Translations under genes and position numbers: made by a program | Origin: Sphingomonas bacterium | GTDB taxonomy: Bacteria > Pseudomonadota > Alphaproteobacteria > Sphingomonadales > Sphingomonadaceae | NCBI GenBank assembly: GCA_028289965.1 | Contig: JAQGKS010000052.1 | Span: forward strand, 1 to 64,000 | Reading direction: 5' to 3' | Length of the DNA: 64,000 nucleotides | Notes under the pieces: generated by a model | Told to the model about the DNA's origin: nothing | Database searches by the model: none | The model's input: only the letters and a program-made list of their open reading frames with translations | In this document: positions 1 through 64,000 of the stretch, one piece after another | How positions within the stretch are numbered: position 1 is the stretch's first letter | How the letters are laid out: each line of letters starts with the position of its first letter

Positions 1-381
1 GCTCGATCACCAAGAGATGTCGAGTTCTCGAAAAGGAGGTAGGAGCCAGGGTGAGCCGCCCCGCGCGGAAACCGGCGCAAGTGCGGTGTTGCGATGCGAA
101 GACAGACCGCTCCTGGGCTGAACCGCCATCAAGGCGCACCGGCCTCAGCTTGGAACGGCGCGACCGCGTGCCGCGCTTCGCCGTCACCAAGCTCAAGCGT
201 CGGTCCCGAAAACATCAGCTTCATCGTGACTCGTGGATAGTCTTTCGCGGCCATCTGAAGCCGCCGGGGGATAATAGAATTCCGCCAGCGAACGTCCCTA
301 TTAACTTGGATTAGCTCTTCTTGTCTCCGCGACTTATCTTACGTTAGTGGAAGACTTGCGGATTTGTGACAGCGGGACCGC
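1..381. other. Left-edge stretch without a convincing gene
   Basis: One open frame (51-314, GTG start after a good GGAGG) is present, but its 87-residue product is rich in Arg and Pro, matches nothing I recognise and looks like non-coding high-GC sequence. An in-frame TGA at 367-369 separates this stretch from the peptidase gene that follows, so it does not supply a missing N-terminus to that gene. No promoter could be assigned with confidence. Confidence 0.4.
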
Positions 382-2250
382 ATGACAAGTCTTCCCCAGC
401 CGGAGCCGGACCCCGCTCCCATCGTCAGCCCGCGCGACATCCCCTATCCGGGCATAATCCGCCTGTCGGTCGACGCAACCGACCTTGACCGGCGCATCTT
501 CAATGCGCGCCAGACCATTCCCGTCGCTAAAGCGGGATCTATGACCCTGCTCTACCCCAAGTGGCTGCCGGGGTATCATTCTCCTGAGGCTCCCATCGAG
601 CTGCTCGCGGGGCTGGTGATCTGCGCCAACGGCGAGCGGATCCCGTGGCGACGAGACCCGGTCGAGGTGCACGCCTTCCATATCGACGTGCCGGACGGCG
701 TCAGCGAGATTGAGGCGGAGTTTCAGTTCCTCTCCCCGACCAATGAGCCGCAGGGCCGCATCGTCGTCACCCCCGAGATGCTCAACCTTCAGTGGAACAC
801 CGTGATCCTCTATCCGGCGGGCCATTTTTCCCGCGGGATCATCGTCGAGCCGACGGTGACACTGCCACCGGGCTGGCAGTTCGGCTGCGCGCTCGAAATC
901 GCATCGACCACGGGCGACATGACCCGTTTCGAGCCCGTGCCGCTGGATGTGCTGGTGGATTCACCGATGTTCGCCGGCAGGCACTTCCGCCAGATCGAAC
1001 TGGATGAGCAAGGGCCGGTCCGGATGAACATCGTCGCCGATCGTGCCGATCTGCTCGCCGCCACGGACGAACAGATCGCCCCGCACCGCGCGCTCGTGGC
1101 CGAGGCGGATACGCTGTTCCGTGCGCGCCACTTCGATCATTATGACTTCCTGCTGGCGCTCAGCGACGAACTTGGCAGCATCGGCGTGGAGCATCACCGC
1201 TGCTCCGAGACCGGAACCGTGCCGGGCTACTTTACCGAGTGGGACAAGAGCGCCCCCAAGCGCGACACGATCGCCCACGAATACACCCACAGCTGGAACG
1301 GCAAGTTCCGGCGCGGTGCCGATTCCTGGACGCCGACGTTCGAGAAGCCGATCCGCAACAGCCTGATGTGGGTCTATGAGGGCCAGACCCAATATTGGGG
1401 CCAGGTGCTCGCAGCCCGCTCCGGCCTCTGGACGCGACAGATGGCGATCGAGGCGATCGCGCAGACCGCCGCCAGCTACGACATCCGCCAGGGCCGCAAC
1501 TGGCGCCCGATGCGGGACACGACGCGCGATCCGATTATCGCTGCGCGCAGCCCGATACCCTGGGCAAGCTGGCAGCGCAGCGAGGATTATTATTCGGAAG
1601 GTCAGCTCGTCTGGCTGGAGATCGACACGCTGATCCGCCAGCGCACCGACGACAGGCGCTCGCTCGACGACTTCGCCGCCACCTTCTTCGGGATGGACGC
1701 GGGCAGCTATGTGACGCGGCCCTATGACTTTGACGAGGTCGTGCGCACTCTCGAGGGACTGACCTCCTATGACTGGGCCGGCTTCCTGACGGACAAGCTC
1801 GAGGGAACCGGCGGTGGTGCGCCGCTCGGCGGGGTGACGGGCGGCGGCTATCGTCTGGTCTACCGCGATACGCCGAGCGGCTATGCAAGCGCCTCGGACG
1901 CGGCCCTCGGATCGGTCAACCTGATGTTCTCGATCGGCGTGACCCTGGCCACCGGCGGAATCCTGAACGAGGTCATCTGGGGCAGCCCGGCGTTCGATGC
2001 GGGCCTTACCGCCGGTACGTCGCTGCTGGCCGTCAACGGCCGCGACTATAGCGCCGACGAGCTCAAGCGCGCGATCACCGCGGCTGTCGATGGCGACCCC
2101 ATTGAGTTGATCGTCAAGAGCGGCAAGCGCCATCGCTCCGTACGCATCGAATATACCAGCGGGCTGCGCTACCCGCACCTGGAACCCGTCGCCGGCGCGA
2201 GGCGTCGGCTTGACGAGATCCTCACGCCCCGCCGCCAGACGAGAGACTAG
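382..2250 (+). CDS. M61-family (glycyl aminopeptidase-like) metallopeptidase with PDZ domain
   Basis: The 622-residue product has the zinc motif HEYTH at about residues 299-303 and a third-ligand Glu in YEGQTQYWG at about residue 333, the HExxH...E arrangement of peptidase family M61. A PDZ-like region follows (about residues 500-590, with GSPAFDAGLTAG and VNGRDYS). M61 proteins cleave N-terminal Gly or Ala residues from peptides and are normally exported. This one starts MTSLPQPEPDP with no hydrophobic signal, and an in-frame stop 15 nt upstream excludes a longer N-terminus, so it is either cytoplasmic or has lost its leader by rearrangement. It is followed by a convergent gene. Confidence 0.9.
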   Translation: MTSLPQPEPDPAPIVSPRDIPYPGIIRLSVDATDLDRRIFNARQTIPVAKAGSMTLLYPKWLPGYHSPEAPIELLAGLVICANGERIPWRRDPVEVHAFHIDVPDGVSEIEAEFQFLSPTNEPQGRIVVTPEMLNLQWNTVILYPAGHFSRGIIVEPTVTLPPGWQFGCALEIASTTGDMTRFEPVPLDVLVDSPMFAGRHFRQIELDEQGPVRMNIVADRADLLAATDEQIAPHRALVAEADTLFRARHFDHYDFLLALSDELGSIGVEHHRCSETGTVPGYFTEWDKSAPKRDTIAHEYTHSWNGKFRRGADSWTPTFEKPIRNSLMWVYEGQTQYWGQVLAARSGLWTRQMAIEAIAQTAASYDIRQGRNWRPMRDTTRDPIIAARSPIPWASWQRSEDYYSEGQLVWLEIDTLIRQRTDDRRSLDDFAATFFGMDAGSYVTRPYDFDEVVRTLEGLTSYDWAGFLTDKLEGTGGGAPLGGVTGGGYRLVYRDTPSGYASASDAALGSVNLMFSIGVTLATGGILNEVIWGSPAFDAGLTAGTSLLAVNGRDYSADELKRAITAAVDGDPIELIVKSGKRHRSVRIEYTSGLRYPHLEPVAGARRRLDEILTPRRQTRD

Positions 2251-2711
2251 CCGGCTGGGCAACGGAACGTCGGTACGACACCGGGCAGCATGCCCCAGCC
2301 CGGGCTCGTCTCCTGATCTGGGCTTCGATGCTTTGTGCGTAGGCAGGCCGGCGCCTCGTGCGCAAAGTCGGCATAGCCCGCGAGCACCTCGGCCGGCACT
2401 TGATTCGGCTAAGCGGCTCGCTACAGGCGAATGCACTGCGGATCGAGGAACTGGCCCGGCACAAAGGTCGGACGGCGACTGGAGGAGCAGGGGTTCGCGC
2501 AATTCATCCAAGATGCGGAGGTTTGGATGAAGGCGGCGATGGAACGCGCCTCGACGACTGGTATGTCGGTACAGCCCGAGCTGCAGCCTGGATCGTGGCG
2601 GGGATCGCCGGACGCGGTCCTGGTGCAAACTGGAGCTTGTCCCGCTAGCCGCTACGCGATGGCAGCTCTCGCCAAGGCGGGAGCACTTGCGCGGCCGGCG
2701 CTGGCTCAGAC
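2251..2711. other. Convergent intergenic stretch, no gene recognised
   Basis: This 460-bp gap lies between the 3' ends of the M61 peptidase and the GH1-RmlD gene. Several short overlapping open frames exist on both strands (for example 2358-2648 +), but none has a recognisable domain, a convincing start, or codon usage like the flanking genes. No clear intrinsic terminator was seen. Confidence 0.4.
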
Positions 2712-4871
2712 TCAGCAGCCCCCCCGGCGCGCGGCTGCGTGCCGTGAAACCGCGTCGCTCAATGAGGACAGGATGGTTCCGCGTTCGGATCCAAGCGCGG
2801 AATAGCGCGGCCGCTTCGCCCGCCAGCCGAGCTGGCAGGGGCTCGCCGGCCGCACCTGCGCGGGATCGAGGTCGAGTGCTTCGGCGATCATCCGGCCAAA
2901 TTCGAGCCAGCTCACCGCGCCTCCGTTGGCGAGGTGCCAGATCCCGCGTTCCCCATCGACCACAAGATCGAGACAGGCGCGGACCAGATCCGGCACGAAT
3001 GTCGGCGAAACGATAGCATCCGCCGATGCGCAGAATATCCGCCCTTCGCGCAGCGAGCGTTCCACGCCCCGCGCGAAATTGTGCGGATCGTGCGGTGAGA
3101 AGAAGGCGGCCGTCCTGATCGCCAGCGTATCCGGATAGGTGCCGACGGTCAGCGCCTCCGCCCGCATCTTGCTCTCGCCGTAGATGCCCAGAGGGCGCGG
3201 TCGGTCTCCCTCCAGATAGGGTTGTTGCCGCCTACCATCGAAGACAAGGTCCGAGGAGAAGATGGTGCAGCGGATACCACGCATGGCACAGGCTTGCGCC
3301 AGCACGGCCGCGCCGTCGCTGTTGGTTCGAAAGCAATTCTCAGCCTCCTCCTCGGCCTGATCGACGTTCACCCACCCGGCGGCGTTGATCACTGCCCAGG
3401 GTTGATGTTCGTCGAGGAAGGCGGCGACGCGTTCGGGATCGGCGATCGGCAGCGTCGCACGATCGCTCAGCACATAGGGCAGCCCCCGCAACTCACACTC
3501 ACCCGCAAGTGCCTGCCCTAGTGTACCCGTGGCGCCCGTAATCAGGATCGGGCGCGGGACACATTCCGGCACCGGCGCGGCGGCCGGCTCACCCCAGGTA
3601 AACGGCGCGTGCTCCAGACGGATGCTGCGCTGCCACCAGCCCAAGCCCTCGATCGCCGGGAAGGCGGCCGGCGTCGGGTCCACGCCGCTGCCGAGCGCCG
3701 CCAGCAAGTCCGCAATCGCGGTAGGCCGGATTTCGGGACCACGAACGTCGAAGGCGCCCGGTTCGTAGTGGCCGGCATCGATCGTGATCAGGCTGTTCCA
3801 GTCGATGTTGCCGAGGAGAGCCCAAGCGGTGAACGCGCGGATGTCGACACCTTCCGCCGCAAGGCCCCGACATGCGCGCCACGATTGCCAAAGCCAGCGC
3901 AGCTGCTCCTCCCGGCTGCAGCCAAGGTGCGACTCCGTCACTGCCAGCGGCAGACGATAGCGATGCCACGCCTGGCGGAGCAGTCCCGACAGCCCCGGTG
4001 CCGGCGGGTCCATGACGCGAGCGGCAGTGAGTTCGTGATACCCCTCCTCGGGCGGAGGATAGGGATAGGCATCGAGCCGATGATCGAGGAAGCGTTCGCT
4101 CGTGGGATAATAGTTCACCCCGATCACATCGGGCGGGCAAGGGTCGTCCGCGATCGCGCGAAGTCGGTCACCAAGGCCGAGCGCGTCCAGGTGCGGCCAC
4201 AATGCATGATCCCGCACCACGCGCCCGGTGAGCAGATCCCAGGTCGCCCAGCGGCGAAGATTGAAGTGCTCCGCCGTCGAGGCGAGCTCCTTGGTCGAAT
4301 GATATTGCCCGAGATCTTCGGTCTGGACCAGGCGTGCCGCAGGGTTGACCCGCCGGATCGCCGTCATCGCCGCGCGGGTCGCGTCCACCTGGTTCAACAG
4401 TGCCGTCCAGAACAGCGTCTCGTCGCGAGCGTGCGGATACCAGAAGCCGTAAAGCGTGCTGAAGCGCGCGGTTGTCAGCGGCTCGTTGACCGGCGTCCAG
4501 TCTGCGACCTGGGGATAGCGCTGTGCGGTCGCGGCGGCGTGGGCCGCGAACAGGTCGACGAAATTGTCGGAGATCAGGCTCGTGTAGCGAGGTCCGCTGC
4601 CGTGATGGATCAGCCCGATGATCGGCTGCATGCCTAGCCGATCAATCTCTCCGAGGCGCCGATCGCTCCAGCTCCAGTCACGATCATCCGGCCGCTCTGG
4701 CGCGACACGCTCCCACAGCACGGGGTAGCGGAGCTTCTTGATCCCGAGTGCCGCGAACGCGGCGAGATCCTCAATCCGGTCCTGATGCCCCGTCAGACGC
4801 GTCTGATCGCGGTATCGATCCCGCACGCGATTGACCGTGCATTCGTGCCCACCCCAGAGTTCCAAAAGCAC
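2712..4871 (-). CDS. Fusion of GH1-like glycosidase and RmlD-like sugar-nucleotide reductase
   Basis: The 719-residue protein joins two enzymes. Residues 1-about 425 are a family-1 glycoside hydrolase-like TIM barrel with the acid/base Glu in TPVNEPLT (E130) and a candidate nucleophile Glu in VTESHLG (E313). Residues about 438-719 form an RmlD/dTDP-4-dehydrorhamnose-reductase-type Rossmann domain, with GATGTLG at 446-452 and YGESK (Y564, K568). The fusion suggests coupled cleavage and remodelling of a deoxysugar conjugate, but the substrate cannot be read from the sequence. The gene stands alone, with a non-coding stretch upstream, and no signal peptide is visible. The two-domain call is firm and the pathway is not. 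Confidence 0.85.
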   Translation of the reverse strand: MLLELWGGHECTVNRVRDRYRDQTRLTGHQDRIEDLAAFAALGIKKLRYPVLWERVAPERPDDRDWSWSDRRLGEIDRLGMQPIIGLIHHGSGPRYTSLISDNFVDLFAAHAAATAQRYPQVADWTPVNEPLTTARFSTLYGFWYPHARDETLFWTALLNQVDATRAAMTAIRRVNPAARLVQTEDLGQYHSTKELASTAEHFNLRRWATWDLLTGRVVRDHALWPHLDALGLGDRLRAIADDPCPPDVIGVNYYPTSERFLDHRLDAYPYPPPEEGYHELTAARVMDPPAPGLSGLLRQAWHRYRLPLAVTESHLGCSREEQLRWLWQSWRACRGLAAEGVDIRAFTAWALLGNIDWNSLITIDAGHYEPGAFDVRGPEIRPTAIADLLAALGSGVDPTPAAFPAIEGLGWWQRSIRLEHAPFTWGEPAAAPVPECVPRPILITGATGTLGQALAGECELRGLPYVLSDRATLPIADPERVAAFLDEHQPWAVINAAGWVNVDQAEEEAENCFRTNSDGAAVLAQACAMRGIRCTIFSSDLVFDGRRQQPYLEGDRPRPLGIYGESKMRAEALTVGTYPDTLAIRTAAFFSPHDPHNFARGVERSLREGRIFCASADAIVSPTFVPDLVRACLDLVVDGERGIWHLANGGAVSWLEFGRMIAEALDLDPAQVRPASPCQLGWRAKRPRYSALGSERGTILSSLSDAVSRHAAARRGGC

Positions 4872-5316
4872 ACCCTACAAGATCAAACTGCGGGTGATGC
4901 CGTGGCATGCTTCGCCGCAAAGTTGCGATAACATCGATTAATGAGGCGGCCTAGTTTCGCGGAACTCCGGTCTTAGCGGGGCTAGCAGTTGGGACGAGGA
5001 CGGATGAAGAACAACCCTGTGGTGAAAGTTCCGCAGGACGCGAGAAGGAGCGCGCTCCTCATCAACGAGCCTGGAGGTCGCCACCTACTGCCCGAACGAC
5101 AGCTTTCGTTCTCGAAGGTGCACCCGACAACTCGCGCAGATCGCAAGGCCAAGCGCAGGCAATATCCGTTCGCTTCCGGGAATGTGATCTCCGCCAACCG
5201 CCCCTCTCTCCACTACAATCCTGTAGGCCTGCTACGGGTTCGGCCGAACCTTCATCTGAGTAGGTGGTTCTGGGTTGGGCGGGACAGGTGCGTCCGATCC
5301 GTGAAGGACAATCGCG
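4872..5316. other. Non-coding upstream region between divergent genes
   Basis: This stretch separates the GH1-RmlD gene (minus) from the broken PAS gene (plus). It includes a comparatively AT-rich part around 4915-4950 that could hold the promoters. Short frames here (for example 4982-5197 on the minus strand) look random. No RNA gene or terminator is recognised. Confidence 0.4.
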
Positions 5317-5776
5317 ATGCGGCCCGATGCCGAAGCCCTGCTCCAGAGCGCGGTAAATGCGGTCCATCGCGGAGAGAGGCTGCACGAGGCGCTCGATCAG
5401 CTTCCCGCTGCCGTCTACGTGGCCGACCGAGATGGTCTGGTCACGCACTTCAATCAGGCTTGCGTGGCCTTGCGGGACGCAGGCCCGTTGCTCAGCACGA
5501 CCGATGGTGCGTCACGTGGAAACTGTTCACGCCAGACGGCGAAAACCTGCCGATGAGCAGTGCCCGATGGCGCTGGCGATCCGGGACCAACGGACGGTGC
5601 GCGGCATCGAAGCCATTGACGGCGCTCGTGCACTTATGGCCGATCAGGTAATGCTCGGCTGCCCAATCGACCTGAACAACCGCATGGAGGTCACGGATCA
5701 GAGCGGCAAAGTGCTGGCAGTGATCCCTTTTCGGGAGTTGATAAAGATCAAGGACAATGGGCTAACGCCGAATTAG
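5317..5776 (+). pseudogene. Frameshifted PAS-domain gene fused to a DUF6894-like tail
   Basis: Three reading frames together spell a sphingomonad-type PAS protein. Frame 1 (from ATG 5317) gives LDQLPAAVYVADRDGLVTHF, frame 3 gives RWCVTWKLFTPDGENLP (about 5498-5550) and frame 2 gives EQCPMALAIRDQRTVRGIEA (about 5555-5612). A missing base at about 5552 and another disruption near 5480 explain the frame changes. The frame-2 tail then becomes RALMADQVMLGCPIDLNNR and VLAVIPFRE, which resembles the C-terminal half of DUF6894 proteins, so the junction near 5612-5620 also looks chimeric. The DUF6894 assignment is from memory of the family pattern. Confidence 0.65.
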
Positions 5777-5885
5777 GCGTGCCATATGATCCGTGTTATC
5801 TTGTTAACGTTGTCAATCAAGCGCCGCGAGCATTGATGATCGAGGGCCGCTGGAAAGCTCCCGCTGGCAGACCGGGAGTACGGCC

Positions 5886-6650
5886 ATGAGCCGCTCAGAC
5901 CATGACCTTCAGCTTTTCGTCGATCGCCTTACGGCGCGCTCGGTCCTCACCGTGGAAGAGCAGCAAGCCATCCTCGCTTTGCCTACTCACCGCACCGAAC
6001 TCCGGGCCAAGCAGGATTTCGTGCACGACGGCGACGAAGAGGTCACTCATAGCTCTTTCATCGCTTCCGGTTTGGTGGGTCGTTTCGGCCAGACGGTCAC
6101 CGGCGCGCGCCAGATCACTGCTTTCCACATTCCCGGCGATATGGCCGATCTCCACTCCGCAGTACGACCGGTCGGCGTTGGGGGACTGACCGCCCTGTAT
6201 GATACCACGATCCTGCATGTGCCACATGCCGCGATTCGCAGGTTGGCGGCGCACTATCCGGCGGTGGCCGAAGCTTTCTGGCGGGATTGCATGCTCGACG
6301 CAGCGATCCTCATGCAGTGGGTGGTCAACGTCGGGAGGCGCGACGCGCGGACCCGGATCGCCCACATCCTTTGTGAGATGTCGATCCGGTTCGGCGGCGA
6401 TCGGCAAATCCTTCTCGACTACCCTTTCTTCGCCACCCAGGATCAGCTTGCTGATGCTGTCGCATTGACGAACGTGCACGTGAACCGCTCTCTCAAAGCG
6501 CTTCGGACCGAGGGACTTGCTACGTTCAGACATGGGGCGGTCGAGATACATGACTGGAAAAAGCTGGCCGAGGTAGGCGAGTTCGATTCCGCCTATCTCG
6601 TCGCCGACACCGCGCCGGAGCGGCAGAAGCGGTTGATCGGTACTGCGTGA
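5886..6650 (+). CDS. Crp/Fnr-family transcriptional regulator
   Basis: The 254-residue protein has an N-terminal cyclic-nucleotide-binding-fold region (about residues 20-130, including FHIPGDMADLHSA) and a C-terminal winged helix-turn-helix (about residues 165-230, including TQDQLADAVALTNVHVNRSL). No Cys cluster like that of Fnr is present, so it is unlikely to be an iron-sulfur oxygen sensor. Such proteins in sphingomonads are usually orphan stress or metabolic regulators. It sits downstream of the broken PAS gene and is followed by decayed sequence, so its targets cannot be inferred. Confidence 0.88.
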   Translation: MSRSDHDLQLFVDRLTARSVLTVEEQQAILALPTHRTELRAKQDFVHDGDEEVTHSSFIASGLVGRFGQTVTGARQITAFHIPGDMADLHSAVRPVGVGGLTALYDTTILHVPHAAIRRLAAHYPAVAEAFWRDCMLDAAILMQWVVNVGRRDARTRIAHILCEMSIRFGGDRQILLDYPFFATQDQLADAVALTNVHVNRSLKALRTEGLATFRHGAVEIHDWKKLAEVGEFDSAYLVADTAPERQKRLIGTA

Positions 6651-7015
6651 TCGATGCTCGGGGAGCCCCGATCGAAGTTAAAAATGGAGCAGCCGCCTCA
6701 GGGCTATTTCGGGGGGCCGGACGCCGGATAATGGTAGTTCGCCCTGCGTCGGCTTCTCGCGGCCACGGGCATCACCCCACCTATGTGCCCGAGGGATCAC
6801 GCGCCTCAACGCACGATGAGGGCTTGCCGAGGCGTTCGCCGCCTTCCCGGCGACAATGGCGCCAAGTCCGCAGCTCCGCCCAACCTCGGCCGACACCGCG
6901 ATGATGGCACCCGCGGGCCATCGCGCTCAGCGCAGGTGACGTCCTCCCTGTCTTTGATCCAGCTTGATCGAGAGTTTTCCGGCCTTGTGAGCCTTCGAGC
7001 AAGGACCTGGAAGGT
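6651..7015. other. Intergenic stretch, nothing recognised
   Basis: Overlapping short frames exist on both strands but no domain, start context or RNA structure stands out. The sequence leads into a small DUF3606-like remnant and is probably degraded coding DNA. Confidence 0.35.
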
Positions 7016-7225
7016 GAAGAAATCGAGGGACACGGACGAGGAGATTGCCTCCGCACCGTCGCGCCCGATGAGCCGCATGATGTTGAATATTTTGCGCGCA
7101 AGCACGGGCTTAGTGCTGGGCAAGCGCGCGAACTGATCGACACGCACGGCAACCATCGTGCTGCGCTGGATGCCGCAGCGAGGCATCGAAGGATTCAGCG
7201 TGGAGCGGCCCGAAGGGTCTCCTGA
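7016..7225 (+). pseudogene. DUF3606-like remnant lacking a start
   Basis: Frame 2 reads DVEYFARKHGLSAGQAREL followed by IDTHGNHRAALDAAA before a TGA at 7223-7225. This matches the short DUF3606 pattern (an HGLS..QARELI..HG core) found in many alphaproteobacterial small proteins. There is no ATG, GTG or TTG with a ribosome site in frame upstream, and the sequence before residue VAPDEPHD is not protein-like, so I call it a 5'-truncated remnant. Family assignment is from motif memory. Confidence 0.45.
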
Positions 7226-7438
7226 TCCCCTGCCGGATCCTTTTCGATATATGGTGGATGCAGCGTCGTCCCGTGGATGCCTGTCAGATTTACGGCACCC
7301 CCGTGGGCCTCCGCCCTCTACTCCCGGTTCGAAGGTGACGCGGTCAGCTGGTGATGTGGGCAGCGACCGGCTTTCCTCATGTTAGTGTGATGTCACGCGG
7401 ACTTAGACATGATCGCATCCTTGGCAGGAGGATCAGTC

Positions 7439-7675
7439 ATGCGAGAAGACGACGAAGCCAGCTATCACGTCAGGCGGGTGCGCGAAGAGATGGATCTCGG
7501 TTACTGCGCTGAGAGCAGCGCAGCCGCGTCAGCACATCTACAGCTTGCCGCCCTGCACATGCGCCTCGCCAGCAAAACCTCAGGCAGCACGAGCCGCGAA
7601 CCCGCGATCGAAGAGCGCGACCGCAACCCGAGAGTCCCGCTTTCGCTCGTCCAGGTGTCCCTTGAAGCGCCTTGA
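7439..7675 (+). CDS. Small hypothetical protein (78 aa)
   Basis: ATG 7439 is preceded by a strong AGGAGG about 7 nt upstream, which is why I prefer it to the ATG at 7409. The product begins MREDDEASYHVRRVREEMDL and contains SAHLQLAALHMRLA, reminiscent of short helical sphingomonad proteins of unknown function that carry an H-x-E/Q-L-A-x-x-Y/H motif. No transmembrane segment or catalytic motif is visible. The C-terminal third is low-complexity and may be altered, since the next recognisable sequence is a pseudogene. Confidence 0.5.
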   Translation: MREDDEASYHVRRVREEMDLGYCAESSAAASAHLQLAALHMRLASKTSGSTSREPAIEERDRNPRVPLSLVQVSLEAP

Positions 7676-7679
7676 GCAT

Positions 7680-8037
7680 GCCGCGCTGGCGCGATCGGGG
7701 AGCTGGGTCATCAAAGATGAGGGGTACAATATCTTGATGCAAGTCGAGCCGCCGGGCGGCGCCGACCCCGAGACGTTCGCCCTGAGTAAAGACGGGCATA
7801 CCCTCGTTGTCTTCACCGAGGGCGAGGGCAGCGTGACGACCCAGGGCGGCCGCACGGCGCTGTCGGCAAAGGTGGGGGAAGAGCCGGAAGGTGTCGCGAT
7901 TACGCCGGACGGTGCGCGCCCTGTTCGTCGCGTGCGAAGCGGCCGACCAGATCGCGATGCGGGACGCGCCGACGTTGCCGCACGGAGGTCCGGCCATGAT
8001 CGACGACGAGGTCACTCGCGAGGCTTGGTGCGGCTAA
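7680..8037 (+). pseudogene. YVTN-type beta-propeller protein remnant
   Basis: Frame 3 gives ADPETFALSKDGHTLVVFTE and KVGEEPEGVAITPDGA, which are typical blades of YVTN/NHL-like beta-propellers. At about 7918 the frame must shift to continue with LFVACEAADQIA. The start is missing and only about two blades remain of a family that usually has seven. Such propellers often accompany PQQ- or cytochrome-linked oxidation genes. This one is clearly dead and marks the beginning of a long stretch of gene debris. Confidence 0.65.
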
Positions 8038-8299
8038 GCACCGCAGCGGAATGTGGTGGAAGATGCGCGTGCGCTGCTCGCAATGCCGCCGCGGACGGTT
8101 CAGGCCGCTCCCGAGGTGCAGCGGCTTTGGCTTCGCTGGGGCTGATCTCAGCGCTGGGGACGGCCGCAACGGTAATGGCGCGGCGCGCCGCTGATGCGGC
8201 TCCTAGCCGCTGAGCAGCGGCAGAACTCAGCGAACCCCAGCCACCAACATGGTCGCCCGTCCATCGCAGGCCGCCGCCACCGGGTCTGATCCACCAGCC

Positions 8300-8590
8300 A
8301 GTCGAGCAGCCCTGCCGTGAGCACGGCCTCGGCGGCGGCGGTCAACCGCGAACCGCGCAAGTGGAGCGACCGGCACCGGTTCGACGTCGGCCCGCAGACG
8401 AGCGGGCATGTCCATTTCGGCTTGGCATCCATCGGTGCCTCGCCAGATGGTCGCGCGGCTCGAGGTTAAGGTGGTGCTCGGCGCCCCGGCGCGCCCCTCG
8501 CTTCACGCCCGGAGCCGCCGAACGCCGGCCCAACGAGACGCTGTACACCGTCGGGCGCCTGCTTGTCGAAGCTGCTCAGCGACGGCTAGC
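8300..8590 (+). pseudogene. Cytochrome P450 C-terminal remnant
   Basis: Three frames assemble the end of a P450. NREPRKWSDRHRFDVG and SGHVHFGL are in one frame, GIHRCLA (the heme loop, Cys codon about 8436-8438) in the next and QMVARLEVKVVLGA in the third. ERRPNETLYTVGRLLVE completes the usual C-terminal strand. At least two single-base indels interrupt the heme-binding loop, so no functional enzyme can be made. Everything N-terminal to the meander region is missing. It belongs to the decayed cluster shared with the oxygenase, MFS and ALDH fragments. Confidence 0.7.
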
Positions 8591-8602
8591 AGGCATCCTA
8601 GG

Positions 8603-8757
8603 CGCCGTGGCGGAGAGCCCCGAAGAAGATCTCCTTCGGCACCAGCGGCAGGAACAGGGAGTCGACGACGTCAATCAGCACCGCGGGTCGATCAGCGGCT
8701 GGATACGATCATAGTCGCCGATGGCCTTCGAGAGGCGCAGGCCCCTCGTCCGGGAAG
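8603..8757 (-). pseudogene. 4,5-dihydroxyphthalate-decarboxylase-like N-terminal fragment
   Basis: On the minus strand GLRLSKAIGDYDRIQPLIDP is followed, after one missing base at about 8685, by AVLIDVVDSLFLPLVPKEIF and FGALRHGA, then a TAG. This matches the N-terminus of the periplasmic-binding-protein-like 4,5-dihydroxyphthalate decarboxylase family (L-x-L-AIGDYDR-x-x-PL ... PEE-x-FFRAFRH). Only about 50 of some 330 residues remain. The family assignment rests on motif recall and would need a profile search. Confidence 0.5.
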
Positions 8758-8770
8758 GGTCTCCGCGGGC

Positions 8771-9600
8771 TCAATGGATGATGTAGTAGCGCATTATCGG
8801 GCATTCCGGATGCCGCTCGCCGACGCCTACGAAGCAGTGGTCCGCCATCCACTGATAGGGCCCGGGCGGCGCCTCGAACCATCGCAGATCGCCGGCTGCG
8901 CCATCGCGTGGCATGATCCCGATCCAGCTCGGCAGCGACGGATCGAACGCCCAGCGGTGCCCGCCGGCATGCATTCGGCTATCCTCGGCCGTGGTCTGCG
9001 TCACCGCGAAAATCACTCAACGCTCGCTCACTGCGGGATCGTGCTGGAAGCTGGCATAGGGCGCCTCGAAGGCGTGCTCGGTCAAGAGCGCACCGGCGGC
9101 GTCGATCAGCTGCAGCGACATCGCGCGGCTGGCGAGCCTGTCAGCCTCGTAGCCGAAGCTCACCATTTCGCCTGTGACGGGATCAATCTTCGGGTGCGCC
9201 CACGAGGTCAGGCTCTGCAGCCGGCCGAATCGTGCCGGCCGCGCGTCGCCAGCATCGCTGGGTCGAGCTCGTGCGGAAGGCCATCCTCTTTGAGCGCGAA
9301 CAGCCGGCCGGCGTGGAAGACCACGCTGGGTCGCGGATGGCAAACATCGCGACTATGCCGTCACCGTTGATGTTGATGTCGTCGCCGGCGATCGGCGCGA
9401 AGCGCGGATCGGGGCCGCAGCAATAATAGGCGCAGCGATAATAGGGCCGGCCAAGCGAGTGGGCAGCCGGCCCTCCACCTCCAGGTCGCATACGTCCGCC
9501 TCGATCCGCCGCGGCTCGTTGATGCCGGTGACGGCGGGGACGCCTGGGAACGGCCGGAGCACGATGTCCCTCCAAATATGGTTCGGAGCCGCACGGTCTG
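8771..9600 (-). pseudogene. Carotenoid/lignostilbene oxygenase-family remnant
   Basis: Read on the minus strand, fragments in changing frames give NEPRRIEADVCDLEVEGRLP, GPDPRFAPIAGDDININGDG, LTSWAHPKIDPVTGEMVSFG, ALLTEHAFEAPYASFQHD and GIMPRDGAAGDLRWFEAPPG, the ordered hallmarks of retinal-pigment/carotenoid cleavage oxygenases, a family that includes lignostilbene dioxygenases. A roughly 15-bp duplication near 9425-9450 (a repeated TATTAT-GCTGCG unit) and several indels break the frame. About 830 bp remain of an expected 1.4 kb or more, so internal sequence is also lost. The enzyme family oxidatively splits stilbene or polyene double bonds. Confidence 0.72.
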
Positions 9601-9689
9601 TGCAGCGATCCGTGCCGCCCCGTCATTGGCCGCCATTTTTCCTATTGTTCCAGAGCCCGGCAAATATCCAAGGTGAAGGGATGGACGAC

Positions 9690-10395
9690 CGCGACATCTA
9701 CCGAGTCGATCGGCTTCCTCGCGCTCAAGGGCATGCGCCCGGCGCTCGTCGAGCGGACGCTGGCGCGCATCAGGGCGGTACCGCCGGGATCTAGGCTGGT
9801 AATGCGGGCGAGGCGCCGAGCAGCGCGCCGATTGCCGACCTGTTCCGAAACAAGCGCGCTGCTTCGACTATCGCGGCGTGGATCGCGCTTGGGATGAACA
9901 GCGCCACGCTCGATGCCTTGGTGTTCTGGATTCCCACGCTGACCGCGCGTGTCGGCGGCATCCTCGCCGCCCTATGTAATTGGCTATGCGATGGCGGGGC
10001 TGGGAAGCTACCGCGTGCTCGTTCCGGTCCACCTCGTCGCCGCGCCGCGCGTGGCGGCGCTTGGCTTCACGCTGTCCGCCGCGCCGATCGCACTGGCGGT
10101 GCTGATCGGACTGACGCTGCCAGGCGGCACCTCCGGCGTGCAGGGGTTGATAGCGCAGCTCTACCTGACAGCGGTCCGCGCCACCCGGTGGGCTGGGCGG
10201 TGGCGCTCGGTCGCTTCATCGGGCTAGGCGCGCCGCTGGAGATTGGGCGGTTGCTCTACCGCGACCTTGCACCGCACACGATCCTTCTCGCCTGTGCGGT
10301 GGGGCCGCTCCTCTCGGCGGTCGCGCTCATCATGCTGGCGCGGAATCGCGTCGGGCGGCAAGTCGACCGCCGCGTGGGGGAACGGTGCCATGACT
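9690..10395 (+). pseudogene. AAHS-type MFS transporter remnant (C-terminal half)
   Basis: Successive frames give IGFLALKGMRPALVERTLAR (the central loop after helix 6), APIADLFRNKRAASTIAAWI, ATLDALVFWIPTLTARVG, YRVLVPVHLVAAPRVAALGF and HTILLACAVGPLLSAVALIM. Together these are the second half of an aromatic-acid:H+ symporter-type MFS carrier. At least three frame changes are needed, and the first six helices are gone. It precedes an aldehyde dehydrogenase remnant, so carrier and dehydrogenase probably belonged to one former operon. Confidence 0.68.
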
Positions 10396-10733
10396 TAGGT
10401 GGGCGATCTCGTCTATGGCGGCGGCTGGCACCCGGCAGCGGCTAGCCGACGGTGCGGCCTCACGAGTCCGGGCGACGGGCGGTTGATTGCCGAGGTCGCT
10501 CGGGCGGGCCCGGGAGATGTCGGGCAAGCCATTGCCGCAGCGCGGAAGGTTGCAAGGTCTGGCGCAAGGTCGCGCCACTCGAGTGCGCGCGGATCCCGCG
10601 CTATCGGTCGGCGCGGAACCCCGGAGTTGGCGCTGCCCGGCCACCGACAATGGCAACCCGGTCAGCAAGATGCTGCCCGAGCGTCGCCGAGCTGCTCACC
10701 TTCACGCACCAGAAGAACATCGAAGTCGGCGTA
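10391..10733 (+). pseudogene. Aldehyde dehydrogenase N-terminal remnant, cut by an IS
   Basis: Pieces in different frames read MGDLVYGGGWHPAAA, LTSPGDGRLIAEVARAGPGD, VGQAIAAARKVA, WRKVAPLECARIP and TDNGNPVSKMLPE, the start of an NAD-dependent aldehyde dehydrogenase (betaine-aldehyde-dehydrogenase-like). The gene stops at the left end of the IS5-family element at about 10734 and no continuation is found on the other side, so insertion was accompanied or followed by deletion. The catalytic Cys region is absent. Confidence 0.65.
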
Positions 10734-11566
10734 GGTCAGGACCCATTGATGTGAGTGTCGCGATCTGATTCAGGCTCCGCAAGGAGACTGGGCATGAGCG
10801 ACCTGTATTGGCTGACGGATGAGCAGATGGCGCGTCTGCAGCCGTATTTTCCCAAGAGCCATGGCAGGCCTCGGTCGATGACCGGCGGGTGCTGAGCGGC
10901 ATCGTTTTCGTCAATCGCAACGGGCTGCGATGGTGTGATGCACCCAAGGACTATGGCCCGCACAAGACTCTGTACAACCGTTGGAAGCGGTGGGGCGAGA
11001 GGGGCGTGTTCCTCCGCATGATGGAGGGGCTGGCTGCCGCGGATGCCGAGCCCAAGACCCTCATGATCGACGCGACCTATTTGAAGGCGCACCGCACGGC
11101 ATCGAGCCTGCGGGTAAAAAGGGGGTCTTGGACGCCTGATCGGCCGCACCAAAGGGGGCATGAACACGGAGCTGCACGCCGTGACCGACGCGAACGGCCG
11201 TCCGTTGAGCTTCTTCATGACCGCCGGGCAGGTCAACCACTACACCGGTGCGGCAGCCCTGCTCGATGAGCTACCAAAGGCACAGTGGCTGCTCGGCGAT
11301 CGCGGCTATGACGCCGATTGGTTCAGGGATGCGCTGGAAGCCAAGGGAATCCAGCCCTGCATCCCAGGTCGGAAATCCCGCAACGAACCGGTCAGGTGCG
11401 ACAAGCGCCGCTACAGGCGCCGCAGCCGCATCGAGATCATGTTCGGCCGCCTGAAGGACTGGCGTCGCGTCGCGACCCCGCTACGACCGGTGTTCAACCG
11501 TCTTCTTCTCCGCCGTCGCCCTCGCTGCCACCGTCATCTTCTGGCTATGACCAATGAGTCCTGACC
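10734..11566 (+). mobile_element. Decayed IS5-family insertion sequence
   Basis: The element has matching ends. The left end reads GGTCAGGACCCATTG from 10734, and the right end, read on the minus strand from 11566, reads GGTCAGGACTCATTG, so they differ at one of 15 positions. Its 833-bp length fits small IS5-group elements. It encloses one transposase reading frame that is now interrupted. No obvious target-site duplication flanks it, as expected if flanking DNA has since been deleted. Family assignment rests on the transposase. Confidence 0.7.
10794..11550 (+). pseudogene. IS5-family transposase, frameshifted
   Basis: ATG 10794 follows an AAGGAG site and starts MSDLYWLTDEQMARLQPYF. A lost base at about 10876 shifts the frame to LSGIVFVNRNGLRWCDAP and PHKTLYNRWKRWGERGVF. 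The run of A and G at about 11115-11125 requires another shift to reach TKGGMNTELHAVTDANGRP and LLGDRGYDADWFRDALEAKG. An extra C near 11480 displaces the normal C-terminus VFFSAVALAATVIFWL. The second site resembles positions where some IS5 members use programmed frameshifting, but the other two are plain damage. DDE residues lie in MIDATYLKAH and GDRGYDAD. Confidence 0.75.
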
Positions 11567-11849
11567 CTTGAACTTGGAGACACGTCGCGGCGTTCGTGGT
11601 TCTGCGGCTCCAGACTCGCCGATCTTCGCATCGTTGTCACCGCGGGCCCAGCAGGGCCAAGGCAGCGCTGCACCACGGACGAGGCGACGCGATAGCCGGC
11701 CGCACAGCTTACGCTCGATGTTGCGGGACACGGCGGGGACGCCGCCAGCTTCCCACGTAAGATTATCGAGCAGGCGCTCGCCCATCCATCCACGACAAGG
11801 CGCAGCGGGCGTAGCGGCGCGGCACTGCGAGCTTCGACGAGAGCTGACG
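11567..11849. other. Debris between two IS remnants
   Basis: The stretch between the IS5-family element and the istA remnant has only short, unconvincing frames. It may be further IS21 or host debris. On the minus strand LTWEAGGVPAVSRNIERKL is the most protein-like piece, but I do not recognise it. Confidence 0.3.
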
Positions 11850-12140
11850 GACGAGTGGACAGCATATCTTGCGGGTTGAAGCGCCGGGTCAAGATTTGCT
11901 CCTTGCCGGTGAACACCGTCGTCACCGCCGTTTTTATATTCTCGTAGATGCCCCGCGTCCGCACGCCGCCGAAGAAGGCGAACGCCTGCGCAGGCGCGTC
12001 GAACAACATCCCCTGACCCTCACCCGGATACGCTCGCACATAGATCGCGCGCGACGCGCATAGACGCATCGGCTTGCCGGCGATCTCGACGTCCTCGTGG
12101 CTCCAGTCGAACGGACAGGCCTCGCCGGCCAGACCATCAG
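11850..12140 (-). pseudogene. IS21-family IstA transposase remnant
   Basis: Minus-strand frames give GEACPFDWSHEDVEIAGKP, MRLCASRAIYVRAYPGEGQG and YENIKTAVTTVFTGKEQI, corresponding to the catalytic-core region of IS21 IstA (FDWS-x-E-x-x-x-IAG, AYPR-x-x-Q, RGIYDNMKTAV, F-x-GKER). The N-terminal DNA-binding part, the C-terminus and istB are absent and the frame changes at least once. It is a fragment, not a mobile element. It lies directly downstream of an SDR fragment on the same strand. Confidence 0.65.
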
Positions 12141-12188
12141 CCGGATGAAGGCCGGCGCATCCACCACGTCCCGGGGCCGGTCAAGCCG

Positions 12189-12285
12189 CTACCGCGCAGC
12201 ATAGCGACGGACCGCGGCGTACGACCCGGCGATGCCTTTCGCCGCGCCCGTGACGAGCACGCGCTTGCCCCTGAGATCGTGCATC
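12189..12285 (-). pseudogene. N-terminal fragment of an SDR
   Basis: From ATG 12285 (minus) the frame reads MHDLRGKRVLVTGAAKGIAG and then loses similarity. This is the first strand and the TGxxxGIG cofactor loop of a short-chain dehydrogenase. The rest is replaced by IS21-derived sequence. It diverges from the MFS remnant at 12385, copying the SDR/MFS divergent arrangement seen intact at 57.0-59.3 kb. Confidence 0.6.
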
Positions 12286-12324
12286 CAACGCTCCCGCATT
12301 GCCGGGATCCAAACGAAACGGTTT

Positions 12325-12354
12325 GACGGATCGTATATTGAATATGTAGGCGAA
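12325..12354. promoter_or_regulatory. Operator-like AT-rich element before the MFS remnant
   Basis: TCGTATATTGA (12331-12341) follows TTGACG (12324-12329). The same TTGAC(G/C)-GATCGTATA layout precedes the intact paralogous carrier at 20.0 kb. It keeps one half-site of the TNGT-N3-ACNA operator described elsewhere in this annotation. Confidence 0.45.
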
Positions 12355-12384
12355 GTTCCAGACAAGAAGATTGAGAGGGGGCGG

Positions 12385-12765
12385 ATGCAACAGCCCAGTG
12401 CGACGATTGCGCCGAGCGGCCTCGATGCCGGGCGCCTGCTCCGCGTCGCGCCGTTCGCGGCGCTACCGGCGCTGTCCCCGTGCAGCGGCTTCTGCCTGCA
12501 TGCGCTGCCGCTGGTCGCGCCGCTGATCCTCACCGGCTGGTCGATCCCGGCGCGCACGCTGGCGCCGACGCCTGGCAGCATGATCGGCACCCCTCGCGCC
12601 GGCTGGGTAGATCGGGCGGATCGGCGGTGTGCCCGGCGCCTATGTCGGCGTTTTCGCGCTCGATCGCGGCAGCGCGGCGGGCTTCTTCCGCACCATCTGG
12701 GGGCTGGCGATGACGGCGCTCGTCATCTTCGTGCTGCTGAGCGGCGGCCGCCGCCGGCCGCCTGA
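12385..12765 (+). pseudogene. Internally deleted copy of the AAHS-type MFS carrier
   Basis: ATG 12385 begins MQQPSATIAPS and continues GRLLRVAPFAALPALSPCSG, FCLHALPLVAPLILTGWSIP, closely matching the start of the intact carrier at 20028. It then jumps to GTPRAGWV and, in other frames, to a C-terminal piece reading GAYVGVFALDRGSAAGFFRT and ALVIFVLLSGG. Only about 125 of some 437 residues survive, so several internal deletions removed most helices while the promoter and both ends stayed. The gene cannot make a carrier, but transcription from its promoter could still enter the SnoaL-like genes downstream. Confidence 0.75.
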
Positions 12766-12795
12766 TCCTTGATCCAAGACACGAAAGCGACCGGC

Positions 12796-13221
12796 ATGCA
12801 GACCGATCTGATCATCGAACCGGCCAGCGCCGCAATGCAGGCGGCGGCGGAGAGTTTCTTCAAGCTGCTCTATCTCGATCACGACTTCGCCGGCGCGATG
12901 CGCAGGCATGTCGCGCCGCACTTCACCGAGCATAATCCCGACCTTCCCAATTCGCCCGCCGAGCAGCTCGCCTGGTTCGAGCAGCGCGCTGCGGCCAACC
13001 CGGATTTCTATACTGCGGAAACGCAATGGCAGACTCGGATCGTGCACCGGTTCATCGCCGCCAACTATCTGATCGTCCACTATAATATGTCCGTCGGCCC
13101 GCTCGATCGGGGGCGCATGTTCGCCGATTTCTGGCAGTTCGACGGCGATCGGATCGTCGAGCATTGGGACGTCGTCCAGCCGATCCCAGAAAAGACCCAG
13201 AGCGGGAATATGATGTGGTGA
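12796..13221 (+). CDS. SnoaL-like (NTF2-fold) protein
   Basis: The 141-residue product from ATG 12796 (a TTG at 12769 would add nine residues) has the NTF2/SnoaL-like fold pattern and the C-terminal motif IVEHWDVVQPIPEK ending SGNMMW. This is typical of the family annotated as predicted SnoaL-like aldol-condensation enzymes. Such proteins are small alpha+beta barrels that bind hydrophobic or aromatic ligands, and the reaction is rarely known. The conserved H-W and TEHNPD motifs are intact. The gene is followed with 2-nt spacing by a two-domain homologue and two SDRs, so it probably starts that operon. Confidence 0.82.
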   Translation: MQTDLIIEPASAAMQAAAESFFKLLYLDHDFAGAMRRHVAPHFTEHNPDLPNSPAEQLAWFEQRAAANPDFYTAETQWQTRIVHRFIAANYLIVHYNMSVGPLDRGRMFADFWQFDGDRIVEHWDVVQPIPEKTQSGNMMW

Positions 13222-13223
13222 GC

Positions 13224-14147
13224 ATGGACATGAGCCAGACCGAGACGTCGCGGGGCTGCATCGAGGATTATGCCCGGCTGCTGTTTGTCGAATGCGAGCC
13301 GATGCGCGCCTTCGCGAAATATTTCGCGCGCGACCTGATCCAGCACGATCCCGACATCGGCGACGGCCACCAGGGCGATGAGGAGTTCCTCGAGGCGCGT
13401 CGCGAGGCCGATCCCGACGCCTATCTGACGGAGGATCAGTATGCGACCGTCGGCCACGCGATCATCGCCGACGGCGACCTGGTGATGCTCAAGTCGCACT
13501 GCTTCACCAGCCGCGACGATGCCGGGCGCGTGTTCGTCGACATCTGGCGCGTCGCGGATCAAAAGTTCGTCGAACATTGGAGCGCCATCGAGCCGATCCG
13601 CGCCGACGCCGCCAATCCGCTGCCCGCATGGTGCGGCACCGGCGGCAGCTATGAGGAAGCGCACCAGGTCGGCGATACGGTCGCGCAGCCGCTGAGCGGG
13701 CATTCTGGCGACGCCATGCTGCGCGACGCTTCGCTCGCCGCGGCGCGGGGCTTCCTCGATGCGATCGAGCGCGGCGACGATGCGGCCGCCGCCGGCTTCG
13801 TGGATGCGGATACGCAGAGCTTCGATCCGCGGGTTGCGCGGGCCGGCGGAAGCGGCCTCGTCGAGCGCTTCGCCGAAGCTCGCAACCGCGGCGACCAATT
13901 CTGGCAGGCGCGCTGGATGGGGGACGGCGAATTCGCGCTCGTCCATGGCCGGCTGATGTCCCCTGATCACTCGCTCGGCTTCTCGCAGATGCATCTGTTC
14001 CGCGTCGCCGATGGCCGGATCCTGGCGCATTGGGGCGTGCGCCAGGCGATCCCGACCTACAGCGTCGCGGGCCGATCGATGGTTGAAGGTCCGCTCGAAG
14101 AGGGGCGCCAACCGGGCGGTCCGCTCACGCCCGCGGTGGGCCACTGA
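13224..14147 (+). CDS. Two-domain SnoaL-like protein
   Basis: From ATG 13224, just after the preceding stop, the 307-residue protein carries two NTF2/SnoaL-like units. Unit one has FARDLIQHDPDIGDG and KFVEHWSAIEPI. Unit two covers about residues 155-290 and has RILAHWGVRQAIP. The second unit lacks the QHDPD-type loop, so the two halves have diverged. A similar two-unit protein with a signal peptide is encoded at 45.3 kb; this one has no leader and should be cytoplasmic. Its place between a single-domain homologue and two SDRs suggests a role in the same ring- or ketone-modifying route, but no reaction can be named. Confidence 0.78.
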   Translation: MDMSQTETSRGCIEDYARLLFVECEPMRAFAKYFARDLIQHDPDIGDGHQGDEEFLEARREADPDAYLTEDQYATVGHAIIADGDLVMLKSHCFTSRDDAGRVFVDIWRVADQKFVEHWSAIEPIRADAANPLPAWCGTGGSYEEAHQVGDTVAQPLSGHSGDAMLRDASLAAARGFLDAIERGDDAAAAGFVDADTQSFDPRVARAGGSGLVERFAEARNRGDQFWQARWMGDGEFALVHGRLMSPDHSLGFSQMHLFRVADGRILAHWGVRQAIPTYSVAGRSMVEGPLEEGRQPGGPLTPAVGH

Positions 14148-14150
14148 GCG

Positions 14151-14945
14151 ATGCGGATCGATCTCAGCGGCCGGACAGCGCTCGTCACCGGCTCGACCGA
14201 AGGCATCGGCCTCGCCTGCATCCGCGCCTATCTGGGCGCCAACGCGGCGGTAGTGGTCAACGGTCGCGCACCCGATCGAGTCGCGTCGGTCGTCGATCAG
14301 CTGCGCAACGACTTTCCCGGTGCCCAGATCAGCGGAGTCGCGGCCGATCTCGGCACTGCCGGGGGCTGCCGCGCGCTGACGGAGGCGGTGCCGCGCTGCG
14401 ACATCTTGGTCAACAATGTCGGCGTAATCGCGCGCGATGATGCGCTCGAGGCGTCGGACGAGCTCTACCTCAAACTGTTCGAGCTCAATTTCATGAGTAG
14501 CCTGCGTATGTCGCGCGCCTATCTGCCCGGCATGATCGAGCGCGGCTGGGGCCGGGTCCTGTTCAGTGGAGCGCAGCGGCCGCTGATGGCCTACAAGGGC
14601 GGCACCGCTTACTCCGCGAGCAAGTTCGCGCAGCTCAACCTCGCCCGCTCGCTGGCCGAGCTGACGCGCGGCACCGCGGTCACCGTCAACACCGTGTTGA
14701 TCGGCATCACCCATTCGGCCAGCCTCGACGACGTGCTCGCCGACCTCGCCGCCGCCGAGGGCTGCAGCGCGGCAGAGTATGAGAAGGAATTCATCGCGAT
14801 GGTCTCGCCCGGATCGCTGATCGACCGGCTCGCCTTCCCCGAGGAGATCGCCAGCTTCCTGCTCTATCTGAGCTCACCCTTCGCGTCGGCGACCAACGGT
14901 GCGGTGCTGAGTGCCGAGGGCGGCACCCGCCCGTCGGTCGCGTGA
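14151..14945 (+). CDS. Short-chain dehydrogenase/reductase
   Basis: The 264-residue protein has TGSTEGIGLA (cofactor loop), NNVG and the catalytic YSASK, with a Ser in VLFSGAQRP. It is a classical SDR of FabG-like length. It starts 3 nt after the preceding gene and is followed by a close paralogue, which suggests successive or stereo-complementary oxidations of one hydroxyl substrate. The unusual AAEGCSAAEYEKEF insert before the C-terminus occurs in both paralogues and marks them as one subfamily. Confidence 0.88.
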   Translation: MRIDLSGRTALVTGSTEGIGLACIRAYLGANAAVVVNGRAPDRVASVVDQLRNDFPGAQISGVAADLGTAGGCRALTEAVPRCDILVNNVGVIARDDALEASDELYLKLFELNFMSSLRMSRAYLPGMIERGWGRVLFSGAQRPLMAYKGGTAYSASKFAQLNLARSLAELTRGTAVTVNTVLIGITHSASLDDVLADLAAAEGCSAAEYEKEFIAMVSPGSLIDRLAFPEEIASFLLYLSSPFASATNGAVLSAEGGTRPSVA

Positions 14946-14955
14946 GGGAAAGACC

Positions 14956-15750
14956 ATGATCATCGACCACAAGGGCCGCATCGCGATCGTCACCGGATCG
15001 AGCGAGGGAATCGGCTTCGCCTGCGCGCGCGCGCTCGCCGAGGCGGGCGCCGCGGTGGTGATCAACGGCCGATCCGATGCGAGCGTCGCGCGCGCCCTCG
15101 CCCAGCTCCGGGACGAACTGCCCGGCTGCGAGGCGATCGGCGTCGCCGCCGATCTGTCGAGCGCCGAAGGCCCAGCGCGGATCATCGCCGCAGCGCCGTC
15201 CTGCGACATCCTGATCAGCAACTGCGCGGTCAACAATCTCGCCAATGTGCTCGACGAGCCCGACGAGATGTTCTTTCGCCTGTTCGAGATCAACTTCCTC
15301 GCCGGCGTGCGGCTCGCCCGCCACTATCTGCCGCAGATGATCGCGCGCAACCGGGGCCGCGTGTTGTTCCACAATTCGGAGCAGGCGCTGCGCCCGTCCC
15401 CGCACATGGCGGCCTATGGCGCGAGCAAGGCGGCGGAGCTGGTGCTGGCGCGCTCGCTCGCCGAATATACGCGCGGCACTGCGGTGACGGTGAACACGAT
15501 CGTGATCGGGCCGACGCGCTCGGCGGTGACCGGCGCGCTCCACGCGCAAATGGCCGAGCAACAGGGCAAGACGGTGGCCGAGGTCGAGGCCGACTTCATC
15601 ACCCATGTCCGGCCCAATTCGCTGATCCATCGTATCGCCGACGCCAGCGAAGTCGCCAGCATGGCGGTCTATCTCACCTCCGACCATGCATCGGCGACCA
15701 ACGGCGCGGTGCTGAGCGTTGAGGGCGGCACGCGCGAGGTGATCTTCTGA
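14956..15750 (+). CDS. Short-chain dehydrogenase/reductase, paralogue of the preceding gene
   Basis: ATG 14956 follows GAGGGAAAG, so I reject the longer frame from 14911 that overlaps the previous gene. The 264-residue product has TGSSEGIGFA and YGASK, but NCAV where most SDRs have NNAG, and an Asn in LFHNSEQ near the usual catalytic Ser. The C-terminal stretch HASATNGAVLSVEGGTR parallels its upstream neighbour. Reaction unknown; the NAG change may affect the active-site water network. Confidence 0.87.
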   Translation: MIIDHKGRIAIVTGSSEGIGFACARALAEAGAAVVINGRSDASVARALAQLRDELPGCEAIGVAADLSSAEGPARIIAAAPSCDILISNCAVNNLANVLDEPDEMFFRLFEINFLAGVRLARHYLPQMIARNRGRVLFHNSEQALRPSPHMAAYGASKAAELVLARSLAEYTRGTAVTVNTIVIGPTRSAVTGALHAQMAEQQGKTVAEVEADFITHVRPNSLIHRIADASEVASMAVYLTSDHASATNGAVLSVEGGTREVIF

Positions 15751-15755
15751 CCCGC

Positions 15756-16388
15756 TCAGGCCGCGTTGGGCGCCTTGCGGATCATCCGCCGCGCAATCGC
15801 GAGCACCGTGTCGCGGTGGCGCTGGAGCGAGCGTTCGCCGGCGCCGAACTCGGTCAGACGGTGGACGTAGAGCGGCGCGGTCACCCAGCTCGCCGCGAGG
15901 CTCGACAGCAGCTCAAACAGCATCACCGGATCCCAGCCGGGATGCACCGTGCCGATCGCCTGCGCCTCGCGGATCACCTCGGCACGCTCGCGCAGCCAGG
16001 TCAGGCGCGGATCGTCCGGCGCGACCTCCTCCCCACCGACGTCGAGCAGCAGGTGGAGCCAGAGCCGCACCTGCTCGGGCTGCGAACCGTAAAAGTCGAA
16101 CAGCGCGCCGACGAAACCGATGATATCGGTGGGATCGAGCGGGACGCGGCTCTCGAACGCCGCGCTGTTGTCGGCGGCGACCGCGGCCACGATCGCGGCC
16201 TTGTTGCGGAAGTAGAAATAGAGCCGCTCCTTGCTGGTGCGCGCCAGCGCAGCGATGCGATCGACGCGCGCGCCGGCGACGCCGTGCACGCTGATCTCGT
16301 CGCGCGCGGCCGCGAGGATGCGGGCGCGGGTGTCGCGCTTCGCCGGCTTCGGCGCCGCCACGCCGTGTTCACTTTCGATGCTGGTCAT
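15756..16388 (-). CDS. TetR-family transcriptional regulator
   Basis: The 210-residue protein has an N-terminal TetR helix-turn-helix (residues about 20-65: ILAAARDEISVHGVAGARV and LARTSKERLYFYFRNKAAI) and a variable ligand-binding C-terminus. It is convergent with the SDR operon and divergent from the NmrA/OYE genes, with 59 bp between start codons, so the latter are its most likely targets. No clear operator palindrome was found in the short gap. Confidence 0.88.
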   Translation of the reverse strand: MTSIESEHGVAAPKPAKRDTRARILAAARDEISVHGVAGARVDRIAALARTSKERLYFYFRNKAAIVAAVAADNSAAFESRVPLDPTDIIGFVGALFDFYGSQPEQVRLWLHLLLDVGGEEVAPDDPRLTWLRERAEVIREAQAIGTVHPGWDPVMLFELLSSLAASWVTAPLYVHRLTEFGAGERSLQRHRDTVLAIARRMIRKAPNAA

Positions 16389-16447
16389 ACGGCGTTTTGT
16401 CGTCAGCGCGACGGGTCTTCAAGGTCTTTGCAAGGGGGATACACCGG

Positions 16448-17344
16448 ATGGCGGTGATCGTGAGCGGCGCCTCGGGCGAGCTCGGCGCGATGACGGTGGC
16501 CGCGCTGGCCGAGCGCGTCGACCCGCGCGAGTTGATCCTCGTCACGCGTGAACCCGAGCGGCTCGCGCACTGGCGCGATCGCGGAGCCGACATTCGCCAC
16601 GGCGATCTCGACGCGCCCGAGACGCTGGCGCGCGCCTATGCCGGCGGCGATCGGCTGCTGCTGATCAGCACGGCGGCGGTCGGGCCGATGCGGCAGCGCC
16701 AGCACCGCGCGGTGATTGACGCCGCCGCCGCCGCCGGCGTGCCGCATATCGTCTACACCTCGAGCGCGGGGATCCATCCGCGCAACCCCTGCTTCGTGAT
16801 CCCGGATCATATCGCGACCGAGCGGATGCTCGCCGACAGCGGACTCGCGGTGACGATCCTGCGGGTCAATTCCTATGCCGACATCCTCGTCCACGCGATC
16901 GCACCGCAGGCGATCGCAACCGGCCGATGGATCGCAGCGGCCGGCGAAGGCGCGGTCGGATTCGTCGCCAAGCGCGACGTCGCGCGCGCCGCCGCCGCCG
17001 CCCTCACCGACGACAGTCATGCCGGCGCGATCTACGAGATCACCGGACCCGAACTGCTGACCAACCGTGACGCCGCGAGGATAGCGGCCGAGATCAGCGG
17101 GTGCCCGATCGCACTGATCATCCCCGAGGACGCACCCGTCCCGGGAATCGCGGCGGCCGAGCAGGAGCAGGCGTCGGAGTGGATCGGACCGTTCACGATG
17201 GCGGATCTCCAGTCGTTCGATCGCGCGGTGCGCGCGGGCTATTACGCGGTCTGCACCCACCATGTGGAAATGGTCACCGGCGCTCCCGCGACGTCGCTGC
17301 GCACATTGTTCGAGGCCGCTGCCGATGCGCGGAGGGCGGCGTGA
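16448..17344 (+). CDS. NmrA-like NAD(P)-binding oxidoreductase
   Basis: ATG 16448 is preceded by AAGGGGG, so it is preferred to an upstream start at 16397. The 298-residue protein has the atypical-SDR cofactor loop VSGASGELGAM and no YxxxK, as in NmrA / NAD(P)H:quinone-oxidoreductase-2-like proteins. FVAKRDVARAAAAAL and YEITGPELLT are typical of that family. Members act either as NAD(P)H sensors or as small quinone or azo reductases. Its stop overlaps the next start (TGATG), so it is translationally coupled to the Old Yellow Enzyme gene. Confidence 0.82.
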   Translation: MAVIVSGASGELGAMTVAALAERVDPRELILVTREPERLAHWRDRGADIRHGDLDAPETLARAYAGGDRLLLISTAAVGPMRQRQHRAVIDAAAAAGVPHIVYTSSAGIHPRNPCFVIPDHIATERMLADSGLAVTILRVNSYADILVHAIAPQAIATGRWIAAAGEGAVGFVAKRDVARAAAAALTDDSHAGAIYEITGPELLTNRDAARIAAEISGCPIALIIPEDAPVPGIAAAEQEQASEWIGPFTMADLQSFDRAVRAGYYAVCTHHVEMVTGAPATSLRTLFEAAADARRAA

Positions 17345-18522
17345 TGGCGGGAACGATCGCGGCCGATCCGCGGCTCGCCCGGATGTTCCGGCCGCTCGCG
17401 ATCAAGGCAATGACGCTGCCCAACCGCTTCGTGATGCCCGCGATGCAACGCGGCTGGTCGAAAGGCGGCGTGCCCGACGATCGCCTGGTCGACTATTACC
17501 GCGCCCGCGCGCTCGGCGGGGTAGGGCTGATTATCGGCGAATCCGCCGCGATCGACCATCCCAGTGCGACCGGCCAGGATGCGGCGGTCACGCTCCATGG
17601 CGCGGCCGTGCCAGCCTGGGCGCGGATCGTGGATGCGGTCAAGCAGGCTGGCGGCCACATGCTGCTGCAGCTGTGGCACGAAGGCGCGATGCGGCTTGAG
17701 GATAGCGGCGGTCCGGCACCGGGTGCGGCCACGCTCAGCCCTTCGGGGCTGATCTGGGCGGGACGTGCGAATGGCCGCGCTGCGACGCGTGGCGACCTCG
17801 ACGAGATCCTCGACGCCTATGCGCGCACCGCCGCGACCGCCAAGACGATCGGCGCCGACGGCGTCGAGGTCCACGGCGCGCACGGCTTTTTGCTCGATCA
17901 GTTCTGCTGGAACGAGACCAATATCCGCGACGATGGCTTCGGTGATGGCATCGCCGCGCGCTTCGCCTTTCCGGCCGAAGTGGTGCGCGCGATCCGCGCC
18001 GAAGTTGGCGAGGATTTCGTGATCGGCTGGCGCTTCTCGCAGTGGAAGGAAGTCGATTTCGGCGCGCGCGTGTTCGCCGATCCGGGCGAACTCGAGCAGG
18101 GCCTCGGCATCCTGCGCGCAGCAGGGGTCGACCTGTTCCATGCCTCGACGCGGCGCTTCTGGGAGCCCGAATGGCCGGGAAGCGATCTGGGCGTCGCCGG
18201 CTGGGCCTCTGCGCTGACCGACCCGCCGGTGATCGGCATCGGCAGCATCGGCGTGCGCGGCACGATGTTCGGATCGTCGCCCGCGGACGAGGGCATCGAT
18301 CCGCGTACCCGATTTGAGGAGCTGTTGCGTCGCTTCGATCGCGGCGATTTTGCACTTATGGCGGTCGGGCGCGCGCTGATCGCCGATCCGGACTGGGTGA
18401 ACAAGATCCGCGACGGGCGCTTCGACGACATCGTCCCATTTCGTCAGGACATGCTCGAGCTAGGCGGCTGGGATCTGCGGGTCGCGCTTGAAGGCCTCGC
18501 GCGGTTCGGAGACCTGCATTGA
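17344..18522 (+). CDS. Old Yellow Enzyme-family NADH:flavin oxidoreductase
   Basis: The 392-residue protein starts within the TGATG overlap. It shows the FMN-binding TIM barrel of OYE enzymes: [45 protein letters not shown] (His-x-x-His-like HGAHG substrate loop) and [16 protein letters not shown]. Such enzymes reduce activated C=C bonds of enones or enoates, or open dienes. It is long enough for a single-domain OYE and lacks the iron-sulfur and FAD domains of 2,4-dienoyl-CoA reductase. It is followed by an overlapping SDR fragment. Confidence 0.9.
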
Positions 18523-18632
18523 CCGCGCCGCTGGCAGGCAAGGTCGCGCTGGTGACCGGCGCGTCGAAGGGGATCGGCGCCGGCATCGCACGCGCGCTTG
18601 CGACGGCCGGAGCGGCGGTCGCGGTCAATTAG
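18519..18632 (+). pseudogene. Truncated SDR, N-terminus only
   Basis: A TTG overlapping the OYE stop starts [20 protein letters not shown] and [16 protein letters not shown], then meets a TAG. This is the first 37 residues of an SDR (beta-alpha-beta cofactor unit). The break coincides with a perfect 16-bp tandem duplication at 18631-18662. The rest of the gene is not found downstream. Confidence 0.7.
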
Positions 18633-18662
18633 TCACCGAGCAGGCCAGTCACCGAGCAGGCC
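18631..18662. repeat. Perfect 16-bp tandem duplication
   Basis: AGTCACCGAGCAGGCC occurs twice in immediate succession (18631-18646 and 18647-18662), exactly at the point where the SDR frame ends. It looks like a slippage or deletion-junction scar. Confidence 0.85.
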
Positions 18663-18819
18663 GGCCGGTTGCGGACGTTGGTGGAACGTCTGGCACCTCT
18701 CCCGAAAATCAGGTCTACCCACTTGATGATGCAGGCGCGATCGAACCGTTGGTGATGGCCGACGCACTTGCCTCGATTCGGCCGCCGGCGGACCGGTATA
18801 AGGACTAGGGCTACCCATC

Positions 18820-19506
18820 ATGCAGAGCGCAATCACGACCGTCGTCAAGGGCCCGGTCACTCCGGCCGAGCTTGAGCGGATGGCGACCGCCGGGCTGCCG
18901 GTGCACGCGGTCGCGTGTGAAATGGCGGAGATGGAATTCGCCGGGCTGGCCCTCGAAGGCTGGAAATTCGAGCGTTGCGATCTGCGCCAGACGAACTTCA
19001 CCGGCGCAATGCTGTCCGGAACAAGCTGGCTGTCCTGTCGCGCCGCGCTCGTCGCCTTCGCCGCTGCGGACCTGAGCGATGCCCAGTTCGTCGGCTGTGA
19101 TCTGAACAATGCCAACCTCAGGGGCAGCAACCTGTCGGAGGCGAGTTTCCGGAGCTGCAAGCTGACCGGTGCCGATCTCAGCGAGACCCGCGGCCTCAGC
19201 ACCGCGGTCGAGGAGACACTGCTGGTGCATGCCCGATGGCCGGGACATTCCTTTCGCGGGCAGACGCTGGTGCGCGTCGATTTTGGCGGCGCCGACCTGC
19301 GCCAGTGCGACTTCCGTCAGGCGACGTTCGAGGACTCGAGCCTGCGCGACGCGCGTCTGGATGGCGCCCGGTTCGATGGTGCGGACCTTCGAGGCGCCGA
19401 TCTCGGCGGGCTTCGCCTGAGCGATGCGGGCCGGTTCAGGGGGGCCATGGTGTCGCGCAGGCAGGCCGAGTCCCTGCTCGGGGAGCTCGGCCTCAAGATC
19501 GGCTGA
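18820..19506 (+). CDS. Pentapeptide-repeat protein
   Basis: The 228-residue protein is built from tandem A(D/N)LxX units such as ADLSDAQFVGCDLNNANLRG and GADLRQCDFRQATFEDSSL, giving a predicted right-handed quadrilateral beta-helix. There are two blocks (about residues 45-125 and 145-210) with a short non-repeat segment, AVEETLLVHARWPGHSFRG, between them. This resembles the bilobed layout of Qnr/MfpA-like DNA-gyrase-protecting proteins, but many other roles exist. The gene has no operon partners. Function is unassigned beyond the fold. Confidence 0.85.
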   Translation: MQSAITTVVKGPVTPAELERMATAGLPVHAVACEMAEMEFAGLALEGWKFERCDLRQTNFTGAMLSGTSWLSCRAALVAFAAADLSDAQFVGCDLNNANLRGSNLSEASFRSCKLTGADLSETRGLSTAVEETLLVHARWPGHSFRGQTLVRVDFGGADLRQCDFRQATFEDSSLRDARLDGARFDGADLRGADLGGLRLSDAGRFRGAMVSRRQAESLLGELGLKIG

Positions 19507-20027
19507 GCCGCGGGCTCCGCACATCGACACAAAGAAGCCGATCACACGAAAGCGCGACGGGTGCCCACGCGCGCGCACGCCCTCCGGAGTGGCGCAGACG
19601 GGACGAGGCGCTAGGGCTGCCCCCCGCCCCCCGCTGTCGGCTGAACCTCACCCTCGGCTTTCGCAGCGTGCCGCTGAGACGCCCGCTTTGCTGATAGTCC
19701 GGGTTGCCCAGTGCGCGGCTGTCACGCGCGGTATCAAATGTCTCGGCGAACCGGCCGGATTGGTGGCATCGGGCTACCGCTTATTGGCTGATCCAGTCCC
19801 ACTCGACCGGTTCCGCCGGGGTGGGGGTGCCCCGACAGGAGCGCAGTGCGCCGACTTGACCGATCGTATACAGAACATGTATTCAATAATCAGGGCGAAC
19901 ACGCTCGACGGGAGGGGACGGCACGGTCGATCGTCTTGCAGGCGGCGGACCGGATCCGCTTGGTCGGCTGCCGATCCTGCGAAGCGCGCCGCGGTTTGCG
20001 CGACCTTGATCGAGAGGCGCCAGAACC
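19507..20027. other. Upstream region of the AAHS carrier
   Basis: No gene is supported in this stretch. Its 3' part carries the AT-rich promoter/operator element at about 19857-19886. The middle (19620-19850) has long frames on the plus strand, but they are Arg/Pro-rich and lack domains. Confidence 0.4.
19858..19887. promoter_or_regulatory. Promoter/operator-like element of the AAHS carrier
   Basis: TTGACC (19857-19862) is followed by TCGTATACAGA (19864-19874) and a second AT-rich half, CATGTATTCAA (19876-19886). The first part repeats the layout in front of the 12.4-kb paralogue. One half-site of each 11-mer fits TNGT-N3-ACNA, so this may be a weaker or diverged operator of the same regulator. 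Confidence 0.45.
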
Positions 20028-21341
20028 ATGCAGCAACTCAGCCAGACGAACACAGCGGTCCCCGGCGGCAACTTCTTCCGCGTCGCGCCATTTGCGGCCC
20101 TTCTGTTCCTGTTCCTCTACAGCGGCTTCTGCTTGCAATCGATGCCGGTGGTGGCGCCGCTGATCCTGCAGGACTGGGGAATTCCGGCTCGTGCGCTGGC
20201 CACGCCGCTGGCGCTGACCTCGGTCGGATCCGGGCTCGGCGCGATACTCGGTGGTTTTCTGGGCGACGCGTGGGGCCGCAAGGTGCCGATCATCGGCTTT
20301 GCGGCGCTGCAGGGCGCGGCGATGGCGCTGACCGGGCTTATCACCGGCCCTGACCTGCTAAATCCACTGATGTTCGCGGTCGGGCTCGGGCTGGGTGGCT
20401 ATTTCTCCTCGGCGATGGCGCTGATGACCGAGCTTGCGCCCGCCAAGCGCCGCGGGCTGATCATCAGCCTCGCGATCGTCTTCGGGCCGATCGGGCTCGG
20501 GCTGTGCTCGCTCCTCGCCGGCGTGCTGGCACCCCGCTACGGCTGGCCGGTGCTGTTCTTCGTCGGCGGCGCCGCGAGCATCGCCTTGTTGTTCACGATC
20601 GTCTTCCTTGTCCCAGAATCGCCCAAATATCTGGCGCGCTTCGCCGATCGGCGCGGCGAGCGCGACCGGATCCTCGCGCGGCTGCAGTTGAGCGACCAGG
20701 ACGAACCGGCGCCTGCGCCAGGCGCAGCCCCCGCGGAGAAGATGTCGGCGCTCGCGGTGCTGCGTGCCCAGCTTGGCCTGACCCTGGTGCTGTGGCTGCT
20801 GTTCTTCCTTTATTATGTCCTCGGCTCGACCGTGCTTGGCTGGGTGCCGGTGGTCTTCTCCTCCGCCGACTTCCCGATCTGGATGGCCAGCCAGTCGCTC
20901 TTCTACTGGACGCTCGGCAGCGTGGTCGGAACGCCGCTCGCCGGCTGGGTGATCGGCCGGATCGGCGTGTACAACGCAGCCGTGCTCTCGTCCGCCGCCG
21001 CGGTCGCCGCGCTGGGGGTGCTGGCATTCGTCAAGCTCGATCCCGCGATGGGATGGCTGATCATGGCGACGCTGCCAGTCGCCGGCTTCGCCGTCGCGGG
21101 CGTCGTGACGTCGCTCTATACAATGGCGGCCGACTTCTACCCGACCGAGATGCGCGCGACCGGCATCGGCCTGGCGGACGCGGTCGGCCGCGTCGGCGGC
21201 GTGCTCGGTGCCTATGTCGGTGTGCTCGTGCTCGATCTGGCGGGTGCGTCGGGCTTCTTCGTCCTGATCTGGTGCCTCGCCGCCGCCGCGCTCGTCATCT
21301 TCGTGCTGCTGCGCGGCCACCGTCGCGCCGCCGTGGCCTGA
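20028..21341 (+). CDS. MFS transporter, aromatic acid:H+ symporter type
   Basis: The 437-residue protein has twelve predicted helices, the loop 2-3 motif GGFLGDAWGRKVPIIG (the DxxGR(R/K) signature) and MTELAPAKRRG after helix 4, as in AAHS carriers such as PcaK and VanK. The central loop is short and charged (LARFADRRGERDRILARLQL). It probably imports an aromatic acid across the inner membrane by proton symport. A degraded copy of this gene lies at 12.4 kb. It has its own promoter region with an operator-like element and no close operon partner. Confidence 0.88.
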   Translation: MQQLSQTNTAVPGGNFFRVAPFAALLFLFLYSGFCLQSMPVVAPLILQDWGIPARALATPLALTSVGSGLGAILGGFLGDAWGRKVPIIGFAALQGAAMALTGLITGPDLLNPLMFAVGLGLGGYFSSAMALMTELAPAKRRGLIISLAIVFGPIGLGLCSLLAGVLAPRYGWPVLFFVGGAASIALLFTIVFLVPESPKYLARFADRRGERDRILARLQLSDQDEPAPAPGAAPAEKMSALAVLRAQLGLTLVLWLLFFLYYVLGSTVLGWVPVVFSSADFPIWMASQSLFYWTLGSVVGTPLAGWVIGRIGVYNAAVLSSAAAVAALGVLAFVKLDPAMGWLIMATLPVAGFAVAGVVTSLYTMAADFYPTEMRATGIGLADAVGRVGGVLGAYVGVLVLDLAGASGFFVLIWCLAAAALVIFVLLRGHRRAAVA

Positions 21342-21699
21342 GTTACCGCCCGATCCGTTAGCAATGGATCGCACGCCGCTCTCAGCACATTCGCGGAGGG
21401 CGGCGACGCGACGGCACAGCGCCCTCGTCCTGCATCCGTGACCTGATCATGGGATCAACGCGCAGGCCATCAGCGCCGACATGGTGGTACTGTGCGTAAG
21501 GCAGCCGGAGTGGCTGGACCTGTCCCGCCATGCCGCTTCCCAGGCTCCACCCGCGCGATCGCGAGGACGCCACCGCTCGTTTAGTGCAAGTCGCCGCTAG
21601 GGTGCGAAGCCCGCTCAACGTCTCGGCTTCGGACAGAAAAGTCGAGGCGCAGCCTGTGCTGCGCCTCGACTTTTCAGCCCCCGAACTTCGGCAGATATT
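21342..21699. other. Convergent intergenic region with terminator
   Basis: Between the carrier and the minus-strand 2OG oxygenase there is no supported gene. The only clear element is the strong bidirectional hairpin at 21637-21674. Confidence 0.5.
21637..21674. terminator. Bidirectional rho-independent terminator
   Basis: A perfect 17-bp stem, AAAAGTCGAGGCGCAGC pairing with GCTGCGCCTCGACTTTT, encloses a CTGT loop and gives A/T runs on both sides. It can end transcription of the carrier from the left and of the 2OG oxygenase from the right. Confidence 0.9.
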
Positions 21700-22782
21700 C
21701 TATAGAAGGTCGGCGTAATGAGCACGCGCGACGTCCGGATGCGACCGCAACCTTGCCTTGAGGTGGTTGGCGCCGACGCCGCGCAGCAGCGGGTTCTCGG
21801 GGTCCGTGCTCACGCCGCGCTCCGCCCGCTTCAACTCGGGAAGCAGCTGGATCAGCGGAACGACGCCTTCGTGCGCAGCGCCGAGGAAGAAGGGGATCGA
21901 GAAGCGCTCCATCCCGAGCGGCGGCGCGGTTGCGGCATGGACGTCGGCACGCACGAAGCCGTTGGTCGCCAGTTCGAGCAGCTCACCCGTATTCACGACG
22001 AAGGTGCCGGGAATTGGCGGTGCATCGACCCAGCTGCCGTCCTGATTCTGCACGCTCAGCCCCGGCAGCTCGTCCTGCAGCAAGATCGTGATCAGCCCGC
22101 CATCCTTATGGGCACCGACCCCCTGCTTGCACTGCGAAGAGTCGCGCCCCGGGTAGCGGAGGATCTTCAGGTGCTGGCGCGGCTGCGGCTGCAGCATCGG
22201 TGCGAACACCTCCTCATCCTCACCGAGGGCGACAGCCACCGCCTTGAGAACGTCGAGCCCGACGCGCGTCACCTCCGCCTGATAGCGCAGGATCGTCGCC
22301 TTCAGCTCGGGCAGAGCAGAGGGCCACTGGTTGGGGCCGATCGTGCGCTTCCACGCCGGATCGCCCGCCGCGATCGCCGGCGCCTCTTCTTCGCAGTCGA
22401 AATCGACCTGCTCGCGCCAGTCCGGCCGCCCCTGCGTCAGCTCGGCGCCGGCGCGGGTATAGCCGCGGAACTGGGGCGATCCGATCATCGCGATTTCCAT
22501 CTTGTCGCTCTCGGGCAGCGCGAAGAAGCGCTTGGAGACCTCGAGCACCTCGGCGACGAGGGCGGGGTCCACGCCGTGGCCCGAAAGATAGAAGAAGCCA
22601 TGATCGTGGAGGATAGTGCGCAGCTCGCGTGCGACCGCGGCGCGCTCCTCGACCGAGCCCCGGAGCCGGGAGATATCGAGCGTCGGCAGGTGCGCCGGCA
22701 TTACCTGCGGCCGCAGCGACGCAGCCTCATGCTCGGATGCGGCGTCGAACGGCTCGGTGATCGAGAAAGCTTCCAGGTTCAT
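21700..22782 (-). CDS. Isopenicillin-N-synthase-like 2-oxoglutarate/Fe(II) oxygenase
   Basis: The 360-residue protein (ATG 22782) has an N-terminal DIOX_N region (LPTLDISRLRGSVEERAAVA) and a C-terminal jelly roll with the iron motif HKD in GVGAHKDGGLITILLQD, a distal His in RADVHAA and an Arg in MERFSIPFFLG. These fit the His-x-Asp...His facial triad plus 2-oxoglutarate-binding RxS of the family, which hydroxylates or desaturates small molecules. It stands alone and ends at a strong terminator. The substrate is not evident. Confidence 0.88.
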   Translation of the reverse strand: MNLEAFSITEPFDAASEHEAASLRPQVMPAHLPTLDISRLRGSVEERAAVARELRTILHDHGFFYLSGHGVDPALVAEVLEVSKRFFALPESDKMEIAMIGSPQFRGYTRAGAELTQGRPDWREQVDFDCEEEAPAIAAGDPAWKRTIGPNQWPSALPELKATILRYQAEVTRVGLDVLKAVAVALGEDEEVFAPMLQPQPRQHLKILRYPGRDSSQCKQGVGAHKDGGLITILLQDELPGLSVQNQDGSWVDAPPIPGTFVVNTGELLELATNGFVRADVHAATAPPLGMERFSIPFFLGAAHEGVVPLIQLLPELKRAERGVSTDPENPLLRGVGANHLKARLRSHPDVARAHYADLL

Positions 22783-23321
22783 GGCTCTCAAATCCTCAAC
22801 CTTGATGTTGTTCTGAGATGCGGCGCCAACTCTTCGGCACAGTCGTCACACCCTTTCCCTGCCTAATGGGGTGCGCAGAGGTGGCCGGTAAACCACATTC
22901 GTTCCCACAGAGATTAGTGGGAGGCCGCCCATTGGAGATGAAAACAGGTAAAGAACTGCGAATCTCTACAGTAGACCGGAGTGCTGTGGACTTTCCGCTC
23001 TACTCGTCTGTCACAACTGCCCTGCGGCGGCGGGAACATTGCTTTAATGTCAGGAGGCAGCCTGCGCTCACCAGCGACGCCACCGTGGCACCGGTTCAAT
23101 CTTGGTCTTTATTATTGGCCAAAGCAGCGCAACGGCTTTGCAATGTCGGTTTTTCGAGGCGAGCAATCCACGACGAGCAGCGACCGTGCAATGGGGCGCG
23201 GCCCACCGCTGGTGGGACCCAATGTGGTATAATTCGCCCGCCGCCACATCGATAACGCGCCCAGCGCCGCACCAGCTATTCATCTCGGTAGCGGCGACTC
23301 CGTAACAGCGGTGAGGATGTC
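22783..23321. other. Divergent upstream region, no gene recognised
   Basis: This 540-bp gap separates the 2OG oxygenase (minus) from the methyltransferase-like gene (plus). It is less GC-rich than its neighbours around 22890-23000 and 23100-23240. Frames such as 22818-23255 have no domain. It probably carries two promoters and possibly old insertion debris. Confidence 0.35.
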
Positions 23322-24539
23322 ATGAAAAGAGCAGAACAAGAATCGTCCGACGGCGCCCCGGCCGCATTGGCCCCTACCGCAAATATTCCGGCAACGCTGC
23401 CGGAGCACCCGCCCGAGCAGGACTTCCGGTTCTACGACAACCGGCAGAAATATCTGATGTTCGTCAACACCTGCTCCGAAAAGTGGATCGTGGCCGATCG
23501 CTGCGCCCGAGAACTGGACTTTATTCGCCCGGAGCAGCCGGCAATCCGCTTCTTCGATGCCGGCGTCGGCGACGGCACGGTGCTGGCGCGCGTGCTTCGC
23601 ACCATGCACCGCAAGTTCGAGCGCTATCCATTCTATGTGGCGTGCAAGGAAATCAGCCTCGAGGACGTGCGGCTGACGCTCGACAAGCTTCCCGATCGGT
23701 TCCTCGAGCATCCCGAGATGGTGATCGCAATCACCAACATCGCTTATGCCGAGGCACCCTGGCTGACGCCCGCCAACCCCGAGGCGCGCAAGCGGCTGGT
23801 GTGGAAGGAAGTCGCGCTCTCCGGCTCAACCACGGCCGAATTCGAGCAGCAGATCATCGACCTACAGCCCTTCCTGGCCGAAAACTGGCGCACCAAGGTC
23901 AGCGAGAAGACCGGGAGCATGTTGCCCGAAACGCCCGCCGTGTTGGTCCTCTACCGCCAGGACTGCCAGTTCCTCCTCGATCGGGTGATCCCGCGCCAGG
24001 ACGAGCCGCGCGCCGACTTCGACCTGATCCTCGCCAGCCAGCCGTTCCGGCTCCGCGCCAAGGTCGAGTTCAAGGCCAGGCGCGTGCTCGCTCCGCTGGC
24101 GCGTGCCCTTCGCCACGGCGGACGACTGCTCGGCATCCACTCCGCCGGCAACGATCCGGGTCTTGAGATCGTGCAGAAGGTCTGGCCCGGCGAGGACCCG
24201 TTCACCACGTCGCGTCGGCAACTGATCGAGGCGACCCGTGACGCACTTGGCGAGGAGGCGAAGCAGTTCAAGTTTGATCCCCTGCCCAACGCCCAGGCGC
24301 TGTTCCGCTACGAAATGCACACCTTGCCCGACGAGATCGACAGCGAAAGCGCGTCGATCGGCACCTCGACTTTGCTCGCGGCCTGGAACGCCGCGACCTA
24401 TGTTGCGCAGATCGAGGATGAGCGCCTCGCCGAGGCGATGAGCAACTCGACCTATCTGGACGCCACACGCGCGGTGTTGCGCAAAAATGGCGAGCTCTGG
24501 TTCAACGACGAAAGCTATCTGATCTCGCGCCTGCGCTGA
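23322..24539 (+). CDS. Methyltransferase-like protein of unknown function (paralogue of the 53.3-kb gene)
   Basis: The 405-residue protein contains a class-I SAM-methyltransferase-like glycine motif, RFFDAGVGDGTVLARVLR (about residues 70-87), preceded by DFRFYDNRQKYLMFVNT and SEKWIVADR. Conserved late blocks are STLLAAWNAATYVAQIED and LWFNDESYLISR. The gene at 53.3 kb encodes a protein with all of these blocks in the same order plus an N-terminal HTH-like domain that this one lacks. I do not recognise a named family. It is followed convergently by an aldo/keto reductase, while its paralogue is operonic with an alcohol dehydrogenase. Confidence 0.7.
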   Translation: MKRAEQESSDGAPAALAPTANIPATLPEHPPEQDFRFYDNRQKYLMFVNTCSEKWIVADRCARELDFIRPEQPAIRFFDAGVGDGTVLARVLRTMHRKFERYPFYVACKEISLEDVRLTLDKLPDRFLEHPEMVIAITNIAYAEAPWLTPANPEARKRLVWKEVALSGSTTAEFEQQIIDLQPFLAENWRTKVSEKTGSMLPETPAVLVLYRQDCQFLLDRVIPRQDEPRADFDLILASQPFRLRAKVEFKARRVLAPLARALRHGGRLLGIHSAGNDPGLEIVQKVWPGEDPFTTSRRQLIEATRDALGEEAKQFKFDPLPNAQALFRYEMHTLPDEIDSESASIGTSTLLAAWNAATYVAQIEDERLAEAMSNSTYLDATRAVLRKNGELWFNDESYLISRLR

Positions 24540-24624
24540 TCGGTCGGTTCGGCGGCACGGGCGCGCTGACGATGCGCGCGTTCGTGCTGCCCCGGAACCC
24601 ATCCGCGCCTCCCGACACGGCGCC

Positions 24625-25677
24625 TTATCGGACGGTTCCGGCGGGACGCACGATCGAATCCCATAAGCCGCCGCTCTGCAGATCATATATATAGTCGCGG
24701 GTGATCACCTCGTGGGGGAAACCCGCCTCGATCGCACTCGCGTCGTTCAGCATCGCGCAATTCACAGGATCTAGCCGCAATTCGATTGCGGCGAGATTGT
24801 CCGACAATTGGCTCAAGGTGCGCGCACCCAGGATCGGGATGAAGCTGCTGCCGGGGGTCTCGCGCGATCGTACCCAGGCGATCGCCACCTGGGCCGGCGT
24901 CGCGCCCAACGCCGCCGAGACGGATTCGAGCGCGTCAAGAATACGTCCCTCGCGTTCCGCGGACATGTGGCGGATGGCGCCGCCGCCGCGATCGAGGCGG
25001 CCGGTCTCTCCGCGCCGATATTTGCCGGTGAGGATGCCGCCGCCGAGCGCCGCCCAGATCATGACCGCGAATCCGTATCCGTCCGCCATCGGGATGAGTT
25101 CACGCTCGGCGCTCCGTTCCGCCAAGCTGAATTCGATCTGGATCGCCGCCGGCCGGGTCCAGCCGCGTAGCTCGGCAAGCGTCGCGGCGCGCGAAACCCT
25201 CCAGGCCGGGAAGTCCGAGAAGCCGATAAATCGCGCTTTGCCGTCGCGCACGACATCTTCGAGGCCGCGCGCAATCTCTTCAACCGGGGTCACCTGATCG
25301 GGCAAGTGAACCCAGAATATATCGACATAATCGGTGCCCATTCGCTTCAGGCTGCCCTCGATGCCGTGCATCATCGCCTTGCGGTTATTACCCGTCTTGG
25401 CAATCGATCTGGCGCCTACCGCAGTGGTATATTTGGTCGAGACAATGAAGTTGTCGCGATCGTGCCGTATCAACTCACCCAGGAATGTTTCCGCCTGGCC
25501 GTTCTGATAGCCATCGGCGCAATCGAACAGGTTTCCACCCGCATCGACGAACTTGCCGAATAGATTGGCGGATTCTTCGCGAGTGCATCCCCACCCCCAC
25601 TCCGTCCCGAAAGTACCGGTGCCGAGTGCTACCTCGGATACTCGAAGACCAGTTTGGCCGAACATCTTATACTGCAT
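24625..25677 (-). CDS. Aldo/keto reductase
   Basis: The 350-residue protein shows the catalytic tetrad of the family: D52 and Y57 in DCADGYQNG, K82 in STKY and H124 in FWVHLPD. The C-terminal ARTLSQLSDNLAAIEL block binds the NADPH phosphate. AKRs of this type reduce aldehydes and ketones or act on aryl alcohols. ATG 25677 follows a GGAGG-like site. The gene diverges from the TonB receptor, and the gap holds two copies of the island's operator, so it is probably co-regulated with it. Confidence 0.92.
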   Translation of the reverse strand: MQYKMFGQTGLRVSEVALGTGTFGTEWGWGCTREESANLFGKFVDAGGNLFDCADGYQNGQAETFLGELIRHDRDNFIVSTKYTTAVGARSIAKTGNNRKAMMHGIEGSLKRMGTDYVDIFWVHLPDQVTPVEEIARGLEDVVRDGKARFIGFSDFPAWRVSRAATLAELRGWTRPAAIQIEFSLAERSAERELIPMADGYGFAVMIWAALGGGILTGKYRRGETGRLDRGGGAIRHMSAEREGRILDALESVSAALGATPAQVAIAWVRSRETPGSSFIPILGARTLSQLSDNLAAIELRLDPVNCAMLNDASAIEAGFPHEVITRDYIYDLQSGGLWDSIVRPAGTVR

Positions 25678-25746
25678 GCGCGCCTCCGTCGCCGCAGAGC
25701 GGCCCCATCGCGACCTATCCGACTGAGCGGAAATCTGTCCACACTT

Positions 25747-25757
25747 TAGTTAGGCGA
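25747..25757. promoter_or_regulatory. Operator-like site (aldo/keto reductase side)
   Basis: TAGTTAGGCGA matches TNGT-N3-ACNA at all but one defined position. A weaker partner, GTGCCTAGCAT, follows 13 bp further on (25760-25770). The site lies 70 bp before the aldo/keto reductase start. Confidence 0.45.
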
Positions 25758-25914
25758 TTGTGCCTAGCATGACACGCGGCGGATGCCCGAGCTTTTCAGG
25801 ACTACTCCCGCCGCGCCAGCACGGCGTGGCGTTTTGTCCAGCGCTGGGCAGGCCCGCCCGGCCGCTTGCCGCCGGCGACAGAGGCGTCCTGAACATGCAT
25901 TCTTCTATTGCAGA

Positions 25915-25938
25915 TCGGTATACGATATTGCTATACAA
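25915..25938. promoter_or_regulatory. Tandem operator before the TonB receptor
   Basis: TCGGTATACGA (25915-25925) and TTGCTATACAA (25928-25938) are 13 bp apart centre to centre. Each keeps the ACNA half and one base short of the TNGT half. This lies 49 bp upstream of the receptor start in an otherwise GC-rich region. Confidence 0.65.
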
Positions 25939-25986
25939 CATCTACGATAAAACGCCGCAAGCACCGGCTAAAAGAGGGGATGGAGA

Positions 25987-28374
25987 ATGGCAGTTCGTCA
26001 TCGGAACTACGCGTTGCACCGTGTTCGCGCTCGCGTGGGCGCCACGTCCATGGCGGCGCTCTCGCTTGCCTTGGCGGCGCCTGCGATCGCGCAAAGCGCG
26101 GATCCGGCTAGCGACGCCACTGCGGAGGCGACGTCGTCCCGACTTCAGGACATCATCGTCACCGCACAGTTCCGCAACCAGACCGTGCAGGACACGCCAC
26201 TCGCCATTACCGCGATCAGTGGTGAAATGCTCGAGGCGCGCGGACAGACGACGATCAACGACATTGCCGGCCAGTCGCCGAACGTCACGCTCGAAAAGGG
26301 CGTGGGCCAGCGCGGCAGCGGCCTGATCGCCTATATCCGCGGGATCGGCCAATATAATGCCGCCCCGTTCTACGAGCCTGGCGTCGGCACCTATGTCGAC
26401 GACGTCTACATCGCGTCGATGAACAGCGCTTTGTTCCGTTTGCTCGACCTCGATCGCGTCGAGGTGCTGCGCGGGCCGCAGGGCACGCTCGCCGGCAAGA
26501 ACTCGATTGGCGGGGCGATCAAGCTGTTCAGCCGCAAGCCGACCGGCGACGGATCGGGCTATGCCGAACTCACCTACGGCCGGTACGATCGGGTCGAGGG
26601 CCGTGCCGCGGCCGACTTCAAGCTCGCGGAAAACCTGTTCGTCCGCATCAATGCCGCGGCGAGGAGCGAAGACGGCTACGTGAAGCGGCTCGATTATGGG
26701 TGTCTCAACCCCGGCTCGGGCTTTCCGACGCAGGTCGGCGTCGGCCAGAATTGCGTGCTCGGCACCGCCGGCGGCGAAAGCTATGTCGGCGGACGCCTCG
26801 CGATGCGCTGGCTGCCCACCGACAAGATCGAGATCAACATCAGCGGCGATTACACCGCGGAGCGGTCCGATCCCGCGCCCGAACAGTTGGGTTTCATCAC
26901 CAGCCAGGCCGCGGCCGATGCGGCAACGAACGCCCTGGTGCCTTTCGGCCTGCCACCGACCAGGATCGCCGGCATCGGGCTCGACAGCAGGTTCGAGACG
27001 GGCGGCACTTACACGACCTACTCGGACTATTGTAACCGCCTCGCGTTTGGCGGCGCAGGCGCCTATTGCTTCGACACCACGCTCAAGACGAATATCTGGG
27101 GTGTGCAGGGCAACATCAACGTCGAGCTCGGCGAAAATGCCAATCTGACGTCCGTCACTGCCTATCGCGGCTTCAGCACCTATACGCCAAGCGACAGCGA
27201 TGGCACGCCGCTTCCGTTCAGCAACCTTCAGGTCGGCGCGCACGGGCATCAGTTCTCGCAGGAATTGCGCGTCAACGCCGATCTGACCGACAATATCAAC
27301 CTTACCGTCGGCGGTTATTATTTGAAGTCGTTCGTCAATCTGGATCAGCGCGTTGACATCCAGTATTTCGGGTTCCTGTTCTTCAACGATGACCGGGCGC
27401 CTTCGACGTCGAAGGCAGCCTTCACCCAGTTGATCTGGAGCCCGATCGATCGCCTTCACCTGACCGGCGGGCTGCGCTACACAAAGGAGCGACGGACCTA
27501 TACGATCTTCCGCACCGTGCCGGACGGCAGCAATACACCTATTCCCGGCTTGTTTGGCAACGGGGGCACCTTTCGCCGCGGTCGCCTGGATTATCGTCTC
27601 AACGCCAGCTTCGACGTGACGGACGACATCATGATCTACGGCCAGTATGCCACGGGTTTCAAAAGTGGCGGCGTCAACGGCCAGCCCTTCCTTCCCAACC
27701 AGGTCTTCCCGTTCGGCCCGGAGACAATCGGTACCTATGAAGCCGGTGCCAAGTTCACGCTGCTCGATCGCCGCTTGCGCTTGAACCTGGCAGCGTTCCG
27801 CAGCGACTATACCAATATCCAGCTCCAGCCGCTCACCTGCCCGCCCCCGTCGCTGCCCACCGATCCCTGCGCTGCGGTGCAGAACGTCGGCAGCGCGTAC
27901 ATCAAGGGCTTCGAGGCCGAGCTCAATCTGCGGCCGGTAGAAGGCCTCAACATCGACGCGTCGCTCGCTTACCTTGATTTCGACTATTACCGGATCAACG
28001 ATGTGCCGACGATCACGCTCAACATGAAGGCGCCGTTCACGTCCGACTGGAAAGCGAGCATCGGTGCCCAATATGCATTCGATATGGGCAGCACCGGCAC
28101 CATCACCCCGCGCATCGACGTCACATACCAGTCTTCGCTGTTTACCGATCCGGTCAACGGCCCGAACAACCGGATCGCGCCGCGCACGCTCGCCAACGCG
28201 CGGCTGGGCTGGGCCAACGCCGGCCAGGACTGGGAAGTCGCACTGGAAGTGACCAATCTGTTCGACAAATATTATTACGCAAACAAGATCGACAACACGA
28301 CCTTCACGGGCTCCGTCTATACATTCCCGGCTCCGCCGCGGCGCTGGGCAGTCTCGCTGAAGCGCAACTTCTGA
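25987..28374 (+). CDS. TonB-dependent outer-membrane receptor
   Basis: The 795-residue precursor has a signal peptide ending ALAAPAIAQ, a TonB-box-like DIIVTAQ, a plug domain (about residues 60-175, including VEVLRGPQGTLAGKNSIGGA) and a 22-strand-type barrel ending in the aromatic C-terminus RRWAVSLKRNF. It should import a bulky substrate across the outer membrane with TonB energy. Its position at the head of the catabolic island, with the island's operator at its promoter, suggests that the substrate is the compound degraded here rather than iron. A 15-bp hairpin follows the stop codon. Confidence 0.95.
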   Translation: MAVRHRNYALHRVRARVGATSMAALSLALAAPAIAQSADPASDATAEATSSRLQDIIVTAQFRNQTVQDTPLAITAISGEMLEARGQTTINDIAGQSPNVTLEKGVGQRGSGLIAYIRGIGQYNAAPFYEPGVGTYVDDVYIASMNSALFRLLDLDRVEVLRGPQGTLAGKNSIGGAIKLFSRKPTGDGSGYAELTYGRYDRVEGRAAADFKLAENLFVRINAAARSEDGYVKRLDYGCLNPGSGFPTQVGVGQNCVLGTAGGESYVGGRLAMRWLPTDKIEINISGDYTAERSDPAPEQLGFITSQAAADAATNALVPFGLPPTRIAGIGLDSRFETGGTYTTYSDYCNRLAFGGAGAYCFDTTLKTNIWGVQGNINVELGENANLTSVTAYRGFSTYTPSDSDGTPLPFSNLQVGAHGHQFSQELRVNADLTDNINLTVGGYYLKSFVNLDQRVDIQYFGFLFFNDDRAPSTSKAAFTQLIWSPIDRLHLTGGLRYTKERRTYTIFRTVPDGSNTPIPGLFGNGGTFRRGRLDYRLNASFDVTDDIMIYGQYATGFKSGGVNGQPFLPNQVFPFGPETIGTYEAGAKFTLLDRRLRLNLAAFRSDYTNIQLQPLTCPPPSLPTDPCAAVQNVGSAYIKGFEAELNLRPVEGLNIDASLAYLDFDYYRINDVPTITLNMKAPFTSDWKASIGAQYAFDMGSTGTITPRIDVTYQSSLFTDPVNGPNNRIAPRTLANARLGWANAGQDWEVALEVTNLFDKYYYANKIDNTTFTGSVYTFPAPPRRWAVSLKRNF

Positions 28375-28383
28375 CAATATCGA

Positions 28384-28416
28384 GCGAGCGGATGGAAGAA
28401 CCTTCCATCCGCTCGC
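28384..28416 (+). terminator. Hairpin after the TonB receptor gene
   Basis: GCGAGCGGATGGAAG pairs perfectly with CTTCCATCCGCTCGC around a 3-nt loop. No U-run follows, so it is more likely a partial terminator or mRNA-stabilising hairpin that lets some transcription continue into the DoxX-like genes. Confidence 0.65.
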
Positions 28417-28457
28417 ATACATGTCGGATCTTGGGCGGGGCGAAGGGGCGACAGTCG

Positions 28458-28898
28458 ATGGAAGTTCGAAACAGCTGGAACAGGCCGCTCGGGATGCTCG
28501 GGCTGAGGCTCGTCATCGGGCTGCTGACGTTCCAGATCGCGATGTTCAAGCTGTTCATCGACGGCCTGGAAGCGCAACTCGTCTGGTACAAGGCGCTCAC
28601 GCGCTGGTTTCCCGACTGGGTGCTGCGCGCGACGAACGTCTATGCCGCGGTGTTCGAGCTGATTGGCGGCACGCTGGTGATCCTCGGCCTTAAGCGGGAT
28701 TGGGGTCTGTGGATGATCCTGAGCGTGCTGGTGGTGGTCACCTTCGGGCACGGCATGGAAGCCGCTGTGTGGGACATCAACCAGATGGTGTTCCGCCTCG
28801 CGATGGTGGTGGCGCTGCTGCTGCTCCCGCCCGAATGGGATCTGCTGCGGCTCGATCATGCCGCCCGGCTGCGGCGCGGCGCGCCGCGCCATCAGTGA
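28458..28898 (+). CDS. DoxX-like inner-membrane protein
   Basis: ATG 28458 lies after GAAGGGGCG, and the upstream in-frame ATG at 28392 falls inside the terminator-like hairpin. The 146-residue protein has four predicted helices (GMLGLRLVIGLLTFQIAMF, AAVFELIGGTLVILGL, WMILSVLVVVTFGHG, VFRLAMVVALLLLP). This is the DoxX/DoxD-like arrangement of small proteins found with quinone-linked oxidoreductases. It precedes a second four-helix protein and the first Rieske oxygenase, so it may help electron transfer or act in uptake, which is inference only. Confidence 0.7.
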   Translation: MEVRNSWNRPLGMLGLRLVIGLLTFQIAMFKLFIDGLEAQLVWYKALTRWFPDWVLRATNVYAAVFELIGGTLVILGLKRDWGLWMILSVLVVVTFGHGMEAAVWDINQMVFRLAMVVALLLLPPEWDLLRLDHAARLRRGAPRHQ

Positions 28899-28910
28899 CG
28901 GAGACGTTAA

Positions 28911-29555
28911 GTGCCGTGGATTGCTAAGCTCACCACGGTCGTGCGGCTTTTGCTCGGCGCGGCCTATCTGATCAACGGCACCAACTGGTTCTTCAAGATC
29001 ATCTCGCCCTATCCGAGCATGTCGGACTTCGTGGACTATCTGCCGCCGCCCGACATTGTCGGCGCGCTGATCGAGAACGGCATCCTGTTCCACATGGCCA
29101 AGGCGATCGAAGTCGTCGCGGGCATCGCCTTGCTCAGCAACCGCCTGGTGCCGCTGGCGCTGGTCGTGTCGATGGCCGTGACGGTGCCGGTATTCATCAC
29201 CGACGTGTTCAAGCCCGAGTTCCGCCTGCGCGCTTTCCTGATGGGCAGTGGATCTCTAGTGATGAACGTCTATCTGCTGCTCGCTTATTTCGATCATTAC
29301 CGCCCAATGCTGGCGGTGAAGGCGCACCCGACCGACGATCCCGCGACGCCGCGCCCGGAGACGGGCGGCGTGCTCGCCCACTGGGTCGGGACGATCGGGC
29401 GGCCGCTGATGCGCTTGCTCGCCCCGCTCGCGGCTGTGATGGGCCTGGCGATGCTGATCTGGCTGACCGTGCTGATCGCCCAATATGCCGCGTCGCCCAA
29501 GGCGATCCACGAGGTCCGGCCGATGACGCCCAGACCGAGACATATCGGCAATTGA
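28911..29555 (+). CDS. DoxX-like membrane protein, second copy
   Basis: A GTG start 12 nt after the previous stop gives a 214-residue protein. It has four to five predicted helices, including LLLGAAYLINGTNWFFKI, VVAGIALLSNRLVPLALVVS and LMGSGSLVMNVYLLLAYF, and a C-terminal helix LAAVMGLAMLIWLTVLIAQY. The YLINGTNWFFKI region resembles DoxX-family proteins. Its stop is followed within 2 nt by the operator of the Rieske gene, so the two membrane genes form a unit read from the receptor promoter. Confidence 0.7.
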   Translation: MPWIAKLTTVVRLLLGAAYLINGTNWFFKIISPYPSMSDFVDYLPPPDIVGALIENGILFHMAKAIEVVAGIALLSNRLVPLALVVSMAVTVPVFITDVFKPEFRLRAFLMGSGSLVMNVYLLLAYFDHYRPMLAVKAHPTDDPATPRPETGGVLAHWVGTIGRPLMRLLAPLAAVMGLAMLIWLTVLIAQYAASPKAIHEVRPMTPRPRHIGN

Positions 29556-29556
29556 A

Positions 29557-29580
29557 TTGCTATACGATTTGGACTAACGA
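29557..29580. promoter_or_regulatory. Tandem operator before Rieske oxygenase 1
   Basis: TTGCTATACGA (29557-29567) and TGGACTAACGA (29570-29580) are spaced 13 bp centre to centre. They end 6 bp before the ATG, so a bound protein would block translation-proximal transcription or the start site itself. Confidence 0.65.
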
Positions 29581-29586
29581 TCTCCC

Positions 29587-30624
29587 ATGACCTATCTCCG
29601 CAACTGCTGGTACGCCGCCGCCTGGCCCCACGAAGTGAGCGAGGCGCCGCTCGCGCGTAAACTGCTCGGCCACCATGTCGTGCTTTACCGCACGACAGAC
29701 GGCGTCGCGCATGCGCTCGAGGATCGTTGTCCGCACCGGTTCGCGCCGCTGTCGATGGGGCGCCTGATCGACGATCAGTTGCAGTGCCCCTATCACGGGC
29801 TGCGCTTCGACACCGATGGCGCCTGTGTCTACAACCCGCATTACGACGCGCTGCCAAGGGCGGCGAAGGTTGCCAGCTATCCTTTGCTCGATCGCTATGG
29901 AATGCTGTGGATCTGGATGGGCGACGAGCCGGCCGATCCGGCCAAGCTGCCCGACGATTTCGCCTTTTTCGACGATCCCGGCTTCAAGGCGGTGTCCGGC
30001 TATCTGATGGTGGAGGCGAACTATCAGCTGATCGTCGACAATCTGCTCGACCTGACCCACGCGCCCTATCTGCACCCCGCCTTCGCCATCCCCGGGATCT
30101 CGGCGGGCGAGCGACTCAAGCTCACCACGACGGAGCTGGTCCGCCTGCCGCAACGGGTGATTGCCCGTCGATGGCGGAAGAATTGTCCGCCGAACGGCCC
30201 CACCCGCACGCTGTTCGGCTTCACCGACGCGGTGATGGACTCGCGGTCGCACATGCATTGGCTGCCGCCGTCGCTAATCTATTTCGATGCCGGCGCGTCA
30301 CGGATCAACGAGGCCGAGGAGCTTGGTCTGTGCTTGCCCGCAATGCATGCGATCACGCCGGCCACCGAGCATAGCAGCCATTATTTCTTCGCGCAGGCGC
30401 GCAACCGGCTGCTCGACGATGCCAAGACCGACGAAACGCTGCTCGCCGTGCTGGTGAACGCGTTCGTCAATGAGGACGAACCGATGATCGAGGCGCAGCA
30501 GGCGAGGATGGGCGGCGAGACCGACGTGCTCGCGCTCGATCCGGTGCTGCTCAAGTCGGACGCGGCGCCCGTCAGCGCGCGCCGCATCCTTGCGCAGATG
30601 ATCGACGCCGAGCAAGCGGGCTGA
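29587..30624 (+). CDS. Rieske non-heme iron oxygenase, vanillate O-demethylase (VanA) type
   Basis: The 345-residue protein has a Rieske centre, C48-x-H50 in CPHRFAPLSMG and C67-x2-H70 in CPYHGLRF. The mononuclear iron site lies in DNLLDLTHAPYLHP (D155, H158, H163). It starts MTYLRNCWYAAAW as VanA/LigX-like O-demethylases do. These enzymes hydroxylate a methoxy group, releasing formaldehyde and a phenol, and need a separate ferredoxin/reductase. None is encoded in this window. A paralogue lies at 34.9 kb. The specific aromatic substrate is unknown. Confidence 0.92.
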   Translation: MTYLRNCWYAAAWPHEVSEAPLARKLLGHHVVLYRTTDGVAHALEDRCPHRFAPLSMGRLIDDQLQCPYHGLRFDTDGACVYNPHYDALPRAAKVASYPLLDRYGMLWIWMGDEPADPAKLPDDFAFFDDPGFKAVSGYLMVEANYQLIVDNLLDLTHAPYLHPAFAIPGISAGERLKLTTTELVRLPQRVIARRWRKNCPPNGPTRTLFGFTDAVMDSRSHMHWLPPSLIYFDAGASRINEAEELGLCLPAMHAITPATEHSSHYFFAQARNRLLDDAKTDETLLAVLVNAFVNEDEPMIEAQQARMGGETDVLALDPVLLKSDAAPVSARRILAQMIDAEQAG

Positions 30625-30632
30625 CGCCGGTC

Positions 30633-32111
30633 GTGGGGGAGCCAGTCGACCAGGAACGCGCGCTCGACCGCGCCAGCGCCGCGAGTCCCGAGGGGGTGGT
30701 GCCGTCGGTCGGCGCCGCATCCCCGGCGGCGGTGCCGCAGCGCGCGTCGCTGCTGATCCCGATGACCGTGGGCGCGACCTTTTTCATGGAAGGTCTCGAC
30801 AGTACGATCATCGCGACCTCTTTGCCCCAGATCGCGAGAGCGCTGGGCGTCACCGCGAACGAGATCGGTGTCTCGCTCACCGCCTATCTGATCAGCGTGT
30901 CGATGTGGATGGCCGCCAGCGGGTGGCTTGCCGACCGCTTCGATGCCAAGCGGGTGTTCATCGGCGCGATCGCGGTGTTCGTCTTCGGATCGGTCCTCTG
31001 CGGGCTCAGCACCGATCTCCTCACCCTGATCGCCGGCCGCTTCCTGCAAGGCGCCGGCGGTGCGCTGATGACCCCGGTCGGCCGCCTGATCCTGGCGCGC
31101 AGCTTCCCGCGCGACGAGCTCGTGCGCGCGATGAGCTATATGATCATTCCGGGGCTCGTCGGGCCGATGCTCGGTCCGGTCGTCGGCGGCTGGATCACGA
31201 CCTATTCCGACTGGCGCTGGATATTCTTCATCAACGCGCCGCTGGGCGTGCTCGGCGTGCTTCTCGCATGGCGGTTTCTGTCGAGCGGCGGCCCGGTGCA
31301 GACCGCCAAGTTCGACACGTCGGGCTTTCTGCTCGTCGCCATGACGTTGGTTGCGCTTCAAACCGGGCTCGAGGCGATTGCGGCTGAAAGCAAGGTTGGC
31401 ACGCTGGCGCTCGTCGCGATCGGGATCGGGATCGCCGGGATCGCGCTCTACACCCGGCACGCCCGGCGGCCGGCGCCGATCCTCGACCTGCGGCTGTTTC
31501 GCTACCGCGCGTTCGCGGTCGCCGTGCTCGGCGGCTCCTTCTCCCGGCTCGTGCTCGGCGCGACGATGTTTCTGTTCCCGCTCTACTTCCAGCTCGGGCT
31601 CGGTGCGTCGGCGGTGGTCGCGGGCTATCTGATGGCCGTGCTCGCCTTCGGGCAGATCGCGCTGCGGCTGGGCATCGATCCCTTGCTCAAGAAGCTGGGG
31701 ATCAAGCGGCTGCTGATCTTCAACAGCGTCGTGCTCGGCTCGCTGCTGGCGGCGCTCTTGCTGTTCCGGCCCGGCGCCTCCTTCTGGCTGCTCGGCTTCT
31801 TCATGTTCCTGTTCGGCCTGATCCACTCGATCCAGCTGTCGACGCTTGCGGGGCTCAACTTTTCGGGCCTGCCCGCCGAAGCCCTCGGCCGGGCGACCTC
31901 GCTCGGCGCAGTCGTGCAGCGCCTGTCGATGGCATTGGGGATCAGCATGACCGCGATCCTGCTCGCTTTCTCGTCGCGCGGTGCCGAGCCCGTCTGGGCC
32001 GACTTCCGGCTGCCGACGCTGGCGCTGGCGGGCGTGATGGTGGCATCGCTGCTCAGCTTCCTCGCGCTCCGCCGCGGCGACGGCGACGACCTTCTGAAAG
32101 CGAAGCGCTAG
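30633..32111 (+). CDS. MFS transporter, DHA2 (EmrB/QacA) type
   Basis: The 492-residue protein starts at GTG 30633, nine nt after the Rieske gene, with about 14 predicted helices. MEGLDSTIIATSLPQIARAL (helix 1 with the DxTI(V/I) signature), ASGWLADRFDAKRVFIGAIA (loop 2-3) and RFLQGAGGALMTPVGRLIL fit DHA2 exporters. It probably exports a toxic intermediate or product such as a phenol or acid. It is co-transcribed with the Rieske oxygenase. The N-terminal 40 residues are hydrophilic and alanine-rich, so a later start at about residue 44 is possible. Confidence 0.88.
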   Translation: MGEPVDQERALDRASAASPEGVVPSVGAASPAAVPQRASLLIPMTVGATFFMEGLDSTIIATSLPQIARALGVTANEIGVSLTAYLISVSMWMAASGWLADRFDAKRVFIGAIAVFVFGSVLCGLSTDLLTLIAGRFLQGAGGALMTPVGRLILARSFPRDELVRAMSYMIIPGLVGPMLGPVVGGWITTYSDWRWIFFINAPLGVLGVLLAWRFLSSGGPVQTAKFDTSGFLLVAMTLVALQTGLEAIAAESKVGTLALVAIGIGIAGIALYTRHARRPAPILDLRLFRYRAFAVAVLGGSFSRLVLGATMFLFPLYFQLGLGASAVVAGYLMAVLAFGQIALRLGIDPLLKKLGIKRLLIFNSVVLGSLLAALLLFRPGASFWLLGFFMFLFGLIHSIQLSTLAGLNFSGLPAEALGRATSLGAVVQRLSMALGISMTAILLAFSSRGAEPVWADFRLPTLALAGVMVASLLSFLALRRGDGDDLLKAKR

Positions 32112-32120
32112 CGCCGATCC

Positions 32121-32885
32121 CTAGCGGCGGTCCTGCGCGAGGCGGAACCCCATGCTGGTCGAGCGTTGCTGGTCGCCCGCCGCGATGCGCGCCGTGGGCC
32201 GCTGGCCCCGGCGCGAGCTGCTATAATCGCCACCGCGCAGAATATGGCTGCCGCAATCGGGCGCGGCCCGCGGGCTCCCGTCGGACGGGGCGCCGATATA
32301 ATCCGGGAAGCGGCAGTCTTCCGTCATCTCCCAGACGTTGCCGGCAATGTCGTAGAAGCCCCACGGATTGGGCAGGAAGCTCTTCGTCGGCGCCGTGTGG
32401 CCGAAAATATCGGGGCCGCCGTTGCGGCGGGTGTTGGCGTAGCGCGAGTCCGGCTCCTCGCCCCAATAGAAACCGGTGGTGGTGCCGGCACGCGCGGCAT
32501 ATTCCCACTCGGCCTCGCTCGGTAGACGGAAGTGCTCATCCGCGTTCGCGCCGTTGAGCCACGCGATATAAGCGAGCGCATCGGCCCGATCGACGTTGAT
32601 CACCGGGCGCGTGCCGCGGCCGAGCCCGTCATCCTGCGGCAGCGCCCTGCCCGTCGCCTGCGCGAAGCGATCATAGTCCGCGAAGGTCACTTCGGTTTGG
32701 CCGAGCCGGAACGCGCGCAAGGTGACGCGGTGCTGCGGCTTGCCCTGCTGCGCATCGGCCTCGGGCGGCGCGCCCATGATGAAGCTGCCCGCTGGCACGT
32801 CGATCATCCTGGGCGACATGGTCGCCGCAGTCTGTGCGCAGGCCGAGAGCATCGGCAGCAGCGTCGCCATCCACGCACCCCTCAC
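32121..32885 (-). CDS. SUMF1/formylglycine-generating-enzyme-like lipoprotein
   Basis: The 254-residue protein has a lipobox LSAC (Cys16), then an FGE/SUMF1-type domain with DVPAGSFIMGAPPEADAQQG, FRLPSEAEWEYAARAG, GNVWEMTEDC and HILRGGDYSSSRRG. The two active-site Cys residues that follow RGG(S/D) in true formylglycine-generating enzymes are absent, so it should not convert sulfatase Cys. Non-catalytic SUMF1-like proteins often act as accessory factors for periplasmic oxidoreductases. It is coupled by a 4-nt overlap to the cytochrome c gene upstream. Confidence 0.85.
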   Translation of the reverse strand: MRGAWMATLLPMLSACAQTAATMSPRMIDVPAGSFIMGAPPEADAQQGKPQHRVTLRAFRLGQTEVTFADYDRFAQATGRALPQDDGLGRGTRPVINVDRADALAYIAWLNGANADEHFRLPSEAEWEYAARAGTTTGFYWGEEPDSRYANTRRNGGPDIFGHTAPTKSFLPNPWGFYDIAGNVWEMTEDCRFPDYIGAPSDGSPRAAPDCGSHILRGGDYSSSRRGQRPTARIAAGDQQRSTSMGFRLAQDRR

Positions 32886-33538
32886 TTGCCATGCTCCAGC
32901 CAGACATGTGTGCCATAGAAAGCGGCCACCGCCTCGTCCTGGTCCGGCGGGATCGCTTGGGCGACCCGGCGCATCGTCGGATCGCTCCGTTCCCCGCTGC
33001 GATAGGCGCGCAGCGCGTGCGCGAGGTAAGCCGGATCCTGACCCGTCAGGACCGGCATTCCTTCGAGCTCACCCACACCCGTTTCCCCATGGCACAGCCC
33101 GCACTCCCGATTGGTGACGGCATAACCCGGCGACGCCGTCTTCGCCTCGGGCGGTCGATCGGGGAAGCCTTGCGCGAAGTAGGCGGCGAGATCGCGCATG
33201 TCCTGGTCCGAAAGCCCCTCGGCGAACGGCTCCATGATCTCGTTCTTGCGCACGCCTTCGCGATATTCGCGCATCGCGAGGAACAGATAGCTTTGCCGCT
33301 GCCGATGGATCTTGGGCGGAACCTGCGGGAGCCCCTCGGCCGCGGCCGGTTCCGCGCCATGGCAGGCAAGGCACGGTGCGGCGAGGGCCCCGCCGCGGCC
33401 GACGTCGCCGAGCGGCACGCGCCACGAGGGCTGCGCCGGTTGCGGACCCTTTTCACCGGCCGCCATCCCGCCCACCCCGAGCAGCAACAGCGCCGCAGCA
33501 GCTACCGCCTTGGTCTTCCACCGGATCACGCGCCGCAC
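32882..33538 (-). CDS. Diheme cytochrome c (c4-like)
   Basis: A GTG start overlapping the 3' end of the MFS gene gives a 218-residue precursor with a Sec signal (VAAAALLLLGVGGMAAG) and two heme motifs, CLACH and CGLCH, each followed by a typical c-type domain with AYFAQGFPDRP and QAIPPDQDEAVAAFYGT. Such class-I diheme cytochromes carry electrons in the periplasm. The divergent PQQ alcohol dehydrogenase with its own heme is the obvious donor, and a terminal oxidase elsewhere the acceptor. Confidence 0.9.
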   Translation of the reverse strand: MRRVIRWKTKAVAAAALLLLGVGGMAAGEKGPQPAQPSWRVPLGDVGRGGALAAPCLACHGAEPAAAEGLPQVPPKIHRQRQSYLFLAMREYREGVRKNEIMEPFAEGLSDQDMRDLAAYFAQGFPDRPPEAKTASPGYAVTNRECGLCHGETGVGELEGMPVLTGQDPAYLAHALRAYRSGERSDPTMRRVAQAIPPDQDEAVAAFYGTHVWLEHGK

Positions 33539-34818
33539 TCCTGACCGGTTTCGGCGCGGTCAAGATGCCGCCCCAGCGCAAGGAAGAACAAAGCCGATAC
33601 CGCGATCACGGCCGGCGCGATCAGCAGCGAATAGCGGATTGCGCTCGTCCCCATGAATGCCAGTGGCCCGTCGTTGAGCAGGCCGATCAGCATCGGACCG
33701 ATACTCTGACCGACCAGGTTGAAAATCAGCAGGTAGATCGCCGTTCCGGTCGCGCGGATCCGCTGATCGAGCAGCGCCAGCACGAGCGAGAAGGTGCACG
33801 GGGTGGTCGCCGCCAGCATCACGGTTTCGACCCCCAGGCCGACCTGCCACCACAAGGCATTGTCCGACAGCAGCAGCAGCAACTGGGCCGGCGCCATCAC
33901 CAGGCAGAACAGCGCGGGTGCCCAGGCGAGCCAGCGTCGATCGAAGCGCATCAGCCTCACCACCAGGAAGGCGGCTGCGAAAGTGGCGATCACGCCGACG
34001 CCGCCTTTGTACATGCCGATGAGGATGCCGGTTTCCTTGGCGTCGAGCGCATGGACGCGCAGCATGAAGGTTGGCAGCCACGCCAGCATCGCCGAATAAT
34101 TGATGCTCAGCAGGGTTCCCGCAGCGATCATCAGCCATAGCGGGCGCGAGCTCAACGCCATCCCCGCTGCGGCCGAAAAGGGTACTGCGCGTCGATCCTC
34201 CTGCGCCGCTCGCCGCGGCGGTTCGCGCACCACGAGCACGACCAGCAGCGCTACCAAAAGGCCAATCGCACCCATGACCGGAAAGGCGGAACGCCAGCCA
34301 TAGGTGCTCGCCAGCCAGCCGATCAGCGGATAGCACAGCATCATCGCGAGCGGCCCGCCCGCCCCGAATACGGCAATCGCCATCACCCGCGCCCGGCCGG
34401 CGAAGGTATCGGCGATCAATGCCGAGGTCGGCGCCATGTTGCTCGCCTCGCCGATGCCGAGAGCCATGCGGGCGATCAGCAAATGGACGAAGCTGCCGGC
34501 AAAACCTGTCGCTATCGTCACCGTGCTCCACGCGGCGAGGCCTGCCGCGACGATGCCGCGCCGGCTGGTGCGGTCGGCCACCCAACCAAGCGGCACGCCG
34601 ACGATCGAGTAGACCACCACGAACGCCGGCCCCATCAGGAAGCCGAGGCTTGCGTCCGAAAGCGCGATTTCCTGTCGAATTGCGGGCAAGAGCAAGCCGA
34701 ACATGTTGCGATCGACGGTGTTGAGGCCGACGGTCGCGGACAGGATCAGGAGGCCGAAAATAGTACGAGGGCCGTACCGCAAGGGCATGGCCGGTTGCTC
34801 CGACGCGATCGTGGCCAT
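33526..34818 (-). CDS. MFS transporter
   Basis: ATG 34818 follows GGAGAGGGC and is preferred to the ATG at 34854. The 430-residue protein has twelve predicted helices with VPLGWVADRTSRRGIVAAGL (loop 2-3) and GIGEASNMAPTSALIADTFA (helix 5 region), a pattern shared with spinster-like and ACS-type carriers of organic anions. It starts the minus-strand operon MFS - cytochrome c - SUMF1-like protein and diverges from Rieske oxygenase 2, with the island's operator in the shared promoter. Confidence 0.88.
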   Translation of the reverse strand: MATIASEQPAMPLRYGPRTIFGLLILSATVGLNTVDRNMFGLLLPAIRQEIALSDASLGFLMGPAFVVVYSIVGVPLGWVADRTSRRGIVAAGLAAWSTVTIATGFAGSFVHLLIARMALGIGEASNMAPTSALIADTFAGRARVMAIAVFGAGGPLAMMLCYPLIGWLASTYGWRSAFPVMGAIGLLVALLVVLVVREPPRRAAQEDRRAVPFSAAAGMALSSRPLWLMIAAGTLLSINYSAMLAWLPTFMLRVHALDAKETGILIGMYKGGVGVIATFAAAFLVVRLMRFDRRWLAWAPALFCLVMAPAQLLLLLSDNALWWQVGLGVETVMLAATTPCTFSLVLALLDQRIRATGTAIYLLIFNLVGQSIGPMLIGLLNDGPLAFMGTSAIRYSLLIAPAVIAVSALFFLALGRHLDRAETGQECGA

Positions 34819-34857
34819 TGCCCTCTCCTCCTTTTCATGATCATGTGGTAGCAAATC

Positions 34858-34868
34858 TTGTTAGTCAA
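34858..34868. promoter_or_regulatory. Operator between MFS operon and Rieske oxygenase 2
   Basis: TTGTTAGTCAA fits TNGT-N3-ACNA except at one base. It lies 40 bp from the MFS start and 70 bp from the Rieske start, suited to control both directions. The expected partner 13 bp to the left (34845-34855) is weak. Confidence 0.55.
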
Positions 34869-34938
34869 TTCGGCGTGAGAGCAACGGGCTCCGCTGCCCG
34901 CCAACAGCGGCCGCCGTCGAGAGTGAGAGGGATCGCCA

Positions 34939-36015
34939 GTGGGCCTATTTCTGACCAATTGCTGGTATGCGGCGGCTTTTGTCGACGAAGTGACGCGCGC
35001 GCCGCTCGCCCGAACGCTGCTGGACACGCCGATCGTCTTCTACCGCCGCGAGGACGGGACGCCCGCGGCACTGCACGATCGCTGCCCCCATCGCTTCGCG
35101 CCGCTTTCGTCCGGGACGCTGGTCGGCGACGATCTGCAGTGCGGTTATCATGGGCTGCGCTTCGACTGCGCGGGCCGCTGCGTCTCCAATCCGCACAATG
35201 ATGGCAAGCCACTGCGCGCGGCGGACGTGCGCAGCTTTCCGTTGTTCGAGCGCTATGGCGTAGTCTGGATCTGGCCCGGCGACGCGGCCAAGGCCGACCC
35301 CACCTTGCTGCCGCACTTCACCTATCTCGAGGACGATAGCACCTGGTCGGTGCTCAAGGGCCATCTGCGGGTGAAGGGCAATTATCAGCTCGTCACCGAC
35401 AACCTCCTCGATCTGACCCATGCGCCTTTCCTGCATCCGGGCTTCAAATTACCCAACGTCACCCCCGAACAGCAGCTCGCCGCCACCACCACGCGACTCG
35501 ATCGATTCCCCGATCGCGTGCTCGCCTATCGCTTGCGCACCGGCCTGCCGCCCAACCAGGCAACGATCGATCTGTTCGGCTTTCCCGCGGACCCATGCGA
35601 AACCCGCACGCACATGACCTGGTATCCGCCGGCGATCATCGACTTCGACAATGGCACCAAATTCCCGGGCCAGGAGGATCTGGAAGGCTTCTGCTTTCCG
35701 CAGGCGCACCTGATCACCCCCGAGACCGAGACCACCTGCCATTATTTCTTTGCGGCCGCGCGCAACCTGCGCCGCGACGATCCGGCGATCGACAAGGCGC
35801 TGATGGGCGTGCTCGACACTGCCTTCCGCACCCAGGACGAGCCGATGATCGAGGCGGTCCAGGCGCGGATGGGGCAGACCGGCGACATCGACGCGCATAA
35901 CCCGGTCCTGCTCAAGACCGATGGCCCGCCCGTCACCGCACGCCGGATGCTCAAGGAAATGATCGCGCGCGAGCAGGCGGGCCCCCGATCCGACCCCGCC
36001 GTTGCCGCCGAATAG
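34939..36015 (+). CDS. Rieske non-heme iron oxygenase, second VanA-type paralogue
   Basis: GTG 34939 starts a 358-residue protein beginning MGLFLTNCWYAAAF. It has Rieske ligands C49 and H51 (CPHRFAPLSSG) and C68 and H71 (CGYHGLRF), and the iron site in DNLLDLTHAPFLHPG. It aligns throughout with the 29.6-kb oxygenase but differs in the substrate pocket (DPCETRTHMTWYPPAIIDF here against DAVMDSRSHMHWLPPSLIYF there), which suggests a different methoxy- or carboxy-aromatic. It is followed 10 nt later by the PQQ dehydrogenase gene and shares its transcription unit. Confidence 0.92.
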   Translation: MGLFLTNCWYAAAFVDEVTRAPLARTLLDTPIVFYRREDGTPAALHDRCPHRFAPLSSGTLVGDDLQCGYHGLRFDCAGRCVSNPHNDGKPLRAADVRSFPLFERYGVVWIWPGDAAKADPTLLPHFTYLEDDSTWSVLKGHLRVKGNYQLVTDNLLDLTHAPFLHPGFKLPNVTPEQQLAATTTRLDRFPDRVLAYRLRTGLPPNQATIDLFGFPADPCETRTHMTWYPPAIIDFDNGTKFPGQEDLEGFCFPQAHLITPETETTCHYFFAAARNLRRDDPAIDKALMGVLDTAFRTQDEPMIEAVQARMGQTGDIDAHNPVLLKTDGPPVTARRMLKEMIAREQAGPRSDPAVAAE

Positions 36016-36025
36016 AAGGCTCTCC

Positions 36026-38170
36026 ATGTTCGATCGCACCAAGCGTTTCGGGGGCGCAGCCGCGCTCGCCTTGCTCGTCTCCGCCTGTTCTCCGCAGACC
36101 AGCGCCGTGGTGGAGAGCGTCGCCGCGTCCCGGCCGCAGCCGCGTACCGACTGGCCGCGCCCGGGCGGCGACCTCGGGGACAGCTATTCCTCGGCCCTCG
36201 GCGGCATCACCGCCGCCAATGCCGGCCAACTCGGCCTCGCGTTCCAGTTCACCGACTTCCTCGTGCGCGGCCGCACCCATTATGGGCTGCAATCGACCCC
36301 GGTGATGATCGACGGCACACTCTATTTTTCGGGCCCCTGGGGAGAGGCCTACGCCGTCGATGCGCGTACCGGCGAACAGCGCTGGGTGTTCGATACCGAG
36401 GCCGACGGCGCCTATGCCCGCAACACCTGTTGCGGGGTGGTCAACCGCGGCATCGCCGTTGCCGATGGCAAGCTGTTCGTCGGCGCGCTCGACGGACGGC
36501 TGTTCGCGCTCGACCTGCGGACCGGCAAGCCGGTGTGGCAGGCCGACACCTTCGTCGACAAGCACTGGAACTATTCGCTCACCGGCGCGCCGCAGATTGC
36601 CGGCGGCGTGGTGATGATCGGCAATGCCGGCGCCGACATGGGGGCGCGCGGCTATGTCTCGGCCTATGACATCAAGACCGGGAAGCTCGCCTGGCGCTTC
36701 TGGTCGGTCCCCGGCGATCCTGCCAAGGGCCCCGACGAAACACCCGAAGTGACCCTCGCGCGCAAAAGCTGGGCGAAGGACACAAGGTGGGAGCTGGGGA
36801 TGGGCGGCACCGCCTGGAACGGGCTCGCTTATGATCCGAAGACCGACACCGCGTTCCTGGGGCTGGGCAATGGCGGCCCCCACCCTGCCTGGCTGCGCAG
36901 CAAGAGCGGCGAGGTAAGGGACAATCTGTTCCTGTCCTCGATCGTCGCCGTCGACGCCAAAACCGGGCGAATGAAATGGTATTATCAGACCACGCCGGGG
37001 GACAGCTGGGACTTTACCGCCACCGCGCCGATGGTCCTCGCCGAAATGAAGATCGGCGGGCGCACGCGCAGCGTACTGATGCAGGCACCCAAGAACGGCA
37101 TTTTCTATGTCCTCGACCGGACGACCGGTGAGTTGCTGCGCGCCGATCCCTATACGCGCGTCAACTGGACGACGGGGATCGACCTCAAGACCGGGCGGCC
37201 GGCGATCAGCCCCGAGGTCGATTTCCGCACCGACCCCAAATTGGTGTGGCCGAGCGGCGCCGGCGGCCACGGCTGGCAGCCGATGGCCTACAGCGAGCGC
37301 ACCCGGCTCGTCTATATTCCGGTCTACGATACCGCGATGCAGGCGCGCGCCGAAGAGCCAGCGCGCTTCGTCCCCGGCAACATCAACCAGGCGACGGTCG
37401 GCGCCTTCCCGCCGTTCAGCGAAGCCGCGCTTAACGGCCGGCCCCAAGCCAATTTCGAAGGTCGACTGAAGGCGTGGGACCCGGTGGCCGGCACCGCGCG
37501 CTGGGTCAGTGAGCCGCGGTCGTTCCTGAATGGCGGAACGCTCGCGGCCGGCGATCTCGTCTTCCAGGGATCGGCATCGGGCTATCTCGACGCGTTCGAT
37601 GCCGCCACCGGCAAACAGGTGCTGCATCTGTTTCTCGGCACCGTGATCACTGCCGCGCCGATGACCTACGAGCTCGACGGCGTGCAGTATCTTGCGCTGC
37701 TCGCCGGCGCGGGCGGGCCGCAGGGCGCCTTCTTCGGCCCCGGCGTCGTCGCAGCCGAATATGAAAATGCGCAGCGCCTGATCGTGCTCCAGATTGGCGG
37801 GGGCACGATCCGGCTGCCGAACAAGCGCGCGCCCGTCCAGCTGCCGCCGCTACCCGCGCCAATCAAGACGAGCGCGGCGGCGCTCAAGCGCGGCGAGGAG
37901 CTGTTCCTGGATCGCTGCAGCCGCTGCCACGTCGCCGGGGGCGCACTCGCCGTCTATCCGAACCTATGGGCGATGGGCCCGGAAGCGATCGAAGGGTTCC
38001 ACGCCATCGTCGGCGAAGGCGCCCTCGCCCACGCCGGGATGGCGGCCTTTTCCGACCAGCTGAGCAACGCCGAGATCGCCGCGATCAAGGCCTATGTCGT
38101 CAACGACACGGTGGCGCGGCGGACGGGCAAGAAATCGGGCGAGGCCCCGGTGTCGCGCCAGACCCATTGA
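36026..38170 (+). CDS. PQQ-dependent quinohemoprotein alcohol dehydrogenase, lipoprotein
   Basis: ATG 36026 gives a 714-residue precursor with a lipobox LVSAC (Cys21), so it is probably anchored at the periplasmic face of a membrane. The eight-bladed PQQ propeller shows the vicinal disulfide NTCCGVVNRG (about residue 135) and a catalytic-Asp region TPGDSWDFTATAP. A C-terminal cytochrome c domain has CSRCH at about residue 631. It oxidises an alcohol to an aldehyde or acid and passes electrons through its heme, most likely to the diheme cytochrome of the divergent operon. The terminator-like hairpin at 38174 follows. Confidence 0.93.
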   Translation: MFDRTKRFGGAAALALLVSACSPQTSAVVESVAASRPQPRTDWPRPGGDLGDSYSSALGGITAANAGQLGLAFQFTDFLVRGRTHYGLQSTPVMIDGTLYFSGPWGEAYAVDARTGEQRWVFDTEADGAYARNTCCGVVNRGIAVADGKLFVGALDGRLFALDLRTGKPVWQADTFVDKHWNYSLTGAPQIAGGVVMIGNAGADMGARGYVSAYDIKTGKLAWRFWSVPGDPAKGPDETPEVTLARKSWAKDTRWELGMGGTAWNGLAYDPKTDTAFLGLGNGGPHPAWLRSKSGEVRDNLFLSSIVAVDAKTGRMKWYYQTTPGDSWDFTATAPMVLAEMKIGGRTRSVLMQAPKNGIFYVLDRTTGELLRADPYTRVNWTTGIDLKTGRPAISPEVDFRTDPKLVWPSGAGGHGWQPMAYSERTRLVYIPVYDTAMQARAEEPARFVPGNINQATVGAFPPFSEAALNGRPQANFEGRLKAWDPVAGTARWVSEPRSFLNGGTLAAGDLVFQGSASGYLDAFDAATGKQVLHLFLGTVITAAPMTYELDGVQYLALLAGAGGPQGAFFGPGVVAAEYENAQRLIVLQIGGGTIRLPNKRAPVQLPPLPAPIKTSAAALKRGEELFLDRCSRCHVAGGALAVYPNLWAMGPEAIEGFHAIVGEGALAHAGMAAFSDQLSNAEIAAIKAYVVNDTVARRTGKKSGEAPVSRQTH

Positions 38171-38173
38171 GAG

Positions 38174-38217
38174 AGGCTTCTCCCTTCCTTGCTCGATGCA
38201 GGGGAAGGGAGGAGCCT
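38174..38217 (+). terminator. Hairpin after the PQQ dehydrogenase gene
   Basis: AGGCTTCTCCCTTCC pairs with GGAAGGGAGGAGCCT (one G-T pair) around a 14-nt loop, 4 nt after the stop codon. There is no clear U-run. Confidence 0.6.
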
Positions 38218-38270
38218 GTCGAAGCCGGCCTTGCCGATACGACGAACCGATCAGTTGGCGCGGTCGCTGA

Positions 38271-39047
38271 TCAGACCCGCGCCCAGCCGCCATCGATCAC
38301 GATCGTCTGGGTGGTGATGAACTCGGCCTCGTCGCTGGCAAGGAAGGCGACCAGCCCGGCGACGTCGCGCGGCTTGCCCGGCCGCTTGACCGCCTGGTTT
38401 GCGACCATCATGCCGATGAAGTCGTCGAATCCCGCCCCGCTACCGCCGCCAATCTCCGCCGCAAAGGAAGCGCGCACCTGCTCGGTGTCGATCGGCCCCG
38501 GCGCGACGACGTTGACGGTTATGCCGTCGGGGCCGAACTCCGCCCCGAGCGCGCGGGCAAGCCCGATCGCACCGGACTTGGAGGCGATATATTGCGGCAT
38601 TCCGGGGGGCGCGAGGAAGGTCGAGTTCGACGCCATGTGGATGATCCGGCCCCACTTGGCCTTCCGCATGGCGGGCGCGAACGCCTTGGCCATCAGGAAC
38701 ATCGCGTCGAGATTGAGCGCCATCGTCGCGCGCCAATGCTCGAAGGTGAGATCGTCGAAGCTGCGCATCTCGTAGCGGCCGGCATTGTTGACCAGGATGT
38801 CGCACGCGCCGAACCGGCTCTCGACCGCCTTGCGCAATTCCTCAACCATCTCCGGGCGGGTCACGTCGCAGTGGAAGAACGCCGCCTCCCCACCCGCCTG
38901 GCGGATCGCCTCGGCAACCGGGGTGCCGTCCTTGATGTCGACGATCGCGATCCTGTGTCCGTCGCGGGCGAGCCGCTCGGCGATCCCCGCACCGATGCCG
39001 CCGGCCGCGCCGGTGACGAGCGCGACCTTTCCTTCACTCCGTGCCAC
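38271..39047 (-). CDS. Short-chain dehydrogenase/reductase (FabG-like)
   Basis: The 258-residue protein has TGAAGGIGAG, NNAG and catalytic YIASK, and ends ITTQTIVIDGGWARV like 3-oxoacyl-ACP-reductase-type SDRs. MASNSTFLAPPGMPQ carries the catalytic Ser. It lies 16 nt downstream of the aldehyde dehydrogenase on the same strand, so the pair may oxidise an alcohol to a carboxylic acid. Control is presumably from the ALDH/GMC divergent promoter. Confidence 0.9.
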   Translation of the reverse strand: MARSEGKVALVTGAAGGIGAGIAERLARDGHRIAIVDIKDGTPVAEAIRQAGGEAAFFHCDVTRPEMVEELRKAVESRFGACDILVNNAGRYEMRSFDDLTFEHWRATMALNLDAMFLMAKAFAPAMRKAKWGRIIHMASNSTFLAPPGMPQYIASKSGAIGLARALGAEFGPDGITVNVVAPGPIDTEQVRASFAAEIGGGSGAGFDDFIGMMVANQAVKRPGKPRDVAGLVAFLASDEAEFITTQTIVIDGGWARV

Positions 39048-39063
39048 TCAGATTCCTCCCGAT

Positions 39064-40506
39064 TCAGGCAACGATCGCCTTGACCTCGAGGAACTCCTCG
39101 AAGCCCCAAATTCCATATTGCTTGCCATTACCGGATCGCTTGTACCCGCCGAACGGGGCCGCCGCGGTCCAGCCGGGGAAGTTGATCGTCACATAGCCCG
39201 CGCGAAGCCGCCCAGCCACGCGGCGCGCCGCCTCCGGATCGGCCGACTGGACATAGGCCGCCAGCCCGAACGGGGTCGAATTGGCGATCCGCACCGCATC
39301 CTCTTCATCGGTGTAGGTCTGGATACAGAGCACCGGGCCGAATATCTCCTCCTGTGCCAGGAAGGATTCGACGGCCACCGGGCCGAAGATCGTCGGCCGC
39401 GCATAATAGCCTTGGCTGAGATGCTCCGGGCGACCCGGACCTCCGGTCAGCAGTGCCTCTCCCTCGGCGACCGCGCGCTCGAGCACGCTGTTGACGCGTT
39501 CGAACTGGGCGCGATTGGCAAGCGGGCCGTAGACCGTGCCGTGCTGGTCGGGCGGCCCGACGACGAGCGCTTCGGCGACCTCGACGGCGAGCCGCGCGAC
39601 CTCCTCGAACCGCTCTTCGGGCACGATCAGCCGGGTCGGCGCCGCGCAGGTCTGTCCCGCGTTCATCATGCAGCCGAACACGCTCATGCGAACCGCGTCG
39701 GGCAAGTCGACGTCGCCCAGCAGTACGTTGGCCGATTTGCCGCCGAGTTCCTGATGGACGCGCTTGATCGTCGGCGCCGCCGCGACCGCTATCGCCGCTC
39801 CACCCGGCACCGAACCGGTCATCGAGACCATGTCGACGTCGGGATGCTCGGCAAGGCGCCGGCCGCAATCCGCGCCGCGGCCGTTGAGCAGGTTGAATAC
39901 GCCCGGCGGTATGCCGGCGTCCTCCATCGCCTCGGCGAGCAGGATGCCACAGAGCGGCGCCTGTTCGCTCGGCTTGACGATCACCGTGCAGCCCGCGGCG
40001 ATCGCCGGCACGGCCTTGCACAGCATCTGGCTGACGGGGGCGTTCCAGCTGGTGATCGCCACCACCACGCCGACCGGCTCCCGCACCAGTTCGATTCCGC
40101 CCTGACCGCGCGCGCTAAAGCCGAAGGTGGGCAGCAAGTCGAAGATCGCATCGAAATGCGATCGCGACATCGCGCTCTGGCCCTGAGCGACGAGGGTGGT
40201 GAGCCCGATCTCCTGTATCAGCAGGCGTTCGATCTCGGGCGCAGCCGCATCGAACGCCGCACGCATCCGGCGCAGCAGGTCGAGCCGCTCGGCGATGCTC
40301 GTCGCCGACCAGGAGTCGAACGCGCCGCGCGCCGCCGCGACCGCGCGATCGGCGTCGTCCGCATCGCCCAGCGTGGCGCGACCGACCAGCGATCCATCCG
40401 CCGGATTTGTAACCTCAACCATTTCATGGCCGAACGGCGCGACCCACTGGCCGCCGATGTAGAACCGATGCGCGTCCAGCGCCCCTCTCCCGCAGTTTGT
40501 CACCAT
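39064..40506 (-). CDS. NAD(P)-dependent aldehyde dehydrogenase
   Basis: I start the protein at ATG 40506. The open frame continues upstream over the GMC gene, but that part is antisense to it. The 480-residue product has FYIGGQWVAPFGHE, TSWNAPVSQMLCKAVPAIAA, QELGGKSANVLLGD (Glu) and NAGQTCAAPTRL (catalytic Cys about residue 286), all standard ALDH motifs. It should oxidise the aldehyde produced by the divergent GMC oxidase or the PQQ dehydrogenase. The tandem operator 15-38 bp upstream is shared with the GMC gene. Confidence 0.92.
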   Translation of the reverse strand: MVTNCGRGALDAHRFYIGGQWVAPFGHEMVEVTNPADGSLVGRATLGDADDADRAVAAARGAFDSWSATSIAERLDLLRRMRAAFDAAAPEIERLLIQEIGLTTLVAQGQSAMSRSHFDAIFDLLPTFGFSARGQGGIELVREPVGVVVAITSWNAPVSQMLCKAVPAIAAGCTVIVKPSEQAPLCGILLAEAMEDAGIPPGVFNLLNGRGADCGRRLAEHPDVDMVSMTGSVPGGAAIAVAAAPTIKRVHQELGGKSANVLLGDVDLPDAVRMSVFGCMMNAGQTCAAPTRLIVPEERFEEVARLAVEVAEALVVGPPDQHGTVYGPLANRAQFERVNSVLERAVAEGEALLTGGPGRPEHLSQGYYARPTIFGPVAVESFLAQEEIFGPVLCIQTYTDEEDAVRIANSTPFGLAAYVQSADPEAARRVAGRLRAGYVTINFPGWTAAAPFGGYKRSGNGKQYGIWGFEEFLEVKAIVA

Positions 40507-40520
40507 CACGAAATTGAAAA

Positions 40521-40544
40521 TCGTATCACAATATAGTATTACAA
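40521..40544. promoter_or_regulatory. Tandem perfect operator between ALDH and GMC genes
   Basis: TCGTATCACAA (40521-40531) and TAGTATTACAA (40534-40544) both match TNGT-N3-ACNA exactly, 13 bp apart centre to centre. They fill the 48-bp gap between the two divergent start codons. Confidence 0.8.
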
Positions 40545-40554
40545 TCTTTACGCA

Positions 40555-42210
40555 GTGAAAAGGCCAAAGCCGGTGACAAAGCAGTTGGAAGCGGATTTCG
40601 TGATCGTCGGCGCAGGCTCGGCCGGGTGCGTGCTCGCCAACCGATTGTCGGCCGATCCCGCCAACAAGGTCATCCTGATCGAAGCCGGCGGGCGCGATCG
40701 CCACCCGTTCATGCGCATGCCGTTCGCCTTCATGAAGCTGCAATTCGTGCCGCGGCTTTCCTGGGGCTATTGGAGCGAACCCGAGCCCGGGCTTGGCGGG
40801 CGCAAGCTGTGGCTGCCGCGCGGCAAGTGCCTCGGCGGCACCTCCTCGATCAACGGCATGGTCTATTCGCGCGGCCATCCGCTCGATTATGACGAATGGG
40901 CAGCGCTCGGCGCGACCGGCTGGAGCTGGGACGAGGTCCTTCCCTATTTCAAGCGTTCCGAGCGGAGCTGGCGCGGCGCCGACGCCTGGCATGGTGGCGA
41001 CGGGCCGCTGACGGTGTCGCCGGTCGAGGTCGCCGGGCCGGTGTTCGACGCGACGATGCAGACGGCGCAGTCGCTCGGCTACAAGGTCAATGACGATCAG
41101 CACGGCGCCGAGGCCGGCGAAGGCTTTTCACCGCCCGAAGTGACGGTCGACCGCGGCCGCCGCGCGAGCAGCGCGACCCAGTTCCTCCGCCCCGTGCTCG
41201 ACCGGCCGAACCTCACCGTGCTGACCGAGGCGCTGGTGACCCGCATCGTCATCGAAAAGGGCCGCGCGACCGGCGTCGAGTTGGCGGGCCGCGACGGCCC
41301 CCGCACGATCCGCGCGTCGCGTGAGGTGGTGCTGGCGGCGGGCGCCTATAATTCGCCCAAATTGCTGCTGCTGTCCGGCATCGGGCCGGCCGACGAGCTT
41401 CGCGCGCTCGGCATTCCGGTCGTCGCCGACGTGCCGGGCGTCGGCCGCAACCTCCAGGAGCACCCGCTCACCGGCGTCGGCCACGAGCTTCGTGAGCCGG
41501 TGGGGTTCGAGCATAATTTGCGGTTCGACCGGCTCGCGCTCAACGTCGCGCGCTTCGCCCTCGGTGCGCATAGCAAGGCGACGCAGCTGCCGGTCACCAG
41601 CTTCGGCTTCATCCGCACCCGCGACGGGCTCGACCGGCCCGACGTCAAGGCGAACGTCTACCCGACCCGCCTCGATGGCCGCGTCTGGTTCCCCGGGATC
41701 CGCAAGGGCGCAGGGCACGCCATGACGATCTTCGGTGTGCTGCTGCGCCCCGAAAGCCGGGGCAGCGTGACCTTGCGCTCGGCCGATCCGGCCGCGCCGC
41801 CGGTGGTACGCATCAACATGTTCGAGGACCGTCGCGATCTCGAGACGATGCGGCGCACCGTGCGGATGCTGCGCGAGTTCCTGACCAGCGGCGACCTCGG
41901 CAAGCTCACCGGCAAGGAATTGATGCCGGGCGCCGCCGTGCAGACCGACGAGGAGATCGACGCGCACAACCGCAAGAGCTGCATTCTCGCCCACCACGCC
42001 GCGGGAAGCTGCGCGATCGGCCAGGATGCGGCCGCCGTGGTCGATCCCGAGTTGCGGGTGCGCGGGATCGACGGGCTGCGCGTCGCCGATGCCTCGGTGA
42101 TGCCGCGGGTTGTCGGCGGCAACACCAACGCGCCGGTCATCATGATCGGCGAGAAGGCGGCGGACCTGATTCTCGGCAACCGCGCCCGCGCATCGGCGCA
42201 GGCCGCTTGA
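40555..42210 (+). CDS. GMC-family FAD-dependent alcohol oxidoreductase
   Basis: GTG 40555 starts a 551-residue protein with the FAD loop FVIVGAGSAGCVLANRLS, the GMC signature CLGGTSSINGMVYSRG and a C-terminal catalytic pair in LAHHAAGSCAIG (His) and VVGGNTNAPVIMIGEKAADL (Asn/His position). It resembles choline-dehydrogenase-like enzymes, including the side-chain alcohol oxidases of phenylcoumaran-type lignin dimers in sphingomonads. It has no leader and should be cytoplasmic. The divergent ALDH is the natural next step. Confidence 0.92.
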   Translation: MKRPKPVTKQLEADFVIVGAGSAGCVLANRLSADPANKVILIEAGGRDRHPFMRMPFAFMKLQFVPRLSWGYWSEPEPGLGGRKLWLPRGKCLGGTSSINGMVYSRGHPLDYDEWAALGATGWSWDEVLPYFKRSERSWRGADAWHGGDGPLTVSPVEVAGPVFDATMQTAQSLGYKVNDDQHGAEAGEGFSPPEVTVDRGRRASSATQFLRPVLDRPNLTVLTEALVTRIVIEKGRATGVELAGRDGPRTIRASREVVLAAGAYNSPKLLLLSGIGPADELRALGIPVVADVPGVGRNLQEHPLTGVGHELREPVGFEHNLRFDRLALNVARFALGAHSKATQLPVTSFGFIRTRDGLDRPDVKANVYPTRLDGRVWFPGIRKGAGHAMTIFGVLLRPESRGSVTLRSADPAAPPVVRINMFEDRRDLETMRRTVRMLREFLTSGDLGKLTGKELMPGAAVQTDEEIDAHNRKSCILAHHAAGSCAIGQDAAAVVDPELRVRGIDGLRVADASVMPRVVGGNTNAPVIMIGEKAADLILGNRARASAQAA

Positions 42211-42238
42211 CCCGGCACACGCATTGACCCATTCGGGA

Positions 42239-42262
42239 TTGTATCACAATATTGACTAACGA
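42239..42262. promoter_or_regulatory. Tandem operator before the MetE-like gene
   Basis: TTGTATCACAA (42239-42249) is a perfect TNGT-N3-ACNA palindrome, and TTGACTAACGA (42252-42262) is a near match 13 bp on. They end 17 bp before the ATG and just upstream of the GGAGG ribosome site. Confidence 0.75.
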
Positions 42263-42279
42263 TTCACGTGGAGGATCCA

Positions 42280-43476
42280 ATGAAGCGCAGCGACGATCGC
42301 ATTCTAGTATCTCACGCCGGACGGCTGTCCCCTGACAATCCCGAGTTCCGGGCGCTCGAGCAGCGCAAGTCGCGCGGCGAGGAAATCCCCGACTCGGTCT
42401 ACGTCCCGCAGCTGGAAGCCGCGATCAAGGAGATGATCCAGCGCCAGGTCGACATCGGCGTGGACGTCATCTCCGACGGTGAGGCCGGCCGGTTCAACAC
42501 CTTTGCCAAATATGGCAAGCGCATCGATGGCCTGATCTACCGCGAGTGCCAGCCGGGCGAAGTCGGCGCGGCCGTGTTCGACAGCCGCGAGCGCCGCCTG
42601 TTCCCGGACTTCTACAAGGCCGCGGATGCCGCCCGCTTCAAGGACGGCGCGCCGACCAACAACCAGATGCGCATGGTCGCCGTCGACGCGCTCAAGGTGA
42701 AGAATATCGACATCATCTCGGGCGAACTCGAGCGGTTCCGTCGAATCCTGACCGAGCTCAACCTCAACGACCGCGATGCCTTCTTCCCGATGATGTCGCC
42801 GGGCTGGCTCCATCACTTCATCTGGGACGAGCATTATCAGGATGAGGAGGAATTCCTCTACGCGCTCGCCGAGGTCCTGCGTCCCGAATATGAAGCCGTC
42901 GCCAAGGCCGGTTTCATCCTCCAGCTCGACGGCCCCGATCTGCCCGACAAATGGGCCACGCTAGTGCCTAACATCACGCTCGAGGAATATCGCAAGAAGG
43001 CCAAGCTGCGCGTCGACGTGACCAACCATGCGCTGCGCAACATTCCCGAGGAGATGGTGCGCTATCATCTTTGCTGGGGCAGCTGGAACGGTCCCCACAT
43101 CGACGACATCCCGTTCGCCGACGTCGTCGACCTGATGCTCCAAATCAAGGCGCAGGCCTATAGCTTCGAGGCCGGCAATGTCCGCCATGAGCATGAATGG
43201 AAGATCTGGAAGGATGTGAAGCTGCCCGACGGCAAGATCCTGATCCCGGGCGTCGTCAGCCACCGCACGAACACGATCGAACATCCCGAGGTCGTCGCCG
43301 ACCGGCTCGATCAGTTCGCCCGCTATGTCGGCCGCGAAAATGTCATTGCTGGCACCGACTGCGGCATGGGCGGCGGGCGCATGTCGCACGAGATCGGCTG
43401 GGCCAAGATCGAGTCGATGGTCGATGGCAGTGCGCGCGCAAGCAAGGCGCTGTGGAAAGAGCCGGCGATGGCCTGA
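42280..43476 (+). CDS. MetE C-terminal-domain-like zinc protein
   Basis: ATG 42280 lies 5 nt after GGAGG (42271-42275), better than the GTG at 42268. The 398-residue protein resembles the C-terminal half of cobalamin-independent methionine synthase: DVISDGEAGRFNTFAKYG, then the zinc ligands in RYHLCWGSWNG (His and Cys at about residues 263 and 265) and TDCGMGGG (Cys about 361). Stand-alone proteins of this family include thiol methyl- and alkyl-transferases such as epoxyalkane:coenzyme M transferase. In this setting it might transfer a thiol or methyl group from an aromatic intermediate. It has a private operator and no close operon partner. Confidence 0.8.
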   Translation: MKRSDDRILVSHAGRLSPDNPEFRALEQRKSRGEEIPDSVYVPQLEAAIKEMIQRQVDIGVDVISDGEAGRFNTFAKYGKRIDGLIYRECQPGEVGAAVFDSRERRLFPDFYKAADAARFKDGAPTNNQMRMVAVDALKVKNIDIISGELERFRRILTELNLNDRDAFFPMMSPGWLHHFIWDEHYQDEEEFLYALAEVLRPEYEAVAKAGFILQLDGPDLPDKWATLVPNITLEEYRKKAKLRVDVTNHALRNIPEEMVRYHLCWGSWNGPHIDDIPFADVVDLMLQIKAQAYSFEAGNVRHEHEWKIWKDVKLPDGKILIPGVVSHRTNTIEHPEVVADRLDQFARYVGRENVIAGTDCGMGGGRMSHEIGWAKIESMVDGSARASKALWKEPAMA

Positions 43477-43578
43477 CGCTCCGGCCGCGTATCGGTCGTT
43501 CAATCCGGCCTGTCGAAGCGCTGCGTCCCTTCTTTCATCGATGTCGATGCAGGAAGAGGTGCGGCGTTTCGGCAAGGC

Positions 43579-43613
43579 AGGAGAGCGGAAAGGCCAGGAG
43601 AGCGGAAAAGGCA
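43579..43613. repeat. Short imperfect direct repeat
   Basis: AGGAGAGCGGAAAGGC (43579-43594) is repeated as AGGAGAGCGGAAAAGGC (43596-43612), differing by one extra A. It lies in the gap between the convergent MetE-like and GntR genes. Confidence 0.75.
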
Positions 43614-43643
43614 GGCGGGCGAACGGCCCGCGCCGCCGAAACG

Positions 43644-44327
43644 CTACAGCCCGCGTGCCTCAAGCGTCTCGATCAGGAGCCGCTCGAACGCCTCGCGGCG
43701 ACTGCGACGCGCCGCGATCAGCTTGCGGCGATCGCGCGAACGGAGCGCCTGCAGCAGCGAATGCTTGCTCACCACGCGCCGCTCCTCGCTCGCCCGCCGC
43801 GGCAGCGGCAGCAGGGCGCGAAACCGGTCGGTCAGCATCCACAGCCGCATCGCCTCGCGCATGATCGTCTTCTTCGGCGTCAGCGCGAAGATGATCGTGT
43901 GGAACTCCTTATGCTCGTCCCACCAACGCGTGCGATCACCGGCGTCGAGCAGGTCCTCGAGCCGCTGCGCGCGGCCCTCGAGGTCGGCCAGCACATCCTC
44001 CTCGGGCCACTCGATGGTCTGCATCAGTTCGTCCTCGACCAGCGAGCGCAGCGTGAAGAGTTGTTCGGCCTCATCGCGGGTCAGTTTGGTGACGAAGAAC
44101 CCGCGGTTCGGATCATGCTCGACCACCCCCTCCGAGCTGAGCAGCTTGAGCGCCTCGCGCACCGGCACGCGGCTCGCCTGGAACTGCTCGGCAAGCTCGG
44201 TCTGGCCCAGCCGCATGCCGGGCGCGAGGGTGCCGCGCGCGATCAGCGAGCGAAGCTGGTCGGCGATAGCGGCGGGAACGCCCCGGTCTGTCGAGACGGG
44301 AGCGGGAGTTTTCGAAGTAGCGGTCAT
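43644..44327 (-). CDS. GntR-family regulator, FCD type (candidate island regulator)
   Basis: ATG 44327 is preferred because the open frame upstream of it is antisense to the next gene. The 227-residue protein has a GntR winged helix (LRSLIARGTLAPGMRLGQTE and ASRVPVREALKLLSSEG) and an FCD-like helical domain with EHKEFHTIIFAL and VVSKHSLLQALRSRD. The two visible His may be ligand or metal positions, while the third expected His is an Arg. A perfect TNGT-N3-ACNA palindrome (44386-44396) lies in its own promoter, as expected for autoregulation, so it is my first candidate for the protein binding the island-wide operator. Confidence 0.88.
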   Translation of the reverse strand: MTATSKTPAPVSTDRGVPAAIADQLRSLIARGTLAPGMRLGQTELAEQFQASRVPVREALKLLSSEGVVEHDPNRGFFVTKLTRDEAEQLFTLRSLVEDELMQTIEWPEEDVLADLEGRAQRLEDLLDAGDRTRWWDEHKEFHTIIFALTPKKTIMREAMRLWMLTDRFRALLPLPRRASEERRVVSKHSLLQALRSRDRRKLIAARRSRREAFERLLIETLEARGL

Positions 44328-44385
44328 CCCGGCCAAGTGCCTACAATCTCGGCATTTGGCAATGCCGCCATCGCCGCTTGCAGAA

Positions 44386-44396
44386 TCGTATAACGA
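44386..44396. promoter_or_regulatory. Perfect operator in the GntR/HIBADH divergent promoter
   Basis: TCGTATAACGA matches TNGT-N3-ACNA exactly. It lies 58 bp from the GntR start and 39 bp from the dehydrogenase start. The second half-element 13 bp on (GTGTAGATGAT) is degenerate. Confidence 0.7.
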
Positions 44397-44435
44397 AAGT
44401 GTAGATGATTTAGGAACGACACCATAGGAGCGCGT

Positions 44436-45317
44436 GTGGCGAACATCGGCTTCATCGGACTTGGCATCATGGGCTTGCCGATGGCGGGCCACCTCGCGGC
44501 TGCGGGCCATTCGCTGTTCGTATCAGGCCGCAGCCGCCGGCGCGACGAGATCGAACAAGGCGCGACCGCTTGCTCGAGCCATGCCGAGATTGCCCGCCGC
44601 AGCGACATCATCATCACAATGGTGCCGGACACCGCCGATGTCGAAGCGGTGCTGTTCGACACCGGCGGGGTCGCCGAGGGCCTCTCCGCCGGCAAGCTGG
44701 TGATCGACATGAGTTCGATCGCCCCCCTCGCCACCAAGCGCTTTGCCGAGCGGATCGCGGCACTCGGCGTCGACTATCTTGACGCGCCGGTCTCCGGCGG
44801 CGAGGTCGGCGCAAAGGCCGCGACGCTGACCATCATGGTCGGCGGCAGCGAGGCCGCGTTCGAGCGCGCGCGGGCGCTGTTCGACGCGATGGGCAAGAAC
44901 GTGACCCATGTCGGCGAAAGCGGCGCGGGGCAGACCGCAAAGGTGGCCAACCAGATCATCGTCGCGCTCAACATCGCCGCAGTCGGCGAGGCCCTGCTCT
45001 TCGCCAGCAAGGCCGGGGCCGATCCGGTGCGGGTGCGCGAGGCGCTGCTCGGTGGCTTCGCCAGCTCGCGCGTGCTCGAAGTGCATGGCGAGCGCATGCT
45101 CAAGCGCACCTTCGCGCCCGGCTTCCGGATCGACCTGCACCACAAGGATCTCGGCCTCGCGCTCGCCAGCGCGGGCGAGCTCGGCGTTTCGTTGCCGCAG
45201 ACCGCCTTCTGCCGCGAATTGCTCAACGCAGCGCGCGGCAATGGCGAAGGCGCGCTCGATCATTCGGCGATCGTGCGCCAACTCGAACGGCTCGCGGGCC
45301 ATGCCCTGGGGGAGTGA
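44436..45317 (+). CDS. 3-hydroxyisobutyrate dehydrogenase / tartronate semialdehyde reductase-like
   Basis: GTG 44436 starts a 293-residue beta-hydroxyacid dehydrogenase with IGFIGLGIMGLPMAGHL (NAD(P) loop), DAPVSGGEVGA (substrate loop) and the catalytic Lys in GAGQTAKVANQ. Such enzymes interconvert beta-hydroxy acids and semialdehydes. It overlaps or abuts the following SnoaL-like gene (6 nt) and SDR. A divergent FCD regulator is usual for this type of gene. A second family member with a different C-terminal domain is at 51.4 kb. Confidence 0.9.
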   Translation: MANIGFIGLGIMGLPMAGHLAAAGHSLFVSGRSRRRDEIEQGATACSSHAEIARRSDIIITMVPDTADVEAVLFDTGGVAEGLSAGKLVIDMSSIAPLATKRFAERIAALGVDYLDAPVSGGEVGAKAATLTIMVGGSEAAFERARALFDAMGKNVTHVGESGAGQTAKVANQIIVALNIAAVGEALLFASKAGADPVRVREALLGGFASSRVLEVHGERMLKRTFAPGFRIDLHHKDLGLALASAGELGVSLPQTAFCRELLNAARGNGEGALDHSAIVRQLERLAGHALGE

Positions 45318-45322
45318 TTGGC

Positions 45323-46252
45323 ATGAACAAAATTCTCGGAACCTTGCTTGCGGCCGCCGCCGCCGCCGCGCTGATCGGCGCCGGCCCCGCGCCGCGGTCC
45401 CAGACGGAGGCGACCCGCAAGGTCGCGAGCGCCTTCCTCGACCGCTATTTCATGCAGCATAATTTCGGCGCTTATGCCGAATTCGCCGAGCCCGGCTTCA
45501 TCCAGCACAATCCCAATATCGCCAGCGGCGTCGCTGGGCATCGGGCGTTCTTCGCCAAGCTGCAGCAGGGCCCGAAAACCGACCCGAGCAAGGCGCGCCA
45601 CGTGACCGACATGGTGCTGGTCGATGGCGACCTGTTCGCGATGATGCACCACAATGTCCCGGGGCCGGGTGCCGAGGCGCGTTTGTTCGTCGACCTCTGG
45701 CGCGTCAAGAACGGCAAGATTGCCGAGCATTGGGACGTGGTCCAGCCGATCCCGGCGTCCATCCCGCACGGCAACGGCATGGCGTGCGGCAATTATGAGA
45801 CCCACGAGCGCGCCGCACTGTGGACCGACAGCATTGCCAGGCCGACCTGCGGCCTGCCCGATCCAAAGGCCAGCCGTGCGACCTCGCTCAAGGTCTATCA
45901 CGACTATGTCGCCGAGGTTGCCAAGGGCGATGTGATCGGCGCGATCGAACGCTGGTTCGCGCCCGATTACCGCCAGCACAGCCCGATCATCACCGACGGC
46001 AAGCAAGGTGCGATCGACTATCTGCGCAAGGAATGGGGCGACCAGTCCGCCGTCCCGCCGACGCTCGGCCCCCAACGGATCGTCGCCGAAGGCGATCTCG
46101 TGCTGGTCCATTATATCCTGACCGACGGTACGACCAAGAAACAGTCGGCCCAGGTCGACATCTTCCGCATCGCCAACGGCAAGATCGCCGAGCATTGGGA
46201 CATAAAGCAGCCGGTCCCGGAAAAGACCGCGAGCGGCAACCCGATGTGGTGA
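45323..46252 (+). CDS. Exported two-domain SnoaL-like protein
   Basis: ATG 45323 gives a 309-residue precursor with a signal peptide (ILGTLLAAAAAAALIGAGPA). It has two NTF2/SnoaL-like units, unit one with NFGAYAEFAEPGFIQHNPNI and KIAEHWDVVQPIPAS, unit two with WFAPDYRQHSPIITDGKQG and KIAEHWDIKQPVPEK ending SGNPMW. Both units keep the conserved motifs, unlike the 13.2-kb homologue. Export suggests it acts on the substrate in the periplasm, perhaps binding or rearranging it. It lies between a beta-hydroxyacid dehydrogenase and an SDR. Confidence 0.8.
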   Translation: MNKILGTLLAAAAAAALIGAGPAPRSQTEATRKVASAFLDRYFMQHNFGAYAEFAEPGFIQHNPNIASGVAGHRAFFAKLQQGPKTDPSKARHVTDMVLVDGDLFAMMHHNVPGPGAEARLFVDLWRVKNGKIAEHWDVVQPIPASIPHGNGMACGNYETHERAALWTDSIARPTCGLPDPKASRATSLKVYHDYVAEVAKGDVIGAIERWFAPDYRQHSPIITDGKQGAIDYLRKEWGDQSAVPPTLGPQRIVAEGDLVLVHYILTDGTTKKQSAQVDIFRIANGKIAEHWDIKQPVPEKTASGNPMW

Positions 46253-46275
46253 CTGAGATCGACGGGGGAAAACTG

Positions 46276-47103
46276 ATGGCCACCACTAAGCGTTGGTTCA
46301 TCACCGGGTGCAGCTCGGGCTTCGGGCGCGCGCTCGCCGAACTCGCGCTCGATCGCGGCGACCGCGTGGCGGTGACGGCGCGCGATCCGCAATCGATCGC
46401 CGACATCGTTGCACGCGCGCCCGACCGCGCGGTCGGACTAAAGCTCGACGTGACGGATCCGGCGCAGGTCCGCGCCGCGCGCGACGCGGCATGGGCGGCG
46501 TTCGGTGGGATCGACGTGCTCGTCAACAATGCTGGCTACGGTCTGCAGAGCGCGGTCGAGGATGCGACCGACGACCAAATTCGCCATGTGTTCGAAGTTA
46601 ATGTCTTCGGCGTGATCGACACGATCCGCGCATTCCTGCCGCGGCTGCGCGATCAGGGAAGCGGCCATATCATCAGCGTCACCTCAATCGGCGGGCGCAC
46701 ATCCGGCGCGCTGGTCGGGCTCTATTCCGCAACCAAATTCGCGATCGAGGGCCTATCGGTAGGTCTCGCCGGCGACCTCGCGGGGCACGGCATCAAGGTG
46801 ACCGTTGTCGAACCCGGCGCGTTCGCGACCGACTTCGCGACCCGTTCGCTGGTCAACGCCGGCGCGAGCCCGGCCTATGCCGAGGTCGCCCGGCAGGTTG
46901 GCGAGTGGCTCGCCCACGCTACCTATGAGGATCCTCGCGGCGCCGCCCGCGCGATCGCCGCGCTTGCCGATCTGGAGGAGCCGCCGGCCCAACTGCTGCT
47001 CGGCCGCGCCGCCGCCGACATCATGGAAGGCGTGCTCGAAGCGCAGCTTGCCGAGCTGCGGCGCTTCAAGGCGTTGTCCTACTCGGCGTCCGAACCGGGC
47101 TGA
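46276..47103 (+). CDS. Short-chain dehydrogenase/reductase
   Basis: ATG 46276 after GGGGGAAAACT is the likely start. The 275-residue protein has FITGCSSGFGRAL, VLVNNAGYGL and catalytic YSATK, the pattern of the retinol-dehydrogenase-like SDR group. The 57.0-kb SDR is a clear paralogue with the same motif set. It is the last gene of the dehydrogenase - SnoaL - SDR unit and is convergent with the metallo-hydrolase gene. Confidence 0.9.
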   Translation: MATTKRWFITGCSSGFGRALAELALDRGDRVAVTARDPQSIADIVARAPDRAVGLKLDVTDPAQVRAARDAAWAAFGGIDVLVNNAGYGLQSAVEDATDDQIRHVFEVNVFGVIDTIRAFLPRLRDQGSGHIISVTSIGGRTSGALVGLYSATKFAIEGLSVGLAGDLAGHGIKVTVVEPGAFATDFATRSLVNAGASPAYAEVARQVGEWLAHATYEDPRGAARAIAALADLEEPPAQLLLGRAAADIMEGVLEAQLAELRRFKALSYSASEPG

Positions 47104-47142
47104 GCCTCGGGCTCGCTCAGCCGAGCCGGATTGCTGGATGGC

Positions 47143-48024
47143 CTAGTCAAGGAATTCGAACCGGAACGCCGCGCCGTCGCGGCGCACCCGCCCGGCCGAC
47201 TTCCCGGCGAAGTGCGCGGGGAAGAACACCACCTCGCTATCGGCATAGGTCTCGAACAGCCGCACCCGCTGGCGCGAGGCGATCGCACCCTCCTCGTCCG
47301 CGAAGAAGTGCAGGTCCGGCCGCACCAGCTGCACCGGATGGTGGAAGCAGTCGCCGGTGAACAGCGCATGCCCGCCGCCGCGCTCGGCGTGGATCGCGAC
47401 GAGGCCCGGCGAATGGCCGTGAATATCCTGGAGCCAGATGCCGTCGCCAATCTCGCGATGGACGACATGGTCGCTCTCGACGATTTCCGCCCGCCCCGCC
47501 TCGACCACCGGCAGCACGCTGTCGGCGAACGCCTCGCGGTGCATCGGCTCGGCATCCTCCCGCCGCCAATGCTCATAATCCTTGCGGCTGAAGACGTAGC
47601 GCGCATTCGGAAAGGTCGGCACCCAGCGGCCATTTTCGAGCCGCGTATTCCACCCGACATGATCGGCATGGAGGTGCGTGCACATGACGATGTCGATGTC
47701 GCCCGGCGCGATCCCCAGCCCGGCCAGCCGCTCGAGCCAGTCTGTGCGCAGGTCGTTGGCAAAGGGCATGCTGCGCGTCTTGTGGTTGCCGTTGCAGGCA
47801 TCGACGAGGATGTTGAGGCCATCGACCCGCAGCACATAGCTGTGCACGCTCAGCTTGAATCCCGCCTGCTCGGGCTCCTCGGCGAGTTCCTCGCTCCAGT
47901 ACCAGCGCTTGAGGCGGGCGAGATCCTCCCGCGTGACGCCAGGGAGGACCATCGGCATCGGCAGCGCGCCGTCCATTTCCCAAAGCTTGTCGACGCGCAT
48001 CGCGCCGAGCGTGACCTGCTTCAT
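47143..48024 (-). CDS. Metallo-beta-lactamase-fold hydrolase (lactonase-like)
   Basis: ATG 48024 gives a 293-residue protein with the dizinc motif THLHADHVGWN (HxHxDH), HGHSPGL and GDCFHHPVQL, the layout of AHL-lactonase-type and other lactonases in this superfamily. It may open a lactone produced during ring fission, or an ester; the family does not tell. An operator half-element lies 34 bp upstream. Confidence 0.88.
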   Translation of the reverse strand: MKQVTLGAMRVDKLWEMDGALPMPMVLPGVTREDLARLKRWYWSEELAEEPEQAGFKLSVHSYVLRVDGLNILVDACNGNHKTRSMPFANDLRTDWLERLAGLGIAPGDIDIVMCTHLHADHVGWNTRLENGRWVPTFPNARYVFSRKDYEHWRREDAEPMHREAFADSVLPVVEAGRAEIVESDHVVHREIGDGIWLQDIHGHSPGLVAIHAERGGGHALFTGDCFHHPVQLVRPDLHFFADEEGAIASRQRVRLFETYADSEVVFFPAHFAGKSAGRVRRDGAAFRFEFLD

Positions 48025-48057
48025 CCGGCTCTCCTCTTTCACGATGATTAGGCAGGA

Positions 48058-48068
48058 TTGTATCCGAT
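48058..48068. promoter_or_regulatory. Operator-like site before the metallo-hydrolase
   Basis: TTGTATCCGAT keeps the TNGT half of the operator. The weak partner TGATTAGGCAG (48045-48055) lies 13 bp nearer the gene. Confidence 0.4.
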
Positions 48069-48201
48069 TCAAAGCGGGAATATGCCCGGCCCTTCAACCA
48101 CGCCGCGTCTGGTTGCCCCCCGCGTCGGCACGCACGGCGCGCCACGCGCACGACCAGCCCAAGCGATGACGGCACGGCCGCGAGTTGACCCGCCGCGCAG
48201 A

Positions 48202-48225
48202 TCGTTATACCAAATCGTATTCCAA
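48202..48225. promoter_or_regulatory. Tandem operator before the LigJ-like operon
   Basis: TCGTTATACCA (48202-48212) is a perfect TNGT-N3-ACNA match, and TCGTATTCCAA (48215-48225) a near match 13 bp on. They end 21 bp before the ATG. Confidence 0.75.
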
Positions 48226-48246
48226 TAATCAGCCGGAGAGGCCCAC

Positions 48247-49257
48247 ATGATCGTAGACTGTCACGGCCACGTCAGCGCGCCGGCCGAGCTGTGGGTCTAC
48301 AAGTCGCTGCTGCTCTCGCACCGCGGCGAACACGGCAAGCGCTTCCCCGACCTCACCGACGACGAGATCCTCTCCTACACGAACCGCAAGGAGATGGCGC
48401 CGTGCGGCCATCTCGACATGCTCGACCGGGTCGGGACCAACTATCAGCTGCTCAGCCCCCGCCCGTTCCAGATGATGCACTCGGAAAAGCCGAGTTACCT
48501 GATCGACTGGTTCACCGAGGCGACCAACGACATCATCGCGCGCCAGTGCCAGCTGCTGCCGAACCGGTTCGCGCCGATCTGCGGGCTGCCCCAGGCGGGC
48601 GGCGAACCGGTCGAGCGCGTGCTCGCCGAACTCGAGCGCTGCGTCACTCGCCTCGGTTTCAAGGGCTGCCTGCTCAACCCCGATCCGTTCGAGAATAGCG
48701 GCATGGAGCCGCCGCGGATGGGCGACCGCTATTGGTATCCGCTCTACGAAAAATTGTGCGAGCTCGACGTCCCTGCCCACATCCATTCGGCGGGGTCGCG
48801 ATCGGCGCGGGCGCCCTACACGCTCAACTTCCTGCTCGAAGAGACGATGGCCGCCTACGGCCTGATCGAGAGCGACGTGTTCAAGGATTTCCCGACGCTC
48901 AAGATCGTGGTCAGCCATGGTGGCGGCGCGATCCCCTACCATGTCGGCCGCTTCCGCGCCTCGGCGATCCGTCGCGGCGAGGAGTTCCTCGATAAGATGC
49001 GCCACCTTTATTATGACACGGTGCTCTATTCGGAGGAGGCGCTGCGGCTGCTGATCAAGACGGTCGGCGCCGATCGCTGTCTGTTCGGCGCGGAATGCCC
49101 CGGCGTCGGCTCGGCGGTCGATCCCGCGACTGGGCGAACGCTCGACGACATCGCGCCGTTCATCAAGGGCTTTGACTGGCTGAGTGCGGCGGAGAAGGAC
49201 GCAATCCTGTTCGGCAACGCGGTCTCGCTGTTCAAGCTGGATCCGCCGCGGGCATGA
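48247..49257 (+). CDS. LigJ-like amidohydrolase (4-oxalomesaconate hydratase family)
   Basis: The 336-residue protein has MIVDCHGH (HxH, residues 6 and 8), ELERCVTRLGFKGCLLNPDP, RYWYPLYEKLCELDVPAHIH, KDFPTLKIVVSHGGGAIPYH and a final DDIAPFIKGFDWLS segment. These match the 4-oxalomesaconate hydratase LigJ of the protocatechuate 4,5-cleavage pathway in layout and motif order. It is followed by two RraA/aldolase-type genes through ATGA overlaps, as expected if the product goes on to 4-carboxy-4-hydroxy-2-oxoadipate aldolase. I leave the symbol empty because identity to LigJ cannot be measured here. Confidence 0.82.
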   Translation: MIVDCHGHVSAPAELWVYKSLLLSHRGEHGKRFPDLTDDEILSYTNRKEMAPCGHLDMLDRVGTNYQLLSPRPFQMMHSEKPSYLIDWFTEATNDIIARQCQLLPNRFAPICGLPQAGGEPVERVLAELERCVTRLGFKGCLLNPDPFENSGMEPPRMGDRYWYPLYEKLCELDVPAHIHSAGSRSARAPYTLNFLLEETMAAYGLIESDVFKDFPTLKIVVSHGGGAIPYHVGRFRASAIRRGEEFLDKMRHLYYDTVLYSEEALRLLIKTVGADRCLFGAECPGVGSAVDPATGRTLDDIAPFIKGFDWLSAAEKDAILFGNAVSLFKLDPPRA

Positions 49258-49913
49258 GCGACATCCTCGAACGGCTCGTCGCGATCGACACCTGCGCCTT
49301 GTCCGACGCGCTCGACAAGCTCGGGCTCGGCGGCCAGGTCACCGGCCTCCGGCGTGAATCCGGCGCCGGCCGCATCGCCGGTGTCGCGGTCACCGTCCGG
49401 CTGGGCACCGGCGCGCCGCCCCCCGGCCCTGCCACCCACCTCGGCACCAAGGCGATCGAGGCGTCGGGCGACCGCACCGTCATCGTCGTCGAACAACGCA
49501 CCGGCGTCGACGCCGGTTGCTGGGGCGGGCTGCTGACCCGCGGCGCGCGCCATGCCGGCGTGCGCGGCGTGATCGCCGACGGCCCGGTCCGGGACATTGA
49601 CGAGGCGCGCGATCTCGACTTCCCGATCTTCACCAACCAACTCACCTGCCTCACCGCCCGCGGCCGCGTCGTCGAAAAGGCGACCAACGTGCCCGTCCGC
49701 ATCGGCGAGGTCACCGTCGAGCCCGGCGACCTGATCGTGGCGGATGGCAGCGCGGTGATCGTGATCCGGCCAGGCGATGCCGAAGCGGTGCTCGCCGCCG
49801 CGGAGGCGATCGTCGCGCGCGAGGCGGCGATGATCGCGGAGATCGCGAAAGGCACGGCAATGAGCGAAGTGCTCGGCGGCAATTACGAACATATGCTGGA
49901 GAAGGATCGATGA
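49254..49913 (+). CDS. RraA-family protein / HMG-CHA aldolase-like (first copy)
   Basis: The start overlaps the LigJ-like stop (ATGA). The 219-residue protein has GVIADGPVRDIDEAR with the DGxxRD motif and VEPGDLIVADGSAVIVI, characteristic of the RraA/4-hydroxy-4-methyl-2-oxoglutarate and 4-carboxy-4-hydroxy-2-oxoadipate aldolases. These class-II aldolases split the hydrated intermediate into pyruvate and oxaloacetate (or a similar oxo acid). Coupling to the LigJ-like hydratase supports an aldolase role over an RNase-regulator role. Confidence 0.85.
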   Translation: MSDILERLVAIDTCALSDALDKLGLGGQVTGLRRESGAGRIAGVAVTVRLGTGAPPPGPATHLGTKAIEASGDRTVIVVEQRTGVDAGCWGGLLTRGARHAGVRGVIADGPVRDIDEARDLDFPIFTNQLTCLTARGRVVEKATNVPVRIGEVTVEPGDLIVADGSAVIVIRPGDAEAVLAAAEAIVAREAAMIAEIAKGTAMSEVLGGNYEHMLEKDR

Positions 49914-50566
49914 CCGCCGACCGCAATGTGGACCGTGCCACGGCACTCGACACCGCGACGCTGTCGGATGCGCTCGACCGGCTCGGCATTGTCGGCCAGT
50001 GCTATGCCATCGGCGGGCGCGATCCGTCCTTCGCCATGGCCGGCCGCGCCTTCACGATGCTGTGCGGTCCTGCGGGAAAGCCCGCCGGCACCGTCGGTGA
50101 CTATATTGACGACGTGCCCGAAGGCCATGTCGTCGTGATCGACAATGGCGGACGAGACGACGCGACCATCTGGGGCGACATCCTCACCGAGATCGCGCAC
50201 CGCCGGAAGCTCGCCGGCACGTTGATCGACGGCATCAGCCGCGACGTCGCGCTGTGCCGCGCGCTCGGCTATCCGGTGTTCAGCAAGGGCCATTGGATGC
50301 GCACCGGCAAGGACCGTGTTCAGGTCGAGCAGATGAACTGCCCCGTCAATATCGGTGGCGCGCGGGTCGCGCCGGGCGACCTCGTCCGCGGCGACGCCGA
50401 CGGCGTGATCGTGATCCCGAAGGCGCACGAAGATGCCGTGCTCGATGCGGCGGAGGAGATCCACGCCGCCGAGCACCGCATCCGCGAAGCCTGCCGCAGC
50501 GGACTGCGCCTCGACGAAGCGCGCCAGCAGTTCAAATACCACTCCCTGCAGACGCGCCGCGACTAA
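49910..50566 (+). CDS. RraA-family protein / aldolase-like (second copy)
   Basis: It overlaps the first copy by 4 nt (ATGA). The 218-residue product has GTLIDGISRDVALC (DGxxRD) and GDLVRGDADGVIVIP, and WGDILTEIAHRRKLAG before the active loop. Both copies retain the catalytic Arg-Asp. Tandem non-identical copies suggest a hetero-oligomer, or two aldol substrates produced by the pathway. The stop overlaps the convergent amidohydrolase gene by 4 nt. Confidence 0.83.
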   Translation: MTADRNVDRATALDTATLSDALDRLGIVGQCYAIGGRDPSFAMAGRAFTMLCGPAGKPAGTVGDYIDDVPEGHVVVIDNGGRDDATIWGDILTEIAHRRKLAGTLIDGISRDVALCRALGYPVFSKGHWMRTGKDRVQVEQMNCPVNIGGARVAPGDLVRGDADGVIVIPKAHEDAVLDAAEEIHAAEHRIREACRSGLRLDEARQQFKYHSLQTRRD

Positions 50567-51408
50567 GCGTCGAGCGCGAACAGCCGGCGCGCGGTGCCAT
50601 ACAGGACAGCGGCTTGCTCGTCCGGTGCAAGCCGCTGTACCGCCGCCTGCGCGTCGCTTACCGCCTCGCCATAGCTGCGCCCGGCGGGGAGCACGTCGCT
50701 GCCCCAGCACAACCGGTCCGCACCTGCAAACCGCACGAAGCGCTCGATTGCCGCCGCGGCGTCGCCCTGCGCCCCCACCAGCCGCCCGATTGTCATGTCG
50801 CTGAATTTGAACGTCACGTTGGCGAACTCGGCGAGCGCGGCGAGCGGCGCGTCGATGCCGAAGTCGGGCTCGCCATCCTCCACGGCGGCCGCGCCGAGAT
50901 TGTCGACCAGCACCGGGGTTTCGGGATGGTCGCGGATCAGCAGGCGAAGCGCTGCGATTGCCGCGGGCCGGTTCCATGGGAACAGATGCACGTCGATCAG
51001 CGCCCCCGCGTCCGCCGCAGCCGACCACAGCGCGCGGCTTTCGAGCCAGCCGAGGTCCGCGCCCTTGTGGGGCTCCATCAAGCGGATACCGGCGACGTGA
51101 CGGCTCGCCAGCAGCCGTCGCGCCTCGGCACCATGCGTCTCGGCGCGGTCGACCGTGCACAGCGCGCGCAGCCGCACATCCTTGGCGGCAATGGCGGTGA
51201 CCAGCCGGTTGTCGAAGCCATGGAAGCGGCCGCGCTGGACCAGCACCGCGCCGGCAACGACAGCGTCGGCGAGCGCGGCGCCCAGCCGCTCCGGCGATAA
51301 TGACGCCTCGACCTCGCCCGGGCGGGGAGGCTCGGCGTCCGGATCGAACGGGAAGCGATCCCGATCGTCGCTGACGATCAGGGCATGGCAATCAATGGGC
51401 TCGAACAT
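50563..51408 (-). CDS. LigI-like amidohydrolase with altered active-site motif
   Basis: ATG 51408 gives 281 residues of amidohydrolase-2/LigI-type TIM barrel. Aligned to the 60.4-kb relative, conserved parts are VLVQRGRFHGFDNRLV, GIRLMEPHKG, HLFPWNR and LCWGSDVLPAG. However, the N-terminal HxH is DCHALI (second His replaced by Leu), and the usual DHF/DHxG His is Asn in DNLGAAAV. The family includes metal-independent lactonases such as 2-pyrone-4,6-dicarboxylate hydrolase, but those keep the HxH. The protein may be a changed enzyme or a binding protein. It diverges 25 bp from the next gene. Confidence 0.8.
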   Translation of the reverse strand: MFEPIDCHALIVSDDRDRFPFDPDAEPPRPGEVEASLSPERLGAALADAVVAGAVLVQRGRFHGFDNRLVTAIAAKDVRLRALCTVDRAETHGAEARRLLASRHVAGIRLMEPHKGADLGWLESRALWSAAADAGALIDVHLFPWNRPAAIAALRLLIRDHPETPVLVDNLGAAAVEDGEPDFGIDAPLAALAEFANVTFKFSDMTIGRLVGAQGDAAAAIERFVRFAGADRLCWGSDVLPAGRSYGEAVSDAQAAVQRLAPDEQAAVLYGTARRLFALDA

Positions 51409-51433
51409 AACAGCTCTCGTGCAGGAGGCATGG

Positions 51434-52288
51434 ATGGACATTGCGGTAATTGGCGTAGGGGCAATGGGATCGGCGATCGGCGCGCTGCTGGCAGAAAGCG
51501 GCGCGCGCGTGCTGTCGCCGCTCGCCGGACGCAGCGAGCAAAGCCGCAGGCGCGCCGCCGCCGCCGGCATCCGCGATGCGACCCCGGCCGAAATCGCCGG
51601 CTGCCCAATGATTCTTTCGGTGGTGCCGCCGACGCAGGCACCCCAAGTCGCTGTCGCGGTAATGGAGGCTGTGGTGGCGCGTGGCGCGCAGCCAATGTTC
51701 GCCGACTGCAACGCGATCGATCCCGACACGGCACGGGGGATCGGCGAGATGATCGAGCGATCCGGCTGCCGCTTCGTCGATGCCGCGATCCTCGGCGGAC
51801 CGCCCGCCGCCGGCCGAGCACGCCGCCCGCTCTTCTACGCGGCGGGCCGGCATGCGGAGGAGTTTGCAAAGCTCACCGCGTTCGGACTCGACGTCCGTGC
51901 CCTTCCCGCACCGATCGGCGCCGCCTCCGCGCTCAAGATGAGCCTGGCTGCGGTGTCCAAGGGGATGACCGGAGTCCTCGCGCTCGCGCTCCAGCTCGCC
52001 GAGCAAGAGCAGGTCTGCGACTTCTTCGTCGAGCAATTGCGGCAATCGCAGCCGGGGCTCGCCGGCTGGGGCGCCAGCCAGTTTCCCCAACTGGCGGCGA
52101 AGGCGGCGCGATGGGCCGAGGAGATGACGATCCTCGAGCAATTGCTCGCCTCCTCCCCGGGCGGTTCGCAATGCTTCCGCGGTCTTGCCGACATGTTCGC
52201 CGCAGCGCCGCAGGTGCCGGGCGACGATCAGGCGCGGCGCTGGGCTGGGGCGCTGCTGCGCGAACCCGGCCATGACGCGGCCGCCTAG
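51434..52288 (+). CDS. NAD(P)-dependent beta-hydroxyacid dehydrogenase-like, DUF1932-type C-terminus
   Basis: ATG 51434 lies 6 nt after GCAGGAGG. The 284-residue protein has AVIGVGAMGSAIGALLAESG (NAD loop), FADCNAIDPDTARGIGEMIE and AAILGGPPAAG in place of the usual DAPVSGG. A C-terminal all-helical segment from about residue 185 resembles DUF1932 6-phosphogluconate-dehydrogenase-like domains, with a Lys in SALKMSLAAVSKGMTG. It probably oxidises a hydroxy acid. Its end overlaps the convergent GntR gene by 4 nt. Confidence 0.83.
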   Translation: MDIAVIGVGAMGSAIGALLAESGARVLSPLAGRSEQSRRRAAAAGIRDATPAEIAGCPMILSVVPPTQAPQVAVAVMEAVVARGAQPMFADCNAIDPDTARGIGEMIERSGCRFVDAAILGGPPAAGRARRPLFYAAGRHAEEFAKLTAFGLDVRALPAPIGAASALKMSLAAVSKGMTGVLALALQLAEQEQVCDFFVEQLRQSQPGLAGWGASQFPQLAAKAARWAEEMTILEQLLASSPGGSQCFRGLADMFAAAPQVPGDDQARRWAGALLREPGHDAAA

Positions 52289-52935
52289 GCGGCCGCGTCG
52301 ACGTTGAATGCCTGCTCCAGCGCCGATTCGACCCGCTGCCGCGCGGCGAGATATTCGGAGATCAGGCGATCGCGGTCGCGCGCCTCCAGCGCATCGACCA
52401 GCTTGCGCTCGGGGCTCGCCTCGGTGCTGCGCGGAAACATCGAGCGATAACGGTCGGTCAGCGTCCACAGCCGGCGCGCCTCGTGCAGCAGCACCTTTTG
52501 CGGTGAGAGGCTGAAAATCTCGAGCCGCAACTGGCCCAGCATTTCGGACCATTGGGCGAAGTCGCGATGCTGGTTGAGCTGGTCGAGCGCGTCGAACCGC
52601 GGACGCATGCCCTTGACCCACTCGGCGGACGGCCATTCGGCCGTCTCCAGAAGCTTCACCTCCAGCCAGCGGCGCAGACCGTAGAGCTGCAGCGCCTCGG
52701 AATAGTCGAGCGCGGGAACGAAATAACCGCGATTGCGGTCATGCCGGAGAAACCCCTCGGTCGCGAGCAGCTTCAATGCTTCGCGGATCGGGACCTTGCT
52801 GCGGCCGAACTGCTTGGCGAGCTGGGTCTGGCCGAGATGCTCTCCCGGCAGCAATGTTCCCCGGACGATCAACCGGCGCAGTTCATCGGCAACCACGGTT
52901 GGAAGTGAATCGTCCGTAAGTTCGGAGGTGTTCAT
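52285..52935 (-). CDS. GntR-family regulator, FCD type, second copy
   Basis: The 216-residue protein has a GntR winged helix (LRRLIVRGTLLPGEHLGQTQ and RSKVPIREALKLLATEG) closely resembling the 43.6-kb regulator, and a C-terminal helical domain of the same plan (RRLWTLTDRYRSMFP). Where the first regulator has EHKEFH and SKHSLL, this one has LGQLRLE and SPERKLV, so the His residues typical of metal-binding FCD domains are missing. It may sense a ligand without metal or have lost ligand response. No operator of the island type was seen upstream. Confidence 0.87.
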   Translation of the reverse strand: MNTSELTDDSLPTVVADELRRLIVRGTLLPGEHLGQTQLAKQFGRSKVPIREALKLLATEGFLRHDRNRGYFVPALDYSEALQLYGLRRWLEVKLLETAEWPSAEWVKGMRPRFDALDQLNQHRDFAQWSEMLGQLRLEIFSLSPQKVLLHEARRLWTLTDRYRSMFPRSTEASPERKLVDALEARDRDRLISEYLAARQRVESALEQAFNVDAAA

Positions 52936-53025
52936 GCGATCCCCTGCCGACGCCTGTCAGCCCTTGTGTGGTGCGGTCGTCCTGCATTTACAACCCGGCA
53001 AGGCGCCCCGGACCCGGCACATTCA

Positions 53026-53277
53026 TCACGATGCCGACGCCGGCGCCAGGTAGAGCGCACGGCCGCACGCTGCGCAGCAAATGTCGCTGACGGGAACGCT
53101 CACAGCGGGGCTCGGCCCGTGCTGCGCGCTATCGCCGGTGTCGCCGGTGTCGGGGCAGCAAGCGCAGGATCCCCGGACGGTGTGGCTATCATACTGCTCG
53201 AGCATCCCGTCGGTCCAGTCCGCGCGGCAGAAAGGACAGGTCGGGCGCTCCGTCCGGCGCCGTTGGTTCGTGGTCAT
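53026..53277 (-). CDS. Small Cys-rich zinc-ribbon-like protein
   Basis: ATG 53277 overlaps the preceding stop (ATGA), which fixes the start. The 83-residue product has PTCPFCRADWTDGMLEQYD, GSCACCPDTGD and VSDICCAACGRALYL, that is CxxC, CxCC and CCxxC clusters suitable for one or two zinc sites. Small proteins of this sort often serve as metal donors or adaptor subunits. It is the last gene of a coupled operon with an alcohol dehydrogenase and a methyltransferase-like protein. I recognise no named family. Confidence 0.7.
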   Translation of the reverse strand: MTTNQRRRTERPTCPFCRADWTDGMLEQYDSHTVRGSCACCPDTGDTGDSAQHGPSPAVSVPVSDICCAACGRALYLAPASAS

Positions 53278-54683
53278 GGATTTTCCTCGGTATGGCTGGG
53301 GCGCGCGCCGCCTGACATCACCTGGTGGAGATCGGCGGGGCGGGAAATAAGGAAGGCTTCGTCGTTGAACCACAGGCCGCCATGGCGGCGCAGCGTCTCG
53401 CGGGTGACTTCGAGGTAGCGGTCGTGATCCATCACGGTGGCGAGCCGGGCATCCTCGATCTGCGCGACATAGCTCGCCGCGTTCCACGCCGCGATCAGCG
53501 TGGACGAGCCGATCTCGGCCTTCGGATCGACTTCCGACTGCAGGGTGTGGATGCGGAAGCGGAACAAGGCCTCGTCGTTCGACGCCTCATGGAAGTGGTA
53601 GCGGCGCGCATCGGCGCCGAGCGCCGTCGCCACCTCGCGCATCAGCGCCTCCCGGCCATGAACGAACGGCTCTTCGCTCGGCCAGATTTCGCGTATGATC
53701 TCCATGCCCGGATCATGGCCGTACGCCTGGACACCCATCAGCCGGCCGTTGCGCCGCAGCGCGCGGACCAGCGGCGCGACGATCGTCGTCGCCTTGAATG
53801 CGATCGGCGACCGCGCGCGATAGGCATGGGACAGCACGGCAAGGTCGAAGTCGGCGCGCGCCGCGCCGCGCCGCGGCAGGATCGAATCGAGCACGAAGCG
53901 CTGATCCCGGCGGTAGAGCACCAGCACCGCGGGCGTGCGCGGCAGCGGGTGCCCGCTGCCGGGGCTGATCTCGACCTGCCAATTACGCTCAACGAACGAC
54001 TGCAGCCCGGCGATCGCTTCCTCGAAGTCGCCGGCCTTGTCGCCGGTCAGCCCCACCTCCTCCCACACCATCGCGCTGGCGGCGACGGGCGAGCCCGGCA
54101 TGAGCCACGGCGCGTGGGCATAATTGAGGTTGGTGACGACCAGCACTGTTGCGGGGTGCTCCTGGAAGCGATCGGGCATCCGCTCGAGCATCAGGCGGAC
54201 ATTTTCCGCACTGATCTCCTTGGCCACGACATAGAGCGGCAGCCACGGATAGCGGCGGTGGACCCCGCGCAGCAGCCGCGCGAGCACGGTGCCGTCGCCC
54301 GATCCGCCGTCGAACAGGCGCAATGCGGGCGGCTCGGGCTGGGCAAAGGTCAGTTGCTCGAGCGCCCGGTCGGCGACGATCTGCTTTTCCGACGACGTAT
54401 TGACGAACATCAGATATTTCTGGCGATTGTCGTAGAAGCGGAAATTATGCGCCGGGCTGAGGGCCGACGCATCGTTCACCGCCGATCGCAACGAAGGGCC
54501 GCCCTGGCTTTCGATGAAGCGATGCACCCGCTCGACCGTCTGGAGCGTGACGCGGCCGCCCTGTTGCAGCCGGTTGACGAACTTGCCGTCGTTCACCGCC
54601 TGCCGGCCGAAGGTCGACTGGGCGATCTTGAGCCGGCGGCACGCCTCCTCAATCTGTGCGAGCAAGACCTCGCCGTCGGTCAC
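53274..54683 (-). CDS. HTH-like plus methyltransferase-like protein of unknown function
   Basis: GTG 54683 overlaps the ADH stop (GTGA). Frames upstream are antisense to the ADH gene. The 469-residue protein begins with a small helix-turn-helix-like domain (residues about 5-65, EVLLAQIEEACRRLKIAQST, GRVTLQTVERVHRFIE). The paralogous core of the 23.3-kb protein follows: FRFYDNRQKYLMFVNTSSEK, LRLFDGGSGDGTVLARLLR, STLIAAWNAASYVAQIED and LWFNDEAFLISR. A SAM-type glycine motif is plain, but the rest is not a family I can name. Coupling to ADH and a zinc ribbon suggests a dedicated complex. Confidence 0.7.
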   Translation of the reverse strand: MTDGEVLLAQIEEACRRLKIAQSTFGRQAVNDGKFVNRLQQGGRVTLQTVERVHRFIESQGGPSLRSAVNDASALSPAHNFRFYDNRQKYLMFVNTSSEKQIVADRALEQLTFAQPEPPALRLFDGGSGDGTVLARLLRGVHRRYPWLPLYVVAKEISAENVRLMLERMPDRFQEHPATVLVVTNLNYAHAPWLMPGSPVAASAMVWEEVGLTGDKAGDFEEAIAGLQSFVERNWQVEISPGSGHPLPRTPAVLVLYRRDQRFVLDSILPRRGAARADFDLAVLSHAYRARSPIAFKATTIVAPLVRALRRNGRLMGVQAYGHDPGMEIIREIWPSEEPFVHGREALMREVATALGADARRYHFHEASNDEALFRFRIHTLQSEVDPKAEIGSSTLIAAWNAASYVAQIEDARLATVMDHDRYLEVTRETLRRHGGLWFNDEAFLISRPADLHQVMSGGARPSHTEENP

Positions 54684-55789
54684 GCGACCTTCCCTGGACT
54701 GACCGTGATGTGGATCGCATCCGCAATCCCGCGCCCCGCGGTCGCGAGGATCGCCTCGTGCACCTGATCGAGGCCGAAATCGTGGCTGCACAGCTTGTCG
54801 ATCGGCCAGCGGCGCGATGCGACAAGATCGAGGGCGGCCTGAACGGCGCGGTAGCTGTGCCCGCGCGGCGCGCGCACCGTGAGGTAGCGCTTCTTGATCT
54901 CGTTGATCGGCACCGATGCGCCAAGGCCGTTGAGGCTGAGCCAGGCGCCCTTTGCCGAAAGCGCGATCGCCTGCTCGGCGATGCGGCCATCGGGGTCGCC
55001 GGTCGTGTCGACGACCACGTCGACCCCTTTCCCGCCGGTCACGTCCATCACCACCCGCGCCAGATCCTCGGCTTCGACATCGACGGCAATGTCCGCGCCG
55101 AGCTCGCGCGACAGATCGAGCCGCGCGCGATCGCGGCCCATCCCGGCGAGGATCACCGTCGCCGCACCGGCCGCCTTCGCCGCCAGCGCGCAGCCCAGCC
55201 CCTGCTGGCCGGGCCCGAAAACCAGCACCGTCTTGCCCATGCCGGCGCCGCCATCGAGCACCGCCCATTGCACGCCATTGCCCAGGGGGACCGCCAGCGT
55301 CGCGTGCCGCGCATCCATGTCGCCCGGGATCTTGTGGACCACGGCGTTGGGCGCGAGATACATGAATTCGGCATTACCGCCCCAAAGATGCGGCGCGATC
55401 TCGGCATTGCAGGTGCCGTAGCGGAGCGTGTTGAAGCGATCCTCCACGTTGAAGAAGTCGGCCTCCATGCACAGTCGGAAATCCCCTTGCAGGCACCAGT
55501 GGCAATGCCAGCATGGTAGATATTCATGGAGCGCGATGCGGTCGCCCGGTCGCACGCCCCAGCGACGCGCCGCCGCATCGCCGATCCGCTCGACCGTGCC
55601 GACCACTTCATGCCCCATGATGCAGGGTGCGGTGTTCGCGCGGCGATACATTTCCGGATCGCTGCCGCCGACGCCCGAGGATTCGACCCGCAGCAGGCCG
55701 TCGTCCGAACCGACCGGAGGCAGCGCGAACTCGCGGATTTCGGTCTTCTCGACAGCGATCTTGACTGCTGCGCGTGCGACTTCGGCCAT
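54680..55789 (-). CDS. Zinc-dependent medium-chain alcohol dehydrogenase
   Basis: The 369-residue protein has the catalytic-zinc region IMGHEVVGTVERIG, a structural-zinc lobe with four Cys in CWHCHWCLQGDFRLC, and the NAD loop VLVFGPGQQGLGCALAAKAA. It belongs to the threonine/sorbitol-dehydrogenase-like MDR group. It begins an operon (ADH - methyltransferase-like - zinc ribbon) whose genes all overlap by 3-4 nt. An operator pair lies 19 bp before its start, in the gap shared with an MFS gene. Confidence 0.92.
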   Translation of the reverse strand: MAEVARAAVKIAVEKTEIREFALPPVGSDDGLLRVESSGVGGSDPEMYRRANTAPCIMGHEVVGTVERIGDAAARRWGVRPGDRIALHEYLPCWHCHWCLQGDFRLCMEADFFNVEDRFNTLRYGTCNAEIAPHLWGGNAEFMYLAPNAVVHKIPGDMDARHATLAVPLGNGVQWAVLDGGAGMGKTVLVFGPGQQGLGCALAAKAAGAATVILAGMGRDRARLDLSRELGADIAVDVEAEDLARVVMDVTGGKGVDVVVDTTGDPDGRIAEQAIALSAKGAWLSLNGLGASVPINEIKKRYLTVRAPRGHSYRAVQAALDLVASRRWPIDKLCSHDFGLDQVHEAILATAGRGIADAIHITVSPGKVA

Positions 55790-55807
55790 CACTCTCTCGC
55801 TCTAGTA

Positions 55808-55831
55808 TCGTTAGTCACAATGGAATAACAA
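55808..55831. promoter_or_regulatory. Tandem operator between ADH operon and MFS gene
   Basis: TCGTTAGTCAC (55808-55818) and TGGAATAACAA (55821-55831), 13 bp apart, keep the outer TNGT and ACNA halves of the pair, with weaker inner halves. They lie in a 70-bp divergent gap. Confidence 0.6.
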
Positions 55832-55859
55832 TGCGCGGGGTTCAAGGGACTTTGCAAAC

Positions 55860-57056
55860 GTGCTGAACAAGGGACAGACGGCGCTCCTCGCCGGTTTCGC
55901 CGCGCTCGCGCCGCTCGCGATCGACGCCTATCTGCCGGCGATGCCTCCGCTCGCCGCCGATCTCGGCGTCCACGTCGACCAGGCGGGCCAGAGTATATCG
56001 GTATTCCTGTTCGGCATCGCAGGCGGCCAGTTGGTGAGCGGTCCGCTGTCGGACCGGCTCGGTCGCCGCCCGGTCGCGCTCACCGGGTTGGCCTTGTTCC
56101 TTGCCGCCGCGATCGTGGCGGCAGTCACCACAAGTTTCGAAGTCCTGCTCGCAGCGCGGCTGGTGCAGGCGCTCGGTGCCTGCTCGGCGATGGTGACAGG
56201 ACGCGCGATCGTCCGCGACCGGCTCGACGCGACGGAGTCCGCGCGCTTTTTCTCGCTGCTCGCCTTGGTCGGCGGGCTCGCGCCGGTGCTCGCGCCTTTG
56301 CTCGGCGCGGGGCTCGTGATGATCGGCGACTGGCGGCTGATCTTCTGGGTGATGGCCGGATTTTCCGCCCTGCTCCTGCTCGGCGGGATCATCGGCTTGC
56401 CGGAGACGCGCTCCGCGGAAACCGCCGCCAACGCGCGCGCCGAACGGCCGTTCGCTGCCTATAAGGCGCTGCTGCGCAACCCTGCCCTGCTCGGCTATCT
56501 GATCGCGGCAATGTTCAACAGCGCGGCCTTCTTTGCCTATATCGCCAATTCTCCGGTCGTTCTGGTCGGCGGCTTCGGGCTTTCGCCGGCCGGGTTCAGC
56601 CTGTTGTTCGCGCTCAATTCGGTCGCACTCGTCGGCGCCAGCCAGCTCAACCGCAGCTGGCTCAAGACGCGCACGCCCGATCAGATGCTGGCGATCTCGT
56701 CGCGCAACGCCATCGTGCTGGCCGGGCTGTTCCTGCTGGTCGCGGTGACCGGCATTGGCGGCCTGTGGGCGTTGAGCGCGCTGTTCTTCTTCCTGGCCGG
56801 GTCGATCGCCCCGGTGCAGGCGAATACCATGGGCGGCGGTCTTGCGGCCGATCCGGTGCGCGCCGGATCAGCCGCCGCGCTGTTCGGCGGCACCACCTTC
56901 GCCGGCGGCGCCGCGGCGTCTTGGGCGGCAGGGCTGCTCTACGATGGCACCCCTGCCGGCCTGTGCGTGGTGGTTGCGCTATGCCTGATCGGCTCGTCCG
57001 CGGCGATCCGGCTGATCGTGCTGCGCCGCGGCGCTCAGGCCGAGGCGCGCACTTGA
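55860..57056 (+). CDS. MFS transporter, Bcr/CflA (DHA1) type
   Basis: A GTG start gives a 398-residue protein with twelve predicted helices. LAIDAYLPAMPPLAADLGV (helix 1 with the DxYLPAxP motif), SGPLSDRLGRRPVALTGLA and ARLVQALGACSAMVTGRAIV (helix 4-5) are typical of Bcr/CflA exporters. It probably expels an aromatic or otherwise toxic compound. It diverges from the ADH operon and is convergent with an SDR gene (22-nt overlap of the 3' ends). Confidence 0.9.
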   Translation: MLNKGQTALLAGFAALAPLAIDAYLPAMPPLAADLGVHVDQAGQSISVFLFGIAGGQLVSGPLSDRLGRRPVALTGLALFLAAAIVAAVTTSFEVLLAARLVQALGACSAMVTGRAIVRDRLDATESARFFSLLALVGGLAPVLAPLLGAGLVMIGDWRLIFWVMAGFSALLLLGGIIGLPETRSAETAANARAERPFAAYKALLRNPALLGYLIAAMFNSAAFFAYIANSPVVLVGGFGLSPAGFSLLFALNSVALVGASQLNRSWLKTRTPDQMLAISSRNAIVLAGLFLLVAVTGIGGLWALSALFFFLAGSIAPVQANTMGGGLAADPVRAGSAAALFGGTTFAGGAAASWAAGLLYDGTPAGLCVVVALCLIGSSAAIRLIVLRRGAQAEART

Positions 57057-57883
57057 GCCTTGCTGTTGGCGGCTTCGGATAGCGCGCGCCACTGCTCCAT
57101 CTCGAGCTGCTGGCGCTTGATCTCGGCATCGATCATTCCATAGGCGTCGCCCCCGCCGATGAACTGGAGCGGCGGCTCTGCCGAGTCGGCGAGTTCCATC
57201 ACGGCCGCGGCGAGCGTCTCGGGTTCGCCCTGCGCCAGATTGCCGATCAACGCAGCCATCCCCTCGCGGATCGGCGCATAAGGCGCCATCGCATGCGCCG
57301 GCGTCTCGGCCGAGGCACCGAACCGCGTCGCGAACGCGCCCGGCTCCACCACCGTAACCTTGATGCCGAAATCCGCGACTTCCTGCGCCAGGCCGAGGCT
57401 CAATCCCTCGACGGCATATTTGCTCGCGCCATAGAGCGCCAGCAGCGGCGCGGCGGTGCGGCCGCCGACCGACGAGAAGTTGATGATATGGCCGCCGCCC
57501 TGCCGACGCAGATGCGGCACGAACGCGCGGATCACCTCGACCATCCCGAAGAAATTGACCTCGAACAAATGGCGCAGCTGCGCCGGCGCCGCTTCCTCGA
57601 CCGCCGCCTGGAGGCCATAGCCGGCATTGTTGACGAGCACGTCGATCCGCCCGAACCGCAGCAACGCCTCGCGCGCCGCCGTCTGGACCTGCTCGGGATC
57701 GGTGACGTCGAGCTGGAGTGCGACGGCGCGCTCGGGATAGCGCTCCTGCCACTCGACCACCGAATCGCGGTCGCGATCGGTGACGGCGACGCTATCGCCG
57801 CGCTCGAGCGCGGCGGCGACGAGGGCGCGGCCGAACCCGGTGGCGCAGCCGGTGATGAACCAGGTCTTGGTGATCGGTCCCAT
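57035..57883 (-). CDS. Short-chain dehydrogenase/reductase
   Basis: The 282-residue protein has WFITGCATGFGRALV, VLVNNAGYGLQAAVE and catalytic YGASK, with the C-terminal pattern seen in the 46.3-kb paralogue (KVTVVEPGAFAT in both). The reaction is unknown, presumably hydroxyl/ketone interconversion. It diverges from an AAHS carrier with three operator-like elements between, repeating the SDR/MFS layout of the decayed pair at 12.2-12.8 kb. Its 3' end overlaps the Bcr/CflA gene by 22 nt. Confidence 0.9.
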   Translation of the reverse strand: MGPITKTWFITGCATGFGRALVAAALERGDSVAVTDRDRDSVVEWQERYPERAVALQLDVTDPEQVQTAAREALLRFGRIDVLVNNAGYGLQAAVEEAAPAQLRHLFEVNFFGMVEVIRAFVPHLRRQGGGHIINFSSVGGRTAAPLLALYGASKYAVEGLSLGLAQEVADFGIKVTVVEPGAFATRFGASAETPAHAMAPYAPIREGMAALIGNLAQGEPETLAAAVMELADSAEPPLQFIGGGDAYGMIDAEIKRQQLEMEQWRALSEAANSKAQVRASA

Positions 57884-57904
57884 TTTCGTTCATCCCCTGC
57901 ATCG

Positions 57905-57941
57905 TAGTTTGACTGTTTTGTTAGACCATTTAAGTAGACGA
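57905..57941. promoter_or_regulatory. Triple operator array between SDR and AAHS carrier
   Basis: TTGTTAGACCA (57918-57928) is a perfect TNGT-N3-ACNA match. TAGTTTGACTG (57905-57915) and TAAGTAGACGA (57931-57941) are near matches exactly 13 bp on each side. The last one ends 1 bp before the carrier ATG. Confidence 0.72.
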
Positions 57942-57942
57942 T

Positions 57943-59292
57943 ATGGGACAGCAAGCAACAGCCTCCGGCCGCACGGTCAATCTCAACAGCCTGCTCGACG
58001 AGGGTCGCTGGACCGGGTCGCAGAAATTGATCCTGGCGCTGATCGCGCTGGCTTATCTCACCGACGGGATCGCGAACCAGTCGCTCGGCCTCGCCATCCC
58101 TGCGCTGATGCGCGACTGGGGCGTGCCGCGCGAGGCGTTCGCCGGCGTCGCGGCGCTCGGCCTGCTCGGCCTCACGATCGGGGCCGTGATCGGGGGGATG
58201 CTCGGGGATCGCTTCGGGCGTCGCACCACGATAATCCTCAGTACCGCTTTCTTCGGCGCGATGACGGTGGCGCAGGCGTGGGCGACCAACCCACAGGAAC
58301 TGCTCGGCTTTCGCTTCCTAGACGGGATCGGCATCGGCGCGATGATCCCGAACGGCGCCGCGCTGATCAGCGAGTTCACCCCGCGCCGCCAGCGCGCCTT
58401 CGCACTCGCCATCGGGATGACCTTCGTCGCGGTGGGCGCGATGCTCGCCGGGGTGATCGGCAACCTCCTGATCGAACCCTATGGCTGGCAGGGGCTGTTC
58501 GTCGTCCTCGGCGGGATCGCCTTGGTGGTCGCGCTGCTGCTGCTCGTCGCACTGCCCGAATCGCCGATCTATCTGGTCAATTCCGGCGCCAGCCAGAGCC
58601 GCCTGCGCAACGTGGCCGCGCGGTGCGGCCTCCCCGTAGGCGACGCGGTGATCATGGCCAACCCGCGGGAGGCCGCCGCCACCCATCGCACTCCGCTTGC
58701 CGCGCTGTTCGCGCCGGACGTGTCGTCGAGCACCATATTCCTGTGGATCGCCTTCTTCTTCTGTCTCCTCGCCAATTACGCCATGTTCAGCTGGGTGCCC
58801 GCGATGCTCGCCGGGCTTGGCTTCGAACTGTCGCTGACAAGCCTTGGGATGACCGCGCTGTCGTTCGGCGGCATCGTCGGCGGCGTCGGCAGCGGCTGGT
58901 TGATCAACCGCTTCGGATCGCGCGCGACGGTGCTGCGGCTCGCCGCCGGCGGCGTCGTCGCGGCGCTTGCGCTCGGCCTGCTGATCATGGGCGGGGTCGG
59001 TAGCTTCGGCGTGATCCTGCTGATGCTGGCGATCATCGGCATCTTCAGCGCAGGGCTGCTCAACGGCCTCTACACCTTCTCGGCGTTCATCTATCCGGAT
59101 CATGCACGCGGCACCGGCGTCGGCGCGGCCGCGGCGGCCGGACGGGTGGGCGCGATCGCCAGCTCGTGGGCCGGCGTGATCGCGCTGGGAATGGGAGGGG
59201 CTTCGAGCTACTTCCTGCTGATCGCCGGCAGCCTTGCCGTCTCGCTCGGTGCCGTCGCGTTGATCAAGAAGCAGATCCCGGGCAACCGCTGA
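57943..59292 (+). CDS. MFS transporter, aromatic acid:H+ symporter type
   Basis: The 449-residue protein has twelve predicted helices, a long conserved N-terminus (LDEGRWTGSQKLILALIALA), loop 2-3 GGMLGDRFGRRTTIILSTA and FLDGIGIGAMIPNGAALISE, placing it with AAHS carriers (PcaK, VanK, MhpT). It probably imports the aromatic acid processed by the island. No Shine-Dalgarno sequence is evident; the operator array runs up to the ATG. It ends just before a GC hairpin with a CGG repeat. Confidence 0.9.
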   Translation: MGQQATASGRTVNLNSLLDEGRWTGSQKLILALIALAYLTDGIANQSLGLAIPALMRDWGVPREAFAGVAALGLLGLTIGAVIGGMLGDRFGRRTTIILSTAFFGAMTVAQAWATNPQELLGFRFLDGIGIGAMIPNGAALISEFTPRRQRAFALAIGMTFVAVGAMLAGVIGNLLIEPYGWQGLFVVLGGIALVVALLLLVALPESPIYLVNSGASQSRLRNVAARCGLPVGDAVIMANPREAAATHRTPLAALFAPDVSSSTIFLWIAFFFCLLANYAMFSWVPAMLAGLGFELSLTSLGMTALSFGGIVGGVGSGWLINRFGSRATVLRLAAGGVVAALALGLLIMGGVGSFGVILLMLAIIGIFSAGLLNGLYTFSAFIYPDHARGTGVGAAAAAGRVGAIASSWAGVIALGMGGASSYFLLIAGSLAVSLGAVALIKKQIPGNR

Positions 59293-59306
59293 CGCGCATC
59301 CGCTGA

Positions 59307-59351
59307 GCCGCCGCCGCCGTCGAACGGCGGCGGCGGCGGCGGCGGCGGCGA
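59307..59351. repeat. CGG trinucleotide repeat with GC hairpin
   Basis: GCCGCCGCCGCCG (59307-59319) faces a run of about eight to nine CGG units (59325-59350) across a short TCGAA loop, forming a very stable stem between two convergent genes. It may terminate transcription in both directions, and its length is likely to vary by slippage. Confidence 0.8.
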
Positions 59352-59353
59352 GT

Positions 59354-60358
59354 TCAATTGGCCGGTGCGATGCGGAAGATCCGCTCTGCGTTGCGGTGAT
59401 AGATGGCCGCCTTTTCCGCGGCGGAGATTTCGATCGCGTCCATCTCAGCGACCGACTTGGCGCTGTCGACGAACGGATAGTCGATCGCGAACATGATCTT
59501 TTCGACGCCGACCGCGTCGATCGCGAATCGCACTGCCGGGGCCCAGTTCATTCCGCTGGTGGTGATCGCAAAATTGCGCCGGATATAGTCGCTCGGCGCC
59601 ATCTGCAGCTGCGGGCGCTTGCCTTCGGGCGCCTTGAAATTGGCGTGCATGCCGTCGAGTCGCGGCAGCCAGTAATGCAGCCCCTCGCCGCCATGCCCCA
59701 GCACCACCGTCAGCTTCGGGAACCTGTCGAACAATCCGCCGACGATCAGCCGCAGCGCATGCAGCGCGGTTTCGGCCTGGAAACCGAAGATCGCATGTTC
59801 GAGCGTATAGGCGCTGTACGGCGCGATCATCTGCGGCGATGGCGCGCGCGGATGGATGTAGAGCGGCGCGCCGGTCGCCTCGCAGGCCTCCAGGATCGGC
59901 CAATATTCGGGCTGATCGAGATAATCGCCATTGGTGTGCGAATTGACGATCACGCCATTATATCCGAGCCGCGTCATCGCGCGCTCGATTTCCTTCGCAG
60001 CGCGCGCAGGATCCTGCGGCGCGAAGCTGGCGAGCCCGGCGTAGCGCGTGGGGTGCTTGGCGATGGCATCCGCCAGCACGTCGTTGGCGAGCGTGGCAAG
60101 CGCGGTGCCCTCGTCCGCCCCGAACATCTGCACGCCGGTCGAGGCGAGCGAAATGAGCTGCACGTCGACGCCGGTCTCGTCCATAATCTGGAGACGCTCG
60201 TCGCCCAGGTCGAGCAGCCGGCGCTGCAGCGGGCTGCCGTCCGCCGCCTTCGACCAGAAAAACAGGTCCGGATCGTACGCCTCGCTGGCGGCGCGATCGA
60301 GCATCGGCCCAAGCACCTCGGGAATGACGAACGCTTCTTCGGTTGCGATCCGGCGCAT
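59354..60358 (-). CDS. LigW/gamma-resorcylate-decarboxylase-like amidohydrolase
   Basis: ATG 60358 sits in a TGATG overlap with the upstream gene. The 334-residue protein has RIATEEAFVIPEV, SLASTGVQMFGADEGTALAT, NGVIVNSHTNGDYLDQPEY, APLYIHPRAP, VLGHGGEGLHYWLPRLDGMH and FAIDYPFVDSAKSV. These match the nonoxidative decarboxylases LigW (5-carboxyvanillate) and gamma-resorcylate decarboxylase in order, including the metal-site Glu (EEAF), His and Asp. It should remove a carboxyl group ortho to a phenolic OH without oxygen. Its natural substrate may be a carboxylated guaiacyl ring. Confidence 0.85.
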   Translation of the reverse strand: MRRIATEEAFVIPEVLGPMLDRAASEAYDPDLFFWSKAADGSPLQRRLLDLGDERLQIMDETGVDVQLISLASTGVQMFGADEGTALATLANDVLADAIAKHPTRYAGLASFAPQDPARAAKEIERAMTRLGYNGVIVNSHTNGDYLDQPEYWPILEACEATGAPLYIHPRAPSPQMIAPYSAYTLEHAIFGFQAETALHALRLIVGGLFDRFPKLTVVLGHGGEGLHYWLPRLDGMHANFKAPEGKRPQLQMAPSDYIRRNFAITTSGMNWAPAVRFAIDAVGVEKIMFAIDYPFVDSAKSVAEMDAIEISAAEKAAIYHRNAERIFRIAPAN

Positions 60359-61212
60359 CAGTTCCACCCCTTGCCATATACCCGGGCGGCGGTGCCGTGG
60401 AGGATCTGCTCACGCGCGGCCGCGTCGAACCCTTCGACCGCGGCATTGCCGAGCGCGACCATATGCGCATAGCTGCCGGCCGACTGGGTGATGTCCGATC
60501 CCCACATCATCCGCGCCGGCCCGAACAATTGCGCCACGCGTTTGACCACCGGGCGAAAGTCGATTCCTGCGGCCTCGAGCCGGCCGAGCGGGATCGTCGT
60601 GAACTTGATCGTCGCCCCGTCGAACGCCGCGACCTGCTCCAGCAGCTCGTCGACGCCGTGGTCGGGCGCGCCGGCATCGCTCTTGATCGCGGCGAAATGG
60701 TCGATCACCACCGTCAATTTGGGAACCTCTGCCAGAATCGCGGCCAACCGCGTCAGCCCTTCGCGCCGGTTCCACGGGAAGAAGTGGACGGCGACCGGCG
60801 CATCGAGCTCCGCCGCCTTGGCCCAGGCCTGGCGCGCGAGCGGCGAATCGAGCCAGGAGATGTCCATCCCCTTGATCAATTCCATCATCCGGATGCCGGC
60901 GGCGCCGCGCTCCTCCACCCAATAGCGCACCTTGTCGGCGCAATCGGGCGCGGTCGCATCGATCGAGGCGACCGCGGCCAGCCGACCCGGGAAGCGCGCG
61001 GCGCTGTCACACACGTACGAACTGTCGAAGCCGTAGATCGAGCCGCGCTGGACCAGCACCGCCTTGTCGACGCCGGTCGCGTCCATCTCGGCGATCAGGC
61101 GCTCGAGCGTCATCGGATCGTCGAGGTCGCCCGGGTTGAGCGTGCCGCTGGGCGGTGCGGGCGGATATTTGACGGTGTCGGCGGTGACGAGATGGGCGTG
61201 GGTGTCGATCAA
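60358..61212 (-). CDS. LigI-like amidohydrolase
   Basis: The 284-residue protein has the intact N-terminal MIDTHAHLV (HxH), VLVQRGSIYGFDSSYV, GIRMMELIKGM, HFFPWNR, VVIDHFAAI and MMWGSDI. It is the full-motif relative of the 50.6-kb gene. The family includes 2-pyrone-4,6-dicarboxylate hydrolase (LigI) and other lactonases. It is coupled to the LigW-like decarboxylase by a 1-nt overlap. A rho-independent terminator separates it from the beta-propeller gene upstream. Confidence 0.87.
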   Translation of the reverse strand: MIDTHAHLVTADTVKYPPAPPSGTLNPGDLDDPMTLERLIAEMDATGVDKAVLVQRGSIYGFDSSYVCDSAARFPGRLAAVASIDATAPDCADKVRYWVEERGAAGIRMMELIKGMDISWLDSPLARQAWAKAAELDAPVAVHFFPWNRREGLTRLAAILAEVPKLTVVIDHFAAIKSDAGAPDHGVDELLEQVAAFDGATIKFTTIPLGRLEAAGIDFRPVVKRVAQLFGPARMMWGSDITQSAGSYAHMVALGNAAVEGFDAAAREQILHGTAARVYGKGWN

Positions 61213-61226
61213 CTTGGGCCCCCATA

Positions 61227-61269
61227 GAAAAAGGATGGGGCGACGCGCGCCTTCAGCGGGCGCCGCCCC
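61227..61269 (-). terminator. Rho-independent terminator after the beta-propeller gene
   Basis: On the minus strand GGGGCGGCGCCCGC pairs with the GCGCGCGTCGCCCC side to form a GC-rich hairpin that is followed by ATCCTTTTT (61228-61236). It ends transcription from the 61.3-62.5 kb gene before the amidohydrolase pair, so that pair needs read-through or its own promoter. Confidence 0.8.
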
Positions 61270-61291
61270 AAGCGGTCACCTGTTTATGATT

Positions 61292-62473
61292 TCAGGCGAA
61301 CGCGTTCATTGCGCGCAGCTTGTCCTCATATGCCTGGCGCTCTTCGGCCGGCAGGAAGTGCCGGAAGTGCGGCCCCTTCGACATTGGCGGCACCGTATCG
61401 GAGATGAGCTGCCAGCTCGCCGCCTCGTCGCTGCTGGCATAGAGTTCGCCGCACGCCGAGCCGGTGAACAGCTCGACGCCGGCCTCTTCGGAGAAGTGCA
61501 TCGCGGCAACTTCGAGATTGCCCTTCACCGGCTGGCGGATGCCCTCCATCCGCTTCTCCCACGTCTTGCCGTGGTCGGTGCTCTGCGTGAACAAGGGGTA
61601 TGCGGTGCCTTCCGCGCCCCAGTTCGGGTTAGGGTTCATCCCCGCGCCGACCATGTACAATATGTCCTTGCGCGGGTGGATGAAGAAGCCGTCCGGATAG
61701 GCCAGCGGGTGCGTGGTGTCGGTGAGGCGCTCCCAGCTCTCGCCCTCGTCCGACGAATGGTAGAGGCCGATGCCGGTGGTGAAGAAGATCTCGCGCGGAT
61801 CGTCCCGGTAGAAGATCACGCGGTGCTGGTCGCGGCGGAACTTGTCGTCCTCGCGCTCCATGCCGTGAAGCGATTCCCAGCTGTTGCCGCCGTCCTTGCT
61901 GCGAAGCAGATCGCCCTGCTCGACGCACAGGTAAAGCGTGTCGGGCCGCGACGGCGGCGAGGCAATATGCTTGATGTGCGGTTCGGAGCGCGGGAAGAAC
62001 CAATGCTCCCGACCTTCGACCGCGAGGCAGCTCGGAAACGCGGTCCAGCTGCGGCCGAGATCATAGCTGCGGTAGAACATCACCGGCTCGGTGCCGACGT
62101 TCAGAATGGTCCGGTCGCCGTCATGCTGCACCAGCAGCGTATAGACATGGCCCGACTGGAGCCCTTCGTTGCGCGGCTCCCACGTCGCACCGGCGTCCTC
62201 GCTCACCAATATGCCACCTTCGAAGTGAAGGCCGGCGAACAGCAGCCGGGTCTTTTCGTCATAGACCAAGGCGCTGACATGCTGCCCGGGCAGGACGAGG
62301 TCCGGCTGGCGCTCCCACGCCGCCCCGGCGCCGGAGCGGCGGAAATCGACCACGCCCTCGGCGGTCGCGACCAGCATCCGCCGGGCTGCTTTGCCCGCAG
62401 CGGAATGGGTCTTCCCGTTCGCTGAGATGCAAATGATCGTCTCGTCGGCGGCCTGAGCCATAACACACTCCAC
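61292..62473 (-). CDS. BNR/Asp-box beta-propeller protein (sortilin/VPS10-like)
   Basis: The 393-residue protein (an ATG at 62461 would shorten it by four) has five Asp-box motifs: SEDAGATW, SKDGGNSW, SSDEGESW, STDHGKTW and the degenerate SSDEAASW. They are spaced as in six- or seven-bladed BNR propellers. Sialidase catalytic residues are not evident and there is no signal peptide, so it is probably a cytoplasmic binding or scaffolding propeller rather than a glycosidase. It lies among amidohydrolases, has its own operator upstream and a strong terminator after it. Confidence 0.82.
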   Translation of the reverse strand: MECVMAQAADETIICISANGKTHSAAGKAARRMLVATAEGVVDFRRSGAGAAWERQPDLVLPGQHVSALVYDEKTRLLFAGLHFEGGILVSEDAGATWEPRNEGLQSGHVYTLLVQHDGDRTILNVGTEPVMFYRSYDLGRSWTAFPSCLAVEGREHWFFPRSEPHIKHIASPPSRPDTLYLCVEQGDLLRSKDGGNSWESLHGMEREDDKFRRDQHRVIFYRDDPREIFFTTGIGLYHSSDEGESWERLTDTTHPLAYPDGFFIHPRKDILYMVGAGMNPNPNWGAEGTAYPLFTQSTDHGKTWEKRMEGIRQPVKGNLEVAAMHFSEEAGVELFTGSACGELYASSDEAASWQLISDTVPPMSKGPHFRHFLPAEERQAYEDKLRAMNAFA

Positions 62474-62485
62474 TTAAGAACGATT

Positions 62486-62509
62486 CTGCCTAACAATATT
62501 GTATAACGA
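62486..62509. promoter_or_regulatory. Tandem operator before the beta-propeller gene
   Basis: TTGTATAACGA (62499-62509) is a perfect TNGT-N3-ACNA match, and CTGCCTAACAA (62486-62496) a half match 13 bp nearer the gene. The perfect copy abuts the stop codon of the amidohydrolase gene at 62510. Confidence 0.7.
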
Positions 62510-63337
62510 TCACCGCGATTTTGCAAGCGAGTCTGCCCGGTCCGGGAAGAACAGCCGTTCCGCATTGCCACCGAAAATGAGGTCGATCTCGGCCTGGGGA
62601 CGGTCCGCGAACAGCGCGCGGGTCCAGTTGAGCGCGTTGGCATAGCCCTCGCGCGAGCCGACCACGGGAAAGTCGCTGCCCCACATCAGCCGCTCCGGTC
62701 CGAACGCTTCGAGCGCCTCGATCAGGATCGCGCCGCCCGCCGGATCGATCACCGGCCCCATTGCCGGCAGCGGCTTGCCGATCTGGCGCGGCGCGATCTG
62801 GCCCAGCGTCGGCATCTTGAGCGAGACGTTGGGGAGCCGCGCGAGCGCCTTGATCGCCGCCCATGTCTGCGGCTCCCGATCGCAATCGGGGCGCGTCCAG
62901 CCACCGAGCTGCTCGAGCACGAAGGGCATGTCGGCGAAGTCCGCGGCGAGGTTTGCGAACGCCTCGGTGACGAAGTTCGCCGCCGCCCCGCCGCAGCTGA
63001 TCGCCAGCCCGGAGTGGGCCGCCGCCCGCCAGACCGCCAGCGGATCGTCGCCGGGGCTGCGCGCCTCGGGGCGGATCCGCAGCCCGACCATTCCGCGCCC
63101 GGCGCCGGCCCGCACCTCCGAGGCGGCGGCCGCAGAGGCGACGTTGACCGACCCGACGCTCGCGAAGCGGCCCGGAAAGCGGGCGACGCACGCCTCCTGA
63201 TAGCCATTGTCGAACTGGCCGAGGATCTGGGTCAGCACGCCCTTGTCGACGCGATTCGCATCCATCTGAAACAGCAAGGGCTCGACCGGCTCGAACCACA
63301 AAGGGGACGCGTGGCAATGCGCATCGACGATCGTCAT
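62510..63337 (-). CDS. Amidohydrolase (amidohydrolase-2 / LigI-like family)
   Basis: ATG 63337 follows GGGAGAG. The 275-residue protein has MTIVDAHCHASP (HxH), GQFDNGYQEACVARFPGRFA, GMVGLRIRPEA, VLEQLGGWTRPD and LMWGSDFPVVGSREGY, with the Asp of WGSD. It is the most diverged of the island's amidohydrolases; its DH motif is replaced by EQLGG. Likely hydrolysis of a lactone or removal of an acyl/carboxyl group; the substrate is not evident. It diverges from the alpha/beta hydrolase at the right edge, with an operator between. Confidence 0.83.
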   Translation of the reverse strand: MTIVDAHCHASPLWFEPVEPLLFQMDANRVDKGVLTQILGQFDNGYQEACVARFPGRFASVGSVNVASAAAASEVRAGAGRGMVGLRIRPEARSPGDDPLAVWRAAAHSGLAISCGGAAANFVTEAFANLAADFADMPFVLEQLGGWTRPDCDREPQTWAAIKALARLPNVSLKMPTLGQIAPRQIGKPLPAMGPVIDPAGGAILIEALEAFGPERLMWGSDFPVVGSREGYANALNWTRALFADRPQAEIDLIFGGNAERLFFPDRADSLAKSR

Positions 63338-63402
63338 CAAACTCTCCCTGCCGCGACCAAGGACCAGCGCTTGCCCAACAGCCCACCCGTGTTTATGCAC
63401 TA

Positions 63403-63413
63403 TTGTTAGACGA
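63403..63413. promoter_or_regulatory. Perfect operator between amidohydrolase and alpha/beta hydrolase
   Basis: TTGTTAGACGA matches TNGT-N3-ACNA exactly and ends 7 bp before the GTG of the alpha/beta hydrolase. Confidence 0.7.
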
Positions 63414-63420
63414 TCTTGGA

Positions 63421-64000
63421 GTGTCAGGTCCAGTGGCTCAGCCGAAACAGCATCTCGTTCTCGTTCCCGGTTCGCTTTGCGACGAACGCGTCTGGCAGCG
63501 GCAGGTGCACGACCTCGCCGATTTGGCCGAGATCAGCATCCCGCACCTTCACGGCCATGACTCGCTCGGGAGGATGGCGCAGGCGGTGCTCGACGCCGCC
63601 CCGGAGCGCTTCGCGCTCGCCGGTTTCTCGATGGGCGGCCGCGTGGCGCTCGAGATGCTGCGCTTGGCGCCGGAACGGATCACCCGGCTCGCGCTGATCG
63701 ACGCGAGCGTCCACCCGGTCGCTCCCGGCGAGGCCGAGCGCCGCCAGCCGCAGATCGACATGGCGCGCGACCAGGGCCTGGCCGCGCTCGCACGCTGGTG
63801 GAACCCGAAGATCGCCCATTCCGCGCATCATGCGGACCCCGGCTACATGGACCTGCTGGAGGCGATGGCCTGCACCTTCACGCCGGAGGACTATTCGAAC
63901 GAGGTCCGCGCCTTGATCGAGCGGCCCGATCCGCGCGACCTGCTCGGCCAGATCGGTGTGCCGGTGCTCGTCCTCGCCGGCGTCGCCGATCCGCTGAGCA
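63421..64000 (+). CDS. Alpha/beta-fold hydrolase, truncated by the window edge
   Basis: A GTG at 63421 (or 63433) opens a frame that runs past the window end. The 193 residues present begin SGPVAQPKQHLVLVPGSLCD and have oxyanion-loop LVPGSLCDERVW, HLHGHDSLGRMAQAVLDAA and the nucleophile elbow AGFSMGGRV (Ser). The segment VPVLVLAGVADPLS before the edge should contain the catalytic Asp; the His lies outside. It resembles MhpC- and proline-iminopeptidase-like hydrolases. In this setting it could hydrolyse a ring-fission product or an ester. Confidence 0.85.
   Translation, partial: MSGPVAQPKQHLVLVPGSLCDERVWQRQVHDLADLAEISIPHLHGHDSLGRMAQAVLDAAPERFALAGFSMGGRVALEMLRLAPERITRLALIDASVHPVAPGEAERRQPQIDMARDQGLAALARWWNPKIAHSAHHADPGYMDLLEAMACTFTPEDYSNEVRALIERPDPRDLLGQIGVPVLVLAGVADPLS

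Follow-up and report, generated by a model that had tools for sequence, protein, structure and literature searches.

According to the available portion of a report on Novosphingobium rhizosphaerae LY, the PinZ reductase, the PinU dioxygenase and the DUF3237 protein PinX act in one pinoresinol pathway, and pinZ is translationally coupled to pinU (PMC12607616). The phenylcoumaran and diarylpropane pathways of sphingomonads (phc, pcf, ldp and lsd) use lignostilbene dioxygenases, together with the PhcF/PhcG decarboxylases, which are homologous to PinX, and lyases of the NTF2 family, as far as the accessible part of their description goes (PMC12997858). The locus described here has a lignostilbene-type dioxygenase and a DUF3237 protein in common with the described part of the pin system, and its dioxygenase and DUF3237-type decarboxylase families resemble, by description only, those of the phenylcoumaran and diarylpropane pathways. 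PinZ is presumably a member of the NmrA family, and SnoaL-like proteins are taken here to belong to NTF2.

Four loci of relatives (L060, L068, L069 and L070) contain an overlapping dioxygenase-NmrA gene pair with a DUF3237 gene nearby, an arrangement that resembles pinU-pinZ by description, not by sequence. Unlike the pin genes, the dioxygenase and DUF3237 genes of our locus are fused minus-strand wrecks, 7 kb from an intact plus-strand NmrA gene, and pinU-pinZ-type coupling is absent (NmrA at 16397, plus; dioxygenase remnant at 8861-9559, minus). The NmrA-overlapping enzymes also form a clade that does not include the remnant, whose long branch is of unsure placement. For the P450 end in our locus, the closest solved relatives are CYP199A enzymes. 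A Methylocella tundrae plasmid locus (L126) carries a P450, a Rieske oxygenase, an MFS carrier and a 4,5-dihydroxyphthalate-decarboxylase-like (DHP) gene, so that three of the broken families lie within 7 kb, but in another order and on other strands, with 28-49% identity to our pieces and no match to RPE65 or DUF3237.

A row of broken genes

The window analysed comprises 64,000 nucleotides of a Sphingomonas bacterium (contig JAQGKS010000052.1, positions 1 to 64,000). Between 7.75 and 12.75 kb it contains a row of broken, shortened genes from families of the kind used against plant-derived aromatic compounds; the dioxygenase and DUF3237 families among them are those of aromatic-dimer catabolism. 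This stretch is most probably a pseudogene graveyard produced by ordinary gene decay (probability about 0.87, a value that applies to gene decay here and not to the mosaic origin considered below). Its pieces and the first intact genes beyond it are as follows:

7752..7977, plus strand: YVTN/PQQ-associated beta-propeller remnant; residues 95-172 of a 325-residue reference, truncated on both sides, with 1 frameshift
8335..8570, plus strand: CYP199-type cytochrome P450 remnant; C-terminal ~80 of 410 residues, with the haem-cysteine stretch among them; 3 frameshifts
8610..8740, minus strand: DHP remnant; residues 4-47 of 329, 1 frameshift
8777..8878, minus strand: DUF3237 C-terminus, ~34 residues, in-frame fusion with the RPE65 remnant; Pfam E 0.03
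8861..9559, minus strand: lignostilbene-type dioxygenase (RPE65 family) remnant; residues ~1-278 of ~490, internal gap of ~48 residues, 3 frameshifts, 1 stop
9703..10391, plus strand: first MFS carrier remnant (AAHS in the first-pass annotation); residues 200-450 of 455, lacking the N-terminal 200; 3 frameshifts
10408..10693, plus strand: aldehyde dehydrogenase (ALDH) remnant; residues 20-119 of 495, 3 frameshifts
10734..11568, plus strand: IS5-family insertion sequence, end to end; transposase domain by Pfam
11878..12239, minus strand: IS21 IstA transposase remnant; ~121 residues left of 503, with 1 frameshift and 1 stop
12198..12285, minus strand: possible short-chain dehydrogenase (SDR) N-terminus; ~25 residues, weak
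12385..12754, plus strand: second MFS carrier remnant; N-terminal, middle and C-terminal pieces, two internal deletions
12769..13221, plus strand: SnoaL-like gene, the first intact one after the graveyard; free of frameshifts and stops when aligned to four relatives
16397..17344, plus strand: intact NmrA-family gene; 39-42% identical to the NmrA proteins of four relatives, whose ORF overlaps the RPE65 ORF

The first-pass annotation had read eight protein families in this order; all eight were recovered by frameshift-aware alignment of intact relatives, seven of them well supported, although the strands proved to be mixed along the row, which corrects that annotation. When this DNA was shuffled 100 times with its dinucleotides preserved, no shuffle reached the score of the YVTN, P450, DHP decarboxylase, DUF3237, RPE65, AAHS-like carrier, ALDH, IstA or second carrier alignments, and these nine families scored far above the shuffles (the score of the second carrier came from an out-of-register alignment). 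The proposed SDR fragment did find a candidate in the expected order, but 7 of 100 shuffles reached its score and its best E was 0.056, leaving it unsupported. The DUF3237 decarboxylase end had been missing from the earlier list.

Pfam searches of whole X-masked frames identified the RPE65 and transposase domains, with DUF3237 weak and TauE below the cut-off; the weaker pieces needed other searches. Single unmended frames compared with solved structures gave E values of 0.005 for YVTN, 0.008 for the P450 (CYP199A4 among the best) and 7e-4 for ALDH. Comparison with plasmid genes by tblastn backed several pieces: the IstA piece was 75% identical (an IS21-type transposase of solved structure reached only E 0.8), and the DHP piece matched two genes named 4,5-dihydroxyphthalate decarboxylase at 64% and 60%, its other matches being annotated as ABC substrate-binding proteins. 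Matches of the first carrier, at 27-30% identity, were annotated just as MFS transporters. For the DHP and first-carrier pieces, the best matches listed come from outside the sphingomonads, in Cupriavidus, Antarctobacter, Methylocella and Variovorax. The carrier at 20028-21341 is related to the second carrier, whose three pieces show DNA identities to it of 75%, 83% and 76%. A six-frame tblastn without composition correction yielded spurious high-GC matches in large number and was set aside.

The dioxygenase remnant and its fusion

A single RPE65 frame matched 5v2d best among solved structures (2.6e-28), followed by lignostilbene dioxygenase I at 6e-26, compared with 2.5e-4 for carotenoid 9,10-dioxygenase and 0.06-0.07 for apocarotenoid oxygenases; its nearest relatives are thus stilbene-cleaving and not carotenoid-cleaving enzymes. 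Two of the four invariant histidine columns, which we take to bind iron, are kept and the other two are deleted, and the remnant is a relic only. An 81-residue frame is a chimera, in which residues 2-53 match RPE65 proteins and residues 46-80 match proteins identified as DUF3237. On another contig of the same genome (C50), RPE65, DUF3237 and RPE65 genes follow each other in one direction, and this same-strand order makes it plausible that a single deletion created the fusion.

Extent of the damage

Compared with those of intact relatives, the reading frames are cut or truncated, which bears out the interruption by indels and deletions first proposed. Of the 3107 residues of eight parent proteins, about 898 (29%) remain; IstA, IS5 and SDR are left out of this sum. 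Fifteen frameshifts are spread across seven genes (YVTN, P450, DHP, RPE65, first carrier, ALDH and IstA), two of which, RPE65 and IstA, also contain stops; single frameshifts are uncertain, the catabolic pieces being only 30-66% identical to their references. A shift and a stop in the second carrier were dropped from these counts since the alignment was out of register, and the DNA pieces were used instead. The IS5-family element and istA fragment noted earlier are both present. The IS5 copy is complete end to end but frameshifted, with three one-base gaps relative to each of two Sphingomonas sp. LK11 copies; another copy in this genome, at a contig end, shares 92% identity with it over 562 bases. 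That an inserted element has itself decayed suggests that the damage is real and old.

As a control, 21 other ORFs of the window were aligned to relatives at 29-53% identity, and 17 were free of any shift or stop. Two had shifts only upstream of the ORF (one also with stops at its end or beyond, the other with stops upstream), and one had a shift 17 bases before its end. ORF 12835-13221 aligned poorly to a tandem reference and was clean against four others; ORF 25942-28422 is an antisense shadow of a TonB receptor gene. The 20 comparison ORFs thus had no internal frameshift, bar one in the last codons.

Decay ends sharply at 12.77 kb, where intact SnoaL, SDR and NmrA genes follow. The damage is restricted to the stretch and its neighbours are intact, yet PAS and DUF6894 pieces at 5317-5776 indicate some damage upstream.

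Search for an intact counterpart

The row had been thought to mirror the intact island at 25-64 kb. When intact references for RPE65, DUF3237, P450, DHP and YVTN were compared with the rest of the window, none matched above 60 bits, and the families in common (ALDH and carriers, whose references do match elsewhere in the window, and SDR) are generic; a gene-for-gene likeness is not supported.

No intact syntenic version was found in the sample of genomes and loci examined. The DHP and AAHS pieces matched none of 297 other genomes of the family (E 1e-3 and 1e-8). Thirteen DHP/carrier loci from 11 genomes of the class showed no P450, RPE65, DUF3237 or YVTN match, and their relatives of island genes were Rieske (5), GMC (2), ALDH (1), HIBDH-like (1) and MFS (1). 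A contig scan with the dioxygenase piece returned one locus, in a Myxococcales MAG at 42%, with RPE65 and no other piece. Among 148 genomes, a DNA search with 7400-10720 gave only short matches, none longer than about 200 bases outside the window itself; the genus-level comparison covered two genomes, too diverged to compare. In literature searches on sphingomonad catabolic pseudogene clusters and on carotenoid oxygenases with DUF3237, none of the titles listed dealt with a graveyard of this type.

Forty loci were fetched, 20 with the dioxygenase (mostly chosen for a nearby DUF3237 match, which biases DUF3237 counts there) and 20 with the P450 (taken among the best matches listed). P450 and RPE65 references never occurred together in any of them, and P450, DHP and YVTN references matched 0/20 RPE65 loci. 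Counting the longest ORFs only, at 90 bits or more and with uncorrected p values, RPE65 versus P450 loci held NmrA 6 vs 0 (p 0.02), ALDH 7 vs 0 (p 0.008), GMC 6 vs 0 (p 0.02), PQQ dehydrogenase 4 vs 1 (p 0.34), Rieske oxygenase 5 vs 6 and SnoaL 0 vs 0. For NmrA, ALDH, GMC and PQQ dehydrogenase, though not for Rieske oxygenase and SnoaL, relatives thus place RPE65 close to living families of this window. The graveyard families were recounted on raw DNA: carriers of the first-carrier family were frequent in RPE65 loci (12/20) and rare in P450 loci (2/20), as was ALDH (9/20 vs 1/20), an observation that goes against a mosaic.

Origin of the row

Sequencing or assembly error within a living cluster is highly improbable. 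The genome is a MAG of 301 contigs, 87% complete, and the sequence by itself would allow a local assembly fault; however, the near-absence of frameshifts in the 20 comparison ORFs makes sequencing error unlikely, and losses of half or more of the gene, seen in most pieces, are beyond what small indel errors can produce. Under gene decay, the pieces would rather derive from at least two modules, a mosaic that we favour with some reserve. That one ancestral aromatic-dimer cluster, related to the island or running into the genes at 12.8-18.5 kb, decayed in place is a tentative alternative. L068, L069 and L070 hold RPE65, NmrA, DUF3237, PQQ dehydrogenase, one or two SnoaL, SDR and ALDH genes within 20 kb (L060 part of these), the intact SnoaL, SDR and NmrA genes come after the graveyard, PinU, PinZ and PinX act in one pathway in the described part of that system (PMC12607616), and carriers and ALDH are common in RPE65 loci, which makes this reading slightly more likely. 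Against a single cluster stand the 20 RPE65 loci, all without P450, DHP and YVTN matches, the failure of the DHP and AAHS pieces to match other family genomes, and the uncertain position of the dioxygenase outside the NmrA-overlapping clade.

It is unlikely that the stretch was a landing site for unrelated fragments, borne by IS elements or transfer, broken on arrival and never a working set here. The IS5 and IS21 pieces within the row, the non-sphingomonad relatives of the DHP and first-carrier pieces and the Methylocella tundrae plasmid locus would fit such a history, but the fusion preserves a gene order found on C50, and several pieces are gene ends, as in-place deletions would leave. More doubtful still is a relic of an undescribed aromatic-dimer pathway, in which the dioxygenase, perhaps a lineage of its own, and DUF3237 would have worked with a CYP199 P450, a DHP-type decarboxylase and a carrier; no locus examined has this set of genes intact.

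Under the preferred reading of gene decay, several catabolic genes would have lost function (the dioxygenase with the DUF3237 decarboxylase; the CYP199-type P450 with the DHP-type decarboxylase and a carrier; ALDH; the second carrier). Erosion would have proceeded by gene-joining deletions, one- and two-base indels and IS5 and IS21 elements, which themselves decayed afterwards. One deletion could have joined the first half of the dioxygenase in frame to the DUF3237 end, given a DUF3237 gene just downstream on the same strand. Intact paralogues may have made the lost genes dispensable. Of the proposed loss of an older related pathway, the dead genes of aromatic-catabolism families stand, while the single cluster and the gene-for-gene island mirror are not supported. 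Nor is a loss of capacity: RPE65 genes are retained at six places in the genome, in one case cut off by a contig end, and four contigs carry DUF3237 genes.

The stretch shows in one place how a catabolic module is dismantled, by gene-joining deletions, small indels and IS elements that decay in turn; where the living genes begin, the border is sharp. Knowledge of aromatic catabolism is left unchanged; for annotators, open pieces such as the RPE65-DUF3237 chimera should not be counted as genes. The stretch is not marked off by its G+C content (63-69%, compared with 60-71% around it).

Broken catabolic genes at 7.75-12.75 kb

The row of broken genes at about 7.75-12.75 kb (the graveyard) was translated in six frames and compared with Pfam, solved structures and plasmid genes, and a frameshift-tolerant protein-to-DNA alignment was written for this analysis. 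Since chance matches are possible with such an aligner, each alignment was rerun with 100 dinucleotide-shuffled versions of this DNA. The window covers the initial 64 kb of a contig that is 86 kb long and belongs to a MAG (3.0 Mb, 301 contigs, 87% complete); relatives of its insertion sequences point to sphingomonads. From left to right the graveyard contains:

propeller piece, + strand
P450 end, + strand
4,5-dihydroxyphthalate-decarboxylase-like (DHP) start, - strand
DUF3237 end, joined to the dioxygenase first half, - strand
dioxygenase (RPE65 family), first half, - strand
9703..10391, + strand, first carrier (MFS), second half
ALDH start, + strand
IS5, + strand
IstA middle, - strand
SDR start, doubtful, - strand
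12385..12754, + strand, second carrier

Together, the eight proteins other than IS5, IstA and the SDR retain about 29% of their residues. The first-pass annotation had placed eight broken families in a 5 kb stretch, along with an IS5 element and a fragment of istA, and these stood well above chance except for the SDR: the score was reached by 0/100 shuffles for 11 references, which represent nine families (two of them by two references each), and by 7/100 for the twelfth, the SDR reference. The graveyard ends abruptly at 12.77 kb, and SnoaL-like, SDR and NmrA genes come next. On the other side, degraded sequence starts upstream of 7.68 kb: pieces of a PAS domain and of DUF6894, each in another frame (5317-5776), precede an intact Crp/Fnr-type gene (5886-6650).

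As a sequencing-error control, 21 other window ORFs were aligned to relatives with which they share 29-53% identity; one of these ORFs is the TonB receptor gene's antisense shadow. Seventeen were free of shifts and stops, in two the shifts lay solely upstream of the ORF, and one had a shift 17 bases ahead of its own end. The remaining one, the SnoaL-like gene at 12.77 kb, proved clean when aligned with four better references. That an older pathway was lost here, as first proposed, is a claim in two parts: the death of catabolic genes in the graveyard is well supported, but their membership of a single cluster is not. The graveyard represents ordinary gene decay, instructive in detail.

Identity of the pieces

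The dioxygenase remnant is clearly identified by its sequence, with stilbene-cleaving-type enzymes as top structure matches (2.6e-28), followed by carotenoid 9,10-dioxygenase (2.5e-4) and apocarotenoid oxygenases (0.06-0.07). It keeps two of four histidine columns, which are conserved in 32, 32, 32 and 31 of 32 relatives. One frame of the P450 end matched CYP199A4 and other P450s weakly (best 0.008); read across frames, it reached at most 53% identity over 79 residues to relatives' P450 genes. The best 4 of 43 plasmid records for the DHP start showed 60-64% identity over 45-47 residues, two annotated as 4,5-dihydroxyphthalate decarboxylase and two as ABC substrate-binding protein. Plasmid genes also matched the propeller piece (PQQ-associated beta-propeller proteins), the ALDH piece (four ALDH genes, E 0.002-0.008) and the IstA piece (75% identity). 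The first carrier showed 27-30% identity to MFS transporters among the matches listed (12 of 84 plasmid records), and the second survives as three pieces that derive from a relative of the 20.0-21.3 kb carrier. Aligned with two LK11 copies, the IS5 shows three one-base gaps in each case, indicating that it has itself decayed.

The dioxygenase-DUF3237 chimera and aromatic-dimer catabolism

In an 81-residue frame, residues 2-53 match dioxygenases and 46-80 match DUF3237, as identified by Pfam and relatives, which adds a family to those first listed. Contig C50 of the same genome carries an RPE65 gene, a DUF3237 gene and another RPE65 gene, the last cut by the contig end, all in one direction with spacers of ~0.2 and ~0.5 kb (locus L080:11912-15602); a single deletion across such an RPE65-DUF3237 pair would produce the chimera. 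The same locus holds a 60-base piece of the graveyard's IS5 type (4998-5057).

In four relatives' loci (L060, L068, L069 and L070) the dioxygenase ORF overlaps an NmrA ORF with 39-42% identity to the window NmrA gene at 16.4 kb, and DUF3237, PQQ dehydrogenase and ALDH genes occur in the same locus, with SnoaL and SDR genes in three of the four. The remnant was placed on a long branch beside, but outside, a 20-row clade containing these four enzymes (support 88/76), a position flagged unsure by the tree program. The overlapping loci resemble the pinoresinol system, in which pinU (dioxygenase) and pinZ are translationally coupled and PinX belongs to DUF3237 (PMC12607616); further sphingomonad dimer pathways rely on related families (PMC12997858). 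By analogy with these loci and pathways, the dioxygenase and DUF3237 part can be assigned to aromatic-dimer catabolism. Since dioxygenase paralogues persist at six sites, the genome has probably kept its cleavage capacity.

One cluster or several

At 40 bits, P450, DHP and propeller references or pieces had no match in 20 RPE65-fetched loci, nor had RPE65, DUF3237, DHP and propeller in 20 P450-fetched loci. Broad families do mix: the first carrier's reference family was found in 12/20 RPE65 versus 2/20 P450 loci and ALDH in 9/20 versus 1/20, and the first-carrier piece itself matched in one P450 locus (L105). The DHP and first-carrier pieces matched 0/297 other genomes of the bacterial family; class-wide, DHP matched 11/326 and the first carrier 1/288. 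A Methylocella tundrae plasmid carries P450, MFS carrier and DHP-like genes within 7 kb. In this sample of genomes, the simplest reading is a mosaic to which two or more modules contributed, one pairing the dioxygenase with DUF3237 and another the P450 with DHP.

The proposed likeness to the intact island at 25-64 kb was not supported: the island had no match for five of the graveyard's families. Island genes at 24628-48000 include a TonB receptor, two VanA-type Rieske oxygenases, a PQQ dehydrogenase with a cytochrome domain, ALDH, GMC oxidoreductase, a Meth_synt_2 protein, SnoaL and SDR.

Other observations in the genome

Contig C148 carries, at 76.8-78.0 kb (L079:12761-13984), a paralogue with 46% identity to the SnoaL-like gene at 13.2 kb. 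Contig C143 (L083, 7764 bp) is palindromic, bearing an identical RPE65 gene once in each orientation, and is perhaps an assembly artefact. On contig C80, a CYP199-like P450 is also split, into three tblastn pieces in two frames (L081:15181-16362); another copy of the graveyard's IS5 type lies ~3 kb away, at the contig end.

Follow-up and report, generated by a model that had tools for sequence, protein, structure and literature searches.

A candidate one-component regulator of SAM-dependent methylation genes with a predicted lambda-repressor-like head and a methyltransferase-type domain in sphingomonads and other Proteobacteria

The three-gene operon and its promoter

The window, that is, the whole stretch of 64,000 nucleotides that we analyzed, carries three minus-strand genes, which encode a zinc MDR dehydrogenase (ADH), a protein of 469 aa and a Cys-rich one of 83 aa (Table 1). 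The three genes are coupled by short overlaps, as the earlier note had claimed, with 4 nt shared at both the ADH/469-aa junction (GTGA) and the 469-aa/83-aa junction (ATGA). We confirmed the GDGTVLARLLR motif in the 469-aa protein and the CxxC, CxCC and CCxxC clusters in the 83-aa protein. These two genes are real, because both have conserved homologues.

The identity of the ADH is supported by two Pfam domains, ADH_N and ADH_zinc_N, both above cut-off, and no NCBIfam equivalog passes its cut-off for this protein. Among all loci, an ADH gene adjoins the long form of the 469-aa family elsewhere only in Sphingomonas canadensis (L006, 83% identity). In other relatives this position is taken by an amidohydrolase, a flavin reductase, an MFS transporter or nothing. 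In the neighbourhoods surveyed, the conserved associates of the family are SAM-cycle genes, not the ADH. The ADH is a chance operon neighbour and not a conserved partner of the 469-aa protein. Just past the window end, near a MetE-like gene, there is another ADH gene of this type (51% identical; L087:2143-3255; contig C148 near 64190-65155).

The claim that the operon carries the operator of the surrounding island holds in outline. Three intergenic regions of the window contain the 10-mer GACTAACGAT (29556, 42211 and 55793). Allowing one mismatch or fewer, we counted 21 copies of the dyad WTYGTNNNACRAW in the window versus 9.5 +/- 3.2 expected, a number that 0 of 100 shuffles reached. Upstream of the ADH gene, the copy takes the form of a degenerate tandem pair. 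We take this dyad to resemble GntR/FCD operators; there are two FCD-type GntR genes in the window. The 13-bp dyad ATYGT-N3-ACRAT is found island-wide, at 25914, 29556, 40520, 42238, 44385, 48201, 55807, 62498 and 63402, and its copies often stand as two head-to-tail, directly abutting, ahead of catabolic genes.

Table 1. Features of the window discussed in the text
Feature	Position	Strand	Remarks
2OG-Fe(II) oxygenase gene	21700-22782	-	second proposed target; divergent from the short gene
Composite operator, oxygenase promoter	22888-22931	-	
Composite operator, short-methyltransferase promoter	23192-23232	+	TGGG-N6-CCCA plus third half-site
Headless paralogue (short form)	23322-24539	+	405 aa; proposed working methyltransferase and regulator target
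FCD-type GntR regulator gene	52285-52935	-	just downstream of the operon; adjoins the operon in S. canadensis (L006) too
83-aa Cys-rich, zinc-ribbon-like protein	53026-53277	-	ATG start; conserved alongside the long forms of sphingomonads
469-aa HTH-methyltransferase protein (long form)	53274-54683	-	GTG start; proposed regulator
Class I SAM-methyltransferase-type domain, residues 80-450	53334-54446	-	predicted from AlphaFold2 model and structure matches
Lambda-repressor-like HTH head, residues 1-65	54489-54683	-	predicted from AlphaFold2 model, fold matches and conserved alignment
Zinc MDR dehydrogenase (ADH) gene	54680-55789	-	369 aa; ATG start
Degenerate tandem pair of 13-bp GntR/FCD-like island operator	55807-55832		upstream of the ADH operon

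Predicted fold, family and gene neighbourhoods

The 469-aa protein matches no Pfam or NCBIfam family, in agreement with the view that it belongs to an unnamed one. A 39-row profile of its family found no sequence relative in the PDB, and the PDB matches of the single sequence look unrelated and were rejected. The AlphaFold2 model built with 39 relatives has a pLDDT of 85.5 over the whole protein, and both the HTH-like head and the SAM-type domain that had been read from the sequence reappear in the predicted fold and its structure matches. The structure matches of residues 80-450 are small-molecule methyltransferases of class I at about 10% identity, namely histamine N-methyltransferase (Z 17.9, rmsd 4.0, 265 residues), a mycobacterial fatty acid O-methyltransferase and SABATH/theobromine enzymes. 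An alignment of 83 sequences shows conservation of the motif I residues D125, G127, G129, D130 and E156. The modelled Rossmann-like fold, the glycine-rich motif I and an acidic residue behind the second strand together place this region among the predicted class I SAM-methyltransferase domains.

Modelled in isolation from 22 rows, the head forms four helices with a pLDDT of 90.3. Its top matches are for the most part DNA-binding domains of the lambda-repressor type, such as those of HipB, ClgR, POU and the controller proteins of restriction-modification systems; the enzyme HppE is also found among the matches. The best Z-score is 7.1 and no Foldseek E-value is below 0.001; since all Z-scores are below 8, it is the agreement among the matches, not any single score, that supports the lambda-repressor-like assignment. 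Pfam finds no HTH in the 469-aa protein, and no Pfam family covers the head, which from its model looks like a lambda-repressor-like HTH. Many sphingomonads also encode the head by itself, in mini-proteins of about 65-115 aa (loci L071-L086), and in G172 a related head lies in frame with an aspartate/ornithine carbamoyltransferase in a 427-aa open frame (L193:604-1884, G172:C2).

We sampled the family from 51 loci in GTDB genomes together with matches in the window's family, order and class, which yielded about 80 relatives from Alpha- and Gammaproteobacteria with two architectures, long (headed) and short (headless). The family-level scan gave 69 positive genomes, most of them head-only, and a methyltransferase domain in 15. 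In a maximum-likelihood tree, headed rows are found in both Gamma- and Alphaproteobacteria, and the Sphingomonadaceae form two deep clades, one headed (22 rows) and one headless (14 rows, support 100/100); rows L142 and L051 are headed and carry the label short in this tree owing to a pattern failure and a frame break, so that the count of changes is slightly too high. The short form is present in all seven sphingomonad genomes with the long form. The headed sphingomonad clade uniformly carries three substitutions near the SAM site (A126G, D161N and A284L); they would fit a shift towards sensing and prove nothing.

A SAM-cycle or one-carbon gene lies within 6 kb of 49 of the 76 dereplicated family genes and is directly adjacent to 40 of them. 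The neighbours found are metF, metK, sahH, adenosine kinase, metE-like genes and fhs, and in three gammaproteobacterial genomes (L030, L031 and L056) they form the run methyltransferase-metF-metK-adoK-sahH-fhs, which is close to a full supply-and-recycling line for SAM-dependent methylation. In most non-sphingomonad lineages, the copy beside metF is the headed one. The neighbouring MTHFR is divergent, with 7xg9 as the nearest PDB sequence, and the adenosine kinases fall into two subfamilies, the sphingomonad type matching 3ubo at 341 bits and the gammaproteobacterial type being different. The metF and fhs neighbours suggested a THF-dependent demethylase, which we rejected because SahH, MetK and adenosine kinase fit a SAM-spending route and the fold is of SAM type. 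A plasmid-borne family was rejected as well, as no match was found in PLSDB. Literature searches on this gene set found nothing specific.

Two further arrangements were observed in sphingomonads. In several short-only genomes the methyltransferase gene stands beside a pair of IscS-like cysteine desulfurase genes (L097:6437-9340, L165:3783-5970), and around the long form a catabolic cluster is conserved (L016:1-13368, L017-L022, L161). The L016-type cluster comprises two luciferase-like monooxygenases, a flavin reductase, RibBA, hydrolases, an amidohydrolase, a lactonase and an adenosine kinase.

The headless paralogue, its proposed operator and the probable Cys-rich partner

The window contains a second member of the family, which the earlier note had overlooked together with a second operator that links both genes. 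This short form is 53% identical to the 469-aa protein and is devoid of the N-terminal head. The intergenic region between it and the divergent oxygenase gene (22783-23321) holds one composite element per promoter, in which the palindrome TGGG-N6-CCCA is usually followed by a third half-site beside GTGGTTTAC/TTGAC, which is probably the -35 box. The palindrome recurs in upstream regions, often followed by GTGGGACCGATTGTGGTTTAC. The sole strict palindrome in the whole window genome is located at 22917, in the element of the oxygenase promoter; in G161, the oxygenase homologue is located elsewhere and the composite element is kept. The operon of the 469-aa gene itself has no TGGG-N6-CCCA site, so control in this genome would be in trans only.

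We noticed the palindrome by eye, and some of the loci on which it was then tested are those from which it had been read. It stands upstream of 18 of 79 family genes versus 10 of 904 other genes at the family loci (p = 2e-14); the background is 0.008 per 300 bp. An exact copy precedes 12 of the 17 non-sphingomonad long genes, as well as the short gene in the window genome, G155, G174, G161, G077, G195, G414 and G270; in G414 the start of the short gene was called too early and the site therefore falls inside the called ORF. None was found upstream of the short genes (0) in lineages without a detected long form. The long form was detected in seven of the eight sphingomonad genomes with the site, the exception being G270, which is 78% complete. 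A whole-genome search found the composite element in 8/8 sphingomonad site genomes and in 0/8 genomes without the long form, five of which have the short form, and the reversed control was never found. In G866, G691, G871 and G873, the sole perfect 16-bp site in 3.0-6.4 Mb is that of the long gene's promoter. No exact site was found at L053, which has both forms, and no exact palindrome at L027, L141 or L142. Two pattern matches near dksA in G414 and G155 are without the palindrome and were discarded.

As the pattern was read off some of the same genomes, its presence there is partly by construction; what is informative is that the site is unique, that short-only genomes do not have it and that the oxygenase gene does. 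The site follows the head, either in cis, where the headed gene stands with SAM-cycle genes, or in trans, at a separate headless paralogue, which favours the head as the DNA reader. The GntR-type operator of the island was rejected as the site of the 469-aa protein, since the dyad ATYGT-N3-ACRAT is unlike TGGG-N6-CCCA. In G138, where no long form was detected, the short-gene promoter (L164 upstream of 2675) has ACAATCGTTATACAAAG, which is like the GntR island operator, in place of TGGG-N6-CCCA.

Cys-rich homologues lie close to nearly all sphingomonad long genes, and the pairing with the 469-aa gene that had been pointed out earlier is real and conserved across sphingomonads; no homologue was found near L009, L018, L021 or L051 or in the non-sphingomonad loci. 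In an order-wide scan, strong matches fell in G000, G155, G077 and G414, exactly the genomes with the long form. CPFC and a later CxxC, which make up paired CxxC knuckles, are invariant in 10 aligned homologues, plus a CxC. Neither Pfam nor NCBIfam matches the 83-aa protein, and viral relatives were sought and none was found. We regard this protein, a putative zinc ribbon by its sequence, as a probable partner of the regulator; it cannot be the operator reader everywhere, because it was not found outside sphingomonads.

Proposed mechanism and comparison with known systems

Taken together, the computed genes, predicted fold, neighbourhoods and operator distribution lead us to propose, with a probability of roughly two in three, that the 469-aa protein is a one-component regulator with a lambda-repressor-like HTH and a class I SAM-methyltransferase domain, which controls SAM-dependent methylation genes via TGGG-N6-CCCA. 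The headed protein, probably as a dimer, would bind this site and control these genes, with a sign of regulation that, like the methylated substrate, is a matter of inference. The SAM-type effector domain and the SAM-cycle targets make SAM or SAH the likely signal. Outside sphingomonads, the headed gene mostly stands ahead of metF or related genes and would control its own expression; its product may combine the two functions of enzyme and regulator, as has been reported for ArsRM of Brevundimonas. In the Sphingomonadaceae, the family is duplicated. The working methyltransferase is likely to be the headless copy, which often stands in a run with metF/metK/sahH, and its headed counterpart is its likely regulator in trans, here also of the 2OG-Fe(II) oxygenase. 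The regulator gene would be transcribed with an unrelated ADH and the Cys-rich partner from a GntR-type promoter of the catabolic island, and growth on the island substrate would then plausibly determine how much regulator is made, and with it the level of the methylation pathway.

Part of this evidence can be read in other ways. The headed protein might be a working methyltransferase that also represses, bifunctional like ArsRM, in the window as elsewhere. The SAM motif is invariant in both forms, the headed copy is the one beside metF in most non-sphingomonad lineages, ArsRM provides a precedent, and, as the SAM-binding residues are kept in the 469-aa protein, it may still be catalytic. However, in the Sphingomonadaceae the headed copy is always accompanied by a headless copy, which is the one that has the SAM-cycle operon, and the three substitutions fixed near the SAM site also argue against this reading, which we consider rather unlikely. 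That the protein is only an enzyme, with the head as a structural or dimerisation module and another regulator reading TGGG-N6-CCCA, seems to us improbable: the site goes with the headed form from genome to genome, whether in cis or in trans, and genomes with the headless form alone do not have it. The points in its favour are the carbamoyltransferase fusion of a related head in G172 and HppE, an enzyme with a similar N-terminal domain, owing to which the head need not bind DNA. The earlier suggestion that the ADH, methyltransferase and ribbon proteins form a complex of fixed stoichiometry fits the tight 4-nt overlaps and the triplet in S. canadensis, but at about 20 further sphingomonad loci the methyltransferase and ribbon genes are paired with no ADH gene beside them, which makes such a complex very improbable.

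We return to the 469-aa protein as a regulator, probably the switch for its sister methyltransferase and the genes of its methyl supply. A wider account, to which we give even odds, is that fusion of the head to a small-molecule methyltransferase gave rise to a SAM/SAH-responsive family, at first of autoregulated enzyme-regulators, which was then split by duplication in the Sphingomonadaceae into a headless enzyme and a headed trans regulator with a Cys-rich partner, serving a dedicated methylation pathway. This looks like a clear case of an enzyme and its regulator parting ways once the gene had duplicated, the operator going with the DNA-binding head. Our analysis provides a likely function and target sites for a family unnamed by Pfam and NCBIfam, and would add to MetJ, MetR and SahR/SamR a further class of proteins that regulate the proteobacterial SAM cycle.

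Several known proteins share one part of the 469-aa protein. Histamine N-methyltransferase, SABATH enzymes and fatty acid O-methyltransferases have the fold of residues 80-450, without an HTH head and in other gene contexts, and HppE (hydroxypropylphosphonic acid epoxidase) has a similar lambda-repressor-like N-terminal domain and an unrelated catalytic domain. The proposed regulator is analogous to ArsRM and SahR, but its head is unrelated. ArsRM of Brevundimonas sp. M20 is a fusion of an ArsR-type HTH to a SAM methyltransferase, encoded ahead of metF, and is reported to bind the palindrome CTTTATATAAAG in its own promoter and to methylate arsenite (PMC10190100). It thus shows, by analogy, that an HTH-methyltransferase architecture can work as a regulator, and it shares with our family both the fusion and, in the relatives, the metF context. 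In contrast to the ArsR-type HTH, palindrome and arsenite substrate of ArsRM, the head here is predicted to be lambda-repressor-like and TGGG-N6-CCCA is the proposed site; in the 469-aa protein, Pfam detects no ArsR domain and no methyltransferase family that is already known, and the sphingomonad headed copy stands apart from its proposed target genes. SahR and SamR regulate metF, metK, ahcY and the genes for methionine synthase; SahR responds to SAH, and SamR possibly to SAM (PMC4239095). They show, again by analogy, that the SAM cycle is a usual regulatory target. Both belong to the ArsR family, whereas the head model is not ArsR-type, and their operator consensus (PMC4239095) is not matched by TGGG-N6-CCCA. 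The likeness to SahR/SamR and ArsRM lies in relatives that are encoded with SAM-cycle genes or have the site upstream of them, the proposed target in the window being the promoter of the paralogue. As its head and operator are unlike those of ArsRM and SahR/SamR, we do not place the 469-aa protein in that family.
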